Assembly (NCBI RefSeq): GCF_040448695.1
Contig: NZ_CP159307.1
Coordinates: 310,001 to 374,000 of the forward strand
Length of the DNA stretch: 64,000 bases
Origin: Dehalogenimonas sp. 4OHTPN
GTDB taxonomy: Bacteria; Chloroflexota; Dehalococcoidia; Dehalococcoidales; Dehalococcoidaceae
Reading direction: 5' to 3'
The notes under the pieces are model-generated. The model ran no database searches and had not been told where the DNA came from. It saw only the letters and a list, made by a program, of their open reading frames with translations. Position 1 is the first letter of the stretch. Each line of letters starts with the position of its first letter. Shown here in pieces: positions 1 to 64,000 of this stretch. Position numbers and translations under genes: made by a program.

Positions 1-1
1 C

Positions 2-1345
2 AACGGTTTCATCTGGAACACCGTCAGCACCGCCAACATTCTGGCCTTGGCTCGTTCCTCCGATGGTACCGCTCTGGCTGGTCTGACCTCAGCCGGCGCC
101 ATCACTCGCTCCACCGACCTCGGCGCCACCTGGTCAACCGCCACCACTTCTGTTTTGGCTGGCGCGAACAAGTTCACCTTCCAGAACGGTTCCACCAATG
201 TCCTTTGGGCTACCACCGGCGGCGGCGGTCTTTACAGCATTGACCTGGCCGCCACCACCGTAGCTTGGAGCGCCAATAAGGTGGTTTCGGGCACCGCTTT
301 TGATTCCGCTGGTCATATGACCATAGGCATGGGTATCGCCTCCGGCGCTGCTCCTGCCGGGCAATCCGTAACATACGGTATCTGCACTGACATCATGGCT
401 CGTAAGATTAGCACCGGCAGCCTTTCTGGCTTCATCGCCTTCTCAGGTTTCACCGGTGCCTCTGCCCTTTACATCCAGCCTGCTGCTGGTGCCAACAAGC
501 TGTGGGTCATTGCTGATGGAAACAAACTCTTCTCTCTGACCGACCAACTGGCTGTTGCCGTTTCCGGCGTTGCTGTGGGATCTTTCACCACTTCTAAGGC
601 TGTCATTAATTGGGCTGCTGTTGCTGGCGCCGATCGCTACGCTGTGGCTTTCCAGCAGGGCAGCACCGCTTTGACCGATCCCTACACTGCCACCATGGCT
701 TCCAGCACTGTCTCCGGCACTACCTACACTATTGGTGCTGATCCCGGTGCTGTTGGCGCGCTCGCTTCCAACACAACTTACACTGTCAGCGTTTGGGCCG
801 TTCGCGCCCCAACCGGCACTGACACCAATGCTCCTCGCGTCTCCTTCGCTGGCTCAGTGACTTTCTCCACTCAGCCTGCTGTTCCTCCGCCTCCGGTTGG
901 CTTGGCTCCTGCTCCGGCCGCCACTGGCATTCCCACCATGCCTTCCTTCCAGTGGGGCGCCATCGCCGGTGCTACCAGCTACGAGCTTGAACTCTCCACC
1001 TCCCCCACCTTCAGCCCGCTGACTGGCACCAAGATCACCGCCACCGTCCCGGCGGCCGCCTGGACCGGCACCGCTCTGGCCAACAACACCGTTTACTACT
1101 GGCGCGTTCGGGCCATCACCGCCACCGGCACCTCTGACTGGGTTGTCAGCACCTTCACTACCGTCGCTGCCACCCCGACCACTCCTCCGGTGACCATCCC
1201 GACCTCTCCGGTAGTCACCCCGACCGTGACCGTGGTCATCCCCGACACTGAGACCCCGACCTACATCTGGGCCATCATCGGCGTCGGCGCTCTGCTCACT
1301 ATCCTGGTCGTTGTCCTCATCGTCCGCACCCGCCGCGTCGTCTAA
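2..1345 (+). CDS. S-layer-like Asp-box/Fn3 surface protein, C-terminal part
   Basis: The 5' end lies outside the window; the frame is open from base 2, so the TTG at 47 is not the true start. A BNR/Asp-box motif (STDLGATW) is followed by two fibronectin type III-like domains (about residues 190-290 and 300-390), a Pro/Thr-rich linker and one C-terminal membrane helix ending in RTRRVV. This layout suits an exported protein anchored in the membrane with its bulk outside, like the Asp-box S-layer proteins of Dehalococcoides (family knowledge). The composition is rich in Ala, Ser and Thr, and GCT/TCT codons seem commoner than in neighbouring genes, as expected for strong expression. A terminator follows. 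The exact role is not proven. Confidence 0.75.
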   Translation, partial: NGFIWNTVSTANILALARSSDGTALAGLTSAGAITRSTDLGATWSTATTSVLAGANKFTFQNGSTNVLWATTGGGGLYSIDLAATTVAWSANKVVSGTAFDSAGHMTIGMGIASGAAPAGQSVTYGICTDIMARKISTGSLSGFIAFSGFTGASALYIQPAAGANKLWVIADGNKLFSLTDQLAVAVSGVAVGSFTTSKAVINWAAVAGADRYAVAFQQGSTALTDPYTATMASSTVSGTTYTIGADPGAVGALASNTTYTVSVWAVRAPTGTDTNAPRVSFAGSVTFSTQPAVPPPPVGLAPAPAATGIPTMPSFQWGAIAGATSYELELSTSPTFSPLTGTKITATVPAAAWTGTALANNTVYYWRVRAITATGTSDWVVSTFTTVAATPTTPPVTIPTSPVVTPTVTVVIPDTETPTYIWAIIGVGALLTILVVVLIVRTRRVV

Positions 1346-1377
1346 CTTAAACACTTAGACAAATCGGTTGGATAAAA

Positions 1378-1409
1378 GGGAGCCCCCGGCAACGGGGGCT
1401 CCCTTCTTT
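1378..1409 (+). terminator. Rho-independent terminator after the S-layer-like gene
   Basis: Two perfect 10-bp arms (1378-1387 and 1394-1403) enclose a 6-nt loop and are followed by a T-rich run (TTCTTTT). It sits 33 bp after the stop codon. Confidence 0.9.
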
Positions 1410-1412
1410 TGT

Positions 1413-1440
1413 CCCTCTCCCGCTTGGCCGCGGGAGAGGG
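1413..1440. repeat. Second perfect hairpin next to the terminator
   Basis: The arms CCCTCTCCCG (1413-1422) and CGGGAGAGGG (1431-1440) are perfect inverted repeats with an 8-nt loop. No T-run follows. It may be a REP-like intergenic element or a backup stem-loop. Confidence 0.6.
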
Positions 1441-1495
1441 TAGGGTGTAGCGGCAGCGCCCATAATGTAGAATGTTGAATACTGCCAGAAAGCCA

Positions 1496-2509
1496 ATGAC
1501 CACCGGATACGTATTCCATCATTCATTCCTGGAACATGACACCGGCGCCGGCCACCCGGAGACCGCCGCCCGGCTGGAAGCCGTAATGTCCCGACTGAAA
1601 TCCGAAGGCTTACTTGAGCGGCTGGCCCTCATCGAGGCGCGACGAGCGGCGGAGGCGGAACTTGCCGCCGTTCACAGCCGGGGCTACATCTCCAGGCTCA
1701 AGGAGATCTGCGCCGCAGGCGGCGGCTGGCTGGACGCCGACACGCCGGTCTCAAAAAAGTCCTGCGAGGCCGCGGAATATGCCGCCGGAGGCGCTGTGGC
1801 GGCCGTAGAGGCGGTGATGGGCGGCGGTGAGGGCATTCCCTCGTGCTTCGCCCTGGTCAGGCCGCCAGGGCACCACGCCTTCGCCGGGGAGGGCGGCGGC
1901 TTCTGCCTTTATAACAACATCGCCATAGCCGCGCGGTACGCCCAGTCCCGCTACGGGCTGAGGCGGCTCGCCATTATAGATTTCGACGTCCACTTCGGCA
2001 ACGGCACCGCCGCGGTCTTTGAAGACGATCCCGGCGTGCTGTTCATCTCAACGCACCAGTTTCCGCACTACCCCGGCGGCGGCGATATTGATGATACCGG
2101 CAAAGGCAACCGGATCAGCATACCGCTACCCGAAGGCTGCGGCGACGATGAGTACCTCTCAATGTTCGACGAGGTAATAATTCCGGCGGCGAGACGCTTT
2201 GAGCCGGAGCTGCTGCTGGTCTCGGCCGGCTTTGACGCCCACCGGGATGACCCGCTGGCCGGGATGCGGGTCTCGACCGAAGGCTACGCCGGCATCGCCG
2301 GGCGGCTCAAGCGGCTGGCTGATGAGGCTTGTGGCGGACGGGCGGTTTTTTGCTTAGAAGGCGGCTACAGCCTTGAGGCGCTGGCCGATTCGGTCTCGGC
2401 CACTTTCAAGGCGCTGCTCGGGGAGGCCGTTGACCTGTCGCCGCGCCAGGTTCCACCGCGGGTTGCCGGCCTCGTCGCCGAACTGAAACGGCGCCATCGG
2501 CTGGCTTAA
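1496..2509 (+). CDS. Histone deacetylase family (AcuC-like) deacetylase
   Basis: A 337-residue zinc hydrolase of the arginase/HDAC fold, the bacterial relatives of which remove acetyl groups from lysines or polyamine-type substrates. The N-terminus carries the family's EHDTGAGHPE stretch. The tandem active-site histidines are at 126-127 (PPGHHA) and the zinc-binding D-V-H at 164-166 (DFDVHFGNGT). A glycine-rich substrate loop (LEGGY) lies near the C-terminus. ATG 1496 is chosen over ATG 1472 because homologues begin close to this residue; neither has a clear ribosome site. The gene overlaps the convergent CDF gene by 4 bp. The substrate is unknown. Confidence 0.85.
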   Translation: MTTGYVFHHSFLEHDTGAGHPETAARLEAVMSRLKSEGLLERLALIEARRAAEAELAAVHSRGYISRLKEICAAGGGWLDADTPVSKKSCEAAEYAAGGAVAAVEAVMGGGEGIPSCFALVRPPGHHAFAGEGGGFCLYNNIAIAARYAQSRYGLRRLAIIDFDVHFGNGTAAVFEDDPGVLFISTHQFPHYPGGGDIDDTGKGNRISIPLPEGCGDDEYLSMFDEVIIPAARRFEPELLLVSAGFDAHRDDPLAGMRVSTEGYAGIAGRLKRLADEACGGRAVFCLEGGYSLEALADSVSATFKALLGEAVDLSPRQVPPRVAGLVAELKRRHRLA

Positions 2510-3414
2510 GCCGGGCGACGTTCCGGGCAAGCGGCGGCGGGGCAGTCCGGGCAGTCTTCATCGCAAGGTTCCACGTGAAGCGACACCTCCAGCCGCGGCA
2601 GGCGCGCCCGCAGGTCGGCCTCGAGGTGGTCGCACATGCGGTGAGACTCCTCGACGGTGATGCCGCGGGGCATCACCAGGTGCAGTTCCAGGAAGCGCTG
2701 GGCGCCGGCCTTGCGCGTCCGGATCTCATGGAAGCCCACCAGAGCGCCGCGGTGCTCTTCCAGGGTGTCGGCGATAAGCCGCTGTTCGGCGGGCGGCAGC
2801 CCGGTGTCAATGATGGCGCCGAATGATTTATGAAGAATGTCCCAGGCCGCCTTGACGATGATCAAGGCCACGCCTATGGCGATGATGGGATCAAGGATGG
2901 TCAGCCCGGTCAACTGCACCGCCAGAAGGCCCAGGAGCACGCCCAGGGAAGTGATGACGTCGGTGCGCAGGTGCTGGGCGTCGGCTTCCAAAGCCAGCGA
3001 GTCATGCTCCCTGGCTGATTTGAAAAGGTTGCGGCTGACCAGGGTGTTGGCGGCGGCGGAAACGGCCATGACGGCGATGCCCCAGCCGAGCAGTTCCACC
3101 TCGGCGCCGCTGATGATCCTCTTGACCGCCTCGTAGATGATCCACACCGCGGCGATGAAAATCAGCACCGCCTCGATACTGCCGGACACGTTTTCCCACT
3201 TGCCGTGGCCGAAGGGGTGTTCCCGGTCGGCGGGTTTGCCGGCCGCCCTGAGGCCGAAAAAGGCGATGACCGCCGCCAGCAGGTCGAGGGCGGAATGGAT
3301 GGCCTCGGCCAGGATGCTGACGGCGCCGGTGAGCAAGCCCACCGTCACCTTGAGGAAGATGAGCAGTGAATTGGAAGCCACCGAAACGGCGGCGGCGCGG
3401 CTGGGGCCGCCCAT
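2506..3414 (-). CDS. Cation diffusion facilitator family metal exporter
   Basis: A 302-residue CDF protein with about six membrane helices and a C-terminal cytoplasmic domain. The motif HSALDLLAAVIAFFGLR matches the CDF signature in helix 2, and EADAQHLRTDVITS carries the Asp/His-type metal residues of helix 5. The C-terminus has a Cys-rich tail (EPCDEDCPDCPAAACPE) that could bind metal. Such proteins export Zn, Fe or Mn using the proton gradient. The longer reading frame upstream runs into secF, so ATG 3414 (MGGPSRAAAV), 4 bp after the secF stop, is the better start. The metal is not predictable here. Confidence 0.88.
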   Translation of the reverse strand: MGGPSRAAAVSVASNSLLIFLKVTVGLLTGAVSILAEAIHSALDLLAAVIAFFGLRAAGKPADREHPFGHGKWENVSGSIEAVLIFIAAVWIIYEAVKRIISGAEVELLGWGIAVMAVSAAANTLVSRNLFKSAREHDSLALEADAQHLRTDVITSLGVLLGLLAVQLTGLTILDPIIAIGVALIIVKAAWDILHKSFGAIIDTGLPPAEQRLIADTLEEHRGALVGFHEIRTRKAGAQRFLELHLVMPRGITVEESHRMCDHLEADLRARLPRLEVSLHVEPCDEDCPDCPAAACPERRPA

Positions 3415-3418
3415 GGTT

Positions 3419-4336
3419 CTAAGCCCCGGCCCGGGAAGCCCTGGGCGCCAGGCGGCTCTTGTCGTAGTTGTCCCAGATGACCAGGATGGCCGGGGCGACG
3501 AACAGCGAATCATAGGTACCGACAACGATGCCGATGAACATCACCAGCGCCAGGTTCTGGATGGTGGCGCCGACGAACAGCATCAGGGCCAGCACCACGA
3601 TGATGGTGGTGAAAGAGGTGTTCAGAGAGCGGATGAAAGTCTCGACGACGCTGCGGTTGACGATGCTTTCAAAGCTGCCGCCGCCGCGCAGAGTGTTCTC
3701 GCGGATGCGGTCGTAGACGACCACGGTGTTGTTGACGCTGTAGCCGATGACCGCCAGGATGCCGATGATGAACACCAGGTTGATCTCAAGTCCCAATACC
3801 GCCGCCAGCGCGGCGAAGATGCCCAGCACCGCCAGGACGTCATGGAGCACCGCGGCGACGGCGCCGACGCCGTAATGCAGCGGCTTGGGCATACGGCGGA
3901 AGGCATAGGTCAGGTAAGCCAGGATACCGATTGAGGCCAGGCCGACGGCGATCATGGCCGTTCTGGAGGTCTGGCTGGCGATGATCGGGTCAACCGTCTC
4001 GAAGCCGCGCTCGGTCAGCGGCCCGAAGGCCGTCTCCAGGCCGTCCTCAAGAGTATTCTTCTCGGCGTCGGAAAGAACTCCCAGCCGGATGATGAAATCC
4101 TCGCTGCCGGTCTCCTGAACGATAGCGTTGCCGTGACCCAGGTTCCCCAATTCGCTCTTCAAGTCGGCTACGGCCGGCGTGGCGTCGAAGGCGACGGTCA
4201 GGAGCGACCCGGCGGAGAAATCGATGCCGGATTTGAGTCCGAAAACCGCCAGAGACAAAAGCGATAGGGCGATGAGCGCCCCGGAGATGCTTAAAAACAG
4301 CTTGCGTTTGCCGATGATGTTAGGCATTTTGGTCAC
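3419..4336 (-). CDS. secF: Protein translocase subunit SecF
   Basis: A 305-residue RND-type membrane protein that works with SecD to drive late steps of Sec export with the proton gradient. It has an N-terminal helix (about residues 12-32), a periplasmic domain and five further helices at the C-terminus, with the family stretch GYSVNNTVVVYDRIRE. It overlaps the end of secD by 17 bp, so translation is probably coupled. ATG 4327 (MPNIIGK) is an alternative start. Confidence 0.95.
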   Translation of the reverse strand: MTKMPNIIGKRKLFLSISGALIALSLLSLAVFGLKSGIDFSAGSLLTVAFDATPAVADLKSELGNLGHGNAIVQETGSEDFIIRLGVLSDAEKNTLEDGLETAFGPLTERGFETVDPIIASQTSRTAMIAVGLASIGILAYLTYAFRRMPKPLHYGVGAVAAVLHDVLAVLGIFAALAAVLGLEINLVFIIGILAVIGYSVNNTVVVYDRIRENTLRGGGSFESIVNRSVVETFIRSLNTSFTTIIVVLALMLFVGATIQNLALVMFIGIVVGTYDSLFVAPAILVIWDNYDKSRLAPRASRAGA

Positions 4337-5669
4337 CTGCTTCGGTAGTGAATAGGGATAACTTCCGGGCGGTTTGGCTGCCGATGAGCATCCGCAGGAA
4401 TGTCCGGGTGACGAACATGGCGGTGAACATGCTGGCCAAAACGCCCACGCCCAGGGTCAGAGCGAAGCCCTGCACCGGCGCCCCGGCGGCGACGCTGCCG
4501 CCGACCCAGACCAGGATGGCGCAGACGATCAGGGTGGTGACGTTGGAATCCCAGATGGCGGTCCAGGCCCGGGAGAAACCGGCTTCAATGGCGGCGCCGA
4601 CAGTGCGCCTGGCCCGGAGTTCCTCTTTCATCCGCTCGAAGATGAGCACGTTGGCGTCCACCGCCATGCCGATGGACAGGATGAAGCCGCCGATTCCGGC
4701 CAGCGTCAGGGTGACCGGCACGAGCTTGTATATTGCCAGGACAATGGCAATATACACCATTAATGCCAGGCTGGACAGGAAGCCCGGCAGGCGGTAGAAG
4801 GCGGTCATGAAAATCATAACCAGGATGACGCCGACGGCGCCGGCCAGTACCGACCGGTCGACGAAATCGGCGCCCAGCACCGGCGATACGGTGTTTTCAT
4901 AGATAATCTCCAGTGGCACCGGCAGGCGGCCGGCGTTGAGCTGGCGGGACAGGATTTCGGCTTCGTTGAACGACAGGCCGGTGATGACGCCGCTGGTGGA
5001 GATGATGCCCTCGACGACCGGGGCGATCGGCTGGCCGTTATCGCCGAGGAGGGCGGTGTCGCCCTCAAAGATACCCATCCTTTTACCAAGGATGCGGGTG
5101 GTGACCGCCTCGCTGATCTTGGCGCCCTCTTCGTTCCATTCGAACCGAAGCTCGATTCGGCCGGTGGTCTGGTCGCTGGTTAAAAAGGTGTTGTCTTTAA
5201 AATAGCTGGAATCAAGCTCCTTGACCGCGCCGTCGATTTCGGCGGTAGCCGGCTTCCAGCGCCCCAGTTCATTCTCCCACCGGGCTTCCTCGCCGTCGGC
5301 GGCCAGTTCGGCGAAGACCAGGAGCGCTGTGGAGCCGATGCGCTGCTTCTGGGCGTCGGTCAGCGCCGTTCCCGGCAGCTGCACCACAACGCGGTTTTCG
5401 CCCTGTTTCTCAATATTGGGTTCGCTGACGCCCAGCGGGTTGACCCGGTTACTGATGACGTCAACAACGCCGTTCAGGATGCTGTCCCGGTCGGCCTCGG
5501 CCACTCCGGACAGGTCGGCTTCATATACCAGGTGCAGGCCGCCCTGAAGGTCCAGGCCGAGTTCGATAGCCCGGCCGCCGATGACGCCTTTGCCCACCGG
5601 CAGCACCACCAGCGCCGAAAGGATGAATAAGACCAGGATGGTTATCAATCCGAATCGGTATTTTTTCAT
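4320..5669 (-). CDS. secD: Protein translocase subunit SecD
   Basis: A 449-residue partner of SecF in the SecDF complex of the inner membrane. The N-terminus contains the diagnostic LGLDLQGGLHLVYE stretch after the first helix. A large external domain follows, then five helices with GMAVDANVLIFERMKEE, the conserved RND signature. It is the first gene of the secD-secF-CDF run on the minus strand. Confidence 0.96.
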   Translation of the reverse strand: MKKYRFGLITILVLFILSALVVLPVGKGVIGGRAIELGLDLQGGLHLVYEADLSGVAEADRDSILNGVVDVISNRVNPLGVSEPNIEKQGENRVVVQLPGTALTDAQKQRIGSTALLVFAELAADGEEARWENELGRWKPATAEIDGAVKELDSSYFKDNTFLTSDQTTGRIELRFEWNEEGAKISEAVTTRILGKRMGIFEGDTALLGDNGQPIAPVVEGIISTSGVITGLSFNEAEILSRQLNAGRLPVPLEIIYENTVSPVLGADFVDRSVLAGAVGVILVMIFMTAFYRLPGFLSSLALMVYIAIVLAIYKLVPVTLTLAGIGGFILSIGMAVDANVLIFERMKEELRARRTVGAAIEAGFSRAWTAIWDSNVTTLIVCAILVWVGGSVAAGAPVQGFALTLGVGVLASMFTAMFVTRTFLRMLIGSQTARKLSLFTTEAGDQNA

Positions 5670-5719
5670 TCTTCAATCCGCATCAGTAATCTTTGCCATG
5701 CCGCGCCGCTGCGCCTAAT

Positions 5720-7249
5720 CTACCCTTGGCGGCCCCGCCGCAGGTTCTTTTGATCGTCAGCCGGAGGCTCCCGGATCAGCCGCTCGGCCATTGTTAAAGC
5801 CTCTTCTTTAGAAGCGATTTCTCCGGTGGCCCGCGCCTCGGCGACCGCCTCCAGAATCCGGCCCATCGCCGGACCCGGTTTCATCCCGAAGCGCGCCTGG
5901 AGCTCGTTGCCGTCAACCAACCGCCCGGACGGTTTGGCCAGCTGCCGGCCGCGTTCGGCTAAAACATAGCCCACTATTGTAACATGTTGGCGGAAGTTAT
6001 CAAGGTCGAGGTCCGGGCCGCGGGCTGCCAGGTGGTCGGCCAGGCTCAGGTACAGCGTGGCAACGGCGGCGTCGCCGGTGTCCCGAAGGAAGCGGTAAAC
6101 AGCCCTCGGAGTGGGAGGGATGGCCTCCGGACCGAGTTGAGTCGGCCTCAGGTGGGCTTCAACGATGGCGGTGACGAAACCTGCTTCCCGCTGGGAAAAA
6201 CGCAGCCGCTTCATAATCGTGTCAGCTTTCTCGGCGCCCTTCCGGGCGTGGCCATAGAAACGCAGGCGGCCGTTGGCGGCCAGAGTCCTGGTTTCCGGCT
6301 TGGCCACGTCGTGAATAAGAGCCGCCAGCCTGGTCAGCGCCAGGCGCGTGGCGCTGCCGCCGATTTTTCCCAGAAAATAAGCCTCTGATTCGACGTCCCA
6401 AGGGATGAGCTGACGTGCCCCAGCGCGGGCATGCGGCCACAAGCCCCGGCGCAACACCCAGTCCAAAGCACCGACCGTCTTCAGTTGATGATCGAGCACG
6501 TCCCAGGCGTGTTCAGGCGGCTGCTCGACGCCGCGGCAGGTTTCGAGTTCCGGGAACAATGCCGCTAGCAAGCCCAGCCGGTCGAGATACTCGACGGTCT
6601 GACCGATCGAAGGCAGCGATAGAACCTTGATCAGGTCCTCCCGGGTCCTTTCGCCGGCCACACTGGCAGCCAGAGAGGCGGCGGCGGTTATCAGGCGTTC
6701 GGTGCCCGGCTCGATGGCAAAGCCCAGTTCGCCGGCCAGGCGCACGCCCCGGAGCAGGCGGGCCGGGTCGTCTCTGAATACACCCGTCGACACAGCCCTG
6801 AGCACTTTTTGTTCAAGGTCGGCCAGGCCGTCTGCCTCGTCGGTAATGACCAGTTGTTCCGGTAAAGGGAAGGGGACGGCGGCTGCCAGCGCGTCGACGG
6901 TAAAATCGCGCCGGGCGAGGTCGTCCCGGATGGCGCCGGCTGCGGAGCTGATGTCAATCTCCTCAAAAACCGCCTGCTTGAGCGGGATACGATATATACC
7001 GGCCGCGGCGTCGAGAGCGAAAAACTCCGTGCCCAGCGCTGCCGCCAGGGCGGCGGCCATTTTCCCGGCATCCCCTTCGACGACCAGGTCCAGATCATTT
7101 GCCGGTCTGCCCAGGAGGGTGTCGCGGAGGTATCCGCCGACGATATACGCCGGCATGTCCAGGGTTGACGCGGTTGCGGCGGCGGCTTCGATAATGCAAC
7201 GGCGGCCGGGGTTGTTGACAGGGAGGAAAGGCTTGCGCGGTTCGGTCAT
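5720..7249 (-). CDS. cca: CCA tRNA nucleotidyltransferase / poly(A) polymerase family with HD domain
   Basis: A 509-residue class II nucleotidyltransferase that adds or repairs the CCA 3' end of tRNAs. The catalytic head has the GGYLRD motif (residues 38-43) and the metal-binding D-x-D at 52-54 (NDLDLVVEGD). The RNA-binding neck follows, then an HD hydrolase-type domain (LIHDVAKPET) that would act on phosphates. It could in principle be a CC- or A-adding enzyme only, but no second copy is seen in this window. Confidence 0.9.
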   Translation of the reverse strand: MTEPRKPFLPVNNPGRRCIIEAAAATASTLDMPAYIVGGYLRDTLLGRPANDLDLVVEGDAGKMAAALAAALGTEFFALDAAAGIYRIPLKQAVFEEIDISSAAGAIRDDLARRDFTVDALAAAVPFPLPEQLVITDEADGLADLEQKVLRAVSTGVFRDDPARLLRGVRLAGELGFAIEPGTERLITAAASLAASVAGERTREDLIKVLSLPSIGQTVEYLDRLGLLAALFPELETCRGVEQPPEHAWDVLDHQLKTVGALDWVLRRGLWPHARAGARQLIPWDVESEAYFLGKIGGSATRLALTRLAALIHDVAKPETRTLAANGRLRFYGHARKGAEKADTIMKRLRFSQREAGFVTAIVEAHLRPTQLGPEAIPPTPRAVYRFLRDTGDAAVATLYLSLADHLAARGPDLDLDNFRQHVTIVGYVLAERGRQLAKPSGRLVDGNELQARFGMKPGPAMGRILEAVAEARATGEIASKEEALTMAERLIREPPADDQKNLRRGRQG

Positions 7250-7304
7250 AATTGGGTTCTAACTATACAGCCATCCGGGATATCCGGCAATTGCCGGCCG
7301 TGAC

Positions 7305-9722
7305 TCAGTCGAGACCAACCGGATCGACGTTCAGATGTATCCCGGCCGGCAACTCGGCTTTTTTCAGAAATTCGGCGATATGACGGCCTTTGACGGTCAC
7401 CTGCCACCGGTAAAGACCTCTCCGCCGGGGCACGAAGGCGGGCGCCGGCCCGATAAATTCAATTCCGGGAATGCCGGCGGCGTCGCGGGACAGTTCCAAC
7501 CTTTTTTTCAGGTTATGAGCCAGTTTCAGGCCTTCCCCTTCGACAGTGTGACCGACGGTGGCTACCGCCAGCTCGCCGAAGGGCGGGTAGCCCAGCATTC
7601 TGCGGAATTCAATTTCCTTCTCGTAAAATGCCGCATAGTCGTGGTTGACGGCCGCCGCCACGGCGTAGTGTCCCGGCTGATAGCTCTGAACGACGACCCT
7701 GCCCGGGAATTCACCCCGCCCGGCCCGGCCGGCTACCTGAAGCAGCAGCTGAAAAGTGCGCTCGCCGGCACGGAAATCCGGCAGGTTCAAAGCGGTATCG
7801 GCGTTTATTACGCCGACCAGGCCGACTCTGGGAAGGTCAAGCCCCCGGGCCACCACCTGGGTGCCGACCAGAATATCGGCTTTGCCGGAGCGGAAATCGT
7901 CGAAGATGCCGTATCCGGCTTCTTTGCCGCGGGCGGCGTCGGAATCCCAGCGCAGGATCCTGGCTTCGGGGAATTCTTTCCTGGTGTCATCCTCCAGCTT
8001 CTGCGTCCCCAGTCCCAGGTATTTGATCCGCCTGCCGCCGCAGACCAGACAGGTATCCGGCACCCGGTAGGCGGTGTTGCAGTGATGGCAGATCAGGCGG
8101 TTTTCCACTGGGTGAAAGCCCAATGGCAGGCGGCAGTTCCGGCACTTGAGGACTTCGCCGCAGTCGCGGCACTGGATGAAGGTAGCCCCGCCGCGGCGGT
8201 TGTAGAAAAGGATGATCTGTTCGCCGTTTGAAAGCGCTGCCCGCATCTCGGCCGCCAGCTTGCGGCTGAATATGGACAGGTTGCCCTGTTTCAGCTCGCT
8301 GCGCATATCCACCAGCCAGACTGGCGGCAGCGGGGCGGCCGGCCGGGGAGTCAGCCGGTGAGGCAGTTCCAGCAGGGTGTATTCGCCGGCGGCAGCCCGG
8401 AAGCGGGTCTCGATATCGGGTGTCGCCGAACCCAGGAGCAGCGCCGCGCCGGTTTCCCGGGCCAATCGTCGGGCGGCGGCGCGGGCGTGGTACAAAGGGG
8501 GAGTCTCCTGCTGTTTGTAGGCCCACTCATGCTCCTCGTCGATGACGATCAGCCCCGGGCTGCTGAACGGGGCGAACAGGGCGCCTCTGGGACCGATGAC
8601 GATATCATAATGACCTTCGTCCATACCCCGCCACTGATCGTAGCGTTCTCCCAGCGGCAGCCGGCTGTGAAGCACGGCCACTCTGCCGGGGAAGCGGGCG
8701 GTGAAACGCTCGATGATCTGGTGCGTCAGCGATATTTCCGGCACCAGTACGATGACCTGTCTGCCCGCCCCGAGAGCGTGAGCCGCGGCTTTGAGATACA
8801 CCTCGGTTTTACCGGAGCAGGTGACGCCGTGGAGCAGGAAGGCCTGGCCTTCGCGCCTGTCAATGGCTCCGGTAACGGCGTTCACCGCAGCGGTCTGGCC
8901 GGGTGTCAGTTCGGGTACGATCGGCAGCTCGACAGCTGCGGGCAGGTTCGGGGCGCGCCGGTTTTCTTCGGCGGCAACCCTGACCAGCCCCCTGGCGGCT
9001 AGAGCGGCGACGGCGGATGCGGAGTCACCGCCCAGTGCTTTTCCAAGTTCGGCCGCCGGCAGCCGGCCCCCGGCTTCAAGGAGCCTTCTCAGGGCTGCCG
9101 CCTGTTTCGGGGCTTTTTTCCGGAGCCCGGCGGCGGTTTCGGCCGCCCCGGGCTCCACCGCTAAAAAGATCACCCGTTCAAGCCTGGGTTTGACCCTGAC
9201 CGGCTGCAGCCTGAACCGCCGTTCGATGAGATTGGCCTCCAGCAGGCGGCGCAGCGCCTTGCGCGCTTCCGTCTTGCCGTATAGCTTTTCCAGCTTTTTT
9301 TGCTCCTCGGGCTGTTCGGCATCGAGGCTGGACAGCAGGGCTGCCTCGATCTCCGAGAGGGGGAGGTCGGCCGCCGTTGGACGGCGGGTGAAGATTGGTT
9401 CGGCTTGCCTCTCGAACCCAGGGGGCAGCCACAGCGCCAAAGAGGGGAACAGCGGCGCCAGATAGTGCCTGGAGATCCAGCGGCTGACCGCTAACTGAGC
9501 CGGGGTGAGGCACAGGGGCGGCTCGATGATGCCCGATAAAAGGCGGGTTTGGGCGAAACGCGGCGTTTCGGCCACCTCGATTACAATGCCCTGAAGGACC
9601 TTCGGGCCGAAGGGCGCCAGCACCGCCTGTCCCGGCCGGATGGCAAGTCCCGGCGGCAGCTGGTAGCTGAAAGCGTTCCGGCCGGCGGCCGGAGAGTTGA
9701 CGCTGACCTCGGCGTAAGCCAA
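7305..9722 (-). CDS. priA: Primosomal protein N' (replication restart helicase PriA)
   Basis: An 805-residue superfamily 2 helicase that reloads the replicative helicase at stalled forks. It shows a 3'-DNA-binding N-terminal domain, Walker A (GVTCSGKTEVYL), a DEEH box (VIDEEHEWAYKQ) and the PriA zinc-binding insert with four CxxC pairs (CRDCGEVLKCRNC, then CHHC and CLVC). The C-terminal helicase motifs include QVAGRAGRGEFPG. The length is slightly above the usual 730-820. Confidence 0.95.
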   Translation of the reverse strand: MAYAEVSVNSPAAGRNAFSYQLPPGLAIRPGQAVLAPFGPKVLQGIVIEVAETPRFAQTRLLSGIIEPPLCLTPAQLAVSRWISRHYLAPLFPSLALWLPPGFERQAEPIFTRRPTAADLPLSEIEAALLSSLDAEQPEEQKKLEKLYGKTEARKALRRLLEANLIERRFRLQPVRVKPRLERVIFLAVEPGAAETAAGLRKKAPKQAAALRRLLEAGGRLPAAELGKALGGDSASAVAALAARGLVRVAAEENRRAPNLPAAVELPIVPELTPGQTAAVNAVTGAIDRREGQAFLLHGVTCSGKTEVYLKAAAHALGAGRQVIVLVPEISLTHQIIERFTARFPGRVAVLHSRLPLGERYDQWRGMDEGHYDIVIGPRGALFAPFSSPGLIVIDEEHEWAYKQQETPPLYHARAAARRLARETGAALLLGSATPDIETRFRAAAGEYTLLELPHRLTPRPAAPLPPVWLVDMRSELKQGNLSIFSRKLAAEMRAALSNGEQIILFYNRRGGATFIQCRDCGEVLKCRNCRLPLGFHPVENRLICHHCNTAYRVPDTCLVCGGRRIKYLGLGTQKLEDDTRKEFPEARILRWDSDAARGKEAGYGIFDDFRSGKADILVGTQVVARGLDLPRVGLVGVINADTALNLPDFRAGERTFQLLLQVAGRAGRGEFPGRVVVQSYQPGHYAVAAAVNHDYAAFYEKEIEFRRMLGYPPFGELAVATVGHTVEGEGLKLAHNLKKRLELSRDAAGIPGIEFIGPAPAFVPRRRGLYRWQVTVKGRHIAEFLKKAELPAGIHLNVDPVGLD

Positions 9723-9749
9723 AGCGCTCCCCGCTCCGTTAAACTGACC

Positions 9750-9775
9750 GAGGCTCTCCGCTATCGGAGAGCCTC
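9750..9775 (-). terminator. Stem-loop between rplS and priA
   Basis: Perfect 11-bp arms (9750-9760 and 9765-9775) with a 4-nt loop lie 24 bp past the rplS stop in its reading direction. The run after it is only weakly T-rich, so it may attenuate rather than end transcription. A second inverted repeat (9792-9811) spans the rplS stop codon itself. Confidence 0.55.
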
Positions 9776-9799
9776 ATGTCGCAGGCATCAGGCGGCGGC

Positions 9800-10150
9800 T
9801 TAAGCCGCCGCTTCTTTTTCTTCCTTGATGCGGGCGGCCTTGCCGGATAAGCCGCGCAGGTAGTACAGCTTGGCGCGGCGGACGCGGCCGCGGCGGGTGA
9901 CTTCAATCTTGGCGATGAGCGGCGAAGCGAAAGGGAAGATGCGTTCCACGCCGACGCCGTAGGACAGGCGGCGCACCGTGAAATTGCCGCCGTCCGTACC
10001 GGAGCGTTTGCGCAGCACCACGCCCTGGAAGACCTGGATGCGCTCCTTGTCGCCTTCGATAATTCGGACGTGCACCTTGACCGTATCGCCGGGGTTGACT
10101 TCCGGAAAGTCGGCTTTTACCGCCGGGGGTACCAGTTCAGAGATTCTCAT
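9800..10150 (-). CDS. rplS: 50S ribosomal protein L19
   Basis: A 116-residue ribosomal protein located at the 30S-50S interface. The conserved stretches [31 protein letters not shown] and [19 protein letters not shown] are all present and the length is normal. trmD, often beside rplS in other bacteria, is here about 6 kb away across the heliorhodopsin operon. Confidence 0.97.
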
Positions 10151-10270
10151 TTACAGGGACTCCTTTAATTGCTGCGCCGGTCTGAACCGGCGGGGATATC
10201 AGGTCACAGACTAAATAGTAAATCATAAACCGGGGTCCAATGGCAAGCCCCGGCGTCGGCGCCGACTATA

Positions 10271-10299
10271 TTGACTCAGGCGTATTCGTATTATATTAT
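10271..10299 (+). promoter_or_regulatory. Sigma70-type promoter of the Fur/heliorhodopsin operon
   Basis: The -35 is TTGACT (10271-10276) and the -10 is TATTAT (10294-10299), with an ideal 17-nt spacer. Each box differs from consensus at one base. The expected start of transcription, near 10306, lies inside the adjacent palindrome. Confidence 0.8.
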
Positions 10300-10301
10300 A
10301 T

Positions 10302-10322
10302 TAATAGGAATGATTACTATTA
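10302..10322. promoter_or_regulatory. Fur/PerR-like operator
   Basis: A 21-bp imperfect palindrome centred on G10312. The outer arms are TAATAG and CTATTA and the core is AAT-G-ATT. It resembles the 7-1-7 inverted repeats bound by Fur and PerR. It covers the predicted transcription start and ends 14 bp before the regulator gene, as expected for autoregulation. Confidence 0.7.
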
Positions 10323-10335
10323 AGAATTGAAATAT

Positions 10336-10743
10336 ATGCGTTGCACACGGCAAAAAGAGAAGATTTTAGAGTACCTGCAAGCCACCACCGTTCACCCGAC
10401 GGCCGAGCAGGTATATGAGAGTGTCAGGAGCAGCCTGCCGCGCATCAGCCGGGGGACCGTCTACCGTAATCTTGAAAAACTCTGCCGCAAGGGTGAAGCC
10501 ATCGAGCTGTATATCGGCGGCCGGGTGAGCCGCTACGATGCCCGGACCGCTGGTCACGGCCACCTTTGCTGCCGGAGCTGCGGCTTGGTCGCCGACGTCG
10601 ATATTCCTTTCGATCATACCTTTCATGAGGAAGTGGTAGGGCGGACCGGCTTCAAGGTCAACGGCAGCGCCGTCCAGTTCAACGGGGTATGTCCGGCATG
10701 CCAGAAAAAAGAACAGAAAGTTAAAAAGGAGGCAAGGCAATGA
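10336..10743 (+). CDS. Fur family transcriptional regulator (PerR-like)
   Basis: A 135-residue metal-dependent repressor. The winged-helix DNA-binding half contains the Fur signature (PRISRGTVYRNLEKL). The dimerisation half has HGHLCCRSC and a second CPAC pair, the structural zinc site. ATG 10336 is preferred to TTG 10327. Peroxide-sensing PerR and iron-sensing Fur cannot be separated with confidence from sequence alone. It overlaps the cupin gene by 4 bp (ATGA), so it is the first gene of that operon, and a Fur-type palindrome lies just upstream. Confidence 0.88.
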   Translation: MRCTRQKEKILEYLQATTVHPTAEQVYESVRSSLPRISRGTVYRNLEKLCRKGEAIELYIGGRVSRYDARTAGHGHLCCRSCGLVADVDIPFDHTFHEEVVGRTGFKVNGSAVQFNGVCPACQKKEQKVKKEARQ

Positions 10744-11126
10744 TTGGTTTCTTCGGTCCCATCGAAAAGCAGACCCTGAAAAACGGCAATTTCAGGCAGG
10801 TGTTGTTCACCGGCAAACACGCCCAACTGGTGGTGATGAGCCTCAAACCCGGAGAAGAGATCGGCAACGAAATTCACCATCACGTAGACCAGTTCTTCCG
10901 GGTTGAGCAGGGCGAAGCCACCTTTACCCTCGGCGGTGAAAAACACGTCGCCCGCGACGGCGATGCCGTAATCGTCCCGGCCGGGACCTACCACAATGTG
11001 GTCAATACCTCCAAAACAGAGACGGTGAAGCTGTACACCATTTATTCTCCGCCGAATCACCCTGACCGCACGGTACATAAAACCAGGGCTGACGCCGAGA
11101 AGGCTGAAGCTGAGGAACATCACTAG
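10740..11126 (+). CDS. Cupin domain protein
   Basis: A 128-residue single-domain cupin. The first metal motif is visible as EIHHHVDQFFRVEQGE and the second as PAGTYHNVVNTSK, so the His/Glu metal site looks complete. Similar small cupins with mannose-6-phosphate isomerase-like folds bind a metal and have varied roles; the substrate cannot be inferred. The ATGA overlap with the Fur-family gene means the two are translated together. The His-rich tail (AEAEEHH) is of unknown meaning. Confidence 0.85.
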   Translation: MIGFFGPIEKQTLKNGNFRQVLFTGKHAQLVVMSLKPGEEIGNEIHHHVDQFFRVEQGEATFTLGGEKHVARDGDAVIVPAGTYHNVVNTSKTETVKLYTIYSPPNHPDRTVHKTRADAEKAEAEEHH

Positions 11127-11185
11127 CCGGCTTTGCCGCGGCGGTGATGGTTAACACAACCCAGACGGGCAACGTGTGAGGTGAT

Positions 11186-11596
11186 ATGGATATCGGTCAG
11201 TGGGTCATAGTCTATGTAGCCTCTTTAGCGGCGTTTCTGGCAATTGACCTGGTCTGGTTGGGCAAAATCGCCAGGGGATTTTACCGGCGGCAACTGGCCG
11301 ACCTGATGCTGGAGAAGCTTAAATGGCAGCCGGCGCTGGGCTTTTATCTGCTTTATGTTTTCGGCCTCCTGGTGCTCGTCGTGGCGCCGGCGGTCGAAGC
11401 CGGTTCGGCGCTTAAGGCCGGCGGCTTGGGCGCGCTGCTGGGGTGCGTCAGCTATGCCACCTATGACCTGTCCAATTTCGCCACCTTGAAAAAGTGGCCC
11501 GCCGCCGTGGTCGCCGCCGATATCGTCTGGGGCGCCTTCCTGACCGGCGCCGTTTCCCTTATCGCCTATGCCGCGGCCCAGGCGGTCGCCGGATAG
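11186..11596 (+). CDS. DUF2177 family membrane protein
   Basis: A 136-residue protein with four predicted membrane helices. The N-terminal FLAIDLVWLGKIARGFYRRQ and the later SYATYDLSNFATLKKWP match DUF2177, a family with no assigned function. The start follows a good ribosome site (TGAGGTGAT). It lies 59 bp after the cupin and 30 bp before the heliorhodopsin, so it is probably in the same transcript. Confidence 0.85.
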   Translation: MDIGQWVIVYVASLAAFLAIDLVWLGKIARGFYRRQLADLMLEKLKWQPALGFYLLYVFGLLVLVVAPAVEAGSALKAGGLGALLGCVSYATYDLSNFATLKKWPAAVVAADIVWGAFLTGAVSLIAYAAAQAVAG

Positions 11597-11626
11597 ATGA
11601 GCCGTCAACTAATATGAAGGAGTAAT

Positions 11627-12400
11627 ATGGAGTACGAACCGCAGTTCAAACGTCTCAGGATTTACAACGCTTTCATGGGATTCCTGCATCTTATCCAGGC
11701 GGCTGCGGTGCTGGTTCTCAGCAACGATTTCAAGCTGCCGGTGACCACCTCATTCCTGTCCTTTGATGAGACTATCGGCCGGCTGTGGCCGGTGACCGAT
11801 GTCTGGATCAATGTGCCGCTCGGGGCTATGGTCGCAGTGTTCCTGCTGCTGTCGGCGGCCGCGCATTTCATCATCGCCTCGCCGCCGGTATTCGGCTGGT
11901 ATGTCAGAAACCTCAAGACGGGCATCAACTACGCCCGGTGGTACGAATACTCCTTCAGCGCCTCGCTGATGATCGTGCTGATTGCCATGCTGTGCGGCGT
12001 GTATGACCTGGGCGCCCTGCTGATGGCCTTTGCACTGACCGCGGTAATGAACCTGTGCGGGCTGGTGATGGAAGTCCACAATCAAACCACCCAGCGGACC
12101 AACTGGATTTCCTATACTGTAGGCTGCATCGCCGGCGTGGCGCCGTGGGTAGCCATCGCCATCTATTTCTTCGGCTCGCTGTCCCAGGCTGATGGCGGCG
12201 TCCCCACCTTTGTCTATGTCATCCTGCCCACCCTGTTCGTCTTCTTCTTCAGCTTTGCTTTAAACATGGTGCTGCAGTACCGCAAAGTCGGTCCCTGGCG
12301 CGACTACCTGTTCGGCGAGCGCGTCTACATCCTGCTCAGCCTGATAGCCAAGTCCGCGCTGGCGTGGCAGGTCTTTGCCGGCACCCTCAGGCCGGTGTAA
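11627..12400 (+). CDS. Heliorhodopsin (light-sensing retinal protein)
   Basis: A 257-residue seven-helix protein of the heliorhodopsin family, which binds retinal, has inverted membrane topology compared with type 1 rhodopsins and is thought to sense light rather than pump ions (family knowledge). Seen here: the signature ARWYEYSFSASLM with the counterion Glu107, the retinal Schiff-base lysine at 242 in LSLIAKSALAWQVF, and histidines at 21 and 80 matching positions conserved near the chromophore. A good ribosome site (AAGGAG) precedes ATG. DegV starts 3 bp after the stop. No retinal synthesis gene lies in this window, so the retinal source is unknown. Confidence 0.95.
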   Translation: MEYEPQFKRLRIYNAFMGFLHLIQAAAVLVLSNDFKLPVTTSFLSFDETIGRLWPVTDVWINVPLGAMVAVFLLLSAAAHFIIASPPVFGWYVRNLKTGINYARWYEYSFSASLMIVLIAMLCGVYDLGALLMAFALTAVMNLCGLVMEVHNQTTQRTNWISYTVGCIAGVAPWVAIAIYFFGSLSQADGGVPTFVYVILPTLFVFFFSFALNMVLQYRKVGPWRDYLFGERVYILLSLIAKSALAWQVFAGTLRPV

Positions 12401-12403
12401 ATC

Positions 12404-13243
12404 ATGGCTGTTAAAGTTGTCACCGACAGCACCTGCGACCTGCCGCCGGAGGTCGCCCGGGATCTGGGCATTGCCATCGTCCCGATTTATGTCCGTTTCG
12501 GCGCGGCGGTTTACCGCGACGGCGTTGACATCACGCCCGGCCAGCTTTATCCGAAGCTGATTGCCTCCGATGTGCACCCCGCCACCTCCCAGCCAACCCC
12601 GGAGGACTTTGCCGCTGTTTATAAAGAAGCCTCCAGGGATGCGGACGCTATTGTCTCGGTTCATATTTCATCCAGGATCAGCGGCACATTTAATTCCGCC
12701 GTCATCGCCGCCAAGGCGTTCAACGGCGTCTGCCCGGTTGAGGTCGTTGATTCCAGGTTCAACTCAGCGGGTCTCGGGCTGGCGGCACTGGCCGCCGCCC
12801 GCGCCGCTAAATCCGGGGCCGGCCTGGCTGAAGTGCTCGCTGAAACCAACCTGGCAATCTCCCAGGTCAGGATGTTCGGCTTATTCCGCACCATGAAATA
12901 CCTGGCCAGGAGCGGCCGCATCAACAAAGCTGTGGCGGCAGCCTCCAGCGTGCTCAACGTCATGCCTTTATTGACCTTCCATGACGGCGAGATCGCCCGC
13001 GCCGGCCTGGTGCGCACCGTAGGCAGGGGGATGGAAAAAATCATCGAATTCGTCAGGAAACACGCTCCGGTGACTGAAATCACCGTTGTCCACAGCCGCG
13101 CCGCGGAGGAAGCGGAAAAACTGAGAGGCTGGTTGGCGGAGTTCCTGAACGCGGAGAAAATCATGGTCTCGGAGTTGGGGGCGGGGCTCGGGGTTCACGG
13201 CGGCCCGGGGGTGCTCCTGATCGGCCTCAGGCGGGCGGGGTGA
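12404..13243 (+). CDS. DegV family fatty-acid-binding protein
   Basis: A 279-residue protein. The N-terminal VVTDSTCDLPPEVA and the SSRISGTFNSA region are typical of DegV, a family that binds long-chain fatty acids and in some Firmicutes feeds them to a fatty acid kinase. No kinase partner is present here. It follows the heliorhodopsin gene by 3 bp and touches the next membrane-protein gene, which suggests a membrane-lipid theme for the operon (inference). Confidence 0.92.
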   Translation: MAVKVVTDSTCDLPPEVARDLGIAIVPIYVRFGAAVYRDGVDITPGQLYPKLIASDVHPATSQPTPEDFAAVYKEASRDADAIVSVHISSRISGTFNSAVIAAKAFNGVCPVEVVDSRFNSAGLGLAALAAARAAKSGAGLAEVLAETNLAISQVRMFGLFRTMKYLARSGRINKAVAAASSVLNVMPLLTFHDGEIARAGLVRTVGRGMEKIIEFVRKHAPVTEITVVHSRAAEEAEKLRGWLAEFLNAEKIMVSELGAGLGVHGGPGVLLIGLRRAG

Positions 13244-13244
13244 G

Positions 13245-13784
13245 ATGCCGATGACCCGCTTTGCTCCGGCTCAGAAAATCCTGTTCGCCATTAACGCCGC
13301 CGGCGGCATCGCCGTTCTCGGCAGCTACGCTGTTGGCCTGGGTTCCGGCACCGACGCCCTTTGGGGCGGCGTCCCGGCCGCCATCCGCCCTCTGTATGCG
13401 GTATCGATGCTGGTATCAGCCCTGGGCTATTTCGCTTTCATCTACTACCTGCTTTTCAAGGTCCAGCCGGAATCGGCCAGCATCGGCTCGGGCGGGAAGT
13501 TCCAGCTCTTTAACTGGATCTTTGTCGGCATCCTGCTGCCTTCAGCGCTGTGGATGCCACTGACCAATTTGTATATCGGTTCGCCTTCCGAAGCCTCATG
13601 GCTGGCCATCAGGGCGGTGCTTGCCCTGGTCGGATTGGCTTCGATCGCGCTGTCGGCTGCTCTCATACAACTGCGGGGTAACGCCCGCGGCGCCTCCTAC
13701 CGCCTGGCTGTTGCCGGCAGCCTTTATTTTGCCTTTCATACCACTGTATTGGACGCAGTGGTGTGGGCGGCGCTGTTCAGGTAA
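13245..13784 (+). CDS. Unknown multi-helix membrane protein
   Basis: A 179-residue hydrophobic protein with about five membrane helices and no motif I recognise. It begins one base after the DegV stop, so the two are very likely co-translated. The short extramembrane loops and absence of Cys or charged clusters give no functional clue. By position it belongs to the heliorhodopsin operon. Confidence 0.75.
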   Translation: MPMTRFAPAQKILFAINAAGGIAVLGSYAVGLGSGTDALWGGVPAAIRPLYAVSMLVSALGYFAFIYYLLFKVQPESASIGSGGKFQLFNWIFVGILLPSALWMPLTNLYIGSPSEASWLAIRAVLALVGLASIALSAALIQLRGNARGASYRLAVAGSLYFAFHTTVLDAVVWAALFR

Positions 13785-13801
13785 GTCGAGGAGCCTATGC
13801 T

Positions 13802-14578
13802 GTGAACGCTGAACTATTCACCGCCGCTGCCCTGGTTATTCTTGGCTACATGACATTTCTCTTCGTAATCGCGGCGTTTACCCGGAACAACAGCGTCGCC
13901 GATACCGGCTGGGGCGTCGGTTTCATCGTCGTGACGCTCACGACGCTGGTTACCGCCGGCGATATCTCCGGGGTCAAACTGCTGACCGCGGTCCTGGTCA
14001 CCGTTTGGGGGATGCGCCTGGCGGTGCGCATTTTCCTGCGCAACCGCGGCCGGGGCGAGGATTTCAGGTATCGGAAAATGAGGCAGGGGTGGGGCCGGGC
14101 GTGGCTCCTGAACAGCTACTTCCGGGTCTTCGTCGTCCAGGGCGTTTTGATGTTGCTGGTCGCCGTACCGATTGTCCAGATCAACCATGCTGACGCGCCT
14201 CCGTTCGGTCTATTCACCGCGGTCGGCGCCGTAATCTGGCTGGCTGGCTTCATTATTGAAACGACGGCGGATTATCAGCTGGACCGGTTTATCGCCGGTC
14301 CCCAGAACAGAGGCAAAGTGCTTCAGTCCGGGCTGTGGCGCTATTCGCGGCACCCCAATTACTTCGGCGAAGTGGTCCAGTGGTGGGGCATATTTGCCAT
14401 CGCCCTCGGCGTGGAGTATGGTTGGGCAGGCATTATCGGTCCGGTCACAATTACCTTCTTGATTCTTAAGGTCTCCGGGATTCCGATGCTGGAAAAAACG
14501 TTGTCCCAAAATCCGGAATATGTTGAATATCAGCGACGCACCAGCAGTTTTATCCCGCTGCCGCCGAAGAAAGGGTGA
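13802..14578 (+). CDS. DUF1295 (steroid 5-alpha-reductase-like) membrane protein
   Basis: A 258-residue membrane protein of the DUF1295 family. The C-terminal half has the NADPH-binding style motif (LWRYSRHPNYFGEVVQWWG) found in steroid reductases and isoprenylcysteine methyltransferase relatives. The reaction is unknown; a lipid or isoprenoid substrate is plausible. GTG 13802 is chosen because a GAGGAG ribosome site lies before it, whereas the GTG at 13763 would overlap the previous gene. Confidence 0.85.
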   Translation: MNAELFTAAALVILGYMTFLFVIAAFTRNNSVADTGWGVGFIVVTLTTLVTAGDISGVKLLTAVLVTVWGMRLAVRIFLRNRGRGEDFRYRKMRQGWGRAWLLNSYFRVFVVQGVLMLLVAVPIVQINHADAPPFGLFTAVGAVIWLAGFIIETTADYQLDRFIAGPQNRGKVLQSGLWRYSRHPNYFGEVVQWWGIFAIALGVEYGWAGIIGPVTITFLILKVSGIPMLEKTLSQNPEYVEYQRRTSSFIPLPPKKG

Positions 14579-14584
14579 TCCGCC

Positions 14585-14728
14585 ATGCCGAGCCTGAAAG
14601 CCTTTTTCACCAACTGGTGGGCGCCGATGCCGCTGCGCCGCAAGATCTACCTGGCCTTCAGGAACAACTGGATTAAAATCAGCCGGCGGCAGAGCTGCTG
14701 CGGCCATCCGGGCGAGCCCGGCTGCTGA
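14585..14728 (+). CDS. Small Cys-tailed protein, 47 residues
   Basis: A short open frame 6 bp after the DUF1295 stop. It starts MPSLKAFFTNWWAP, has a basic middle (RRKIYLAFRNNW) and ends in a Cys/Gly/Pro tail (SCCGHPGEPGC). The amphipathic front and three clustered cysteines suggest a membrane-associated metal- or redox-active peptide. The position within the operon and a sensible composition argue it is real. Function is unknown. Confidence 0.65.
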   Translation: MPSLKAFFTNWWAPMPLRRKIYLAFRNNWIKISRRQSCCGHPGEPGC

Positions 14729-14788
14729 GAGTCCGCCAAGCCCTCGGTCGAGGGTCAGATAAATCATCCTGTCCGCTAGAGGAGTCCG

Positions 14789-16258
14789 ATGGCCAGATAT
14801 GACTATGACGTGATCATTCTGGGCGGCGGCATCGCCGGTTTCTCCGCCGCCGGCATGGCCGCCGGCCTCGGTAAAACAGTCCTCCTGGTTGAGAAAGGCC
14901 GCCTCGGCGGCAACTGCTCTCTTCGGACCTGCATCCCCACCAAGGCGCTAATCCGCGCCGGCGAGGCTTACGGCAACCTGGGGGCGGCTTCCGAGTTCGG
15001 ACTGGAGTGCCAGCTTCCGGCGATCGATACCACCCGGGTCAACAAGTACGTCCGCCGCGTCATCGAGGAAGTCGGCGCCATTGATAACCCCGAAAGCTTC
15101 AAACAGATGGGCATCGACATTGAGTTCGGTGCCCCCTCGTTCGTGGACCGGCACCGCATCAAGCTGGGCAGCCGCGTTATTTCCGGGAACAAGTTCATCA
15201 TCGCCACCGGCAGCAGCCCGGCGCGCCTTAACGTTGAGGGCGCCGCCGAGACGCCCTATTTCACCACCGAAAACATTTTCAGCGAGGATAAATTACCGGC
15301 GTCGATTATTATTCTCGGCGGCGGTCCCGCCGGCATCGAGTACGCCACCGCTTATTGCGCGCTGGGGCTTAAGGTAACTGTGGTTGAACTGGCTGATACC
15401 ATCCTGGCTCGTGAAGACAAGGAAATGACCAGGCTGGTGGCCGAGCGGCTGCGCCAGAACGGAGTGACGCTGCTGACCGGCTGGCAGACGGTCAGGCTTT
15501 TTCGCACCGGCGAAGAGGTTTCAGCCGAAATCAAGAGCGCGTCCGGCGAGACCATGGTGTTGACCGCGGAGGCCCTTTTGATGACTATTGGCCGTGTCCC
15601 CAACCTGGAAGGATTGTCGCTGGAGAAGGCCGGAGTAGCCGTCACCCCGCGCGGCATCAAAACCGACCTGGGGATGCGCACCACGGCGGATAATATCTAT
15701 GCCGCCGGCGATGTCGTCGGCCCGTTCCAGACCGGCGCGGTGGCTGAATACCAGGCTCTTATCGCCGCCAACAACGCGTTGATCCCGGTGGTTAAAAAAC
15801 GGGCTGATTACCGCACCATCCTGTGGATAACCTACACCAGCCCGCCGCTGGCCCATGTCGGTTTGACCGAAGAAGAAGCCCGCAAACGCTACGGGGATAA
15901 AGTCAAAATTTATCACTATGAATATAGCCGCATGCGGCGGGCCCGGGTGGACCGGCAGGATTTCGGCGTCGCCAAATTCATCACCGACGCCGCGGGCAAG
16001 CCGCTGGGCATCCACATCTTGGGACTGCATGCCGAAGAAATGGCTCATGAAGCGGAGCTGCTGAGGGTGTACCGCAAGCCGCTTCATACACTGCATTTCG
16101 TCAACCACGCCTATCCGACCTATTCGGAAGCCATTTTCAAGCGCATGGGCGATATCAGCTACCTGGACAGGATGGCCGCCAATCCCATTATCCGGCTCGG
16201 CCTGGAGCTGATGCCGGGTTTTGTCAACAACCTGGAAAAACTGAAGAAAAAGCTTTAG
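14789..16258 (+). CDS. FAD-dependent pyridine nucleotide-disulfide oxidoreductase (MerA/LpdA-like)
   Basis: A 489-residue flavoprotein. It has the N-terminal FAD-binding GGGIAG, the redox-active pair Cys43/Cys48 (GNCSLRTC), the NAD(P)-binding GGGPAG and the second FAD motif (YAAGDVVG). In lipoamide dehydrogenase the C-terminal catalytic His precedes Pro-Thr; here that residue is Tyr442 (HAYPTYSE), while the partner Glu447 remains. Ordinary lipoamide dehydrogenase activity is therefore unlikely, and no lipoyl enzyme genes are nearby. It is the last gene of the heliorhodopsin operon and overlaps convergent trmD by 4 bp. Confidence 0.88.
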
Positions 16259-17010
16259 CCAGAGTCCGGCGGCTGTTCGGCGCGTATCTCTTCAATCGTT
16301 TTCAGGTCGGTCTTGGACAGTTCTGCGCCGCTAAGGAGCTCAGGCCGCCGCATCAGTGTCCGCCTGACCGATTCCTGCCGGCGCCATCTGGCGATGGCGG
16401 CATGGTTGCCGGAAAGCAGGATATCCGGCACCTTTAGCCCCCGGAACTCAGGCGGGCGGGTGTAGTGGGGGTATTCCAGCAGTCCTTCAGCCGAAGGGCT
16501 GTGAGACTCCTCAAGATGAGACTCGCCGCAGCCCAGCACTCCGGGTATCAGCCGGGCCACGGCGTCGGCCACCACCATGGCCGGCAGTTCCCCGCCGGAC
16601 AGCACGTAGTCGCCGATGGAAAGCTCGTCGTCAACATAATTCCGGATGCGCTCATCGAAACCCTCGTAGTGGCCGGCGACGAGGATCAGCCGGGGTATTT
16701 TCGATAGTTCGGCGGCAAGCGCCTGGTTGAACAGCCGGCCGCCCGGCGAAAGCAGGACGACCCTCGCCTCAGCATCGGCTGACGACCTGACCGCCTCGAT
16801 AGCTGCCACCACCGGCTCCGGCTTCATCACCATGCCGGCGCCGCCGCCGTAGGGGGAATCGTCAACCACCCGGTGTTTATCGTGCGCCCAGTCCCGGATG
16901 TTGTGCAGCCGGATATCCAGCAGGCCGCGGTCTGCCGCCCGTTTTAAAATACTGGCGGCGAAAGGTCCCTGGAACATTTCCGGGAACAGCGTCAGGATGT
17001 CAATGCGCAC
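16255..17010 (-). CDS. trmD: tRNA (guanine-N1)-methyltransferase TrmD
   Basis: A 251-residue SPOUT methyltransferase making m1G37 in tRNAs to prevent frameshifting. The N-terminal [13 protein letters not shown], the SAM-knot stretch ([19 protein letters not shown]) and [17 protein letters not shown] are all typical. Length is normal. Confidence 0.97.
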
Positions 17011-17060
17011 GGATCAATTCTAGCATATCCGTCCGTCTCCGATGGCGGCGGCCGGCGGCA

Positions 17061-17088
17061 TTGTTGAATTATGTTTGCGGCATAAAAT
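17061..17088 (+). promoter_or_regulatory. Candidate promoter of the structured RNA region
   Basis: TTGTTG (17061-17066), a 16-nt spacer, then TAAAAT (17083-17088). A 6-bp inverted repeat, CTAGCT/AGCTAG (17089-17094 and 17102-17107), straddles the expected start at about 17095. Confidence 0.5.
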
Positions 17089-17094
17089 CTAGCT

Positions 17095-17544
17095 TTTAGG
17101 GAGCTAGAGAGAGCATCAGAGCGATAGAACATCGCAGACTGGCATGGCAATCAGCCTGGATCGCCTCTATTCACTGCTGTCTCCCTTTGACCAAAACCTG
17201 GTTTGGGAGTACATTAGAAACGTGGGTACCGGGCGGTACCCGCAGGCCAAATAAGCGAAAGGAGGTAGGATGGTAGAGAGACAAGCCGTTCTTGGGATTT
17301 GGCTGTTTCCCTGGAAACACTCCTCGCTTGGAGGTGGCGAATCCTAGGTTCCGTGTCCGAGGCGAGGAGTCTGGAAGAAGGCTCTTGAGCTTCTCATCAA
17401 AGGATTGAAACCCATCTGGTCTTTTTGATCAGGCCGGAGAAGTAAAGAGCGAAGCCGGGGGAAACCCCAAGCAACGAAAACAGAATAATTTCCAGAGGAG
17501 CCAAACAACCAAAAAAAGGTTAACAGGTTTCAAACGGAGTTACC
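17095..17544 (+). ncRNA. Candidate structured non-coding RNA (or leader with two short frames)
   Basis: Between trmD and the SAM hydrolase no long gene fits. Perfect local stems are dense: GCGAT/ATCGC at 17121-17135; GGGTACC/GGTACCC around loop GGGC at 17224-17241; a 7-bp stem at 17304-17319; CTC/GAG-type stem 17376-17394; GGGG-GAAA-CCCC with a GNRA tetraloop at 17457-17468. A 9-bp long-range pair joins 17319-17327 and 17362-17370. Two tiny frames also exist: 17144-17254 (36 residues, ending RYPQAK) and 17270-17347 (25 residues, with a strong GGAGG site). No match to RNase P, tmRNA, SRP or 6S RNA hallmarks was seen. Confidence 0.5.
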
Positions 17545-17581
17545 GGGCGGGCGATTAAGCGGACTAGCTAGTCGCCCGCCC
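17545..17581. terminator. Stem-loop between the structured region and the SAM hydrolase gene
   Basis: GGGCGGGCGA (17545-17554) and TCGCCCGCCC (17572-17581) are perfect 10-bp arms. It overlaps the last codons of the minus-strand gene. Neither side has a long T-run, so bidirectional termination is only likely, not certain. Confidence 0.5.
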
Positions 17582-18398
17582 TGATTTTAATCGTGTCCCC
17601 GATCCTGGTCCCGGTCAGCGCCGCCGCGCTGCCGCCCCTGACGGCGATTTCCAGATAGCCGGAGGATCCGATAAGGGCGGCCAGCCCGCCGCCATCGGCA
17701 TAAGTTTTCACCAGGCCTTCGATGGCGTGCCGGCCGATTTCCACCCTGGGCGCTTTGGTTTGGGGCAGGTCGGAGGCTTTGATGTCGGTGATGATATTGC
17801 CGAAGCCGTCGAAATACACCGCGTGCCCCGTCACGTTTCCGTCAGGGCCTGTTTCCGGTCGCGGCAGATCCAGCATATGGATCAGGTTTATGGCCTGGCA
17901 GAAAGCCGGAGCCTGGAATCCCTGGGCCAGCATCGCCGCCGCCGGCGCCATGATATCCCGGCCGTTGAAAGTCGGCGACACCGGCTGTCTGAAGAAGCGG
18001 GGGTTTGTGATTTCAAAGGCGTGGGCATCGCCGGACAGGGCCAAGCGTTTCAAGCCTGATACCGTCTCTCCGGGACCACTGACGTAATCACGCGCCACAT
18101 AGGAGAAAATGCCGTTGTCCGGGCCGACGAAAGTACCTTCCGGCGTGCGCAGGATGATGATTTTACGGCTGGTGCCGACCCCGGGATCGACAACAGCCAG
18201 GTGAACGGTCGAACGCGGAAAGCAACGGTATACCGTGGACAGCAGGAAAGCCGCCTCGAAGACGTTTTGCGGCTGGATTTTGTGGCTGATATCCACGATC
18301 TGGGCCTCCGGCGCGATGCCCAGAATGACACCCTTCAGGGCGGCGGTGTAGCCGCCGGCTTCACCGAAGTCTGTAGTCAGGGTGATGATGGCTGCCAC
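17568..18398 (-). CDS. S-adenosyl-L-methionine hydrolase / hydroxide adenosyltransferase (DUF62)
   Basis: A 276-residue DUF62 protein, the family that splits SAM to adenosine and methionine with water; halogenating relatives (chlorinase, fluorinase) share the fold. The motifs TLTTDFG, VVDPGVGT and VGPDNGIFS are present. Most environmental members are hydrolases; I cannot show halogenase-specific features. It is followed in its direction by a stem-loop. Confidence 0.88.
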   Translation of the reverse strand: MAAIITLTTDFGEAGGYTAALKGVILGIAPEAQIVDISHKIQPQNVFEAAFLLSTVYRCFPRSTVHLAVVDPGVGTSRKIIILRTPEGTFVGPDNGIFSYVARDYVSGPGETVSGLKRLALSGDAHAFEITNPRFFRQPVSPTFNGRDIMAPAAAMLAQGFQAPAFCQAINLIHMLDLPRPETGPDGNVTGHAVYFDGFGNIITDIKASDLPQTKAPRVEIGRHAIEGLVKTYADGGGLAALIGSSGYLEIAVRGGSAAALTGTRIGDTIKIRAGD

Positions 18399-18442
18399 CG
18401 CGCCCTCCAGGAATCAAAGGTACGGGTTGCCGCGCCCCGGCG

Positions 18443-18661
18443 TCAGATGATCAAGAGGACCCAGATTGAGATGAGCACCAGCAGGGCGACCAGGACAATG
18501 GTCATCTGGAAGAGAGTTTTTTCAACGCCGCGCTTGGTGCGGAAGACGGTGTCAGCCTGGCCGAAGATGCCCCCCAGCCCGCCGCCTTTGACCTGCAGCA
18601 GGGTTGACAGGCCGAGGGTTACCGCCACGACTATTTGCGCAATCAACAAAAAGGTCAGCAT
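18443..18661 (-). CDS. secG: Preprotein translocase subunit SecG
   Basis: A 72-residue protein with two membrane helices separated by a Gly-rich loop (VKGGGLGGIFGQADT), the normal SecG layout. It starts 3 bp after the gatB stop, so the two are co-transcribed. Confidence 0.92.
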   Translation of the reverse strand: MLTFLLIAQIVVAVTLGLSTLLQVKGGGLGGIFGQADTVFRTKRGVEKTLFQMTIVLVALLVLISIWVLLII

Positions 18662-18664
18662 TTC

Positions 18665-20140
18665 TTATCCTTCTTTGAGTTTCGTAAGAATTATATCAGA
18701 AGCGGCGGCCGGATTGGCGCGCCCCTTGGACAGCTTCATCAACTGGCCGACCAGGAATTTCAGCGACTGCTCCTTGCCGGCTTTGTAGTCGGCGACGGCG
18801 TTCGGGTTATCGGCGATGATTTTTGCCGCCATTTCAGCGATGGCGCCGTCGTCGGAAATCTGGGCCAGGCCTTTCTCGGCGATGATCGCCTCGGCGCCTT
18901 TGCCCGTTTGCCACATCTCGTCGAGGACGGTCTTGGCGGTGGCGGTGTTAACCGTACCCTTGCCCGTCGCGGTGATCAGCCCGGCCAGCGCGGCGGCCGG
19001 CACCTTATCGGCAAAAGCGGCGATGTCGATACCGGCGGCGTTGATGATGCGGGAAACCTCGCCGGCAACCCAGTTGGCGGCGTCTTTGGGCGTCAGCTTC
19101 ATATCGGCGGACAGTACTGCCTCAAAGTAGTCGGCCGTGTCTCGGGCGGCGGTCAGCAGCGAGGCATCGTATTCGGAAAGCTGGTAGTCGGTCATGAACC
19201 GGGCCTGCCGCGCCTCGGGCAGCTCCGGCAGGCTGGCGCGGATCCTGGCGATCCATTCATCGTCAAACTTCAGCGGCGGCAAATCCGGCTCCGGGAAGTA
19301 GCGGTAGTCGTGGGCGAACTCTTTGCTCCGCTGCGAGACGGTTTCGCCTTTATCGTCAACCCAGCCCCGGGTCTCCTGCCGGACGCGGACGCCCGCGTCA
19401 TAGTCCCTGGCCTGCCGCTTTTCCTCGTATTCTAATGCCCGGAACACGGCGCGGAAGGAGTTCATGTTCTTGACTTCCACCTTGGGGTTGAACTTTGTCT
19501 CGCCGCGCGGCCGCAGCGAGATGTTGGCATCGCAGCGGAAAGAACCCTCTTCCATGTTGGCCACTGACACGCCGAGGTATCGTAAAATCGAACGTAATTT
19601 TTGAAGGTACTGCCGCGCCTCCTCCGGGGTGCGCATGTCAGGCTCCGAGACGATCTCCATCAGCGGCACGCCGGAGCGGTTGACATCAACCAGGGAATAG
19701 CCCGGCCCGCCGATCTCGTCGCGGTGGAGCAGCTTGGCCACGTCCTCCTCGAGGTGGACGCGGGTGATGCCGATGCGCCGGGTCTGCCCGTCGGCGGTAA
19801 TGTCTATCCAACCCTGGCGGCCGATGGGCTCGTCGTACTGGGAAATCTGATAGCCCTTCATCAGGTCCGGGTAGGGATAGTTCTTGCGGTCGAACTTTGA
19901 ATGCGGCGCGATGGTGCAGTTCAAAGCCAGCGCCGTCAACATGGTGAACTCCACGGCCTTCTTGTTGATCACCGGCAGGACGCCGGGAGCGCCGAGACAC
20001 ACCGGGCAGACGCGGCTGTTCGGCAGGGCGTCGGCGTAGTCGGAAGCGCAGCGGCAGTACATCTTGCTGGCAGTGGCCAGCTGCGCGTGGACCTCCAGCC
20101 CGATGACCGTCTCGTATTTATTGGATATGGCGTTCGTCAT
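18665..20140 (-). CDS. gatB: Aspartyl/glutamyl-tRNA amidotransferase subunit B
   Basis: A 491-residue subunit of GatCAB, which converts misacylated Glu-tRNA(Gln) and Asp-tRNA(Asn) to the amides. The N-terminal VIGLEVHAQL, the zinc-type cysteines (CRCASDY, CPVCLGAPG) and KNYPYPDLMKGYQISQYD are diagnostic. Its tail domain (YqeY-like) is present. gatC and gatA are encoded together about 31 kb away. Confidence 0.97.
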   Translation of the reverse strand: MTNAISNKYETVIGLEVHAQLATASKMYCRCASDYADALPNSRVCPVCLGAPGVLPVINKKAVEFTMLTALALNCTIAPHSKFDRKNYPYPDLMKGYQISQYDEPIGRQGWIDITADGQTRRIGITRVHLEEDVAKLLHRDEIGGPGYSLVDVNRSGVPLMEIVSEPDMRTPEEARQYLQKLRSILRYLGVSVANMEEGSFRCDANISLRPRGETKFNPKVEVKNMNSFRAVFRALEYEEKRQARDYDAGVRVRQETRGWVDDKGETVSQRSKEFAHDYRYFPEPDLPPLKFDDEWIARIRASLPELPEARQARFMTDYQLSEYDASLLTAARDTADYFEAVLSADMKLTPKDAANWVAGEVSRIINAAGIDIAAFADKVPAAALAGLITATGKGTVNTATAKTVLDEMWQTGKGAEAIIAEKGLAQISDDGAIAEMAAKIIADNPNAVADYKAGKEQSLKFLVGQLMKLSKGRANPAAASDIILTKLKEG

Positions 20141-20235
20141 GAAATTAACCTTGTAAGTATAGCAGGGGCAGATGGGGCGGGCAACGGCATTGCTCTTTCC
20201 ATCCCGGAGGATAATAATGTCCTTGAGGAGTGATC

Positions 20236-20481
20236 ATGGAACCGGGTATCGTCGCCGGAATCATCGGCCTGGTGATAATCCTCGTCGCGGGCGCCGTTTT
20301 CTTCAAAGTGGGCCGCGGTTTGTCATCGAGACGCCGGGACGGTCAGACCGGCTCGGACCCAGGATTCCCGTTTTTCATCCATTTCGGCGCTGATGGCCGG
20401 GGCGAACCCGACGGCGAGACCGGGCCGGATAACTCGGACGGCTGCGGCGGCGACGGCGGTGACGGTGGCAGCGGCGACTGA
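20236..20481 (+). CDS. Small single-helix membrane protein with Gly/Asp-rich tail
   Basis: An 81-residue protein. One membrane helix near the N-terminus (GIVAGIIGLVIILVAGAVFF) is followed by a basic stop (SSRRRDG) and a low-complexity acidic tail ending CGGDGGDGGSGD. ATG 20236 has a GAGGAG site 5 nt upstream. It resembles small membrane proteins with CGGCGG-type tails of unknown function. It lies at the head of the protease/zinc-ribbon cluster. Confidence 0.6.
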   Translation: MEPGIVAGIIGLVIILVAGAVFFKVGRGLSSRRRDGQTGSDPGFPFFIHFGADGRGEPDGETGPDNSDGCGGDGGDGGSGD

Positions 20482-20596
20482 TCCGGCGCCGGGAAACCCC
20501 TCGGCGTACATAATTCCTTCATCATTTTGAGGCATAATAAAAAGGTGCTACCGTAATAAGGTCGGGTTAGCCCCATGGCCTTGAAAGGATGCTCGC

Positions 20597-21550
20597 ATGG
20601 AAACGGTGCCCTCCGCCCCTCAGGATAGTTACTACCGGCCGGGGCCTTCCGGCATTGCGGCGCCGCCGAAAAAATCAGGCGGCGGCTGGCTTGTCTCGCT
20701 ACTGCTGGTCATTGTTCTTATCGGCACCGGTGTCAACGGCGCCCTCTGGCTGCAGGAAAAAGACAGCTTGGACCAGGCCGGCGCCGACGTCTCGGCGCTG
20801 AACACCCAGAACTCCGCCCTGCAGACATCTCTCAGTCAGGCGCAGGCCGGGGCTTCGTCGCTTCAGGCTGACCTGGCGGCATTGCAGCAGACAGTCGCCG
20901 GACTCGGCACAACGACGCCGCCTCCGGCTTCATCGACCGACTTCACCGTCGCGGCCAGGAAAATCGAGCCCTACACCGTTTATGTCGAAGCCTCCGGGCG
21001 CAGCGGCGCCGGCACCGGCTCCGGCACCATCATCAGGGCTAATGGCTTCGTACTGACCAACCAGCACGTCATCAGCGGCGCCACCTCTATCTGGGTCACT
21101 TTGAAAACCGGTGAATCCTTCAGCGCCACCCTGATCAACTCGAACGCCGACCTGGATGCCGCGGTACTCAAGCTGAATACCACCCGTACCGACTTTCCCT
21201 TCGCCGCCCTCGGCTCATCGGCCGGGGTGGTCATCGGCCAGCAGGTGCTGGCCTGCGGCTTCCCGCTGGGGTCTGACCTGTTCGGCAACGCCCAGTTCGG
21301 TCCGGCTTCCTTCACCGCCGGCATCGTCTCAGCCATCCGCAACCTGCCTTCTGCGAATACCGAAAACCCTAACGTCAGGCTCGACTACATTCAAATGGAC
21401 GCCGATATCAACCCGGGCAACTCCGGCGGGGGCCTGTTCAATCTGAACGGGGAACTCATCGGCATTCCGGCTTACGGATTCGCCACCGGCATTAACGCCT
21501 CCATTCCCATAGACGCGGTCAAAGCGCTGATCCAGAGCGCCGCGGGTTAA
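20597..21550 (+). CDS. Membrane-anchored trypsin-like serine protease (HtrA family, active triad)
   Basis: A 317-residue S1C-type protease without a PDZ domain. A Pro-rich cytoplasmic start precedes one membrane helix (about 32-53), then a Gln/Ala-rich coiled coil, then the protease domain outside the membrane. The triad is His157 (LTNQHVIS), Asp187 (LDAAVLKL) and Ser276 (PGNSGGGLF), all intact. HtrA relatives degrade damaged envelope proteins. A diverged, inactive copy follows 13 bp downstream. Confidence 0.88.
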   Translation: METVPSAPQDSYYRPGPSGIAAPPKKSGGGWLVSLLLVIVLIGTGVNGALWLQEKDSLDQAGADVSALNTQNSALQTSLSQAQAGASSLQADLAALQQTVAGLGTTTPPPASSTDFTVAARKIEPYTVYVEASGRSGAGTGSGTIIRANGFVLTNQHVISGATSIWVTLKTGESFSATLINSNADLDAAVLKLNTTRTDFPFAALGSSAGVVIGQQVLACGFPLGSDLFGNAQFGPASFTAGIVSAIRNLPSANTENPNVRLDYIQMDADINPGNSGGGLFNLNGELIGIPAYGFATGINASIPIDAVKALIQSAAG

Positions 21551-21563
21551 CGGGCACTATGAT

Positions 21564-22385
21564 ATGAAAAACGCCGTCACCGCCGCCATCATCGCCGTCG
21601 TTATCCTGGCTAACGGGGGCATCGCCCTGTTGCGGGCCGATGCCGGCAGCCAGCTTCAGGCCGACCAGTCGCAAATCGCTTCGCTGGTGACCGCCAACGA
21701 TGCGGCCAAGACCCAGATTGACGCCCTGATTGCGGCGCAGGCTCAAACCGCGGCGTCGCTGGTAACGCTGCGGACCGCTGTCGCCCAATTGGCGCAGGGT
21801 GCCGGCGCGGCTCAGGCTGAATTCAATACCGTGATGCAGGCCATCAAGCCTTCGGTGGTCAAACTCAACGCCACCGGTCCCGGCCTCAGGGGCTACGGCT
21901 CCGGGGTGATCGTCAGATCCAGCGGCTACGTCCTGACCGTCCTGCACGCCGTAAGCGGCGCCGGTTCGATCACCGTTACCCTGAGCACCGGGGAGCAGTT
22001 CCAGGCCACGATCACAGCTTCAGACGCCGCCTCCAACCTGGCTTTGCTTAAAATGACGACGACCCGTACCGATTTCCCGGCGGCGCCTGTTGGTTCGATC
22101 AATAATCTATCACTGGCCCAGACGGTAATCGCCGCCGGCTTCCCGCTGAGCCCGGAACTGGACGGTCCCGCCACCTTCACCGTCGGCATCGTTTCGGCGC
22201 TGCGCACCGCCGCCGACTATTATTTTGTTCAGAGCGACGCTGATATCGCCCCCGGCAGCGGCGGCGGCGGCCTGTTCACCCTGGACGGCCGACTGGTGGC
22301 CGTCGCCTCGCTGGCGCAGGCGGACGGCATTTACCTCTACATCCCCGTTAACGCCGCGGCTTCGCTCCTGGCCGGCATCGGCTGA
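21564..22385 (+). CDS. Trypsin-like protease homologue lacking catalytic residues
   Basis: A 273-residue paralogue of the preceding protease with a shorter N-terminus holding one membrane helix (residues 3-23). His128 is kept (LTVLHAVS), but the aspartate position is Asn158 (SNLALLKM) and the serine position is Gly233 (PGSGGGGLF in place of PGNSGGGLF). The shared strings TTTRTDFP and SDADI, and the tandem position, show duplication. It is probably a non-proteolytic binding or regulatory partner. Confidence 0.82.
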   Translation: MKNAVTAAIIAVVILANGGIALLRADAGSQLQADQSQIASLVTANDAAKTQIDALIAAQAQTAASLVTLRTAVAQLAQGAGAAQAEFNTVMQAIKPSVVKLNATGPGLRGYGSGVIVRSSGYVLTVLHAVSGAGSITVTLSTGEQFQATITASDAASNLALLKMTTTRTDFPAAPVGSINNLSLAQTVIAAGFPLSPELDGPATFTVGIVSALRTAADYYFVQSDADIAPGSGGGGLFTLDGRLVAVASLAQADGIYLYIPVNAAASLLAGIG

Positions 22386-22413
22386 AGTCTGCTGGTCGTC
22401 CCGAAATAGAGTA

Positions 22414-22442
22414 TTGACAACCGCTCATTGCGGGCATAAAGT
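22414..22442 (+). promoter_or_regulatory. Sigma70-type promoter of the zinc-ribbon operon
   Basis: TTGACA (22414-22419), a 17-nt spacer and TAAAGT (22437-22442). The -35 is perfect. The leader to the TTG start at 22472 would be about 23 nt and contains an AGGAG site. Confidence 0.75.
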
Positions 22443-22471
22443 AGAGCCAACCCGATATCAGGAGCGCCGAA

Positions 22472-23965
22472 TTGAAGCGCCTGGCTCCAATATTGCTGGT
22501 TGCTGTATTTGTCCTCGCCCTTTTTTCCATTCTTCCCGTGTCGCTTTCCGCCGCTGACTACGAACTCCACGATGTCATGAACGGGGCCGTCCCCGGACTG
22601 AGCGTGATCGTCAACGGTTCCGGTCAGGGCTACTACGGCCAGTCGATTCGCGCCACCTTCTCCAATAACACCGGCACCCCGCTTACTGTGAAGGTCCCCA
22701 TCGGCCTGGCGCTGCTGCCGCAGAATACCGGCGTTCAGACGATGTATACCGCCGGCGCCGAGACAATTTCCGTTCCCCCCGGCAGCAGCCAGGGACTGAT
22801 CGTTGCCTTTTGCGGGGAACAGCATGACACCGGCCCTAGAAGTTCCGATGTCTTCACCGCCGGCGGTTTCGCCACCGGCAGCCTGCTGCAGACGCTGAGG
22901 AACATCAACCGCTCCGGAGACTTCAGCTTCAATGCCCAGGCCGCGGTCTGGCACCATACCGACGGCAATGACATCACCGGCAATGAAATCGCCCAGGATC
23001 TCGCCGCGGGCTTCGGCGCGGCCGGCGCGGCGGCCGCCGCCGGGCTAGCCGGTTCGGCGCTGGCCGGCGGGACGGCGCTCCTTCTGAACCGGATCGAACG
23101 GGGCGGCGGTTCCGCCGAAACAGAAACAGCGCCGTGGCCGGAAGAAACCGAAGAACCGCTGGTTGCTCCGCTCGAGGGTATTGAAAACCGGATTGTGCCG
23201 GACTACATTCCGGAAACGCTGCCGCCGGAACTCCGACCGCCGATTGAAATCGCTGAAATACCTCCGCCCGAGGACCCGGCTGACGGCGTGATGGTAGCCG
23301 GAGGCAACCTCGAAGATATAATCGATGATATTAAGCGGGCCTGGGATAAGTACCGGGAACTTCGTGATGCCAACAGGGCGGAGCCTCCGGCGACGCGGCC
23401 TGAGATTTTTGAATCGCTAACGAACAAAGACCCGTGGGATAAGCGGGTCCGTGACTGGTGGGAAAACGTCAAACGCCACGCTCCCTGGGGCGAGGGCGAT
23501 CCTCCGGAACAGGTCAGACGCCAGACGGAGCTGGAGCAGGAGGGGGGCCGCCGGATACAGCGAGGGGTGTTCGGCAGTGGCGCGGAGCTGACCCGGGCTC
23601 TCGGCCAGCCGCCGGAACAGTTGATCCAGCAGGTGGAACAGGAAATCGTGGCGGATAAAGGCAAGAAAACCATCAAGTTCGTCCGCCAGATGAACCAACT
23701 GGTTACCCCTGCGGTCGAAAATGTTAAAAGATTGCCGGGGGGTGATGTAGCTCGGGACTTGTCCGGGGCACCACTGGCATATTTCGATTATAAGACTCCG
23801 GATGCCGGTGACGCTGTAGAGACGTTGGCCGGTGTCAAAAAAGACGACGCAGCTCACCAGGCTTACGCTGAATTCTTCCAGAAACATGACGGGCCGCCGG
23901 ACAGGAGTAATCCGGCTCAGGTACAAGAGTTTATGGATATGTACAACCGGATCAAGAGCAGGTGA
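22472..23965 (+). CDS. Unknown secreted or membrane-anchored protein, 497 residues
   Basis: A TTG start after an AGGAG site gives a clear signal peptide (LLVAVFVLALFSILPVSLSA). Residues about 28-165 form a beta-rich extracellular-looking domain. A Gly/Ala-rich helix (about 178-205) may cross the membrane, followed by a Pro/Glu-rich linker and a charged helical C-terminal domain. I do not recognise any family. The next gene starts 3 bp later, so it leads a four-gene operon with zinc-ribbon proteins. The C-terminal domain has several Trp-rich stretches (DPWDKRVRDWWENVKRHAPW), perhaps for binding a partner. Confidence 0.7.
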   Translation: MKRLAPILLVAVFVLALFSILPVSLSAADYELHDVMNGAVPGLSVIVNGSGQGYYGQSIRATFSNNTGTPLTVKVPIGLALLPQNTGVQTMYTAGAETISVPPGSSQGLIVAFCGEQHDTGPRSSDVFTAGGFATGSLLQTLRNINRSGDFSFNAQAAVWHHTDGNDITGNEIAQDLAAGFGAAGAAAAAGLAGSALAGGTALLLNRIERGGGSAETETAPWPEETEEPLVAPLEGIENRIVPDYIPETLPPELRPPIEIAEIPPPEDPADGVMVAGGNLEDIIDDIKRAWDKYRELRDANRAEPPATRPEIFESLTNKDPWDKRVRDWWENVKRHAPWGEGDPPEQVRRQTELEQEGGRRIQRGVFGSGAELTRALGQPPEQLIQQVEQEIVADKGKKTIKFVRQMNQLVTPAVENVKRLPGGDVARDLSGAPLAYFDYKTPDAGDAVETLAGVKKDDAAHQAYAEFFQKHDGPPDRSNPAQVQEFMDMYNRIKSR

Positions 23966-23968
23966 GTT

Positions 23969-24460
23969 ATGGCGCAGACGGATTCCAGAATCCCTGAACC
24001 GCCGTCACTCCATCCGCTGGAGGCGTTCGAACTATTCTATTTTTTCTGCGCCGCCCATCGTGAGGGCCGGATAACCTTCCGCCAGTTTACTGAAGGCATG
24101 AAAGCCTTCCGCTTTTACGATGAACGCCAGCAGGTCTGGACCATCGGCGCCGGCACCGGCCGCTGGTACCGGCTGGACGGCGGCCGGTGGCTTGCAGGCG
24201 AGCCGAACAGCAGGCTGACAGCTACCGCATTAAAAGGCTGGTACGATTATTTCCAGCGCATCGGACAGCCGAAAGGCTGCGCCCGCTGCGGTGTCAAGGT
24301 ACCCGCCGGTTCCAAATTCTGCTTGAACTGCGGCGCTCCGGTCACCGCCGCTCCGGCCTCGAAAGAAACCGGCCAAAAACCCGTCTACTGCCGCCAATGC
24401 GGCCAGCCTGTTGCCGCCGGGGCTAAATTCTGTAACGCTTGCGGGACCAGGAGGCAATAG
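23969..24460 (+). CDS. Zinc-ribbon protein with unknown N-terminal domain
   Basis: A 163-residue soluble protein. The N-terminal 90 residues form a compact domain (LEAFELFYFFCAAHREGRIT, then TGRWYRLDGGRW) resembling small ligand-binding modules. Two zinc ribbons follow: CARCG...CLNCG and CRQCG...CNACG. No enzyme motif is visible. It is translationally coupled to the secreted protein upstream (3 bp) and to the membrane protein downstream (1 bp). Confidence 0.75.
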   Translation: MAQTDSRIPEPPSLHPLEAFELFYFFCAAHREGRITFRQFTEGMKAFRFYDERQQVWTIGAGTGRWYRLDGGRWLAGEPNSRLTATALKGWYDYFQRIGQPKGCARCGVKVPAGSKFCLNCGAPVTAAPASKETGQKPVYCRQCGQPVAAGAKFCNACGTRRQ

Positions 24461-24461
24461 C

Positions 24462-25124
24462 GTGCTCGATACCGTTCTGATGATCGCGGGCTACGCCTCG
24501 GTGCCGCTGGTGCTGCTGTCGGTTTTTGCCATGGTGCGCACCATCGGCAAGCCGCGGCCGCTGGTGGCATCAGGGCTGGCTCTCCAGATTGCTTTTTCCG
24601 CCGCGTTCCTGGTGCTTTACAGGTTGCTGCTCGATATCGGTGAACCGACCACTCTTTCGCTGGCTTTGCTCGCTGCCGGCCTGGCCGGCGGCGCCTTCCA
24701 GGGCTTTACCACCAAACTGGATGTCTCAGGTGACAAGGTCACCGCCAAACGGTCCGTTCTCTACTTGCTCATCTGGGGTCTTTCCTTCAGTGCCACCCAG
24801 CTTCTGGCCATGCTCGGTCAGACCACTATCGCCGCCTACGGCCTGTCGTCGGTTTACCTGGCCACCGGCATCGCCGTCGGCATGAACGGCACCCTGCTGG
24901 CGCGGCGTATGATGGTCTCAGCGACAGGTCAACAAATTGGGACGAAAGCCTTTTCGGCCTGCCCGGCTTGCGGCTCGGCCAACGCGCCCGGGCGGAAATT
25001 CTGCGCCGGTTGCGGCCGGCCGCTGGCGGCGGTGAAAGTTCCGGTAAATTCCTGTCCCGCCTGCGGCGGCCAGGCGGCGCCTGGTCAGCGCTTCTGCAAC
25101 CGATGCGGGCAATCCATCACCTGA
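24462..25124 (+). CDS. Membrane protein with two C-terminal zinc ribbons
   Basis: A 220-residue protein with about five membrane helices, then a tail with two zinc ribbons (CPACGSANAPGRKFCAGCG and CPACGGQAAPGQRFCNRCG). GTG 24462 is chosen because AGGAGG sits 7 nt upstream and the longer frame overlaps the previous gene. The membrane part is not assigned to a family. Confidence 0.72.
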   Translation: MLDTVLMIAGYASVPLVLLSVFAMVRTIGKPRPLVASGLALQIAFSAAFLVLYRLLLDIGEPTTLSLALLAAGLAGGAFQGFTTKLDVSGDKVTAKRSVLYLLIWGLSFSATQLLAMLGQTTIAAYGLSSVYLATGIAVGMNGTLLARRMMVSATGQQIGTKAFSACPACGSANAPGRKFCAGCGRPLAAVKVPVNSCPACGGQAAPGQRFCNRCGQSIT

Positions 25125-25151
25125 AACATCAGTTATCAAGGAGCCTTGAAT

Positions 25152-25619
25152 ATGCGGTGTCCAAAATGCGGCGGCGCCAATGAGTCCGGGTCCCGCTTTT
25201 GCGGTGTTTGCGGCGCTGCTATGGCATCAGCCCGCCCGGCAGCGCCTCCGCCGGCGCCTGCTCCAAGCCAGGTCTATTGCCAGCGCTGCGGTGCGCCCAA
25301 TCCGGCCGGCAGCAAATTCTGCGAAGGCTGCGGTTCTGCCATGGGGACGGCTGCGGCGGCCCAGCCCGCCGCCCCGGCGGGCGCGGCGCCGGCTAAAGCT
25401 GCGGCAGGCAAACCTCCGGGTGCCCTATGGGTGCTGCCGGTCCTCTTCGGCTGGCTGGGCGGTATCATCGCCTGGGCGGCGGCTACCGGGACCAATCCTT
25501 CGACGGCGCGCAAAATGCTGGCGCTGGGTTTTTTGGTTACCCTGATATGGGTCGGCGTGGTAATCGCCCTGGATATGGCCGAGTCCGGCTTTTCGTTCTC
25601 CGATTTCAGTTTCGAGTAA
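25152..25619 (+). CDS. Zinc-ribbon protein with C-terminal membrane helices
   Basis: A 155-residue protein starting directly with a zinc ribbon (CPKCGGANESGSRFCGVCG), then a Pro/Ala linker, a second ribbon (CQRCGAPNPAGSKFCEGCG), another Ala-rich linker and two helices near the C-terminus. ATG 25152 has AGGAG at the right distance, unlike TTG 25146. Domain order is the mirror image of the preceding gene (ribbon first, membrane last). Function is unknown; membrane-tethered adaptor is the simplest reading. Confidence 0.72.
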   Translation: MRCPKCGGANESGSRFCGVCGAAMASARPAAPPPAPAPSQVYCQRCGAPNPAGSKFCEGCGSAMGTAAAAQPAAPAGAAPAKAAAGKPPGALWVLPVLFGWLGGIIAWAAATGTNPSTARKMLALGFLVTLIWVGVVIALDMAESGFSFSDFSFE

Positions 25620-25697
25620 CACTACCGGACTTTGTCCCAATGGGCTGGCGCCCTCGTTTTTGGGCCCAGACTTTTTCAAACTCCGCCCGCGGGCATT

Positions 25698-25730
25698 GGT
25701 GGGATAATCCCACTGTGGGACAATCCCACC
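25698..25730. repeat. 33-bp double palindrome
   Basis: Two copies of GTGGGA(T/C)AATCCCAC stand back to back (25699-25713 and 25715-25729), and the whole also reads as one imperfect palindrome. Each copy forms a 6-bp stem. It sits between two convergent genes and may end transcription or bind a protein. Confidence 0.7.
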
Positions 25731-25741
25731 TGGGTTATCAG

Positions 25742-26845
25742 CTAAATTACGAACTCCCCGTTTTTATACAGCAATTTCCCGTCCACGGTGATCTGCCCGC
25801 CTTGCCGCAGGTCGCAGACCATGTCCCAGTGGATGGCGCTCTCGTTCTTGGACCCGGTCTCCGGTATGCCGGCGCCTAAGGCCATGTGGAAGCTGCCGCC
25901 GATCTTTTCATCGAAGAGAATCTCGCGGGTGAAAGACTTGATGCCTTTATTGGTGCCGATGGCCAGTTCGCCCAGGCGGCGCGCCCCGGCGTCGGTGTCA
26001 AGGATTTTATTGAGGTAGTCCTCGTTCTTTTCGGCTGTCGCCCGGACGCACTTGCCCTTTTCGAACCACAGCCGGACACCGGTGATCTCGTGTCCCTGGT
26101 GAATAGCCGGATAGGAGAAGTAGACGTGTCCCTCGGCGGAGTCCTCCACCGGCCCGGTGAAGACCTCGCCGTCGGGCATGTTCCTCTTGCCGTCGCAGTT
26201 GACCCAGGACCGGCCCTTGATGTTGAAGCGGATATCGGTCTCTGGCGCGGTGATATGAACAGTCTCTTTGCCATTGAGCCAGTCGACGACCCGCTGCTGC
26301 TCGGCGGATACTTTTTTCCAGTAGCCGACTGGATCGGCCGGGTCCGGCAAACAGGCGCCGAATACGAAATCGGCGTAGTCCGAGAGGCTCATGTCGGCGT
26401 CCTGGGCCATGGCGTTGGTCGGGTACGGCGCCCCCACCCAGCGGAACGACCCTTCGGCCGACCGGCGCATCATCGTCTTCATCAGGTGCCTCCTGGCGGC
26501 GGAGTGCCAGGCCATTTTCTGCGGGTCGACGCGGGACAGATGGCGGGTGTTCTCCTCGGCCAGGATCGAGATGCGGCAGTCATACTTCTCGGTGATATGC
26601 GCCAGCGGCTCGTGGACGTATTCGATCTGCTCCTTCGATCCGTATTTGAACAGCAGTTCAGATGTCTGCGCCGGCCAGGCCATGGCAATGGGCAAGCCTC
26701 CGGCTTTCAGTGTTTCGATAAAAATGGCCTCAGAAAGCGGCCGGGCGATGTCGGGGGCGAAAATGGCCACCCGGTCGCCGGGTTTCACGGCAACGGAGTA
26801 GTTGACCAGCAGGTTAGCCAGTTTTTCAACGCGGGGGTCGTGCAT
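25742..26845 (-). CDS. M29 family aminopeptidase
   Basis: A 367-residue metallo-aminopeptidase of the thermophilic M29 family (AmpS/AmpT), which removes N-terminal residues from peptides in the cytoplasm. The N-terminal RVEKLANLLVNYSVAVKPGD, the metal-region stretches GEVFTGPVEDSAEGH and GELAIGTNKGI and the C-terminal HWDMVCDLR are characteristic. An extended -10 promoter lies 32 bp upstream. Confidence 0.92.
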   Translation of the reverse strand: MHDPRVEKLANLLVNYSVAVKPGDRVAIFAPDIARPLSEAIFIETLKAGGLPIAMAWPAQTSELLFKYGSKEQIEYVHEPLAHITEKYDCRISILAEENTRHLSRVDPQKMAWHSAARRHLMKTMMRRSAEGSFRWVGAPYPTNAMAQDADMSLSDYADFVFGACLPDPADPVGYWKKVSAEQQRVVDWLNGKETVHITAPETDIRFNIKGRSWVNCDGKRNMPDGEVFTGPVEDSAEGHVYFSYPAIHQGHEITGVRLWFEKGKCVRATAEKNEDYLNKILDTDAGARRLGELAIGTNKGIKSFTREILFDEKIGGSFHMALGAGIPETGSKNESAIHWDMVCDLRQGGQITVDGKLLYKNGEFVI

Positions 26846-26876
26846 GTGGACTCTCCTTTTCTACACTATCGCTGAG

Positions 26877-26885
26877 ATTATAGCA
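26877..26885 (-). promoter_or_regulatory. Extended -10 promoter of the aminopeptidase gene
   Basis: On the minus strand the bases read TGCTATAAT, a perfect extended -10. No good -35 is seen. A ribosome site (AAAGGAGAG) lies between it and the ATG. Confidence 0.65.
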
Positions 26886-26998
26886 CTGCAGCCAAACGTC
26901 TTTGCGAACCATCGGCGGCGCCGGGACGAAGCAATCTTAAATCTGCGCCTCAGGTATTCAACATAATAAAATATGCCGCCAAAAACGACAAAACTCGC

Positions 26999-27030
26999 TT
27001 GACCTTCGCTGTGAACGTATGTGCTATAAT
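26999..27030 (+). promoter_or_regulatory. Promoter-like element, type shared with 62404-62435
   Basis: TTGAC, 8 nt, TGAAC, 3 nt, TGTGCTATAAT. The -10 is extended and perfect; the TTGAC box is 20 nt away, longer than usual. The same elements with the same spacing occur on the minus strand at 62404-62435. Confidence 0.55.
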
Positions 27031-27036
27031 GCCTGT

Positions 27037-27196
27037 CATGCGCTCAAACTGTGTCCCGGTCCCAAACACCGCCGAGGGGAAAAATTTTTGTGCTCGGGTG
27101 CCGATCGGAGTTGTTTCAAAACGATCGATAAACGACTCCCAATCGAGCCGCCAACGCGGCAAAGCGCAATCGTTTCCGGAAAAGAAGAATATTTAG
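27037..27196 (+). other. Gene-poor stretch downstream of a strong -10: candidate short RNA or peptide
   Basis: The 374-bp gap 26846-27219 holds no convincing gene. Downstream of the promoter-like element are three stems: CCGAG/CTCGG (27072-27097), GGAGTTGTTT with AAACGACTCC (27107-27139, one G-T pair) and GCCGC/GCGGC (27147-27160). A frame of 52 residues from ATG 27038 to 27196 exists but has no ribosome site and an unremarkable composition. A small RNA is possible. Confidence 0.35.
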
Positions 27197-27219
27197 GGGT
27201 AAATCAAATGACAGCCCGG

Positions 27220-28014
27220 CTAAGCCGCGAACACCACCACGTAGTAATAAACCAGCATTACGGCAAACACCACCGAGTCCATTCTGTCCAGGAAGCCGCC
27301 GTGGCCGGGGATGGCGTTGCCGGAGTCCTTGATAGCCATGTTGCGTTTGAACAGGGATTCCACCAGGTCGCCGGCCTGTCCGACGACGGAAGCCAGGAGC
27401 CCCACCAGCCCGAGGCTGAGATAATCCGGTGTCAGTCCGAGGACCGGTTTCAATATGACGGCGGTTATCACCGCGGCGATAGCTCCGGCGAAGGCGCCTT
27501 CCCAACTCTTCCCCGGGCTGATCGACGGCGCCATTTTGTGGCGGCCGGTCGCCCGCCCAATAAAATAGGCGAAAGTATCCGAAGCCACCGTAACTCCGAT
27601 GGCGAAGAGCAACCACTCCCGGCCGCTCTCAAGCAGCCGCAGCGCCGGCAGGAAGGAAAGCAACCAGCCGACGTAAATCACCCCGGCCAGAGTCCAGGCC
27701 CAGCGGACGAAGCTTTGAGACCGGTCGCCTGGTTTCAAGAGGTACAGCAGCGACAGCGCGGTGAAGCCGGCCAGCAGCGGCGCCAGGCTGCCCTCAACAT
27801 GCGGCGAGGCAATAAACAGCACCACTCCGATAGTCCCGATGGCGGCGAAAGGCGGCGCCTTGACCTGGGATACGACGCGGTTGAACTCCGCGATGGCCAT
27901 GACGCCCCAGATTGCCGCGCCAATGGTCAGCCAGGGCAGCGGTTCGTCGAACCAGATAGCCGCCAGGGCGATAATGCCTAATAAGAGACCTGAGACAAGT
28001 CGTTTCTTAAGCAA
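27220..28014 (-). CDS. cdsA: Phosphatidate cytidylyltransferase
   Basis: A 264-residue integral membrane enzyme that makes CDP-diacylglycerol from phosphatidate and CTP, the branch point of phospholipid synthesis. The C-terminal signature is present (DSGNAIPGHGGFLDRMDS), and SPGKSWEGAFAG is the usual upstream motif. About eight membrane helices. It is 3 bp from uppS, the usual partner. Confidence 0.96.
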   Translation of the reverse strand: MLKKRLVSGLLLGIIALAAIWFDEPLPWLTIGAAIWGVMAIAEFNRVVSQVKAPPFAAIGTIGVVLFIASPHVEGSLAPLLAGFTALSLLYLLKPGDRSQSFVRWAWTLAGVIYVGWLLSFLPALRLLESGREWLLFAIGVTVASDTFAYFIGRATGRHKMAPSISPGKSWEGAFAGAIAAVITAVILKPVLGLTPDYLSLGLVGLLASVVGQAGDLVESLFKRNMAIKDSGNAIPGHGGFLDRMDSVVFAVMLVYYYVVVFAA

Positions 28015-28017
28015 GTC

Positions 28018-28731
28018 TTATAGACCCCCGAAGCGGCGCTGTCGTTTGGCATATTCCGCCAGCGCTTTGCCGGCTTCCTCGCGGCCGAAATCAGGCCACA
28101 GGGTATCAGTAAAATACAGCTCGGCGTAGGCAGACTGCCACAACAGGAAGTTGGAGAGGCGTTTTTCGCCTCCGGTGCGCACCAGCAGGTCGACATCGGG
28201 CAGCCCGGAGGTATGAAGGTATTTCCCAAAGACTGTCTCATCAATCAATTGGGCTTCGACCTTATCAATTACCACCCGGCGCGCCGCCTCGACGATCTCA
28301 GCCCGGCCGCCGTAATCGAAGGCGAAAGAGGCTACGGCACCGGTGTTGGCCGCAGTCCGCGCCACTACCCGTTCGACGCCCTGGCGCAGCGGCAGGGCTT
28401 GCCGGTCGAGCCGTCCAAGATGGCGGATGGAAACATTACGGTCGTCTAACTCGCCGGCGGTGCGTTCCAGCGCTTCGGCCAGCAGCTTCAGTATGCCCGC
28501 GACCTCGTCCCTGGGACGCTTCCAGTTTTCAGTCGAAAAAGAGAAGAGAGTTATAAACTCAACGCCGGCCTCGGCCATGCCCAGTACGACCTCAGACACT
28601 TTCTCCAGCCCGGCGCGGTGGCCTTCCAGACGCCGCAGGCCGCGGGCAGTAGCCCAGCGACCGTTGCCATCCATAATCAGGGCGACATGCCGTGGGACCG
28701 GACCCGGGAACTCAGGCGAGTGTATCATCAA
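28018..28731 (-). CDS. uppS: Isoprenyl transferase (undecaprenyl diphosphate synthase family)
   Basis: A 237-residue cis-prenyltransferase that builds the polyprenyl carrier lipid for envelope glycans. The catalytic MDGNGRWA motif and LEGHRAGLEKV are present, as is the C-terminal RTGGEKRLSNFLLWQ. ATG 28728 is an equally possible start one codon in. Confidence 0.96.
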   Translation of the reverse strand: MMIHSPEFPGPVPRHVALIMDGNGRWATARGLRRLEGHRAGLEKVSEVVLGMAEAGVEFITLFSFSTENWKRPRDEVAGILKLLAEALERTAGELDDRNVSIRHLGRLDRQALPLRQGVERVVARTAANTGAVASFAFDYGGRAEIVEAARRVVIDKVEAQLIDETVFGKYLHTSGLPDVDLLVRTGGEKRLSNFLLWQSAYAELYFTDTLWPDFGREEAGKALAEYAKRQRRFGGL

Positions 28732-28815
28732 GGCGTTATTGTAAGCGTATGAGCTTCTATCAGCAAGGTTATCGCATTCGTTGAGAAATATTACACTCTC
28801 TGTTAAGCTTTGCCG

Positions 28816-30075
28816 ATGAACCTGCCAAGACTGCGGCCGGTGATCAAGCTGCCGGACTATTTCAAAATAACCGTCCTTAGCTTGGGATTGGCCGCCCTTT
28901 CACAGAGCTCACACGCCATCCTTCTGCCGCTCCGGGTACTGGATTTTGCCGGAGAAACCGGCAAGAATACCGCCCTGGCTGCGGTTACTTTCACGGGATT
29001 GGTCCTGGCTATGTTGTCTCAACCGGTTGCCGCCGCGTTTTCTGATTCAACCTCGTCCCGCTGGGGCCGGCGGAAACCTTACGTCATGGCCGGCGGAGTT
29101 GCGGTCCTGGTGCTTTTACCGGGGATCGGCCTGGCTGGGAGTTTTGCCGGACTTTTCCTATTCTACTGCCTGATCCAATTAGCGGCTAACACCGCCCAAG
29201 GCCCATATCAGGCATACCTGCCGGAATTGGTGCCGCTCGACCGCCGCGGTCGCGCCTCCTCCTTCAAAGCCCTGATGGAGCTATTGGGTGGGGCTGTCGG
29301 CATCTTTATCATCGGCAGACTTATGTCGGACTATGCCACTGATAACCAGAGCGGTGTATGGAATTCGCTCGCGGTATTATCGCTGATCATCGCCACTATA
29401 TTGGGGTATCTATGGTTGAGACTCAAGGAAACACCCACGCCTGGTCCGTTGCCGCCATTCCGGAATCCGCTCCTGTCATATCGTTTCAGCCTGAAAGACA
29501 ATCCGTCGTTCGGCTGGTTTCTTGGATCCCGGCTTTTTGTGTTCATGGCGTCGGCCACCCTGCAGACATTCGCCCTTTTCTACCTCCGAGATGTTATCGG
29601 AGTTGAAAATCCGGCCGGTTCAGCCGCAGCTTTTATTATCGTTGCCGGTGTTTCGATGGGACTGGCGATCTTTCCGGCTGGTTATCTGGCCGACCGATAC
29701 GGGAAAATCTGGCTGTCACAAGCTGCAGTGGTTTTCGGTGCCGGGGGAGTAATCCTGTTGCTGCTGTCGCCCTCATCGGTCACAGTTATGATCGCTGCTG
29801 GTATGACAGGCTATGCTATCGGCACTTTCAGCGTCGCCAATTGGGCATTGGCGACTGTACTGGTTTTGAAAGGGGAGGAAGCCCGCTATCTGGCGATCGC
29901 TAATATGGCTACGGCCGGGGGTGCCGCCCTGGCCCGACTAATCGGTCCGGCTATTGACTACTTCAACCGGGTGGAGGCCAATCTCGGCTACCAGATTATG
30001 CTTGGAGCCTGTCTCTTATATTTTGTCCTAGGCGGCTTGTTGATCAAAAAGACTAGGACGCCAGCCAGTCGATGA
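28816..30075 (+). CDS. Major facilitator superfamily transporter
   Basis: A 419-residue protein with about 12 membrane helices. The loop 2-3 motif is recognisable (DSTSSRWGRRKPYV), a form typical of the GPH/SUC-type sugar-cation branch of MFS, and the equivalent loop in the second half is ADRYGK. Substrate unknown. ATG 28816 has no ribosome site; TTGAGA (28781-28786) and a poor -10 (TAAGCT) end only 6 nt before it, so a leaderless message is possible. Its end overlaps the convergent VTT gene by 23 bp. Confidence 0.8.
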   Translation: MNLPRLRPVIKLPDYFKITVLSLGLAALSQSSHAILLPLRVLDFAGETGKNTALAAVTFTGLVLAMLSQPVAAAFSDSTSSRWGRRKPYVMAGGVAVLVLLPGIGLAGSFAGLFLFYCLIQLAANTAQGPYQAYLPELVPLDRRGRASSFKALMELLGGAVGIFIIGRLMSDYATDNQSGVWNSLAVLSLIIATILGYLWLRLKETPTPGPLPPFRNPLLSYRFSLKDNPSFGWFLGSRLFVFMASATLQTFALFYLRDVIGVENPAGSAAAFIIVAGVSMGLAIFPAGYLADRYGKIWLSQAAVVFGAGGVILLLLSPSSVTVMIAAGMTGYAIGTFSVANWALATVLVLKGEEARYLAIANMATAGGAALARLIGPAIDYFNRVEANLGYQIMLGACLLYFVLGGLLIKKTRTPASR

Positions 30076-30667
30076 CTTGTTCCCAGCCTAATGCCCCTGC
30101 CCAGGCCAGCATGATATATAGCAGGCTGCGGCCAAGGAAGCAGGCAACAAAGAATTTTGGCGCCGGGAAACGCATTATCCCGGCAGCCAGCCCGGCTACG
30201 TCAAACAGGAGTGGAGCCGCTGACAGTCCGAAAATAGCTAACATGCCGTAGCGGTCCAGCCAGCTGCGGATGCGAATGTACCAGCGGTTGTTCTGCGGCA
30301 CTACGGCTCGTCCGGAGTAACCAGCCAGGTAGCCTGTCATCTCACCCACCGCAGCGCCGAGCGCAGCTGCGAGGCCAACCAGTGTTGGTGCCGGCATGGC
30401 GGCTCCCAGCGCTGCCAATACCAGGAAATTACCTGCCGGCAGTACCACGGTAGCGTTTAGAATCATGCTGACAAGGAAAGCACCAAGGTAGCCGTAATCC
30501 TCCAGACCTTCGACGAACTCCGGATTGGTGTGATAGACATAAAGAACCATCCCGACGATGGTAATCACGGCAACAAGGGAGAGTGCCGGCAATAGGCGAC
30601 GCTGGATCCGACTACCGCGATCAGATTCAAACCCGGGGGACGAACTTAGGTCGGGATTATTGGTCAT
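30053..30667 (-). CDS. VTT domain (DedA/SNARE-associated type) membrane protein
   Basis: A 204-residue inner membrane protein. The central stretch (GAFLVSMILNATVVLPAGNF, then AALGAAVGEMTGYLAGYSGR) matches the VTT/YqaA family; some family members move lipids across membranes. A basic N-terminus is followed by a single helix and then the re-entrant-loop domain. The gene overlaps the MFS gene at its end. Confidence 0.85.
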   Translation of the reverse strand: MTNNPDLSSSPGFESDRGSRIQRRLLPALSLVAVITIVGMVLYVYHTNPEFVEGLEDYGYLGAFLVSMILNATVVLPAGNFLVLAALGAAMPAPTLVGLAAALGAAVGEMTGYLAGYSGRAVVPQNNRWYIRIRSWLDRYGMLAIFGLSAAPLLFDVAGLAAGIMRFPAPKFFVACFLGRSLLYIMLAWAGALGWEQVIDWLAS

Positions 30668-30865
30668 TAGACAGTCATTGTAACATAGAGGTTGTCAGGC
30701 GTTTAATTAATGTTGCCAACGAGTGCCTGATAGGATACACTAAACAGTACCGGCGCCTGCGGCTTTTATTGGCTTGCCTCGCAGCCGGGATTCCAGAAAT
30801 TGTCTAGAGCGGCGCGCAGCCGCAGTCAGGCGTTATCTGGGATGATTTCCGTATGAGGTTTTACG

Positions 30866-31237
30866 ATGACGACAGAGAATAGAGAGCACAACTTCGAGAA
30901 TCTAAAGGCGAGGCTGGAAGGCGAATACAGGCGGCTCTCGGAACAACTGGAAGCGCTGCGGGCAACCAAGCCGCAAGAAGACCGCCGCGAAGGTTCGCCG
31001 TTCGGCAAGCGTGAGGAAGAGGCTACCGAAACCGCTGACCTGGAGAACCGGCTGGCGTTGGAGAAACGAGTCCTGGACCAGATGGCCGAGGTTGATTATG
31101 CTCTTGGTAAACTACAAAAAGGCGTTTTCGGCCGCTGCGAAAACTGCGGCCAGATAATCGATCCGGCGCGCATGGAGATCCTGCCCTATGCCAAGTACTG
31201 CGTTTCCTGCAAAGCCAAGCTCAACAGGCCGGCTTAA
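30866..31237 (+). CDS. TraR/DksA family zinc finger protein
   Basis: A 123-residue protein with an N-terminal coiled coil and a C-terminal four-Cys zinc finger (CENCGQIIDPARME, then CVSC). DksA-type factors act in the RNA polymerase secondary channel, while short TraR-like relatives have less certain roles. It is the first gene of the run with lspA and the pseudouridine synthase. Confidence 0.9.
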   Translation: MTTENREHNFENLKARLEGEYRRLSEQLEALRATKPQEDRREGSPFGKREEEATETADLENRLALEKRVLDQMAEVDYALGKLQKGVFGRCENCGQIIDPARMEILPYAKYCVSCKAKLNRPA

Positions 31238-31241
31238 CCGG

Positions 31242-31703
31242 TTGCCCATCGTTGTGCCGCTGGCGGCTTTCTTTTCCGTAGCGCTGGACCAACTGACCAA
31301 GCATCTGGTTCGCACCAATATCGCGCTGTACGACTCTATTCCGGACACCGGATTTTTCCGTCTAGTACACACCCAGAATACCGGAGCGGCATTCGGCATA
31401 TTTGAAAACGCTACTCTCTATCTCGCGGTGTTCAGTTCTATCGCCCTGGCCGTGATCGTCTGGGCGGCGGTGTTTAAACGTTTCTCTTTCCTTGAGAGTG
31501 CCTGGGGCAGTCTATCGCTCGGCCTGGCCGCCGGTGGTACCCTTGGCAACCTGATTGATAGGGTATACTACGGCTTCGTGACCGATTTCCTCAAAGCCGG
31601 TCCTTGGCCAGCCTTCAATATCGCCGATGCCTCCATGGTCACCGGTATGCTGCTTATTGCATTCCTCTACCTGCGTTGGGAATCTATCCCGGGAGGCCGG
31701 TAA
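31242..31703 (+). CDS. lspA: Lipoprotein signal peptidase
   Basis: An aspartic membrane protease that cleaves lipoprotein signal peptides, as needed by the lipobox proteins at 46756 and 54680. Four helices are predicted, with the motifs NTGAAFGIF, GNLIDRVYYGFVTDF and FNIADASM carrying the two catalytic Asp. The start is unsure: TTG 31242 gives a normal 153 residues just after the DksA-like stop; ATG 31188 would overlap it by 50 bp. Confidence 0.93.
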   Translation: MPIVVPLAAFFSVALDQLTKHLVRTNIALYDSIPDTGFFRLVHTQNTGAAFGIFENATLYLAVFSSIALAVIVWAAVFKRFSFLESAWGSLSLGLAAGGTLGNLIDRVYYGFVTDFLKAGPWPAFNIADASMVTGMLLIAFLYLRWESIPGGR

Positions 31704-31706
31704 AAC

Positions 31707-32600
31707 TTGGACCGCCGCTTGGAATTGGTGGCCGAGGCCGGCGGTCTCAGGCTCGACAAATTCATCGCCGGAAAAGACTCGGGGTTGTCTCGTGCCCGGG
31801 TGCGTGCACTCATCGACGGCGGGCAGATCACCGTAAACGGCGGAAAGGTCAAACCGTCCCACTTGGTGAAAGAGGGTGACCGGGTCGAGGTGAACATCCC
31901 GTCTCCACCGCCGAGCGGCATCACCCCCGAAGCCATCCCGCTTCGAGTACTCTACGAAGACAATGACCTGGCGGTTGTTGAAAAACCGGCTGGCCTGACC
32001 ACCCACCCGGCTCCGGGTCATCCGGGCGGCACCCTCTTGAACGCTATTCTCTCACGGTACCCGGAACTGGCTGAGGCCGAAGGCGACCGGCCCGGCATCG
32101 TTCACCGGCTTGATAAGGATACCTCCGGGCTGATGGTCGTCGCCCGCTCCCGCCAGACAAAGGCCGCTCTCTCCGACCAGTTCAAAAGGCGTGAAGTGAC
32201 AAAAGTCTATCAGGTTTTGGTCAAAGGACGCGTCGAGCCGTCGGCTGGTATTATTGACGCCGCCATCGGCCGCCATCCGGTTGCCCGCAAGAAGATGGCG
32301 GTTACTGAGTTCGGCCGGGAAGCCCGAAGCCAGTATCTCGTCGCGAAATATTTCAGGCATTATACCTTGCTCGAAGTGCGCATCTTTACCGGCCGAACCC
32401 ATCAAATACGGGTGCATCTATCAGCCATCGGTTACCCGGTTGTAGGCGATGATACCTATGGCGTCCGGTCGGAGATTTTCCCGCGCCAGTTCGTCCACGC
32501 CCACCGGCTAAAATTCAAGCAGCCTTCGACCGGAGCGATTCTGGAGTTCACCTCGGAATTACCGCCGGACTTGGCTGCCCCGCTGTCCCGCCTAATATAG
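31707..32600 (+). CDS. rluD: RluA family pseudouridine synthase (RluD-like)
   Basis: A 297-residue enzyme that isomerises uridines in 23S rRNA. An N-terminal S4 RNA-binding domain (LDKFIAGKDSGLSRARVRAL) precedes the catalytic domain with the active-site Asp in HRLDKDTSGLMVV. TTG 31707 is the start, with GGAGG upstream, 3 bp after the lspA stop. RluA subtypes cannot be told apart with certainty. Confidence 0.93.
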   Translation: MDRRLELVAEAGGLRLDKFIAGKDSGLSRARVRALIDGGQITVNGGKVKPSHLVKEGDRVEVNIPSPPPSGITPEAIPLRVLYEDNDLAVVEKPAGLTTHPAPGHPGGTLLNAILSRYPELAEAEGDRPGIVHRLDKDTSGLMVVARSRQTKAALSDQFKRREVTKVYQVLVKGRVEPSAGIIDAAIGRHPVARKKMAVTEFGREARSQYLVAKYFRHYTLLEVRIFTGRTHQIRVHLSAIGYPVVGDDTYGVRSEIFPRQFVHAHRLKFKQPSTGAILEFTSELPPDLAAPLSRLI

Positions 32601-32665
32601 CTATCGTTCACCGTGCGTTGTATAATAACATATTGCCCTTCGAGTTCCGGAGGCTTTCTATTCTG

Positions 32666-33184
32666 ATGTCTGAAGTTAAAACCAAGGGCGCCATTGCGCT
32701 TGAATACGCGGGATTTTGGCGCCGATTCGGCGCTTACATAGTGGACGCCTTTGTTATCGCCGCCTTCTCAGCCTTCTTTGAGCCGTTGCTGTGGCCTGAT
32801 TTCGGACGGGTTTTCGAAATTCACACCTCATTCGATGCTGCCATCTGGGCTGCTCAGGCCAACGCCCTAGCCAATGTCATGTCGGTCATCCTAAGTGGCG
32901 TATATTTCGCTGTCTTTTGGGTCTGGCGCGGCCAGACCCTGGGAATGATGCTTTTAGGTATGAAAGTTATCCGCTCCGACGGCACCGCCGTTGATGCTGG
33001 TCATGCCGTGATCCGCTACCTCGGCTATATCATTTCGATCCTTCCCTTGTTTCTCGGCTTCGTCTGGATTGCCTTCGACTCCCGCAAGCAGGGCTGGCAT
33101 GATAAGATCGCCGATACGGTCGTTATCAAACTGCCGCCTGTCGTCGAGGTCAATCATGCCGCCCCGCCTACGGCAGCGGTATAG
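32666..33184 (+). CDS. RDD family membrane protein
   Basis: A 172-residue protein with the RDD signature (GFWRRFGAYIVDAFVIA) and three to four membrane helices, the last loop carrying SRKQGWHDKIADTVVI. RDD proteins have been linked to ion transport but most are uncharacterised. ATG 32666 is preferred because the longer TTG start at 32618 lies beside a TATAAT box (32621-32626) likely to be its -10. Confidence 0.88.
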   Translation: MSEVKTKGAIALEYAGFWRRFGAYIVDAFVIAAFSAFFEPLLWPDFGRVFEIHTSFDAAIWAAQANALANVMSVILSGVYFAVFWVWRGQTLGMMLLGMKVIRSDGTAVDAGHAVIRYLGYIISILPLFLGFVWIAFDSRKQGWHDKIADTVVIKLPPVVEVNHAAPPTAAV

Positions 33185-33325
33185 TAAAATACAAAATCCG
33201 AACATCGAAATTCGCAACAAACTCGAATAACCGAATATTCAATACCTATTGATCTTTGAGCGATGTCGAATTGTGATTTGTTTCGGTTTTCGGAGTACGC
33301 GCTTCAGAATTGGATCGAGGAATAA

Positions 33326-34789
33326 ATGACCGATACAGTCAGAGTCCGTTACGCCCCTTCACCTACCGGCTACCCACATGTGGGCAACATCCGCACCGCC
33401 CTGTTCAACTGGTTGTTCGCCCGTCACCATGGCGGTAAGTTTATTGTCCGGATTGAGGACACCGACCAGGCGCGCTACGTCCCCGGCGCCGTGGAAGCCA
33501 TTCTGGACGGCCTGCTCTGGCTGGGCATGGACTGGGACGAAGGACCGGAGAGGGATGGCGGCTACGGGCCTTATTTTCAGTCGCAGCGCCTGGAAAAGTA
33601 CCGGGCGGCGGCGGAGAAGCTCATCGAGAGCGGCTACGCTTACCCCTGTTACTGCTCCTCGGAGCGGCTGGAGGAAGTGCGGGCAGCCCAAACAGCAGCC
33701 AAACAGCCGACCGGCTATGACCGCAAATGCCGCGACAAGTGCGATATCACCCCGGGGGGCGTCACCCCGGTGGTACGCTTCAAGGTACCGCTGACGGGGA
33801 CGACCACCTTCCACGACGTCATCCGCGGTGAGGTGACCTTCGACAATTCACTGCTCGATGACTTCGTTCTCTTAAAGAGCGATGGCTTTCCGACGTATCA
33901 CCTGGCCAATATCGTCGACGACCACGAGATGAAGATCTCCCATGTCATGCGCGCCGAGGAATGGTTGTCCAGCACGCCCAAACATATCCAACTATATAAG
34001 GCCATGGGCTACGAGCCGCCAGTCTATGCCCATCTGCCGATGATTTTAGGCCCGGACCGCTCGAAGCTGTCCAAGCGCCACGGCGCCGTATCAATTATCG
34101 AATACAAGGACCAGGGCTACTTGCCGGAGACGATGGTCAACTTTTTGTCTCTCCTCGGCTGGTCGCTGGATGCCACCACCGAGATCATGGAAGTCAAAAA
34201 AGTCATCGAGAATTTCTCACTGGAGCGCATCTCCAAGACGGCGGCCATCTTCAACATCGAGAAGCTGGACTGGATGAACGGCTCCTACATCCGGGCGCTG
34301 TCACTGGACGAATTCACCGACCGGGCGAGGCTTTTTCTGGAGGCAGGGGTGCCGGAGGCGGCAGCATATGATAGGGAATATCTTAAGGGCGTCCTGGCAC
34401 TTATCCAGGAGCGGGTGAAGAAGCTAGGCGACCTGCGTGATCAGCCCGAACTGACCCGGTTCTTTTTCCACGAGAACTTGGAATACCATGCTGTCGACCT
34501 GGCAGGCAAAGGATTCACCACCATTTCGACGCGGCAGGCTCTCGAACTGTCCCTTGATCGTCTGTTGAAGCTTGACCCGTTCACTATTCAAGCAATGGAG
34601 GACTCGCTTCGGGCCTTAGCAGGGGAACTGGGGCTCAAACCTGGCCAGCTCTTCGGTTGCCTGCGGGTGGCAGTCACCGGGCAAACGGTATCACCGCCGC
34701 TCTTTCAGACCATGGCGGTGCTGGGACGGGAACGGACAATCAAACGGTTGAACGGAGCCGTTGCCAAGACCTACGAACTGCCGGAGTAA
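33326..34789 (+). CDS. gltX: Glutamyl-tRNA synthetase
   Basis: A 487-residue class I synthetase. HIGH-like PSPTGYPHVGN and KMSKS-like KLSKRHG are intact. Because the organism also encodes GatCAB, this enzyme may charge both tRNA(Glu) and tRNA(Gln) (non-discriminating), which is inference. The AT-rich 140-bp upstream gap has an imperfect repeated AT pattern but no gene. Confidence 0.97.
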   Translation: MTDTVRVRYAPSPTGYPHVGNIRTALFNWLFARHHGGKFIVRIEDTDQARYVPGAVEAILDGLLWLGMDWDEGPERDGGYGPYFQSQRLEKYRAAAEKLIESGYAYPCYCSSERLEEVRAAQTAAKQPTGYDRKCRDKCDITPGGVTPVVRFKVPLTGTTTFHDVIRGEVTFDNSLLDDFVLLKSDGFPTYHLANIVDDHEMKISHVMRAEEWLSSTPKHIQLYKAMGYEPPVYAHLPMILGPDRSKLSKRHGAVSIIEYKDQGYLPETMVNFLSLLGWSLDATTEIMEVKKVIENFSLERISKTAAIFNIEKLDWMNGSYIRALSLDEFTDRARLFLEAGVPEAAAYDREYLKGVLALIQERVKKLGDLRDQPELTRFFFHENLEYHAVDLAGKGFTTISTRQALELSLDRLLKLDPFTIQAMEDSLRALAGELGLKPGQLFGCLRVAVTGQTVSPPLFQTMAVLGRERTIKRLNGAVAKTYELPE

Positions 34790-34791
34790 TC

Positions 34792-35367
34792 ATGGGAACG
34801 CGGGTTTTCAAACGGATTCCTGCAATCGGCGCCTGTGGCCTGGATTGCGGACTATGTCCCCGTTACCATACCGATGGTCCATCGCGATGCCCTGGCTGTG
34901 CCGCCGAGGCTTATATCAGCCCGGGTTGCTCTGTACAGCGGTGCTGTGTTAAGGAACACCATATGGAGTGTTGCGCTGAGTGTCCCGAGACCCAAGGCTG
35001 TGCCAGGCTTGACAGGGTATTCAAAGCGGCCGCCACCGCTGATTCGTTCATCTCGTACCTGCCGGTGCCTGCCAACCATCGTCGCATCCGTGAAACGGGC
35101 ATCAGTAAGTTTGCCCGGATGCAAGAAGAGCGGGCGGCTTTCCTCGCCGAGTTGCTGGCAACATACAACGATGGCCGAAGTAAAGGATTTTTCTGCCTGG
35201 CTGTACAACTGCTGGCGCTTGACGAACTCCAGTCAGTGCTCGGGAACCTATCTGATGACCTTTCGAGGATCTCTGAAATGAAAGGTAGAACAACGCTTCT
35301 TAGGCAAGCTTTCAGTGAACTTGCGTCCCAAAAGGGTTTGACGCTAAAGTTAAGGCGACGGGTTTAA
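34792..35367 (+). CDS. DUF3795 family Cys-rich protein
   Basis: A 191-residue protein starting 2 bp after gltX. The N-terminal half is Cys-rich (ACGLDCGLCPRYHTDGPSRC, then CAAEAY and CCVKEHHMECCAEC), typical of DUF3795, which probably binds a metal or Fe-S cluster. The C-terminal half is helical and lacks cysteines except one. Function is unknown. Confidence 0.8.
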   Translation: MGTRVFKRIPAIGACGLDCGLCPRYHTDGPSRCPGCAAEAYISPGCSVQRCCVKEHHMECCAECPETQGCARLDRVFKAAATADSFISYLPVPANHRRIRETGISKFARMQEERAAFLAELLATYNDGRSKGFFCLAVQLLALDELQSVLGNLSDDLSRISEMKGRTTLLRQAFSELASQKGLTLKLRRRV

Positions 35368-35382
35368 GGAGGCTGGTCTGTT

Positions 35383-35649
35383 ATGAGTGTGGCTCTGTCA
35401 CGTCAAGATGCGTTAAACTGGCTCGTAAAATACGGCATTATCCCGTATTGGGATTCTATTGATAATAAGGTGCTCTTCAGGAAGGCTGACGTAAAAAAAG
35501 GGTCGGTGTTATCGGTACCCCGCAACGTTGAAGAAGAGGTCTGGCCCGGCCTGATAAAAATCCTGGCTTTAAAAAACGAGGCGGATTGCGCTTTAGTGCG
35601 GAAGAACGTAGAGCACCTGCTCAAGGAACAAGGCAAGCTCCTTTATTAA
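35383..35649 (+). CDS. Hypothetical protein, 88 residues
   Basis: A soluble, mixed-charge protein with no known motif. A strong AAGGAGG site lies 10 nt before the ATG, and it begins 15 bp after the DUF3795 gene, so it is likely co-transcribed. A central basic stretch (FRKADVKKG) and several hydrophobic positions suggest a small alpha/beta fold. Confidence 0.65.
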   Translation: MSVALSRQDALNWLVKYGIIPYWDSIDNKVLFRKADVKKGSVLSVPRNVEEEVWPGLIKILALKNEADCALVRKNVEHLLKEQGKLLY

Positions 35650-35736
35650 CTCCCGGTCGTCGCGCGGCATGGGACGCCGCCCTTCCTAGCCGCAGCACGC
35701 TTAAGGGCTTAGTATATTCCGCGCTGAGGTTTTACC

Positions 35737-36723
35737 TTGACTGATCCTGGCTATATCCAACTCTACGAGTCCGGTGAGCTTGAACAGAGGGCCCAGCGGC
35801 TTGAAGCTCGTCTTGAACACTGCGATATTTGCCCCCGCCGCTGCGGAGCGAACCGCCTGAACGGAGAGATCGGTTCCTGCAACGCGGGCAAACTGGTGGC
35901 TGTAGCCTCTGTTTGTGCCCATCGCGGTGAGGAACCGGCTATCTCCGGCAGCCGCGGCTCCGGTACAATCTTCTTCGGCAATTGTAATCTTCGCTGCGTC
36001 TACTGCCAAAATTATCAGATTTCCCAGGACCCGGAACGTCAGCGCCCCAATCAAATAACACCCTCGCGCCTTTCTAACCGAATGCTGTATGTTCAGAACG
36101 ACCTGGGCTGCCATAATATCAATCTGGTCAGTCCTACTCAATACGTGCCGCAGATCATGCGCGCCATTTATGAGGCTGTACCGCGCGGTTTGAATCTTCC
36201 GATTGTCTACAACACAAATGCTTATGACGCCGTGGAGACGCTGCGGGAATTGGAAGGCGTGGTGGATATCTACCTGCCGGATCTTAAATACGCTTCCAAC
36301 AGCATCGCCGCTAAACTGTCAGATGTCGCTCACTATGTACCAACCGCTCGGGCGGCAATAACCGAAATGTACCGCCAGGTCGGCAACTTGGTGGTTGACA
36401 GCGACGATATCGCGGTGCGCGGCCTGATTGTCCGACACATGATCTTGCCTAATGAATTGGCCGGGAGCGAAGAATCAATGCGCTGGATCGCTTCTGAACT
36501 GTCGCCTTCGGTAACGGTCAGTTTGATGGCCCAATACTACCCGCGGCACAGGGCGATGGAGGTACCGCCTATCGCCCGCAGCATCACCGCCGCAGAATAT
36601 CGCCGTGTAGTTAACCTGCTGGACATCCTTGGTTTGGAGAACGGTTGGCTTCAGGGCGAAGGCGCCAGGGACTATTACCTGCCGGATTTCAACTTCGAAG
36701 GTCACCCCTTCGAGCGGGGGTAA
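35737..36723 (+). CDS. Radical SAM protein, PflX-like (PflA homologue)
   Basis: A 328-residue radical SAM enzyme. The CX3CX2C cluster motif is Cys83, Cys87, Cys90 (CNLRCVYCQNYQ). An upstream Cys set (CDICPRRCGANRLNGEIGSC) marks the PflX/COG1313 group, which resembles pyruvate formate-lyase activase but has no proven glycyl radical substrate. TTG 35737 follows GAGG. No glycyl radical enzyme gene is in view. Confidence 0.88.
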   Translation: MTDPGYIQLYESGELEQRAQRLEARLEHCDICPRRCGANRLNGEIGSCNAGKLVAVASVCAHRGEEPAISGSRGSGTIFFGNCNLRCVYCQNYQISQDPERQRPNQITPSRLSNRMLYVQNDLGCHNINLVSPTQYVPQIMRAIYEAVPRGLNLPIVYNTNAYDAVETLRELEGVVDIYLPDLKYASNSIAAKLSDVAHYVPTARAAITEMYRQVGNLVVDSDDIAVRGLIVRHMILPNELAGSEESMRWIASELSPSVTVSLMAQYYPRHRAMEVPPIARSITAAEYRRVVNLLDILGLENGWLQGEGARDYYLPDFNFEGHPFERG

Positions 36724-36788
36724 TCTGGCGCAGCCGTTATTCCGGTACGACAATCCATCAACACTACTGTCCTCCTAACAAAAGCCAA

Positions 36789-36811
36789 AAAGCTCGACCG
36801 TGTCGAGCTTT
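36789..36811 (-). terminator. Bidirectional terminator
   Basis: Perfect 9-bp arms (AAAGCTCGA and TCGAGCTTT) enclose a 5-nt loop. On the minus strand a T-rich run follows, serving the small gene at 36855-36992; on the plus strand it can serve the PflX-like gene. Confidence 0.75.
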
Positions 36812-36854
36812 GAAGGGGATTGTCGAAGGCCACCGCCCGGCGAGGCAAGCAGGA

Positions 36855-36992
36855 TTAGCCGCCTTTGCGTTTGCGGTTGCAGAAAGCGAATTTAATCTTG
36901 AGGCCGGAAACCTCGTCTTTCTTGTTGACGCCTTCGGCGAATTCCGATAAAGAGACCTGCCGTTTTTCAGAGGCTGGAATTTTTTTAGCCAT
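36855..36992 (-). CDS. Small basic protein, 45 residues
   Basis: An open frame of 45 codons starting MAKKIPASEKRQ and ending FCNRKRKGG. It is strongly basic with one Cys. A terminator stem-loop lies 44 bp downstream, supporting a real transcript; a GGAG site sits rather far upstream (about 14 nt). It might bind RNA or the ribosome. No family recognised. Confidence 0.5.
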   Translation of the reverse strand: MAKKIPASEKRQVSLSEFAEGVNKKDEVSGLKIKFAFCNRKRKGG

Positions 36993-37078
36993 TGTAGTTA
37001 TAAACTCCGAAATTTGAAACTGACCAGGGATTATAACACAGCATTGTCCGGGAAATCCACCTGAAAAGACTGCTCGTA

Positions 37079-37666
37079 TTATGAAGCTTTGTCCTGAACC
37101 GCTGACCCGGTGCTGCCGCGAATCTCTTCCATTGTCCGCGGTTTGAATTCCGGCTTTTGGAGGAGCTTCACCAGTTCAATACGCTCGGTGCCCCAGTTGA
37201 ACCAGATAGGGACATTTTTCTGTTTGAAGTGGGCTAATGAGCGGCGGGTAAAATCCTCGAATGCGTCGCAATAGAAACCACGCCGCTCGGTCTCCTGCCG
37301 GAGGTAGGGGAGCAGACGGTACCAACATCGGATGGCGGTGGGCCCGGCCAGCGTCTCGATGGCCAAGTTCTCATTGATCTCCTTATTCCGGGTGACGGCG
37401 CCGAGCAGATTCAACCAGTCCACCAAATGGTCAATCCTGACCCGCTGGTAATCGGCCAGAGTAGCCCATTGCTCCGGCTTTACGGAATAGATGCTGCGGA
37501 TTACGGCTTTAAACTCGTCGCTGCGGAAGTCGCGGAACAGGTCGATGGCCAGTTTGGCGTCGTCGCGGCGGCGGAACTGCAAATATTTAACGATGCCGAC
37601 CAGGAAGCCAATGGTTAGGACAACCACTGATAAAGCTGTAACCGCTTGCCAGAATGTATTATCCAA
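37079..37666 (-). CDS. Membrane-anchored hypothetical protein (DUF4760-like)
   Basis: A 195-residue protein with one N-terminal helix (residues 7-27), a basic stop (QFRRRDD) and a helical cytoplasmic domain. The layout and RRDDAKLAIDLFRDFRS resemble the DUF4760 proteins, which have no known role. Starts 33 bp upstream of the ispG stop on the same strand. Confidence 0.65.
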   Translation of the reverse strand: MDNTFWQAVTALSVVVLTIGFLVGIVKYLQFRRRDDAKLAIDLFRDFRSDEFKAVIRSIYSVKPEQWATLADYQRVRIDHLVDWLNLLGAVTRNKEINENLAIETLAGPTAIRCWYRLLPYLRQETERRGFYCDAFEDFTRRSLAHFKQKNVPIWFNWGTERIELVKLLQKPEFKPRTMEEIRGSTGSAVQDKAS

Positions 37667-37699
37667 CGCTGCTCCTCGTTCGGATGCCGGGACTATATT

Positions 37700-38764
37700 C
37701 TAAAAGTTTTTGATTTCATTTAAAAGGGCGGTGAAGAACTCCGACTCGGCTACCACGTTGGCCTTTTCGCCGCGGCGGAATATAATTCCCTGACCCTTAC
37801 CGCAGGCGATGCCGACATCGGCGTCCCGCGCTTCGCCGGGGCCATTAACGGCGCAGCCCATGACCGCCACTTTGATGGGCTTGTCGACGACCAGGAGGGC
37901 ATCTCCGACCCGCTGGGCCAGACCGACAATGTCCACCTCCGTACGGGAACAAGACGGGCAGCTAACCAGGACAGCCCCCCGCTGGCGAAGGTTGAGGCTT
38001 TTCAGTATTTCGTAACCGGCGACGATCTCCTCGCGGGGGTGTGCCGAGAGCGATACACGGATGGTGTCACCGATGCCCTCAGCCAGGAGCGCCCCGATGC
38101 CCACCGCCGAACGGATGATACCGGTGCGCGGCGTCCCTGCCTCGGTCATGCCCAAGTGTAAAGGGTAATCCACCATGGAAGAAATCATTCGATAGGCCGC
38201 CACAGTCTCCGGCACATCGAAAGCCTTGAGCGAAATCTTGATCAGGTTAAAGTCCAGGCTTTCAAGGAGCCTTACCTGTACCATCGCCGAGTCAACCATC
38301 CTTTGGTGCAACGATTTCATCGGCTCGAACTCCGGCGGCAGGCTGCCGCCGTTGACGCCGATTCGAATCGGGATTTGTCTCTCTTTAGCCGCTGTTACCA
38401 CCTGCTTGACGCGGTTAGCATCGCCGATATTGCCCGGGTTGATCCGCAAACCAGCAACGCCCGAGGCGATGGCCTTCAAAGCCAGGCGGTAATCGAAATG
38501 GATATCGGCGATGACTGGAATCGGGCTCCGACTCTTGATTTGCCGCAGTGCCTCGGCAGCCTCCATGTCCGGCACGCCGCAGCGGATGATCTCGCAACCA
38601 GCCGCGGCTAACTCTTTGATCTGGGCAACAGTCGCCGAAACGTCCCGGGTGTCGGTCTTGGTCATTGATTGGACACTAACGGGCGCACCGCCGCCGACAG
38701 TGACGCCGCCGATGTCAATGACCTTGCTTTGCCGCCGCTTCGTAATACTCTGGTATTCAGTCAT
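37700..38764 (-). CDS. ispG: 4-hydroxy-3-methylbut-2-en-1-yl diphosphate synthase
   Basis: A 354-residue Fe-S enzyme of the MEP isoprenoid pathway. The N-terminal TIM-barrel half contains PVSVQSMTKTDTRD. The C-terminal half has the [4Fe-4S] cysteines SCPSCSRTEVD and GCAVNGPGEARDADVG. Together with dxr it shows the MEP route supplies prenyl units, e.g. for UppS. It forms a minus-strand run dxr-rseP-ispG. Confidence 0.97.
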   Translation of the reverse strand: MTEYQSITKRRQSKVIDIGGVTVGGGAPVSVQSMTKTDTRDVSATVAQIKELAAAGCEIIRCGVPDMEAAEALRQIKSRSPIPVIADIHFDYRLALKAIASGVAGLRINPGNIGDANRVKQVVTAAKERQIPIRIGVNGGSLPPEFEPMKSLHQRMVDSAMVQVRLLESLDFNLIKISLKAFDVPETVAAYRMISSMVDYPLHLGMTEAGTPRTGIIRSAVGIGALLAEGIGDTIRVSLSAHPREEIVAGYEILKSLNLRQRGAVLVSCPSCSRTEVDIVGLAQRVGDALLVVDKPIKVAVMGCAVNGPGEARDADVGIACGKGQGIIFRRGEKANVVAESEFFTALLNEIKNF

Positions 38765-38787
38765 TGGTTATACTTCGTTTTTCTGAT

Positions 38788-39825
38788 TTATCCGCCGACA
38801 ATTCTAAGGATATCCTGGAACGTCACCATGATGATCAAACCGATGAGGATAACGAAGCCGATGAAGTGGATCTTACCCTCGGCCTTCGGGTCAATGCGCT
38901 TTCCTCTCCGTGCCCACTCTATAACGACGAAGGCGATACGGCCGCCGTCCAGCGCCGGTATCGGCAGCAGATTCAGGATAGCCAAATTGAGTGACAGGAA
39001 AGCGGTGAACTCCAACAGTGGGGAAATTCCGGCTCGGGCTACCTCGCCGGTCATCTGGGCAATGCCGACCGGTCCGGCGATTTGTGCGTCGGCGCCGAAA
39101 ACCATCATCAAAATGGAGTTTTTAAAAAGCACCATGGTCTCGCCGGCTTCACGCAATCCCTGGCCGATAGCCCGGAACAATGGCACAGTTGTTTCTTCGA
39201 TGACGACATCGGCAGTCCGGGTGCGTATACCTACCGCGCCCTGTCCTTCGGGCGGGTTCCATCGAGGCGTCACAGAGACCGTCTGCGTTGTACCATCTGC
39301 CTTAACTATTTCCATGGGAATCGCTTCACCCAGATTCAGGATTATAACTCGGCCCAACTCATTGTTGTTGATAAGGTCACGACCATCCAGCCTGGTGATG
39401 ACATCGCCGGGAACGATGCCAGCTTTTGAGGCCGGCGAGTCGGGCGATACCTCGACCACCTCGATCCGCCCTGAAGCTACGTCGTGTGGCAAGATCATAG
39501 CGGCGGTGAAAAATATTATAGGCAGCAGGGCGTTTACGGCCGCGCCGGATGCCAGCACGGTGATACGTTTGGCGTGACTTTTTGAGGCCAGCGAGCCCGG
39601 CGCCGTCGGGTCTTCCTCGCCGGACAGCTTGACGAAGCCGCCCAGCGGCAGCAGGTTGACCGAATACTCGGTTTCGCCCTTCTTGACAGCGAACAACCGC
39701 GGCGGGTAGCCGATGCCGAATTCGTTAACTTTAACCCCGAAGGCTTTGGCAGTAAAGAAATGCCCGGCTTCGTGGGACAGTACCACGACTGCCAGCACCA
39801 GCAGAAAGACCAATATCGTAAACAA
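38788..39825 (-). CDS. rseP: RIP metalloprotease (site-2 protease RseP)
   Basis: A 345-residue intramembrane zinc protease. HEAGH (His18, Glu19, His22) lies in the first helix, one PDZ domain occupies about residues 115-195, and the third metal ligand is in LLPIPALDGGR near the C-terminus. Such enzymes cut membrane regulators such as anti-sigma factors or leftover signal peptides. It starts 1 bp after the dxr stop. Confidence 0.95.
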   Translation of the reverse strand: MFTILVFLLVLAVVVLSHEAGHFFTAKAFGVKVNEFGIGYPPRLFAVKKGETEYSVNLLPLGGFVKLSGEEDPTAPGSLASKSHAKRITVLASGAAVNALLPIIFFTAAMILPHDVASGRIEVVEVSPDSPASKAGIVPGDVITRLDGRDLINNNELGRVIILNLGEAIPMEIVKADGTTQTVSVTPRWNPPEGQGAVGIRTRTADVVIEETTVPLFRAIGQGLREAGETMVLFKNSILMMVFGADAQIAGPVGIAQMTGEVARAGISPLLEFTAFLSLNLAILNLLPIPALDGGRIAFVVIEWARRGKRIDPKAEGKIHFIGFVILIGLIIMVTFQDILRIVGG

Positions 39826-39826
39826 A

Positions 39827-40951
39827 CTAGAGACTCCTTGCCAGATCGGAAACTTTACGCCGCGCCCAGGCTTCAGCCGCGGCTATACTTTCTAACGAAA
39901 TTTCGCTCACCGGGTTATGTCCATTGAGCGCTTTCCCCACCAGCCGGGCAATGTCGGTGAAGGCAATTTTGCGGTCGAGGAACAGATTGACCGCGGTTTC
40001 GTCAGCGGCAGACAAAACCGCAGGAAAGGTGTTTCCTCGTTTGCCCGCCTCGATAGCCAATTTTAGACAGGGGAATTTATCGAAGTCCGGTGCTGAAAAA
40101 TCGAGACGACCGATTTTGACCCAATCAGCCCGCGGCAGGTCCGGGTTGTCCCAGCGTTCGGGGTAGGAAAGAGCGTATTGTATTGGAAGCCGCATATCCG
40201 GTGGTGAAAGTTGAGCTTTAATCGCGCCGTCGGCGAACTCGACCATCGAGTGGATGATGGACTGCGGGTGAATGACCACTTCGATGCGCTCGTAAGGCAA
40301 GCCGTAGAGCCGGTGTGCCTCGATAACCTCGAGGCCTTTGTTCATCAACGTCGCTGAGTCGATAGTCACCTTTTTGCCCATCTTCCACGAAGGGTGGGCC
40401 AGCGCCTGCTCCGGTGTCACCGCCGCTATTCTTTCGGCCGGGTAGTCGCGGAACGGCCCTCCGGAGGCTGTTAAAATGAGCTTTTCCGGTTGGTTGGGTT
40501 CGCCGGTGAGGCATTGCCAGATGGCCGAATGTTCCGAGTCTACCGGGCGGACCTGGGCGCCGTGCTTTCGGGCTTCAGCGAGCAATATCTCGCCGGCAGC
40601 GACTAGGCATTCCTTATTTGCCAGAGCGATTATCTTGCCTGCCCTCGCCGCTGCGAGGGCAGGACCCAGTCCGGCGCCTCCAGGGAGAGCGACGATGACG
40701 ATATCTACATCGGGATGCGTCGCCATTGTCTCCAGCGGTAAGCATACTGAGTTGCCGCAAGTCAGCTGCTTGGCCGCGCAGGATATGAAACGGGGGCGGA
40801 ATTCGTCAGCCTGTTTTTGCGCCAGTGTGAAATTTTCGCCCGCAGCCAAACCAACGACCGAAACTTTAGATGGATGCCGGCGGGCTACGTCCAGAGCCTG
40901 CTGTCCGATACTGCCGGTCGAACCCAGGACGGCTAGTTTTTTCGGTGTCAT
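39827..40951 (-). CDS. dxr: 1-deoxy-D-xylulose 5-phosphate reductoisomerase
   Basis: A 374-residue enzyme that makes MEP, the second step of the non-mevalonate isoprenoid route. The NADPH motif LGSTGSIGQQALDV, the metal/substrate-binding VDSEHSAIWQCL and ASGGPFR are present. It heads the dxr-rseP-ispG run. Confidence 0.97.
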   Translation of the reverse strand: MTPKKLAVLGSTGSIGQQALDVARRHPSKVSVVGLAAGENFTLAQKQADEFRPRFISCAAKQLTCGNSVCLPLETMATHPDVDIVIVALPGGAGLGPALAAARAGKIIALANKECLVAAGEILLAEARKHGAQVRPVDSEHSAIWQCLTGEPNQPEKLILTASGGPFRDYPAERIAAVTPEQALAHPSWKMGKKVTIDSATLMNKGLEVIEAHRLYGLPYERIEVVIHPQSIIHSMVEFADGAIKAQLSPPDMRLPIQYALSYPERWDNPDLPRADWVKIGRLDFSAPDFDKFPCLKLAIEAGKRGNTFPAVLSAADETAVNLFLDRKIAFTDIARLVGKALNGHNPVSEISLESIAAAEAWARRKVSDLARSL

Positions 40952-40983
40952 TACATAAACATAATACCGTAAACGAGGGGGTC

Positions 40984-41011
40984 TTGTCTTTTATAGCCGA
41001 TGCCCTATAAT
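40984..41011 (+). promoter_or_regulatory. uvrB promoter, predicted leaderless
   Basis: TTGTCT (40984-40989), 16-nt spacer, TATAAT (41006-41011). The likely transcription start coincides with the uvrB ATG at 41018, so the message would have no leader. Confidence 0.7.
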
Positions 41012-41017
41012 TCAAAT

Positions 41018-43027
41018 ATGACTGAATTCAATCTCGTTTCCGATTTTGGACTCATGGGCGACCAACCACAGGCGGTGTCCGGTTTGACCCAGGGTTTGGC
41101 TGACGGCTTCAAGGACCAGACACTGCTCGGCGTCACCGGGTCGGGCAAAACCTTCACCATGGCTAACATTATCGCCCGCTGCGGCCGTCCGGCGCTGATT
41201 ATCTCTCACAATAAGACTCTGGCTGCCCAACTCTACGCCGAATTCCGGGAGTTCTTCCCAAATAACGCTGTGGAGTATTTCGTCAGTTACTACGACTATT
41301 ACCAGCCCGAGGCTTATGTCCCCTCAAAGGACATGTACATTGAAAAGGACGCCGACATCAACGACGAAATCGACAAGCTGCGGCATGCTGCCACCCGGTC
41401 GCTGCTGTCTCGGCGGGATGTCATTATCGTCGCCTCGGTGTCCTGCATCTACGGCCTGGGCGAGCCGGAAGAGTATATGAAGTTCATCCTGAATCTTGAG
41501 AAAGGGGCGAGGTACAATCGGAGCGACATTTTACGCCGCCTAGTGGACATGCAGTACGAGCGTAATGACCTTGACTTCTCCAGGGGGAAATTCCGCCTCC
41601 GCGGCGATACTCTGGAATTGCAGCCGGCTTACGAGGAAACCGCCCTCCGGGTGGAGTTCTTCGGCGAAGAGATCGAGCGCATAGTACGTATTGATCCGCT
41701 GACCGGAGAATACTTGGAAGAACTAAAGTTAGTCGACGTCTACCCGGCCAAACATTTCGTTACTTCACCGGAGAAGCTCATAAAGGCGATACAGGCCATC
41801 CGCGAGGAGCTGGCCGAGCGCACCGGTCAGCTCAAGAACGAGGGCAAGCTGCTCGAAGCGGCGCGCCTGGAGCAGCGCACAAACTACGACCTGGAGATGC
41901 TGGAGCAGGCCGGCTACTGCAACGGCGTGGAGAACTATGCCCGCCACCTCGCCGGCCGGCCCGCCGGATCATCCCCGTGGACGCTGCTAGACTACTTCCC
42001 CAAGGACTACATCCTGTTTATTGATGAGTCACACATGTCGCTGCCGCAAATACGTGGCATGTATAACGGCGATCGGGCACGTAAGGAAATCCTGGTGGAC
42101 TACGGCTTCCGCCTGCCGTCCGCCCTGGACAACCGGCCACTCAATTTCTCGGAATTCCGGCAGCGGTTTTCCCAGGTAATATACGTTTCGGCGACGCCGG
42201 GGCTTTATGAAAAAGAGCATTCCCTAAACACTGTCGAGCAGCTTGTCCGACCGACCGGCTTGTTAGAGCCGGTGATAGAGGTCAAACCTGCGGAAGGTCA
42301 GGTTGACGACCTGATTCACCAGATAAAACTCCGCGTCGAAAAGGGTGAGCGCTGCCTGGTGACAACTCTCACCAAGAAACTTGCTGAGAAGCTGTCAGAA
42401 TACCTCAGCGAATCCGGCATCAAGACCCAGTACCTTCATTCCGAGGTGGAGACCTTCGAACGTGTCGAGATTTTACGAGATTTGCGGCTTGGGGTCTACG
42501 ACGTCGTCGTAGGCATCAACCTGCTGCGTGAGGGCCTGGACCTACCGGAAGTCTCACTGGTTGCCATCCTGGACGCTGACAAGGAGGGCTTTCTCCGTTC
42601 AGAATGGGCGCTCATCCAGACCATGGGCCGCGCCGCCCGCCATGTGGACGGGAAAGTCATCATGTACGCCGACACACTGACCGATTCCATGGACCGCGCC
42701 ATCACCGAGATCAAGCGGCGGCGGGCTGTTCAGGAGGCCTACAATGCCAAGCACGGTATCACACCGCAGGGCATTCGGAAAGCCATCAAAGACATCACCG
42801 AGCGCATCCGCACCGCCGAGACAGTGTTGGCCGAGTCACAGGCCGCAGCCTACAAGGCTACGCCGCTGACGAAGGAAGACTTGGCGCGGCTCGTCCGAGA
42901 ACTGGAGACACAGATGAAGCGCTCCGCCAAGCTGATGGACTTTGAGCGCGCTGCCCTTCTCCGTGATCGCATCGTGGAGTTGAAGCGGGAATTGATAGAG
43001 CCAGAGGCCAGACCCCATGGTAAATAG
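41018..43027 (+). CDS. uvrB: Excinuclease ABC subunit B
   Basis: A 669-residue DNA repair helicase-like subunit of UvrABC. Walker A ([13 protein letters not shown]), the beta-hairpin ([15 protein letters not shown]), helicase motifs and the C-terminal UVR coiled coil are present. ATG 41018 ([10 protein letters not shown]) is chosen over ATG 41000, which lies upstream of the -10 box. Confidence 0.97.
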
Positions 43028-43178
43028 CGAAGAAAGAGATTACGGCACCCGCCAGGAGCGCCGAGAAAGGCGGCGGGCAGCCAAGGGCTCCAAGATGACC
43101 CATCACGGCAAGTCAATCGCTTTGATATACAGGCAAAGCGTTGAGCGGCGGGCCGGGGAAAAGAAATCTAGCAGATGA
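43017..43178 (+). CDS. Small basic protein between uvrB and a methyltransferase, 53 residues
   Basis: The frame starts within the last codons of uvrB and ends with an ATGA overlap with the methyltransferase. It is very rich in Arg ([17 protein letters not shown]) and has an internal [13 protein letters not shown] stretch like small conserved basic proteins. The double overlap argues for translational coupling. Function unknown. Confidence 0.6.
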
Positions 43179-43744
43179 CCAATAATCATTTCGACACCGG
43201 CAAATCCGCCCGCTTGGACAACCCAGGCCGCATCGCCGAGTTAAGGATTCCTGAACTTATCCGCGAGACCGGCGGGGTGAAAGCCGGGATGGTCTGCGTC
43301 GACCTGGGCTGCGGTACAGGGACGTTTGCCTTACCTATGGCGGAGATCGTCGGAACCACGGGCCATGTCTACGCCGTCGATGACTCCGACGCCATGCTCG
43401 ATATCCTGAAATCCCGCAAGCCGCCAAAAAGTGTCCTGCCGGTCAAATCGGACTTCACTAAAACCAGCCTGGATGACGCTATCGCCGAATTCTGTCTGGC
43501 GGCATTCATCCTACACGAGACCAAAGAGCCGCAGAAGGCACTCGATGAAGCTTACCGGTTATTAAAGCCGGGCGGCAGGCTGCTGGCGATGGAGTGGCGG
43601 GCGGAATACGACAGCCCCGGCCCGCCGCAGAAGATAAGAATATCTGCCGAAAAAATTGAAGCCATGTTCCGTTGGGCGGGCTTTAAAGACTTCCGGTGCG
43701 ATAACTGGACGGAGAAGCATTATTACAGTCTCGGCCTGAAATAG
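43175..43744 (+). CDS. Class I SAM-dependent methyltransferase
   Basis: A 189-residue methyltransferase with motif I (VCVDLGCGTGTFALP), an acidic loop at VYAVDDSDAML and the post motif LLKPGGRLLAMEW. UbiE-like in fold; the substrate cannot be stated. It overlaps the small basic gene by 4 bp. Confidence 0.88.
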   Translation: MTNNHFDTGKSARLDNPGRIAELRIPELIRETGGVKAGMVCVDLGCGTGTFALPMAEIVGTTGHVYAVDDSDAMLDILKSRKPPKSVLPVKSDFTKTSLDDAIAEFCLAAFILHETKEPQKALDEAYRLLKPGGRLLAMEWRAEYDSPGPPQKIRISAEKIEAMFRWAGFKDFRCDNWTEKHYYSLGLK

Positions 43745-43759
43745 CGAAGACAGCCTGGT

Positions 43760-44626
43760 TCAACCTCCGGGCGGGTGGACGACGAGAACCGGCAGTGTCC
43801 CATACTGCATAATCTTCTCAGTGACGGAACCGAAGACCCAGCGAGTAATGCCGGAAAGACCGTGGGTGGACATGGCAATAAGATCGGCCTTGTTTTCTGA
43901 TGCATATTTCAGGATTAGATCTGCCGCTGAGCCGGTCTTGACCACCGTTGACACCTTGATGCCCTTCTGCCGCAGTGTTTCGGCGCGCTTGGTTAAGAAG
44001 GCGTTCGCCTCTTTTTCGATTTCGGCGTCATCGATAGGCAACGTATAGGCGCCCAGGCCGTCGACGGAGGGCATATAGCGCACCGGTTCAACTACTTGGA
44101 TGAGCACTATCTCGGCGCCGAAAGCCGGGGCCAGTTCAGCAACCAGGTCTAGCGCTGCCTGGCCGATGCCGGAACCGTCCAGCGGAACCAGGATCTTACT
44201 GAACAATGGTGAGCCCTCCGGCGGCGGGGTCTGAACCAGTATGGCGGGCTTGGTGATGCCTGAGAGTATCTTGGCCGCCGTCTTGCCCAACAGCACCGCG
44301 CCGCGGCCGGAGGAGCCGTGGGCGGACAGGATTACCAGGTCGGCATTTTTCTCGGCGATGAATTTGTTTATCTCATCCGGCGCCTTACCGCTGCGGAGGT
44401 AGGTCTGCCAGGCGGGAGCGCCTGGGTATTTAGTCTTGAGTCGTTCGTCGAGGTGCTGGTGGTAGCTGCGGAACAGGTTGGTAGTGTCCGCGCCTCCGCT
44501 TTCGTCCACAGAAACGAGTTCCAGGGCGGCTTGGAAGTGCTGCGCCAGGGCTAGACCATACGGCAGGGTGATCTCGGCCTCGGCCGATCCGTCCAGCGGT
44601 ATCACCACCTGCTTGATCTGGGGCAT
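43760..44626 (-). CDS. Universal stress protein, tandem UspA domains
   Basis: A 288-residue protein with two Usp domains in a row. Both carry the nucleotide-binding motif: SAHGSSGRGAVLLGKTA in the first, STHGLSGITRWVFGSV in the second. Such proteins bind ATP and aid survival under stress. No operon partner. Confidence 0.93.
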   Translation of the reverse strand: MPQIKQVVIPLDGSAEAEITLPYGLALAQHFQAALELVSVDESGGADTTNLFRSYHQHLDERLKTKYPGAPAWQTYLRSGKAPDEINKFIAEKNADLVILSAHGSSGRGAVLLGKTAAKILSGITKPAILVQTPPPEGSPLFSKILVPLDGSGIGQAALDLVAELAPAFGAEIVLIQVVEPVRYMPSVDGLGAYTLPIDDAEIEKEANAFLTKRAETLRQKGIKVSTVVKTGSAADLILKYASENKADLIAMSTHGLSGITRWVFGSVTEKIMQYGTLPVLVVHPPGG

Positions 44627-44703
44627 GGAAGCCCTCGCTTTTTTCAGTCTTCGCCTGCGTTAACTTTAGTATACCCGCCGCTAACCGCGACGGCAAACAC
44701 GGG

Positions 44704-44731
44704 TGACATCTTCACGCGATTTGGCTATAAT
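44704..44731 (+). promoter_or_regulatory. Promoter upstream of the Cys-cluster gene
   Basis: TGACAT (44704-44709), 16-nt spacer, TATAAT (44726-44731). Transcription would begin about 75 nt before the gene and include the hairpin at 44765-44794. Confidence 0.6.
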
Positions 44732-44764
44732 ACCGCCTATTAGACATAAAACCTTTCTGATCTG

Positions 44765-44794
44765 AGCCTGAGGTCGTGACTCACGCCTTAGGCT
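44765..44794 (+). promoter_or_regulatory. Strong leader hairpin before the Cys-cluster gene
   Basis: AGCCTGAGG pairs with CCTTAGGCT (one G-T), and inside it CGTGA pairs with TCACG around a single C (or a small loop). It lies 20 bp before ATG 44815. It may regulate translation or be a protein-binding palindrome; no T-run follows immediately. Confidence 0.55.
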
Positions 44795-44814
44795 TTCGGT
44801 TTATGAGGTGATAA

Positions 44815-45258
44815 ATGGCACTTCAACCGGTACAAAATGACGACGAAATCGAACCAGCTTTTCGATGTTTCTGCTGCGGCGTCTGCTGCTCTAAATACCA
44901 GGTTCAGATGACCATCGGCGAGGCTCACCGTATCGCCGAAAAGCTGAGGATTGAATGGGACACCTTCGAGTCGGGCTATCTTGACAATGCTTGGCCAGGC
45001 GTTAAAACGGTGCTTCTGCGCCACAGCGGCGGCCACTGCGTCTTTCTGGAACCTCAACCCGGCGACAGAACCTTCTTTTGCCGGATCCAGAAGTTCAAAC
45101 CGGCTTCATGCGTCGAATGGAATGCCGACGCCGATAAAAAAGACTGCCGCGATGGGCTGGCAAAGAGCTGGAACCTAGGATTTGATGAAGCGGGTCATTT
45201 CGTCGGCAAAGCTGAAAACATTGCCTCGCTGCAGGCGTTCATCGTTTCGCTGGAATAA
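44815..45258 (+). CDS. YkgJ-type Cys-cluster protein
   Basis: A 147-residue protein of the YkgJ/CxxCxxCC family. The N-terminal cluster FRCFCCGVCCSKYQ and later CVFL, FFCRIQ and CVEWN supply the usual Cys set that likely binds zinc or an Fe-S cluster. Function unknown in all members. Confidence 0.88.
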   Translation: MALQPVQNDDEIEPAFRCFCCGVCCSKYQVQMTIGEAHRIAEKLRIEWDTFESGYLDNAWPGVKTVLLRHSGGHCVFLEPQPGDRTFFCRIQKFKPASCVEWNADADKKDCRDGLAKSWNLGFDEAGHFVGKAENIASLQAFIVSLE

Positions 45259-45271
45259 ACTTAATTCGGCG

Positions 45272-46402
45272 TCAGGATTCTTTCGGCGCCGCAGCGTTTT
45301 TTTGGAACTGCTGTTTTTTCGCGATTTCTTCCAAAGGACGCAGAGTCGTACCGAGGTATTTTTTCACCTCGTTGGAGTCGTTGCAATTAGCGAAAAGCGA
45401 CTTCAGGCTTATTTTGCCGCTCTTATAGAGTTCAGCCAACGCCTCGTCCATTGTCACCATGCCGTTTTCCCGGCTGGTAGTGATAACGTTGTGCAATTGG
45501 TAAACCTTACCATCCCGGATAAGGGCGCGCGCGGCTGGCGTGGCAATCATAAGCTCAACCGCGGCGATTCGCCCGGAACCATCGGCGCGCGGCACCAGCG
45601 TCTGGCATACGACCGCAATGAGCAGTGATGCCAGCCGGGTCTCGGCAAGATGCCGCTCTTGCGGCGGGAACAGATCTATGATTCGCTCAACCGCCTGAGG
45701 CGCTGAAGGTGCGTGGCTGGTGGAGAGCACCAGGTGCCCGGTTTCAGCTACGGCTAAGGCGGCGGCGGCTGTCTCCGGGTCGCGGATTTCGCCCAGCATG
45801 ATGACGTCCGGGTTCTGTCTCAGGATATGCCGCAATGCTGAGGGGTAAGAGGTGGTGTCGTCTCCAAGCTGGCGCTGGGTGATAGCGCATTTGATCCGGC
45901 GGTGAACATATTCAATCGGATCTTCGATGGTGATGATATGGTGACCGCCGGTCTGGTTCAGGTGGTGGATCATCGCAGCCAGAGTGGTACTCTTACCGGA
46001 GCCGGTCGGGCCGGTGACCAGCAGCAAACCACGTGGTTGCTGCACCAGTTCCTTCAGAATCTGAGGCAGCTCAAGTTCGTCGATAGTCGGTACTTTCGGC
46101 GGCAGGAGCCGAATAGCCAGGCTCAAACCGTTCATCTGCCTGGCCACGTTACATCGCAGCCGGCCCAAGTCTTGCATAGAATATGCGAAATCCAGTTCTT
46201 TGGTGGTCAGGAAAACTTGACGCTGATCTTCATCGGCAAGCTGAACCAGAGCGACGTCAATATCGTGCGCCGTCAGATCCCCAAACCCTTCAACCGGCTG
46301 GAGTTCACCATCGATTCTAAGAAGCGGCGGGCTGTCGATCACTAATTGTAAATCTGATGCTTTCAGGTCAACTGCCGTGCGGACCAATTCGAGTACGTCC
46401 AT
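45272..46402 (-). CDS. pilT: PilT-like type IV pilus retraction ATPase
   Basis: A 376-residue secretion-type ATPase. Walker A (GPTGSGKSTTLAAMI), the Asp box (IITIEDPIEYVH), Walker B region (DVIMLGEIRDPETAAAA) and the His box (TGHLVLSTSHAPSAPQ) are intact. PilT powers pilus retraction. No other pilus gene lies near, so the pilus machinery is encoded elsewhere or the ATPase has another role. Confidence 0.92.
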   Translation of the reverse strand: MDVLELVRTAVDLKASDLQLVIDSPPLLRIDGELQPVEGFGDLTAHDIDVALVQLADEDQRQVFLTTKELDFAYSMQDLGRLRCNVARQMNGLSLAIRLLPPKVPTIDELELPQILKELVQQPRGLLLVTGPTGSGKSTTLAAMIHHLNQTGGHHIITIEDPIEYVHRRIKCAITQRQLGDDTTSYPSALRHILRQNPDVIMLGEIRDPETAAAALAVAETGHLVLSTSHAPSAPQAVERIIDLFPPQERHLAETRLASLLIAVVCQTLVPRADGSGRIAAVELMIATPAARALIRDGKVYQLHNVITTSRENGMVTMDEALAELYKSGKISLKSLFANCNDSNEVKKYLGTTLRPLEEIAKKQQFQKNAAAPKES

Positions 46403-46624
46403 AAGTTCAGTTTATATCTGGTAATCAATAAAATACAAGGGGTTTTAAAGAAATATTTTTCGTATTGGTTTAAATGAACGTGACAGTGACAATAATACCG
46501 TCCGCTTAGATCATTATTAATGCATAATCTGTCTTACGATAGTTAATATTATTTGCGCATAATAATGGAATATATCAGACTTGACCAGGAAATGATTTGA
46601 CAGCCTCAGAAAACTTCAATGTGC

Positions 46625-46665
46625 TTGTTCCGCTAAAACTGAGATAGCGAAGTGCAGTGGAACAA
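46625..46665. repeat. Inverted repeat upstream of the sensor operon
   Basis: The arms TTGTTCCGCT (46625-46634) and AGTGGAACAA (46656-46665) match at 9 of 10 bases, with a 21-nt loop. They lie between pilT and the BMP gene, in an AT-rich 353-bp gap (46403-46755) that otherwise holds only a promoter (below). Confidence 0.55.
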
Positions 46666-46700
46666 CTTAAATAATAATTCAGCTCATTAAAAAATAACGA

Positions 46701-46729
46701 TTGACAACAAATAGCCTGATAGGTAGGAT
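46701..46729 (+). promoter_or_regulatory. Promoter of the BMP-kinase-regulator operon
   Basis: TTGACA (46701-46706), 17-nt spacer, TAGGAT (46724-46729). The -35 is perfect and the -10 matches 4 of 6. About 20 nt of leader precede ATG 46756. Confidence 0.6.
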
Positions 46730-46755
46730 ATTGGATTGTCAGGTGATGCATTGAA

Positions 46756-47739
46756 ATGATGTTGTCGCTACGGCGTTTATCCTTTATTCTAGTCGTCGTT
46801 ATTTCACTCCTGCCGTCAGCTTCCTGTACTCCTGTTGAGGAGCAGACCAGGGTGCTTAATGTTGGCCTGTTGCTGGGCAGCGGCGGTCTGGGTGATCGGT
46901 CTTTTAACGACTCTGCCCATGCCGGGCTTCTCGAAGCCCAAACGAAATACAACATCCGGTTTGAAACCGTCGCCTCTGGCAGCAAAGAAGCAAATATTGA
47001 CGCCCTGCGCCTTTTTGCCCGCAGCGGGTATGATCTTATCATCGCCGTGGCGTTTGAAAACCTGGAGCCTTTGAAGATTGTGGCCGCAGAATTTCCAGGC
47101 GTCAAATTCGCCGGAATTGATTTTGAACTAGCCGCGCCCAATGTGTCCTCAATCGTCTACCGGGAGCAGGAAGCCGACTTTTTGATGGGCGCCTTGGCAG
47201 CGATGCTCACCCAAACCAAAAAGGTCTGTGTCATCGGCGGTACAGACATCCCGGCCATTCGCCGCATTATTTCAGGCTTTACTCAGGGAGCCGCCTATCA
47301 GGACCCTTCAGTCACAGTGATTACGGACTTTGCCGGCACCTTCGCCGATCCCCAGGTCGGCCTGGCGTTGGCGCTTAAACGTTATGGCGAGGGCGTGGAT
47401 GTAATCCATAATGCCGCTTCACGCACCGGGCTGGGGATCATTCAGGCTGCCCAGCAGACCGGCAAGCTGACAATTGGCACCAGCGGCGACCAGCGCTATC
47501 TGGCTCCGGGCAATGTCGTCGGCAATCGCCCAAAACGAGTGGATACGGCGGTACTGCTACTCATAGAGGAAGTCAGGGATGATAAATTCATCGCTGGCAC
47601 TCGTTCGCTGGGATTGAAAGAGAATGGTCTCTCGCTTGGCCCGTTCGATACCAACCTAGTGACACCGCAGATGGTGGCACGTCTTGATGAGCTGAAACAG
47701 AAGGTCATCGGCGGCCTTATAACGATATTGGCCGAATGA
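46756..47739 (+). CDS. BMP/PnrA-type substrate-binding lipoprotein
   Basis: A 327-residue lipoprotein of the basic membrane protein family, whose members bind nucleosides or similar small molecules. A signal peptide ends in a lipobox (LLPSASC). The family stretch GLGDRSFNDSAHAGLLEA and the hinge region (GIIQAAQQTGKLTIGTSGDQ) are present. The usual ABC transporter genes are absent; instead a histidine kinase gene overlaps it by 4 bp, so it may deliver a ligand to that sensor (inference). Confidence 0.9.
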   Translation: MMLSLRRLSFILVVVISLLPSASCTPVEEQTRVLNVGLLLGSGGLGDRSFNDSAHAGLLEAQTKYNIRFETVASGSKEANIDALRLFARSGYDLIIAVAFENLEPLKIVAAEFPGVKFAGIDFELAAPNVSSIVYREQEADFLMGALAAMLTQTKKVCVIGGTDIPAIRRIISGFTQGAAYQDPSVTVITDFAGTFADPQVGLALALKRYGEGVDVIHNAASRTGLGIIQAAQQTGKLTIGTSGDQRYLAPGNVVGNRPKRVDTAVLLLIEEVRDDKFIAGTRSLGLKENGLSLGPFDTNLVTPQMVARLDELKQKVIGGLITILAE

Positions 47740-49511
47740 TTTTGGAAAAGAAACGCTCGTCTCTGCCCGATAGCGGTTGGGTTAAGTTCAGCCTAAAACG
47801 GCAGTTAGTCACATCCAGCGTCATCTTCTGGATATTGGCGGTTAGCGTAGTCAGCCTGGCTTTTCTTGGGTTTGGTCAGAGTTATATGCTTCAAGAAACC
47901 AGCCAGCGCAATACCCAGATCGCTTCGATTATCGGCCGTGACCTAAATGCTCAAGTGGCGGAGATCCTGGCTGACGCCCGAAACTTTGGCCGGCATCTGG
48001 AATTGCTTAATCCGGATGTTTCTGGACAGGTCGGTGCCGCGGTATCGCTTCGGCTTTCGGCGCCTCAAAGATACCGAAGTATTTATTTTTATGATTCCCG
48101 GGGAGCGTTGCGTTTCTATATCAACGATAGTGTTGATAATTTGTTCAGGCTGACGAACGCGGAAATCCTGGCACGACCAGCGGCGCCAGTTAATGACTCC
48201 GTTCTAGATGCCTATATTTCATCTCGGGCACTGGGCACTTTTCTTTCGGAGGTAAACTTCAGCCCGATTGAAAATGTCCCGGTCATGTATCTGGGCCTAC
48301 CGCTCAATCCAGCGTTAGGTACGGTAGTGCTAGAAATTGACCTTCAGGGTATTTGGGGTGGTATCCAGCAGATTACGTTCGGCCAAACCGGTTTCGTGTA
48401 CCTGGTATCGCGTAGCGGAGAGATTGTTGCTCACCGGGAGCCGGCATTAATAGGCCGGCCGTTGCCGGAAGAACTATTGGATCTGATTGATGGCAACGAG
48501 GGTTCCGTAGAATATACCGAAGCCGAAAGCGGACAGGTTGTGCTATCAGCCTTCAGCCCGGTCGGGGGCTTGACCGGCTGGGGTGTTATCGTCCAGCAAT
48601 CTGAGGCGGATGCCCATGCTCCGATTGACCGTATGGCAGCGACTATCGTCGCTCTCTGGGTAGCCATGGGTGTCATCGGCACCGCCGCCATCTTCCGGGC
48701 GGTGTCCAATCTGACCAGCCCCATTGTCAAGCTGACCGAGGCTACCAACAGCATCGCCGCTACGGGCAAATTAGCTCGAATATCAGCTTCGGACCGTACG
48801 GACGAGCTTGGGCAACTATCCCGCTCCTTCGACCGGATGATCGAGCGCCTCCAGGCTACCGAAGGCAAGCTGGAACACGCTGCGGCTGAAGAGCGTAACC
48901 GCCTGGCGAGAGACCTGCACGACGCGGTCAGCCAGACACTTTTTTCTACCTGTATTATCGCGGAAGTACTGCCCAAGCTGTGGGCTAAGAATCCGGAAGA
49001 AGGACGCCGGCGGCTGGATGAGATCCAGCGCCTGACCAGGGGTGCCCTGGCTGAAATGCGCACCCTACTCTTCGAACTGCGGCCACAGGTGTTGGCGGAC
49101 GCAGATATGAGTTACCTGCTGCGCCAACTGGTGGAATCGTTCAACACCCGCCAACCCACCTCGGTGGATCTTCAAGTATCCGAAGAGTGCCAGCTGACTC
49201 CGGAGGTCAAGGTGGCCTTTTACCGCGTCGCCCAAGAAGCGCTCAACAATATTGCCAAGCACGCTCAAGCTAATCATATTATGATACAGATGCGCTGCGA
49301 ATGCGGCTCTGCCGTGCTCAGCGTCAGTGACGATGGTTTGGGCTTTGATCGTTCAGCGACCAGGCCGGAAAGCCTTGGTCTGGGCATCATGCGAGACCGC
49401 GCCCGCGATATCGGGGCTGATCTTGAAGTAAAGAGTGAAATTGGCCGCGGCACCGTGGTGAATCTAAAATGGCGCCTGCCGGCCGGGGAGGAAATTCATG
49501 GCGGAGACTAA
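47736..49511 (+). CDS. Sensor histidine kinase (NarL-type partner)
   Basis: A 591-residue membrane kinase. Helices at about 27-47 and 298-320 enclose a Cache-like extracellular sensor domain. HAMP follows, then the HisKA_3 domain with phospho-His at about 395 (RDLHDAVSQTLF) and the ATPase domain (SDDGLGF, GLGIMRDRA). ATGA overlap with the lipoprotein gene; 14-bp overlap with its regulator. The signal is unknown. Confidence 0.93.
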   Translation: MILEKKRSSLPDSGWVKFSLKRQLVTSSVIFWILAVSVVSLAFLGFGQSYMLQETSQRNTQIASIIGRDLNAQVAEILADARNFGRHLELLNPDVSGQVGAAVSLRLSAPQRYRSIYFYDSRGALRFYINDSVDNLFRLTNAEILARPAAPVNDSVLDAYISSRALGTFLSEVNFSPIENVPVMYLGLPLNPALGTVVLEIDLQGIWGGIQQITFGQTGFVYLVSRSGEIVAHREPALIGRPLPEELLDLIDGNEGSVEYTEAESGQVVLSAFSPVGGLTGWGVIVQQSEADAHAPIDRMAATIVALWVAMGVIGTAAIFRAVSNLTSPIVKLTEATNSIAATGKLARISASDRTDELGQLSRSFDRMIERLQATEGKLEHAAAEERNRLARDLHDAVSQTLFSTCIIAEVLPKLWAKNPEEGRRRLDEIQRLTRGALAEMRTLLFELRPQVLADADMSYLLRQLVESFNTRQPTSVDLQVSEECQLTPEVKVAFYRVAQEALNNIAKHAQANHIMIQMRCECGSAVLSVSDDGLGFDRSATRPESLGLGIMRDRARDIGADLEVKSEIGRGTVVNLKWRLPAGEEIHGGD

Positions 49512-50139
49512 AGCGATCCGGGTTCTGCTGGTTGATGACCATAACGTGGTGCGCAGCGGGTTAAGCGCCATGTTAGCCGCTGAAGACGACCTTGAGCTAG
49601 TCGGCGAAGCTGCCGACGGGTCGGAAGGCGTCCGTCAGTGCGAAAAGTTGAAACCGGATGTTGTGCTGATGGATTTGTTGATGCCGGTGATGGACGGCGT
49701 TGCTGCAACCAAACTTATCCACGAGCGCTGCCCCGCGGCCAGAGTGATTATCCTGACCTCGTTCAAAGAGCGGGAACAGGTGGACGGAGCGCTCAAGGCT
49801 GGCGCCATGAGCTATTTGCTTAAGACAGTCTCGGCAGCTGAACTGGTAGCCGCTATCCGCGGCGCCATGGCCGGCCAGTCCAAGTTATCATCAGAAGCCA
49901 CCCAGGTACTGATTGAAGAAATGCGGCATCCTTCAGCCCGGGATTATGATCTCACGGAACGGGAGAAAGAGATCCTGGCGTTGATGGTGGACGGCCTGCC
50001 TAACTCGGAAATCGCCGATCAACTTGGCGTCTCTGCCTCAACCGCCAAGTTCCACGTATCTAACATCCTCTCCAAGCTCGGTGTCACATCACGCACTGAA
50101 GCGGTGTCGATGGCGCTTAAGCAGAAACTGATCAAATAG
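49498..50139 (+). CDS. NarL/LuxR-type response regulator
   Basis: A 213-residue regulator. The receiver domain has acidic residues DD at 13-14, phospho-acceptor Asp59 (VLMDLLMPVMDG) and the Lys in LKTVSAAEL. The C-terminal LuxR-type HTH begins near 150 (LTEREKEILALMVDGLPNSE). It is the cognate regulator of the kinase upstream; target genes are not visible. Confidence 0.95.
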   Translation: MAETKAIRVLLVDDHNVVRSGLSAMLAAEDDLELVGEAADGSEGVRQCEKLKPDVVLMDLLMPVMDGVAATKLIHERCPAARVIILTSFKEREQVDGALKAGAMSYLLKTVSAAELVAAIRGAMAGQSKLSSEATQVLIEEMRHPSARDYDLTEREKEILALMVDGLPNSEIADQLGVSASTAKFHVSNILSKLGVTSRTEAVSMALKQKLIK

Positions 50140-50206
50140 CGACTTCAGGTGACGGCGCAGCTGCTCGGACTTTCTGGGTTACCAGGTGTGGGGCGGTTGT
50201 TCGAAA

Positions 50207-50845
50207 TTACCGCTGATCTATCCTCTCGAAAACCCCGCTCGGCGCGTGGTATTCAAGCAGTTCCCCAGCCTGGAGGTCGAAGTACCAGCCATGGAGCGAC
50301 AGCCTGCCGGCAGCCATTTTCTCGGTGATGAAAGGGAAGGTATGCAGGTTTTCCAGAGATAGCAATATCGAAGCCATCTCCACCGCCCGCCGCTGTAATT
50401 CAGGGCTTTTACCAGGCAGATCTGACAGCACCAGGTCCCGAGCTGCCGACGCAATATCCATCCATTTGGTCAGAAAGCCCATATGATTTTCACCGCGAGC
50501 GCCGGCCATCAGGGTGTTGATCCCGCCGCATCCGGAATGTCCCAGTACCACGATATGTTCAACTTCAAGCTGGCAAACTGCGAATTCAAGGGCAGCGCTG
50601 ACGCCGTGGTTTCTGCCGTCGTCTTCGCAGGGCGGCACCAGGTTCGCCACGTTGCGCACGATGAAAATATCGCCGGGTCCGGCGCCGGTAAGCATAGCCG
50701 GGTCGACTCTGGAATCGGAGCAGCCGATGATCATTGTCCGGGGGTGCTGGCTGTGCTTCAGAGTGTCGAAACGGGAACCTCCGGCGCCGAAATAGTCCTC
50801 TCGGAAAGCCCTGAAACCAGTGATGAATCGCTCGATATCTTTCAC
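50207..50845 (-). CDS. Beta-class carbonic anhydrase
   Basis: A 212-residue zinc enzyme interconverting CO2 and bicarbonate. Zinc ligands are Cys42, His103 and Cys106 with the Asp44/Arg46 dyad (GCSDSRVD and GHSGCGG). Length is normal. In a CO2-dependent anaerobe it would supply bicarbonate for carboxylations. Confidence 0.94.
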   Translation of the reverse strand: MKDIERFITGFRAFREDYFGAGGSRFDTLKHSQHPRTMIIGCSDSRVDPAMLTGAGPGDIFIVRNVANLVPPCEDDGRNHGVSAALEFAVCQLEVEHIVVLGHSGCGGINTLMAGARGENHMGFLTKWMDIASAARDLVLSDLPGKSPELQRRAVEMASILLSLENLHTFPFITEKMAAGRLSLHGWYFDLQAGELLEYHAPSGVFERIDQR

Positions 50846-50894
50846 TACCTTATTTGCTCATAAATAATGTGAGGATGCAACTCGTGGCCTGCAA

Positions 50895-50903
50895 TGCTAT
50901 AAT
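50895..50903 (+). promoter_or_regulatory. Extended -10 promoter of gatC, nearly leaderless
   Basis: TGCTATAAT with only 9 nt between the -10 box and ATG 50913; the expected start is 1-4 nt before the ATG, with no ribosome site. Confidence 0.65.
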
Positions 50904-50912
50904 CCTCCAATT

Positions 50913-51200
50913 ATGGAATTGACGCGTGAAGAAGTCCTTCACATAGCCCGGCTGGCTCGGCTCGGTATCGATGATGCTGAAGTAGATCGGCTGCAAAGTC
51001 AACTCTCGGACATCCTTGGCCATTTTGCCGTATTGTCACAGGTGGACACCGATGGTGTGCCGCCTACCGCCCACACTGTAGCCCAGTACAACATTCTCGG
51101 CTACGACGAACCTATTTCATCGCTGTCGATTGACGCCGTGCTATCGAATGCCCCGGAGCGAGAGGGCGACTTCTTCCGCATCCGAGCTGTGCTCGAATAA
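50913..51200 (+). CDS. gatC: Aspartyl/glutamyl-tRNA amidotransferase subunit C
   Basis: A 95-residue subunit that wraps around GatA and stabilises the complex. The N-terminal LTREEVLHIARLARLGI and the closing FFRIRAVLE match the family. It is followed by gatA with a 3-bp gap. gatB is encoded far away at 18665. Confidence 0.95.
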   Translation: MELTREEVLHIARLARLGIDDAEVDRLQSQLSDILGHFAVLSQVDTDGVPPTAHTVAQYNILGYDEPISSLSIDAVLSNAPEREGDFFRIRAVLE

Positions 51201-51203
51201 ACC

Positions 51204-52664
51204 ATGACCATCGACGTTTGTGCATTCACCATAGCCGAGGCGGGGAGACTTCTCAGGGCTAAAGAGCTATCCTCAATCGAACTAACCCGCGCCTACCTTG
51301 ATCGTATCGATGCCGTCGATCCAAAAATTCAGGCGCTTATGACCGTTACCGGGGGCGTCGCCTTCGATCAGGCCAAGGTAGCCGACGCAATCCTTGCCCG
51401 CGGCGAGGGTCATCCTTTGACCGGTATACCCATCATCCTGAAGGATGTCCTGTGCACAAAAGGCATCCGCACTACCTGTTCGTCAAAGATGCTTCAGAAT
51501 TTCATTCCGCCATATGACGCTGCTGTTGTCGAGCGCCTGCGTACCCTCGGTGCCGTAATCATCGGCAAGAGCAACATGGACGAGTTCGCCATGGGTTCCT
51601 CGACCGAGAACTCGGCTTATTTCACCACCAAAAATCCCTGGGATACGACGCGCGTTCCCGGCGGCTCCAGCGGCGGCTCGGCGGCGGCGGTGGCCGCGGG
51701 ACTGGCCCCGGTCGCCCTGGGCTCCGACACTGGCGGCAGTATCCGTCAGCCGGCGGCTTTCTGCTCTGTGGTTGGCCTGAAGCCGACCTACGGGTTGGTG
51801 TCGCGCTATGGGCTTATCGCCTTCGCTTCGTCGCTGGACCAAATAGGCCCGTTCACTAAGGATGTCGCCGATACCGCCCTCATGCTGAATGCCATCGCCG
51901 GGTACGACCCGCGCGATTCCACCTCCGTGCCGCAGCCCGAGAACGACTACTATAGTTGTCTGGGTGACAGCGTCAGGGGGATGCGGATCGGAGTACCTCA
52001 GGAGTACCTGGCCCAAGGGGTCACCCCAGAGGTAAAGGCCGCCGTCGACGCCGCACTCAAGGTCTATGAGGACCTGGGCTGCAGCATCGAGGAGTGTTCC
52101 CTGCCGACCACCGACGCCGCCCTAGCCGTTTATTACATCATCGCCCCGTCGGAGGCCTCGGCCAACCTAGCCCGCTACGACGGCGTTAAATACGGCTTCT
52201 CCCATAAAGAGACCGATAGCATGTGGCAGGCCATGGAAAAAACCCGGGCCATCGGTTTCGGGTCGGAGGTCAAGCGCCGCATCATGCTGGGCACCTATGC
52301 CCTGTCCGCCGGCTACTACGACGCCTGGTACGTCAAAGCGCAGAAGGTACGCACCGTCATCCGCCGCGAGTTTGACGAGGTTTTTACCAGGTACGACGCC
52401 CTGATTACTCCCACGGCGCCGACGGTGCCGTTCAAGATTGGTGAGAAAGCCGCCGACCCGTTTTCTATGTACCTGTCTGACATCTGCACCATCCCGGTCA
52501 ACATCGCCGGCATCCCCGGCATCTCCATCCAGGGCGGCTTCCACAACGGTCTGCCCATCGGGTTGCAGATCATCGGTAAACCTTTTGACGAGAAGACCAT
52601 TTTAACACTTGGTTACGCCTTCCAGCAGGTCACCGACTGGCATCTGCGGCAGCCGCAGCTTTAG
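51204..52664 (+). CDS. gatA: Aspartyl/glutamyl-tRNA amidotransferase subunit A
   Basis: A 486-residue amidase that releases ammonia from glutamine for GatB. The Lys-cisSer-Ser triad is present: Lys80 (IILKDVLC), the cis-Ser in [15 protein letters not shown] and the catalytic Ser in [11 protein letters not shown]. The GS-rich amidase signature is intact. Confidence 0.97.
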
Positions 52665-52671
52665 GCAAGTT

Positions 52672-52717
52672 CCAAAAAACCGTTCGCGATGAGCGTGTGG
52701 AACGGAAGCTTTTTTGG
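52672..52717 (+). terminator. Terminator after gatA
   Basis: CCGTTC (52680-52685) pairs with GAACGG (52700-52705), then AAGC and a T6 run; the flanking A6 and T6 extend the stem. It is also just past the stop of the convergent gene at 52718 and may serve both strands. Confidence 0.7.
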
Positions 52718-53191
52718 TTAGGATCCCTCACTCTCGTACAAGCCTTTGGCTTTGTTCTGCTGCACAATCTTGTAGAATTCGGCGTTGACGTCGGCGCCGT
52801 TCTCCTTGAGCACCCGCTCAGTCATTTCCACGGCGTGCGACAGGTCCAGAAACTCATGCAGCCATTTGTTATGGTCGTCGGGGTTCTTCTTATAGGCCGT
52901 AGCGAACTCGGAGTATTCCTCGGCGATCTTGGTGAACTGGTGTTCCGGAGTAAACTTGCCGCGGACGCGGGGGAATTTGAAGACCTCCTTGACGGCACCG
53001 AAATGGCGCTGGAAGATATATTTATCCACATACCAAAAGACCGATGCTAAAATGAGCTGGTTCAGCAGGAAAGCCGGGAAGGTGGGTATGCCCAGCCTGT
53101 CGGCTATAATGACCTGCATGATAGCCCCGGCGATGCCGGACAGCAAGATCCAGCGCCCGAAGACGTAAACGAACCATTCCCGGGAAAACAT
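52718..53191 (-). CDS. Two-helix membrane protein with MazG-like C-terminal domain, riboswitch-controlled
   Basis: A 157-residue protein. Helices at about 12-32 and 36-58 are followed by a soluble helical tail. The tail has EEYSE (91-95), EFLD (113-116) and QNKAKGLY (145-152), the pattern of all-alpha NTP pyrophosphatases (ExxE, ExxD, then KNxxRG-like), so it may hydrolyse a nucleotide triphosphate at the membrane. Assignment rests on motif spacing only. A ZTP riboswitch and terminator lie directly before its AAGGAG ribosome site. Not a known target of that riboswitch class to my knowledge. Confidence 0.65.
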   Translation of the reverse strand: MFSREWFVYVFGRWILLSGIAGAIMQVIIADRLGIPTFPAFLLNQLILASVFWYVDKYIFQRHFGAVKEVFKFPRVRGKFTPEHQFTKIAEEYSEFATAYKKNPDDHNKWLHEFLDLSHAVEMTERVLKENGADVNAEFYKIVQQNKAKGLYESEGS

Positions 53192-53221
53192 CCAGTTATA
53201 CCTCTCCTTCTTATCCTAAAA

Positions 53222-53254
53222 TAAAAACCGCCTGAGCCAAAAAGCCCAGGCGGT
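53222..53254 (-). terminator. Terminator forming the expression platform of the ZTP riboswitch
   Basis: CCGCCTGAGCC (53228-53238) pairs with GCCCAGGCGG (53244-53253, one mismatch), followed on the minus strand by TTTTTATTTT. The 5' arm of the minus-strand hairpin is the aptamer's own conserved CCGCCTGGGC, so ligand binding would compete with termination. Confidence 0.85.
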
Positions 53255-53318
53255 CGGCAGTCATTAACATCGCGCTCCATGTGGTGCACTCCACTTCCGC
53301 CAGTCGCACGATGAATTA
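53244..53318 (-). ncRNA. ZTP/ZMP riboswitch (pfl motif)
   Basis: On the minus strand the aptamer shows the class hallmarks in order: GACTGGCG, a GTGG/CCAC stem with a six-base loop, TGGAGCG, and GCCGACCGCCTGGGC. ZTP riboswitches turn on genes when purine-precursor ZMP/ZTP rises, i.e. when formyl-folate is short (established). The aptamer end overlaps the terminator at 53222-53254, and the only downstream gene is the membrane protein at 52718. Borders are approximate. Confidence 0.85.
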
Positions 53319-53331
53319 ATCAATTGTAATT

Positions 53332-53361
53332 ACTATAAGTTTAGATACGGTGGGCTGTCAA
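53332..53361 (-). promoter_or_regulatory. Promoter of the riboswitch transcript
   Basis: On the minus strand TTGACA (53356-53361) and TATAGT (53332-53337) are 18 nt apart (17 if TTATAG is used). Transcription would start near 53325, just before the aptamer. Confidence 0.75.
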
Positions 53362-53392
53362 CCAGCTTTGCCGAAGCGAATATCGATATCTT

Positions 53393-53421
53393 TTGACATA
53401 ACACCTCCCTTAAGGGACAAT
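53393..53421 (+). promoter_or_regulatory. Promoter of the glutaredoxin operon with central palindrome
   Basis: TTGACA (53393-53398), 17-nt spacer, GACAAT (53416-53421). A perfect palindrome CCCTTAAGGG (53407-53416) lies at the spacer/-10 border, well placed for a repressor. It diverges from the riboswitch promoter. Confidence 0.6.
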
Positions 53422-53470
53422 TGAAACTTAATCCAGATCAATGTGGATCAAGCTGTTGAAGGAGAAAAAC

Positions 53471-53749
53471 ATGGCTCGTGTTACAGTTACCGGCAAGAAC
53501 AAGGGCGATATCCTGTTATTTGCCCTGTCCACCTGTGTCTGGTGCGGTAAGACCAAGAAACTATTAGACGATCTGGGGGTCGCCTATACATATGAGTATG
53601 TTGATCTGTTGACCGGCGGCGAACGGGACGCGGCTGTTCAAGAATTGAGCAAGTGGAATCCCTCCAAGTCTTTCCCGACTCTCGTTTTCAATAATGATAA
53701 AACCATCGTCGGCTTCCGGGAGGCGGAGATCAAAGAGGCGTTGAAATGA
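53471..53749 (+). CDS. Glutaredoxin-like protein
   Basis: A 92-residue thioredoxin-fold protein with the dithiol active site Cys22/Cys25 (STCVWCGKT) and the cis-Pro in SFPTLVF. ATG 53471 follows GAAGGAG; the longer start lacks one. It overlaps the FTR-like gene by 4 bp, so it is probably that enzyme's electron acceptor (inference). Confidence 0.9.
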
Positions 53750-54246
53750 CCGAGAAACCTGGCACCAGGGCGGTTGACCGGCTGTATGAAACGCTCGACG
53801 CGGATGCGCGGCAGGGAGGCTACAACCTGAACCCTGAAGCCGAGTTCACGCGTTCGCTAGTTGAGGGCTTACTAACTAATACCGCCCGTTACGGCTACCA
53901 GGCCTGTCCCTGCCGACTAGCCTCCGGGGAACGCGCCCAAGACCTGGATATAATCTGCCCCTGCGACTACCGGGACCCTGATCTGAACGATTATGGCGCC
54001 TGTTTTTGTGCCCTGTACGTCTCCGCCGAGGTGCTACAGGGCAAGCGGAAGCTTGGGTCGGTGCCTGAAAGGAGAGGCAAATTGGTTGAAAAAAAGGAAG
54101 ATATAACCGGTTGTGGAGCCCTCATCAAACTTTCTCAGCCGGTATGGCGCTGCAAAGTTTGCGGCTACCTGTGCGGCCGGGAGGAACCGCCGGAGGTCTG
54201 CCCGATTTGCAAAGCGTCCAAAGAACGGTTCGAGCGCTTCGTATAA
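53746..54246 (+). CDS. Ferredoxin:thioredoxin reductase catalytic-type protein fused to a rubredoxin-like domain
   Basis: A 166-residue Fe-S protein. The FTR core has Cys54-Pro-Cys56, Cys71-Pro-Cys73 and Cys86-Phe-Cys88; the plant-type enzyme has His where Phe87 lies. The C-terminus carries a rubredoxin-type site (CKVCG at 136-140 and CPIC at 152-155). It would pass electrons from ferredoxin or rubredoxin to disulfides of the glutaredoxin encoded just upstream. Confidence 0.88.
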
Positions 54247-54281
54247 ACGTCACTCAACACGGTGAAAGCTTCAGTCCGGCA

Positions 54282-54578
54282 CTAGGATTTAGATTCTTTC
54301 CGCAGCCGGGTTGCTTCTCTTTCGATTTCACGCCTTTCCCAATCAGTCTTTCGGTCAAAAACCCAGACGCCCAAAAAATGGAAAATCAAGCCGATTCCCC
54401 AGCCGAACAGAGGCCAGATAAACCATGGATAGCCCCCAGGGTCGGTCATCAACCAGATGGCCACCAGGGCGGCATTTACAACGATGTAGGTAAGCAGATG
54501 GACGAAAAAGCCCTTTTTCTCTTCGACCCGTTTTCTTGCCTGCTCGTATATTTCCCTCTCGGAACTATCTTCAGACAT
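54282..54578 (-). CDS. Small 2TM domain protein
   Basis: A 98-residue protein with a charged N-terminus, two closely spaced helices (FFVHLLTYIVVNAALVAIWL and WFIWPLFGWGIGLIFHFLG) and a charged tail, the layout of the 2TM family. Role unknown. Confidence 0.8.
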   Translation of the reverse strand: MSEDSSEREIYEQARKRVEEKKGFFVHLLTYIVVNAALVAIWLMTDPGGYPWFIWPLFGWGIGLIFHFLGVWVFDRKTDWERREIEREATRLRKESKS

Positions 54579-54679
54579 AGTAGCCCCTTTCGATGCGCCG
54601 ATGGATGTATTGTAGCACTCCGCTGGCGGGTTTCAAGCCTCTGAGCCAACTATTTTGCTTACATGAGGTTGTACAAAAT

Positions 54680-55153
54680 ATGAGAAATCGGCCCAACATT
54701 AAGTTGATCATTGCCTTTTTGGCGGCGCTTGCGGTGAGTCTGTTGCCTGGCTGTAACCTTTTGATCGACCCGTTCCAGCGGGATCTCAACAATGCCCGGT
54801 CAAAGTGGAGCGCCGCTGGCATCAGCGATTACGAATACCATCTGCGCGTAGCTTGCTTCTGCCCACCAAATATTGTTTCCCCGGTGGTTGTGAAGGTTGC
54901 AAACGACGTAAATATAGGCGTGGAGTACTCCAAAGAGCCGAAGGAGGTTACCAATGACTTCTTCAAACCTCTGGATACCATCGATGAACTCTTTGAGATC
55001 ATCCAGAAAGCCATAGACGACAGGGTTGCCAGCCTTGATGTCGAGTACCATTCTACCTTCGGTTATCCTGTTTCCATCTCCATAGACCGCATTAAAGAAG
55101 CCATAGACGACGAGATCGCCTATTTTGTGGAGGCGTTTTACCCTGCTTCGTAG
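54680..55153 (+). CDS. DUF6174-like lipoprotein
   Basis: A 157-residue lipoprotein. The signal peptide ends in LLPGC. The mature part starts with LNNARSKWSAAGISDYEYHL and has a Cys pair (ACFCPP), as in DUF6174 proteins. ATG 54680 is chosen because the signal peptide begins there; the longer frame has no ribosome site. Function unknown. Confidence 0.75.
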   Translation: MRNRPNIKLIIAFLAALAVSLLPGCNLLIDPFQRDLNNARSKWSAAGISDYEYHLRVACFCPPNIVSPVVVKVANDVNIGVEYSKEPKEVTNDFFKPLDTIDELFEIIQKAIDDRVASLDVEYHSTFGYPVSISIDRIKEAIDDEIAYFVEAFYPAS

Positions 55154-55166
55154 TACAAGTTCACTT

Positions 55167-55661
55167 GTGTTACCACAACAATCTCATCGAGGTTGCGCCA
55201 TCGAACAGCCTAATCATCCGGATTCAATTGAAGCCCGTGTTGAGGCCCTCCGCCTCGACCTATCCCTCAAAAACCAGAAGCGCCTGCGTCTGGATATGGT
55301 TCTGCGTATTGCGCGCCGCCTGAATTCTCTTTCTGCCGGATGTGAAAAATGCCTTAGCCACCAGACAGGAATTGATTCGTTGGTCGAGAGTTTGGGATCT
55401 TATGAGGACTGGCAACTCAGCGACTGGAACTCCTACTACCGCTCGCTTGATTCCATTATGAAGCATCTCAAAGGCGTCCACCATTTGGTTGAGGAGGGCG
55501 ATCAGATGGCGTGGGGAGCTGCCATCGGCGTCGCAATCGGTGCCGTGGCTGGGGCGGCTATCAATAACATCGGTCCAGGTGTCGGAGTAGGCATAGCCCT
55601 GGGAGCGGGTGCCGGTATGATTTACGACACTATCGCTCACAAGCAAGATCGGGTAATCTGA
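55167..55661 (+). CDS. Hypothetical protein with Gly-zipper C-terminus
   Basis: About 164 residues; the start is uncertain (GTG 55167 or TTG 55125, which overlaps the lipoprotein gene). The middle is helical and charged. The C-terminus is a Gly/Ala-rich hydrophobic segment (WGAAIGVAIGAVAGAAI), like glycine-zipper membrane-inserting proteins. No family recognised. Confidence 0.55.
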   Translation: MLPQQSHRGCAIEQPNHPDSIEARVEALRLDLSLKNQKRLRLDMVLRIARRLNSLSAGCEKCLSHQTGIDSLVESLGSYEDWQLSDWNSYYRSLDSIMKHLKGVHHLVEEGDQMAWGAAIGVAIGAVAGAAINNIGPGVGVGIALGAGAGMIYDTIAHKQDRVI

Positions 55662-55667
55662 GTATTC

Positions 55668-55696
55668 TTTACACCCTTCGCCTCTATGCGTATAAT
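55668..55696 (+). promoter_or_regulatory. Promoter of the Lrp-type regulator gene
   Basis: TTTACA (55668-55673), 17-nt spacer, perfect TATAAT (55691-55696). The leader would be about 34 nt and includes AAAGAGG before ATG 55737. Confidence 0.8.
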
Positions 55697-55736
55697 GGCG
55701 TTTAATCACTTCGTCAACGGTACAAAGAGGTTGACT

Positions 55737-56222
55737 ATGCTGAAACACGAAGTCCTTAAAATCCTCGAAAGCGACGCGCGTACCACTCCAGAACAGATTG
55801 CCCGCATGACCGGCGGCTTGCTCGACGAGGTCAAGCAAGTTATCAGGGACGCTGAGTCAGACCGGACCATCGTCCGCTATAAAACAGTCGTCAATTGGGA
55901 AAAAGTCTCCAATGACCGTGTCGAGGCCATCATCGAGGTCAAGGTAACCCCCCAGCGCGATACCGGTTTTGATGCTATAGCTAAGCATATCTATAACTTC
56001 CCGGAAGCCCGCACGGTATATCTCATGTCCGGTACCTATGACTTGGCGGTTCTGGTCACAGGTAAAACGATGCACCAGGTGGCCGATTTCGTCTCCCAGA
56101 AACTGGCTCAGATTGACGGCGTCCAGGGTACCACCACTCATTTCATGCTCAAGCGCTATAAAGAAGATGGTGAAGTACTAGCTGGCGCCGAGGAGATCCA
56201 GCGCCAGCAGGTAGTCCTTTAA
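55737..56222 (+). CDS. Lrp/AsnC family transcriptional regulator
   Basis: A 161-residue feast/famine regulator. Winged-helix DNA-binding start (LKILESDARTTPEQIARMTG) and a C-terminal RAM/AsnC domain (GTYDLAVLVTGKTMHQVADF) that usually binds an amino acid. It sits 57 bp before an aminotransferase gene on the same strand and may control it (inference). ATG 55737 is set by its AAAGAGG site. Confidence 0.93.
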   Translation: MLKHEVLKILESDARTTPEQIARMTGGLLDEVKQVIRDAESDRTIVRYKTVVNWEKVSNDRVEAIIEVKVTPQRDTGFDAIAKHIYNFPEARTVYLMSGTYDLAVLVTGKTMHQVADFVSQKLAQIDGVQGTTTHFMLKRYKEDGEVLAGAEEIQRQQVVL

Positions 56223-56279
56223 TACCTTCTTTTTTTGCCGGCACACTCAAATCTTTAGCTCGCTAAACTAAAAAATGCT

Positions 56280-57458
56280 ATGACTATTGAATCCAAAGCC
56301 GACCGTTCATTGACCTCACGGCGGGTTGAAGCCATCAAGCCCTCTGGCATCCGGAAGTTCTTTGACCTTTTAGCCGGGATGGAGGGCGCCATTTCCTTAG
56401 GTGTTGGCGAACCTGATTTCGCCACTCCGTGGCATATCCGCGAGGCCGCGATCTATGCCCTGGAGCACGGCCGGACCATGTACACTTCAAATGCTGGTAC
56501 GCCTGAACTGCGGAGGGAGATCGCTTCTTATCTGAGCCGTACCCACAACCTTGACTACAACCCGTTGTCTGAAGTTGTCGTTACCGTCGGTGTTTCAGAA
56601 GCCCTTGACCTGGCGGCTCGGGCAATTCTCGATCCCGGCGATGAGGTTTTACTTCCCGATCCCTGCTATGTTTCATACCCGTCATGCGTTACCCTAGCCG
56701 GTGGAGTGCCGGTCCCGGTGCCCACCTTTGAGAGCCAGTCATTTGAACTCAACCCTGCCGACGTCGCCCGTGCCATCACGCCCCGGACCCGCGCCATTCT
56801 TCTCGGATATCCGGCCAATCCCACCGGCGCCGTCATGCCAGCCGACAAACTGTCGGAGATCGCCATACTTGCCGAACGGCATAACCTCATTGTCATCTCT
56901 GATGAGATTTATAACCGCTTGACCTACGGCGTCACTGCGCCGTCTTTCGCAAGCCTGCCCGGTATGAAAGAGCGCACCGTCGTCCTCAATGGCGTGTCGA
57001 AATGTTACTCCATGACCGGCTGGCGAATCGGTTACGCCGCCGGGCCTAAAGAAATCGTCGCGGGGATGACCAAGATTCACCAGTACACCATGCTATGCGC
57101 CTCATCGATGGGACAGGCCGCTGCCGTCGAGGCGTTAAAAAACGGCGAGGACGATATCACCGCTATGGTCGACGACTATAACCGCCGCCGTATGGTCATG
57201 GTCTCCGGTTTCAACTCGCTGGGTCTATCCTGCTTCGATCCACGCGGCGCTTTTTATGCCTTCCCCTCGGTCAAGTCCACCGGCCTGTCCTCGGATGAGT
57301 TCGCTGAACGGCTTCTGAAAGAGGAAAAGGTGGCCGTAGTTCCCGGCACGGCCTTCGGAGAACAGGGCGAAGGTTACCTCCGCTGCTGCTACGCAACTGC
57401 CATGTCCCAAATTGAGGAAGCTTTGGAACGCATTCAGCGCTTTCTCAACCGGTTGTAA
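56280..57458 (+). CDS. Class I aminotransferase (aspartate/alanine type)
   Basis: A 392-residue PLP enzyme of fold type I. The PLP lysine is in NGVSKCYSMTGWRIGYAAG. The N-terminal SLGVGEPDFATPWHI and the substrate Arg region (YLRCCYA) are typical of the MalY/AspC-like group. The natural amino donor cannot be set from sequence; regulation by the Lrp-type gene upstream is likely. Confidence 0.92.
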   Translation: MTIESKADRSLTSRRVEAIKPSGIRKFFDLLAGMEGAISLGVGEPDFATPWHIREAAIYALEHGRTMYTSNAGTPELRREIASYLSRTHNLDYNPLSEVVVTVGVSEALDLAARAILDPGDEVLLPDPCYVSYPSCVTLAGGVPVPVPTFESQSFELNPADVARAITPRTRAILLGYPANPTGAVMPADKLSEIAILAERHNLIVISDEIYNRLTYGVTAPSFASLPGMKERTVVLNGVSKCYSMTGWRIGYAAGPKEIVAGMTKIHQYTMLCASSMGQAAAVEALKNGEDDITAMVDDYNRRRMVMVSGFNSLGLSCFDPRGAFYAFPSVKSTGLSSDEFAERLLKEEKVAVVPGTAFGEQGEGYLRCCYATAMSQIEEALERIQRFLNRL

Positions 57459-57511
57459 GACTCGATCTGCCGCCCCGACTTCTTCTTCCACTCTGAATAA
57501 GCGGGACTAAA

Positions 57512-57525
57512 CCAAAGCGATCGCT
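57512..57525. repeat. 14-bp perfect palindrome
   Basis: AAAGCGATCGCTTT lies in the gap after the aminotransferase. ACCAAA and TTTGGT on either side also pair, so it can form a stem-loop. Possible terminator; no clear T-run. Confidence 0.45.
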
Positions 57526-57664
57526 TTCCGTTTGGTCAATTCTGTTATCACCCCGTTAGTAAAAGAATATAATTGGTTTTTACGTCAGATGGATCACTCT
57601 TAAAAGAAATTATTTCCCGCCACGCTAAAAACGGCAAAGCACATCCCATAGCCAGCCTGGGCAT

Positions 57665-58852
57665 TCAAATTTTGCGAGGCGGGTGGGGGTGCAGCAGCAC
57701 CGAACTCACGATGCCGGACAATCCCAGGGCTCCCATGCCGATGCTGAACAGGAGGAATGGCCGAAGGGCGTTTTCGATGACTCCGGGCAGCCAGAACTCA
57801 ACCGCTGACGGTATACCGGAGGTAATTATCGAACCCGGGTTGAGCATCGAGTTGGTCACCATTACGCCGACAAAGCCAACCAATCCGAAGATGAAAAATA
57901 CGATGCCGGCAAAGTGCAGCGTTTTGTGGGCTTTCCGGTAAATCAGGAAAGCCAACGCCACCAGTATAATCATAAACAGCCCGAGACTGTAAAAAGCCAG
58001 CCAGTAATAAACCAGGTTTTGTTTAGCCCGGTCAATCTCAATTTTGATTTCCACCAGACCGTCGGTCAGGCTCTGGGGCGCCCCTTCGAAAAAAGTGTTG
58101 TCGATCTCAATAGCCGCCGGAAGATCCGGGATCAATTCAAAGAAGAAAAAATTGTTAAATTCAGCCAGACGCTGTTCGGGGGTTGCTCCGGCCAGTTCCG
58201 GAGGCGGGAATCGGGTATATACATCGTAGAGGGTATTGTACATGACAATTGCCGGTTCCAGGAGAGGCACTGATATCTGAAGAGTTGGGCTCATTTGGAG
58301 GAGGTAGTCGTGTACCGGCGGTACCACTCTGCGGAGCGTTTGTTTGAACCAGGGATCGAGTGCCAGCATGGCATCGTCGACGTAATCGGCAAGATAGCTG
58401 AAAGTCGGATTGAGTTCGGTCCCAATCTTGCGCTTGACCATTTCTTCGGCCAGATCCGGCCAGTCGATCTTGTCGGCCAGGGAATAAAACAACTCCGGGT
58501 CGAGAATGGTCTCGCCGATGACCACGTTGAGGTCGAGGGTTTCGGTGCGGCCGAGAATATAGTCGTAAAGCCGGTCGACCGCCTCGCCGATGGCAGCCTT
58601 GAGTTCTTCCGAATAATTCGGCAATTCGCCGTCTAAAAACTCTCGCAGTGCATCCGGAACATCGTTGCCGGCTGAAATCTCCAGGATAGAGTCCTTGATG
58701 ATAGCGGCGACATCCAGGTCTTCGATCTGACGGTTAACGAAGGTTGGACTCAGGGCGGTGAAATTGAAGGTCAATCCGGCACCGAACAGCATGATAGAGA
58801 AAAATAATAGTATACCGATCAGTGTCAGGGCGAGGCCTTTGAGGAAGCCCAT
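57665..58852 (-). CDS. Unknown membrane protein with large extracellular domain
   Basis: A 395-residue protein. One N-terminal helix (residues 7-29), a long helical external domain (about 35-285), then three helices near the C-terminus (about 287-380). I recognise no family. No operon partner is evident. Confidence 0.65.
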   Translation of the reverse strand: MGFLKGLALTLIGILLFFSIMLFGAGLTFNFTALSPTFVNRQIEDLDVAAIIKDSILEISAGNDVPDALREFLDGELPNYSEELKAAIGEAVDRLYDYILGRTETLDLNVVIGETILDPELFYSLADKIDWPDLAEEMVKRKIGTELNPTFSYLADYVDDAMLALDPWFKQTLRRVVPPVHDYLLQMSPTLQISVPLLEPAIVMYNTLYDVYTRFPPPELAGATPEQRLAEFNNFFFFELIPDLPAAIEIDNTFFEGAPQSLTDGLVEIKIEIDRAKQNLVYYWLAFYSLGLFMIILVALAFLIYRKAHKTLHFAGIVFFIFGLVGFVGVMVTNSMLNPGSIITSGIPSAVEFWLPGVIENALRPFLLFSIGMGALGLSGIVSSVLLHPHPPRKI

Positions 58853-58926
58853 GATGCTCCAATGCCGGTTATTAGACTTAATTATCAGGGGCGCGCTTGT
58901 GATAAGTCAAGCGCCGGAAGCCAGAT

Positions 58927-59814
58927 CTAGCCCCGGTCGGTCAGGCGGTAGAGTGCCTGGTAAGAGGCGCCGAAGTCCGGGTTTGCCGCTTCCAATTTAG
59001 ACTTCAAGTCGGCCATGCGGCTGGCAAACTCATCGCGGCGGCCGTCTTTGACCAGGCTCGCCCAGTCCTCGGCCTTATCGGCGAAAAGGCTTTCTATCTC
59101 CGGCAGGTGCGGCAGGTTGAGCTGCAGCGAGGCGTACAGCGCCGGGTCTTCTGAAAGGACACTCTCCACCAGGGTCAGGAGCGCCTTGTAGGTGATGCCG
59201 GAAGCGCCGGCCATTTCGGTGAGCCTGTCCAGGCTGACCAGGGCGTCTGCGGTGACGATGGCGATGAAGTGGGCCAGGCCGAGAGAGATGGCCATCAGCC
59301 GGTCATGTTCCTCCGGGGAGGTGAGGCGCACCCGGGCGCCGCGGCCGGTCAACCAATGCGATACCCTCCGCGCCAACTCGCTTTCGGCATCACTGGTAGG
59401 GGTGAGGATGAAGTTCTGGCCGGCAAGCCCCTTGGCGCCGGGGCCGAAGACGGGGTGGGCGCCGAGGATGAGCGAATGCGGGAAATGGCGGTGCATTGCC
59501 GCCACCGGTCCGGTCTTGACCGAAGTCAGGTCAAAAACCTTCTGGCCGGGCTTGACGTGAGGTGCCAGGCCGCCGCAGACGAAATCGAATGAATCGATAG
59601 GTACCGAGATGATGACGGCATCGGCCCCGGTGACCGCATTAAGTCGGTCCGCCGCCTCGACGCCGAGTTGGGCGGCGGCCAGGGCCAGCCTGTCCTTATG
59701 GCGGCCGATAATAGTAACCTGGTGACCTTCGCTTTTCAGCAGGCGGGCGAACCAGGCGCCCATTTTGCCGTAGCCGCCGACGATAGCGATGTTCTTGGGT
59801 CCGATATCTACCAT
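58927..59814 (-). CDS. tyrA: Prephenate dehydrogenase
   Basis: A 295-residue NAD(P)-dependent enzyme on the way to tyrosine. The N-terminal GGYGKMGAWFARLL is the nucleotide site, and HPVFGPGAKG the prephenate-binding motif with catalytic His. Sits 3 bp after pheA. Confidence 0.93.
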   Translation of the reverse strand: MVDIGPKNIAIVGGYGKMGAWFARLLKSEGHQVTIIGRHKDRLALAAAQLGVEAADRLNAVTGADAVIISVPIDSFDFVCGGLAPHVKPGQKVFDLTSVKTGPVAAMHRHFPHSLILGAHPVFGPGAKGLAGQNFILTPTSDAESELARRVSHWLTGRGARVRLTSPEEHDRLMAISLGLAHFIAIVTADALVSLDRLTEMAGASGITYKALLTLVESVLSEDPALYASLQLNLPHLPEIESLFADKAEDWASLVKDGRRDEFASRMADLKSKLEAANPDFGASYQALYRLTDRG

Positions 59815-59817
59815 CGA

Positions 59818-60897
59818 CTATTTTCCTTCAGCCCGAGCCCTGGGGTAAGATCCCAGAATCTTGATGAACAGTGTCTGGTCCTCCAGCGCCGGCAGGGCGG
59901 CTTTGAAGCTCTCGTCCTCCCGGTGGCCTTCGAAGTCCAGGTAGAAGTTGTACTCCCAGGCTTTTTTGCGGGTGGGGCGGCTCTCGATCTTGGTCAGGTT
60001 GATCTTCCGCTCGGCCAGAATGCGCAGGAACTCGTACAGAGCGCCCGGCCGGTGCTTTACGGCGAAAACTACCGAGGTTTTGTCGTTGCCCGATGGCGGG
60101 GCGTCGCACCTGGCCAGAGCGAAGAAGCGGGTGAAGTTCTGGGGGTTGTCCATGATGTCACGAGCCAGGATTTTCATGCCGTAGATAGCCGCCGCCCGTT
60201 CCGAAGCCACCGCGGCGGCGTCGCAAACGCCCTGCTCCTTGATGAGTTTGACCGCGCCGGCGGTGTCGTAAGTAGGCTGAAGCTCGAATTTGAGCTGGCG
60301 CAGGAAGTGGCCGCATTGGCCCAGCGCCTGCGGGTGCGAATAGACGCGCCGGATACCGTCAAGAGTGGCGCCGGGGTTGCCGATGAGGCAATGGTTGACC
60401 CTCAGGTGATGCTCGCCGGAAACCATCAGGCTGTGCTCCAGCATCAGGTCATAGGAGCGTGAGATGCTGCCCTCGATGGAATTTTCGATGGGGATCATGC
60501 CGTACTGAACCCGGCCGCTTTCGACTTCGGCGAAGACTGCCTCAAGCGACTCGCAAGAGCGGGTCACCGCCCGAGGACCGAAAAAGGCCAGAGCGGCAGC
60601 CTCCGAATAAGCGCCTGGCTCACCCTGAAAGGCGGCGGACACCGATTGGCGCTCACGGGCCAGCTTGATGATGCGCTCGTAGATTTCGGCAGCCTCAGCC
60701 GCGGTCATGCCGGCACCAGCAGCCAGGCTTATTGCCCGATCAATGACCTGGCGCTCGCGTCCGGCGTCCAGGGTCGGCGCGGCGCCGGCGGCTTTTTCCC
60801 GGCCGATGGCTTCGGCGGTGGACAGCCGTTCAGCCAGCAGTTTAATGATGTTTTCATCAAGTGTATCGACGTGTTTTCTCAGGTCATCGAGGCTCAT
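59818..60897 (-). CDS. pheA: Bifunctional chorismate mutase / prephenate dehydratase
   Basis: A 359-residue fusion: AroQ-type mutase at the N-terminus (residues 1-85), dehydratase in the middle ([27 protein letters not shown]), and an ACT domain at the C-terminus with the ESRP motif, which gives feedback control by phenylalanine. Overlaps aroC by 4 bp. Confidence 0.96.
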
Positions 60898-61991
60898 CTT
60901 AAAACCCTCTCGATCTTTCCGTGACGGAGGGCGAAATCAGCCAGCACCACCGCGGTCATAGCCTCCGCCACCGCCACCGCCCGCGGGACGATACAGGTGT
61001 CGTGGCGGCCGCCGACGGCTACCGTTGTCGGTTCCAGGTTGTCCAGGTCAACGCTGCGCTGGAGTTTGCCGATGGAAGGCGTCGGTTTGACCGCCAGGCG
61101 AGCCACCAACGGCATGCCGGAGGAAATGCCGCCCAGAATGCCACCGTGGTTGTTGGTTGTTGTGATCACCCTGCCGCTCTTCACATCAAAGGCGTCGTTA
61201 TCTTCAGAGCCCTTGAGTCGAGCCGCGGCGAAGCCGGCGCCGAATTCGACGCCCTTGACCGCGGGAATAGCCAAATAGGCTTTAGCCAGGCAGCCTTCAA
61301 GGGTGTCGAAGACCGGTTCGCCCAGACCGACAGGCAGACCCTCTGCCCGTGCCTCGATAATACCGCCGAGGGAATCGCCGTCCCGGCTGGCGGCCTTGAT
61401 AGCCTCGATCATTTTTACCGCCGCGGCCGGGTCGGCGCAGGAGACCTCATTGCCCGCCATCCTCTCCCGAATAGACTCGATGTCCTGGGGCGGCGCGGCC
61501 TTTATTCCGCCGATCTCGACGGCGTGGGCTGTGACCTCGATGCCGATGGTGGACAGCAGCTTTTTAGCCACCGCTCCCGCCATGACGAAGCCGGCGGTGA
61601 TGCGGCCGGAGAACCTGCCCGAGCCTCGCCAGTCGTTGAAACCACCGTATTTCTCATACGCGGTGAAGTCGGCATGGCCGGGTCTGAGGACGTTCTTAAT
61701 CTTCTCGTAGGCGGATGAATCGATATCGCGGTTCCAGATGGCCAGGCAGATGGGCGCGCCGGTGGTAAAGCCGTTGAAGACGCCGGAGAAAACTTCCACC
61801 TTGTCGGTCTCGCGGCGGCCGGTGGCCAGCGGCCGGCCGCGGGAACTCTTGCGTTTATCAACTTCGCGCTGGATGTCCTCGACGCCGATCGGCAGCCCGG
61901 CCGGGCAGCCGTCCACGACGATGCCGATGCAGTCGCCGTGGCTTTCGCCGAAGGAAGTAATGCGGAACATTTCGCCCAGAGAGTTATTCAA
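60894..61991 (-). CDS. aroC: Chorismate synthase
   Basis: A 365-residue FMN-dependent enzyme making chorismate. [11 protein letters not shown] at the N-terminus, [13 protein letters not shown] in the middle and MEI-type C-terminal segments are recognisable. TTG 61991 fits the usual N-terminus; GAGG lies upstream. Confidence 0.97.
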
Positions 61992-62009
61992 TAATCATCG
62001 CCTCAATTC

Positions 62010-62077
62010 TATTATAGCAGTCAGCTATCAGCCGTCAGATGCCCTTCATCCTTTTTATTATAGCGGCCAGCGATCAG
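62010..62077. repeat. Two 22-bp direct repeats, each with a minus-strand TATAAT
   Basis: 62010-62031 and 62056-62077 agree at 19 of 22 bases. Each holds ATTATA, i.e. a TATAAT on the minus strand. The first reads TGCTATAAT (62011-62019), an extended -10 placed 20 bp before aroC. Confidence 0.6.
62011..62019 (-). promoter_or_regulatory. Extended -10 promoter of aroC-pheA-tyrA
   Basis: TGCTATAAT on the minus strand, with about 13 nt of leader. No convincing -35 is seen. Confidence 0.55.
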
Positions 62078-62080
62078 GTT

Positions 62081-62197
62081 TCAGCCGCCACACCATCCTC
62101 CGGGTTTATCGCCGGCATAAAAAACGACTGGAACGATTGGGTCGGTCGATGGCGCCGGCTTCTTTGAATCAGGATTTGTTTTTCGTCTTTCATTCAT
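62081..62197 (-). CDS. Possible 38-residue peptide
   Basis: An open frame starting MNERRKTNPDSKK and ending AGDKPGGWCGG. No ribosome site is seen and the position, inside the 501-bp gap 61992-62492, is the only support. The Gly/Cys tail resembles the small protein at 14585 in style only. Low confidence. Confidence 0.25.
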   Translation of the reverse strand: MNERRKTNPDSKKPAPSTDPIVPVVFYAGDKPGGWCGG

Positions 62198-62403
62198 AAG
62201 AAATTTACGGTAACGATTCTGGCATATTACGTACGAACTAAACGCGAGATTCGTTTTCCAAACGGGACTCGTTTTGCCGTGGAGCCGGGATCTCAACCAC
62301 CGGAACCAACATCATATCTGGGCTGGGGAGGCGGCGGTCACGTTGAGTCCCGCCCGTGCCCGTTATCTATTTGCCCTCCGGCAGGGGGAAGAATCAGGAA
62401 GTT

Positions 62404-62435
62404 ATTATAGCACACCAGTTCATAATGATTGTCAA
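62404..62435 (-). promoter_or_regulatory. Promoter-like element, type shared with 26999-27030
   Basis: On the minus strand: TTGAC, 8 nt, TGAAC, 3 nt, TGTGCTATAAT. Same elements and spacing as at 26999-27030. It reads into the gap before aroC; what it transcribes is unknown. Confidence 0.55.
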
Positions 62436-62492
62436 GCGACTTTTGTCGTTTTTCCAGCGATATTTCGGGCCCAACCAGTGTGACGGCACTGC

Positions 62493-63758
62493 CTATTCTA
62501 TTTGGAGATCCACCTTTCCCCCGGCATTCCTGAAATCCTCCCAGAAGCCGGGATAGGTTTTATTGACGCATTCTGCGCCGAGGACCACCATATCCCCACA
62601 AGCGGCGCCGAGCATGGCGAAAGCCATGGCGACGCGGTGATCGTCGCAGCTGTCGACGACGGCGCCATGCGGCAAGCCGCCGGTGACGGTCATGCAGTCT
62701 GTCCCTTCGACGACAGCGATGCCCGTTCGCTTCAAATTTCCGGCCACGGTGCTGATCCGGTCCGATTCCTTGAGGCGGGCCCGTCCCAGTCCGGTAATGA
62801 CGCTGGTGCCTTCAGCCGCGGCAGCCAGGCAGGCAACGGTGGGCAGCAGATCAATAGCCTCGTTCAGGTCAACGTCGATGGCTTTGAGGCGCGACCGGCT
62901 GACGGTTATTGTCTTGCTATCCGTGGATATGGCCGCCCCCATGCGCCGCAGGCAGTGCAGTATGAAACGGTCGGCCTGGAGGCTGGCCTCACTCAGCCCT
63001 GAGACGTTTACCTGTCCGGCCAGGGCGCCCAGCCCAAGGAAGTAGGAGGCGCTGGACCAGTCGCCTTCGACGGTGTAATCCGCCGGGCGGTACTCCTGGC
63101 GGGAAACGCGGAACCCGGTCAATTCGGCGTTTGGTGTCACCTCGATGCCGAAGCGCCTCAGGCAGTCAAGGGTCATGCGCAGATAATCCTTCGATTCGGC
63201 CGGCGTCGTCAGCCTGATCTCCAGACCTGCCTCGGCAAGCGGCGCAGCCAGCAGCAGACCGGAGACGAACTGGGAACTGACGTTGCCGGGCAACGTGACG
63301 GCGTTTGATTTAAACCTGCCGCCAGTGCCTTGAATGGTAAAATAGTTGTCGGCCAACTTTGAGGCGACGCCGAGCTGTGAGAAGGCTTCGAAAAGGGGTG
63401 CCATCGGCCGGCGCGCCAAACCGGGAGCGAAGGTGATCCGGCTGACGCCTTCGAGGGCGGCGCACACCGGCGCCAGGAAGCGCAGGGTGGCGGCAGACTG
63501 GCGGCAGTCCAGCTTCTGATGAGGCGGTTCAAGGTTGCCGCCGGCGACTGTCCAGGCATTTGCACCGCGTTCGATGCCGGCACCGAGACGGGACAGGACA
63601 TCCGCCGCCGCTTCAGAATCGTCGGCTGCCAGGGGATTCCTGATCACGCTTCGACCGCCGGCCATGGCTGCGGCGAACAGGGCGCGGATGGTGTAACTTT
63701 TGGACGGCGGGGCGGCGACGGCACCGCCGGCGAAGCCTTTACCGATTACGGCTTTCAT
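62493..63758 (-). CDS. aroA: 3-phosphoshikimate 1-carboxyvinyltransferase (EPSP synthase)
   Basis: A 421-residue enzyme of the shikimate pathway. N-terminal PPSKSYTIRALFAAAMA, the LARRPM stretch and RLKESDRISTVAGNL are family hallmarks. ATG 63758 is preferred to ATG 63776; both overlap aroK. Separated from aroC by a 501-bp gap. Confidence 0.95.
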   Translation of the reverse strand: MKAVIGKGFAGGAVAAPPSKSYTIRALFAAAMAGGRSVIRNPLAADDSEAAADVLSRLGAGIERGANAWTVAGGNLEPPHQKLDCRQSAATLRFLAPVCAALEGVSRITFAPGLARRPMAPLFEAFSQLGVASKLADNYFTIQGTGGRFKSNAVTLPGNVSSQFVSGLLLAAPLAEAGLEIRLTTPAESKDYLRMTLDCLRRFGIEVTPNAELTGFRVSRQEYRPADYTVEGDWSSASYFLGLGALAGQVNVSGLSEASLQADRFILHCLRRMGAAISTDSKTITVSRSRLKAIDVDLNEAIDLLPTVACLAAAAEGTSVITGLGRARLKESDRISTVAGNLKRTGIAVVEGTDCMTVTGGLPHGAVVDSCDDHRVAMAFAMLGAACGDMVVLGAECVNKTYPGFWEDFRNAGGKVDLQIE

Positions 63759-64000
63759 CGATCCCCAATTTCTCAATAATCTCGTTGATGACGGCGGCGA
63801 AGGGACGGCGGCCAGTTCTCACGGTGATGCCGGCAGCGGTCTCGTACAACGAGCGCCGCGCCTCGTGAAGTTCCTCGATGATGCGGTCGCGGTCGGGGCG
63901 GTCGAGGAGCGGCCGCTTGCGGCTCCGGGCAAGTCGGTCCTGGAGAACTTCGACCTCGGTTTCCAAATACACGAGGGTGGCTGACGTTTTCAAACGTTCG
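63739..64000 (-). CDS. aroK: Shikimate kinase, C-terminal part
   Basis: Only the last 87 codons are in the window; the gene continues past base 64000, so the TTG at 63993 is not the start. LKTSATLVYLET, RPLLDRP and the Tyr-Glu region (RRSLYETAA) match the lid and C-terminus of AroK. Overlaps aroA by about 20 bp. Confidence 0.88.
   Translation of the reverse strand, partial: ERLKTSATLVYLETEVEVLQDRLARSRKRPLLDRPDRDRIIEELHEARRSLYETAAGITVRTGRRPFAAVINEIIEKLGIDESRNR

Follow-up and report, generated by a model that had tools for sequence, protein, structure and literature searches.

The riboswitch unit and its leader

The window, by which we mean the whole 64-kb stretch of DNA that was analysed, comes from a Dehalogenimonas genome of 1.75 Mb in one contig and carries on its minus strand a short unit that runs from a dedicated promoter through a riboswitch to a single gene. 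A promoter scan placed the sigma-70-type promoter (TTGACA, an 18-nt spacer and TATAGT) at 53332..53361 (-). It is followed by an aptamer of the ZMP/ZTP class at 53237..53317 (-), the sole Rfam match in the entire window: the full RF01750 covariance model (positions 1-86) matches 53317-53237 with 59 bits against a gathering cut-off of 39 (E 4.9e-07), which bears out the original prediction of a ZTP riboswitch on this strand. An intrinsic terminator with a U-rich tail occupies 53216..53255 (-); its stem (53255-53226) folds with about -22.8 kcal/mol, and the 5' arm of that stem, ACCGCCUGGGC, overlaps the 3' side of aptamer P3 and the pseudoknot strand, so that the terminator does share the last stem of the aptamer as had been claimed. 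A Shine-Dalgarno-like element, AGGAGAGG, can be read at 53201..53208 (-) ahead of the ATG at 53191, which opens a reading frame of 157 residues (52718..53191, -) at a distance of 46 nt from the aptamer. The aptamer and terminator thus lie immediately before a membrane-protein gene, again as proposed. Downstream of that gene, at 52674..52705 (-), an inverted repeat (CCGTTC/GAACGG) followed by T6 was noticed by eye; it was not called by the terminator scan and is a possible transcript end ahead of the convergent gatA gene.

Our sample of the genus consisted of eight Dehalogenimonas genomes, the window's own included, and in the alignment of their leaders the order of promoter, aptamer, terminator and Shine-Dalgarno element is constant. 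All eight keep the TTGACA and TAT of the promoter, and in all eight the terminator stem has a folding energy of about -21 to -23 kcal/mol. The aptamer core and the pseudoknot are invariant; P1 is variable, with four pairs altered on both sides. Of the cells in the alignment 82% are paired, a share that falls to 36-47% on sliding the partners. The pseudoknot, which joins GGCGG of the internal loop to CCGCC of the P3 loop, forms five pairs in every leader and, being invariant, draws no support from covariation. Most measures of covariation in these eight leaders do not exceed those of shuffled alignments, and such evidence is limited because the leaders come from close relatives; it is therefore the Rfam score, and not covariation, that carries the identification of the riboswitch. 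The arrangement of the leader supports an ON-type attenuator architecture.

The divergent glutaredoxin gene upstream of the unit is kept in all eight genomes, whereas gatA was found as the downstream neighbour in only five, the unit being intact where gatA was not found there. The switch therefore keeps its gene even as the gene next downstream varies. On the plus strand a divergent promoter (53393-53421) adjoins the riboswitch unit, and the glutaredoxin gene forms a pair with a ferredoxin-thioredoxin-reductase/rubredoxin-like gene (53441-54246); promoter and pair alike are kept in the eight congeners.

Distribution of the sensor and its target gene

Each of the eight Dehalogenimonas genomes has exactly one RF01750 match (53-65 bits) and it always lies ahead of the membrane-protein gene, a regularity that excludes chance. 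Covariance-model searches found RF01750 to be absent from three genomes of the sister genus (inferred to be Dehalococcoides) and from two further members of the order, and at orthologous loci from other genomes no aptamer reached the gathering threshold. Orthologues of the membrane protein were present in 13 of the 101 relatives searched and, across the phylum, in 15 of 400 genomes, all of them from the same class (Dehalococcoidia). Orthologues were located at 22 genome-contig loci, one belonging to a long-branch Omnitrophica MAG and one to a Desulfurellaceae MAG. The protein of the Desulfurellaceae MAG (L043:4001-4174) has 57 residues and corresponds to the conserved membrane hairpin alone, the tail and the inter-helix loop both being missing.

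Elsewhere in the class the same sensor serves other genes. RF01750 matched in 35 of 294 genomes of the class, and the 22 other aptamer loci that we inspected lead into purH (19 loci) or glyA (three) and nothing else; Pfam confirmed three example genes, and purH is the gene downstream of the aptamer at locus L075. This fits the earlier statement that known ZTP riboswitches mostly serve purine and folate genes. The literature and the relatives in the class together give purH, glyA, fhs, folD and pfl as targets of the ZMP/ZTP riboswitch, or pfl motif (PMC2864571), and ZTP as the ligand of this riboswitch class has been reviewed (PMC7266159). The unit in the window has the aptamer consensus, the pseudoknot, the terminator over the 3' part and the 5' leader position of the known riboswitches; it differs from those targets in that it precedes a membrane gene. 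In the window's genome purH is at another place and lacks a switch, as the only RF01750 match in this genome is the one before the membrane-protein gene. A sensor that is typical of the class has therefore become tied to a different gene in Dehalogenimonas. Our findings establish a genuine, genus-conserved ZTP-riboswitch unit whose target, a membrane protein of restricted lineage, has a MazG-like tail. The riboswitch class is already known; its link to this gene is what is real and unusual here, and our literature search found no report of this gene as a ZTP riboswitch target and no paper combining Dehalogenimonas and MazG.

The membrane hairpin and the MazG-like tail

Hydrophobicity, alignment and structural modelling agree on an N-terminal membrane hairpin (residues 4-60; 53012..53182, -) with helices predicted at residues 4-32 and 37-71, in line with the two-helix membrane protein that had been anticipated. 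A basic stretch separates the hydrophobic helices from the tail, suggesting that the tail is cytosolic. The hairpin falls within the most conserved part of the protein: conservation averages 85% over the first 75 columns, 33 of which are invariant, compared with 68% and 16 of 78 columns in the tail. The motifs EEYSE (91-95), EFLD (113-116) and QNKAKGLY, on which the original prediction drew, are all present in the tail.

The AlphaFold model of the whole protein is mediocre (pLDDT 69); the tail modelled alone (residues 73-157) reaches pLDDT 88 and pTM 0.70. When the isolated tail was compared by Foldseek with 350,542 PDB chains, ranks 1-8 were all occupied by members of the MazG superfamily, among them the MazG-related 2yxh, iMazG, Bacillus MazG and DCTPP1 (E 0.14-1.1, probability 0.87-1.00). 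YpjD is a further structural neighbour. Superposition on 2yxh by VIA covers 83 residues at 2.4 A with Z 8.2, HisE and MazG entries matching as well, a middling Z of a kind that is common for helical bundles. Among the PHROG profiles the protein matches phrog_5164 (E 0.0033) and phrog_715, which is labelled 'MazG-like' (E 0.049); phrog_5164 is matched by 13 of 32 family members and, within the phylum, picks up loci of canonical MazG too. Searches at the level of sequence gave less. In Pfam and NCBIfam the window protein matched nothing at E <= 10, PF03819 and PF01503 included, and sequence searches of the PDB returned only unspecific helical matches. Alignment of the tail with MazG alignments by hhalign was not significant, with the correct register in one case; a local MazG profile scored the family only slightly above 6400 shuffled controls, and no convincing relative emerged from phage, plasmid and viral-contig searches. 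Because the Foldseek top ranks are consistent, and because the two PHROG profiles match and one of them recognises canonical MazG, residues 76-153 (52733..52966, -) very likely adopt the MazG-like all-alpha NTP-PPase fold.

Compared with pyrophosphohydrolases of the MazG/iMazG type (2yxh, 2q5z, 5ie9 and DCTPP1), the window protein has in common a predicted three-helix core and the EExxE...ExxD pattern; it differs in its two-helix membrane anchor, in matching no curated family model and in the variation of the Mg-ligand residues among its orthologues. With E. coli MazG as the guide, we take the Mg ligands to correspond to E92, E95, E113 and D116. The pairs E92-D116 and E95-E113 both sum to 208 and should accordingly face each other across the predicted hairpin of helices 82-102 and 107-130, as in MazG.

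We compared these residues in 32 family members, eight with the riboswitch and 24 without it. E92, D116 and H119 are invariant and E91 is nearly so; E95 is replaced by Q or D in 16 members, and 23 members have Q, R or H in place of E113. The all-alpha NTP pyrophosphatase reading proposed at the outset is supported for the fold; EExxE...ExxD is not conserved across the family. All eight riboswitch-bearing members keep E113 and seven of them, the window protein included, have the full acidic set, the exception being Q95 in G006; 23 of the 24 members without a switch lack E113. The only switch-less member with E113 is that of the Omnitrophica MAG, on whose contig stretch there is no aptamer. The riboswitch-bearing members form one supported clade in the tree (100/97), so the co-occurrence of E113 with the switch amounts to a single event and is not statistically testable. 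Judged by these residues, the members that carry the riboswitch may be catalytic, but the family as a whole does not conserve this property.

Candidate roles in nucleotide handling

We consider it probable that the gene encodes a ZTP-induced, membrane-anchored nucleotide-handling protein and constitutes a single-gene ZTP regulon. The ZTP aptamer would, in the class at large, mark genes that are used when ZTP rises. A shortage of 10-formyl-tetrahydrofolate would raise ZMP/ZTP, which would bind the aptamer during transcription and stabilise P3 and the pseudoknot; this would block the overlapping terminator and allow the gene to be transcribed, the behaviour of an ON switch. The product would be anchored by its two-helix hairpin with the MazG-like all-alpha domain on the cytosolic side. 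Its most likely role would be to handle, by hydrolysis or by binding as a sensor, a nucleotide that is abundant or damaging under folate or purine stress. Few ZTP effectors are known beyond the enzymes of purine and one-carbon metabolism, and a switch of this kind that serves just one membrane protein with a nucleotide-enzyme-like tail, throughout a genus in which purH does not carry it, would offer a direct handle on other responses of the cell to folate shortage. The link to the switch also opens a way to test what this Dehalococcoidia family, which otherwise lacks annotation, does.

That the tail is a hydrolase in some form has, in our estimation, somewhat less than an even chance. A non-catalytic domain, which would bind a nucleotide or metal and so regulate either the hairpin or some partner protein in the membrane, is a serious candidate that we favour only tentatively; conservation is higher in the membrane half than in the tail, and most orthologues have lost E113 yet retain E92, D116 and H119 invariantly. 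Such a role leaves the retention of E113 by every switch-bearing member without an explanation. A partner is suggested by the multi-TM gene (5TM-5TMR_LYT-like, below the Pfam cut-off) that directly follows the orthologue at 11 loci of another group of the class, but this gene was not found in Dehalogenimonas or the sister genus, in a search that had no positive control. Membrane-anchored house-cleaning, in which the tail would hydrolyse (d)NTPs or damaged nucleotides and be induced in folate or purine stress, accords with the structural matches to iMazG, DCTPP1, YpjD and Bacillus MazG and with the acidic set in seven of the eight switch-bearing members; given the variation of the ligand residues in the wider family, we regard it as possible and rather doubtful. 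A more specific hydrolase, a tethered tail that converts ZTP to ZMP and PPi as the product of a genus-wide one-gene regulon, is improbable in our view. If it were true, an ON switch coupled to ZTP hydrolysis would form a negative feedback, a loop dedicated to removing ZTP as an alarmone. The acidic residues at the four ligand positions, their predicted opposition across the hairpin and the near-absence of E113 where the switch is missing would all suit this activity, and enzymes of the MazG superfamily do convert NTPs to NMP and PPi (PMC5764234, PMC10014863). Against it, the coincidence of E113 and switch is confined to one clade, E113 occurs in the Omnitrophica member with no aptamer on its contig stretch, G006 has the switch and Q95, and the genome already possesses a canonical MazG.

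A further proposal makes the protein a missing HisE. Histidine synthesis releases ZMP, and HisE is the phosphoribosyl-ATP pyrophosphohydrolase of this pathway. MazG aside, searches of the Dehalogenimonas and sister-genus genomes gave no HisE (PF01503), although hisI and hisG are present there (e.g. L129, L161), and in Desulfovibrio HisE has been replaced by a MazG-family protein (PMC5764234). HisE (PRA-PH) shares the superfamily fold with the window protein, but the latter is membrane-anchored, ZTP would regulate it in the wrong direction, an ON switch pushing ZMP still higher, and E113 is not conserved. Neither the window protein nor any other member exceeds the curated PF01503 cut-off; three family members give weak matches to that model (best E 0.087). 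Many Dehalococcoidia that have no copy of this gene likewise have no HisE, so something else fills the gap; canonical MazG is the obvious candidate and may do so as in Desulfovibrio. The presence of HisE across the class shows no clean anti-correlation with the gene. The hisH-hisF genes downstream at about nine other Dehalococcoidia loci begin some 180-280 nt from the preceding gene, amid nitrogen genes, and are absent at many loci, and we did not use this association as evidence. Overall we judge the HisE proposal very unlikely indeed. Separately, the HisG domain occurs twice in a single open reading frame of 468 aa (L161:1477-2880 (-); G000:C1:1250116-1251339), a tandem HisG fusion seen in all nine genomes tested.

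The other Dehalococcoidia group mentioned above (L023, L026-L028, L030, L034, L037-L041) has a distinctive neighbourhood. The multi-TM gene follows the orthologue there within tens of nucleotides, and it is often succeeded by hisH, hisF and genes for an NrpR-like regulator and an ammonium-transporter-like protein. Some 2-3 kb upstream of the orthologue, on the other strand, five of these loci carry RF01055 riboswitches of the molybdenum/tungsten-cofactor class (L023:236-368, L026:2232-2365, L030:1888-2021, L034:2233-2366 and L037:1229-1361, all on the minus strand), which lie ahead of an apparent tungstate/molybdate-type transporter operon.
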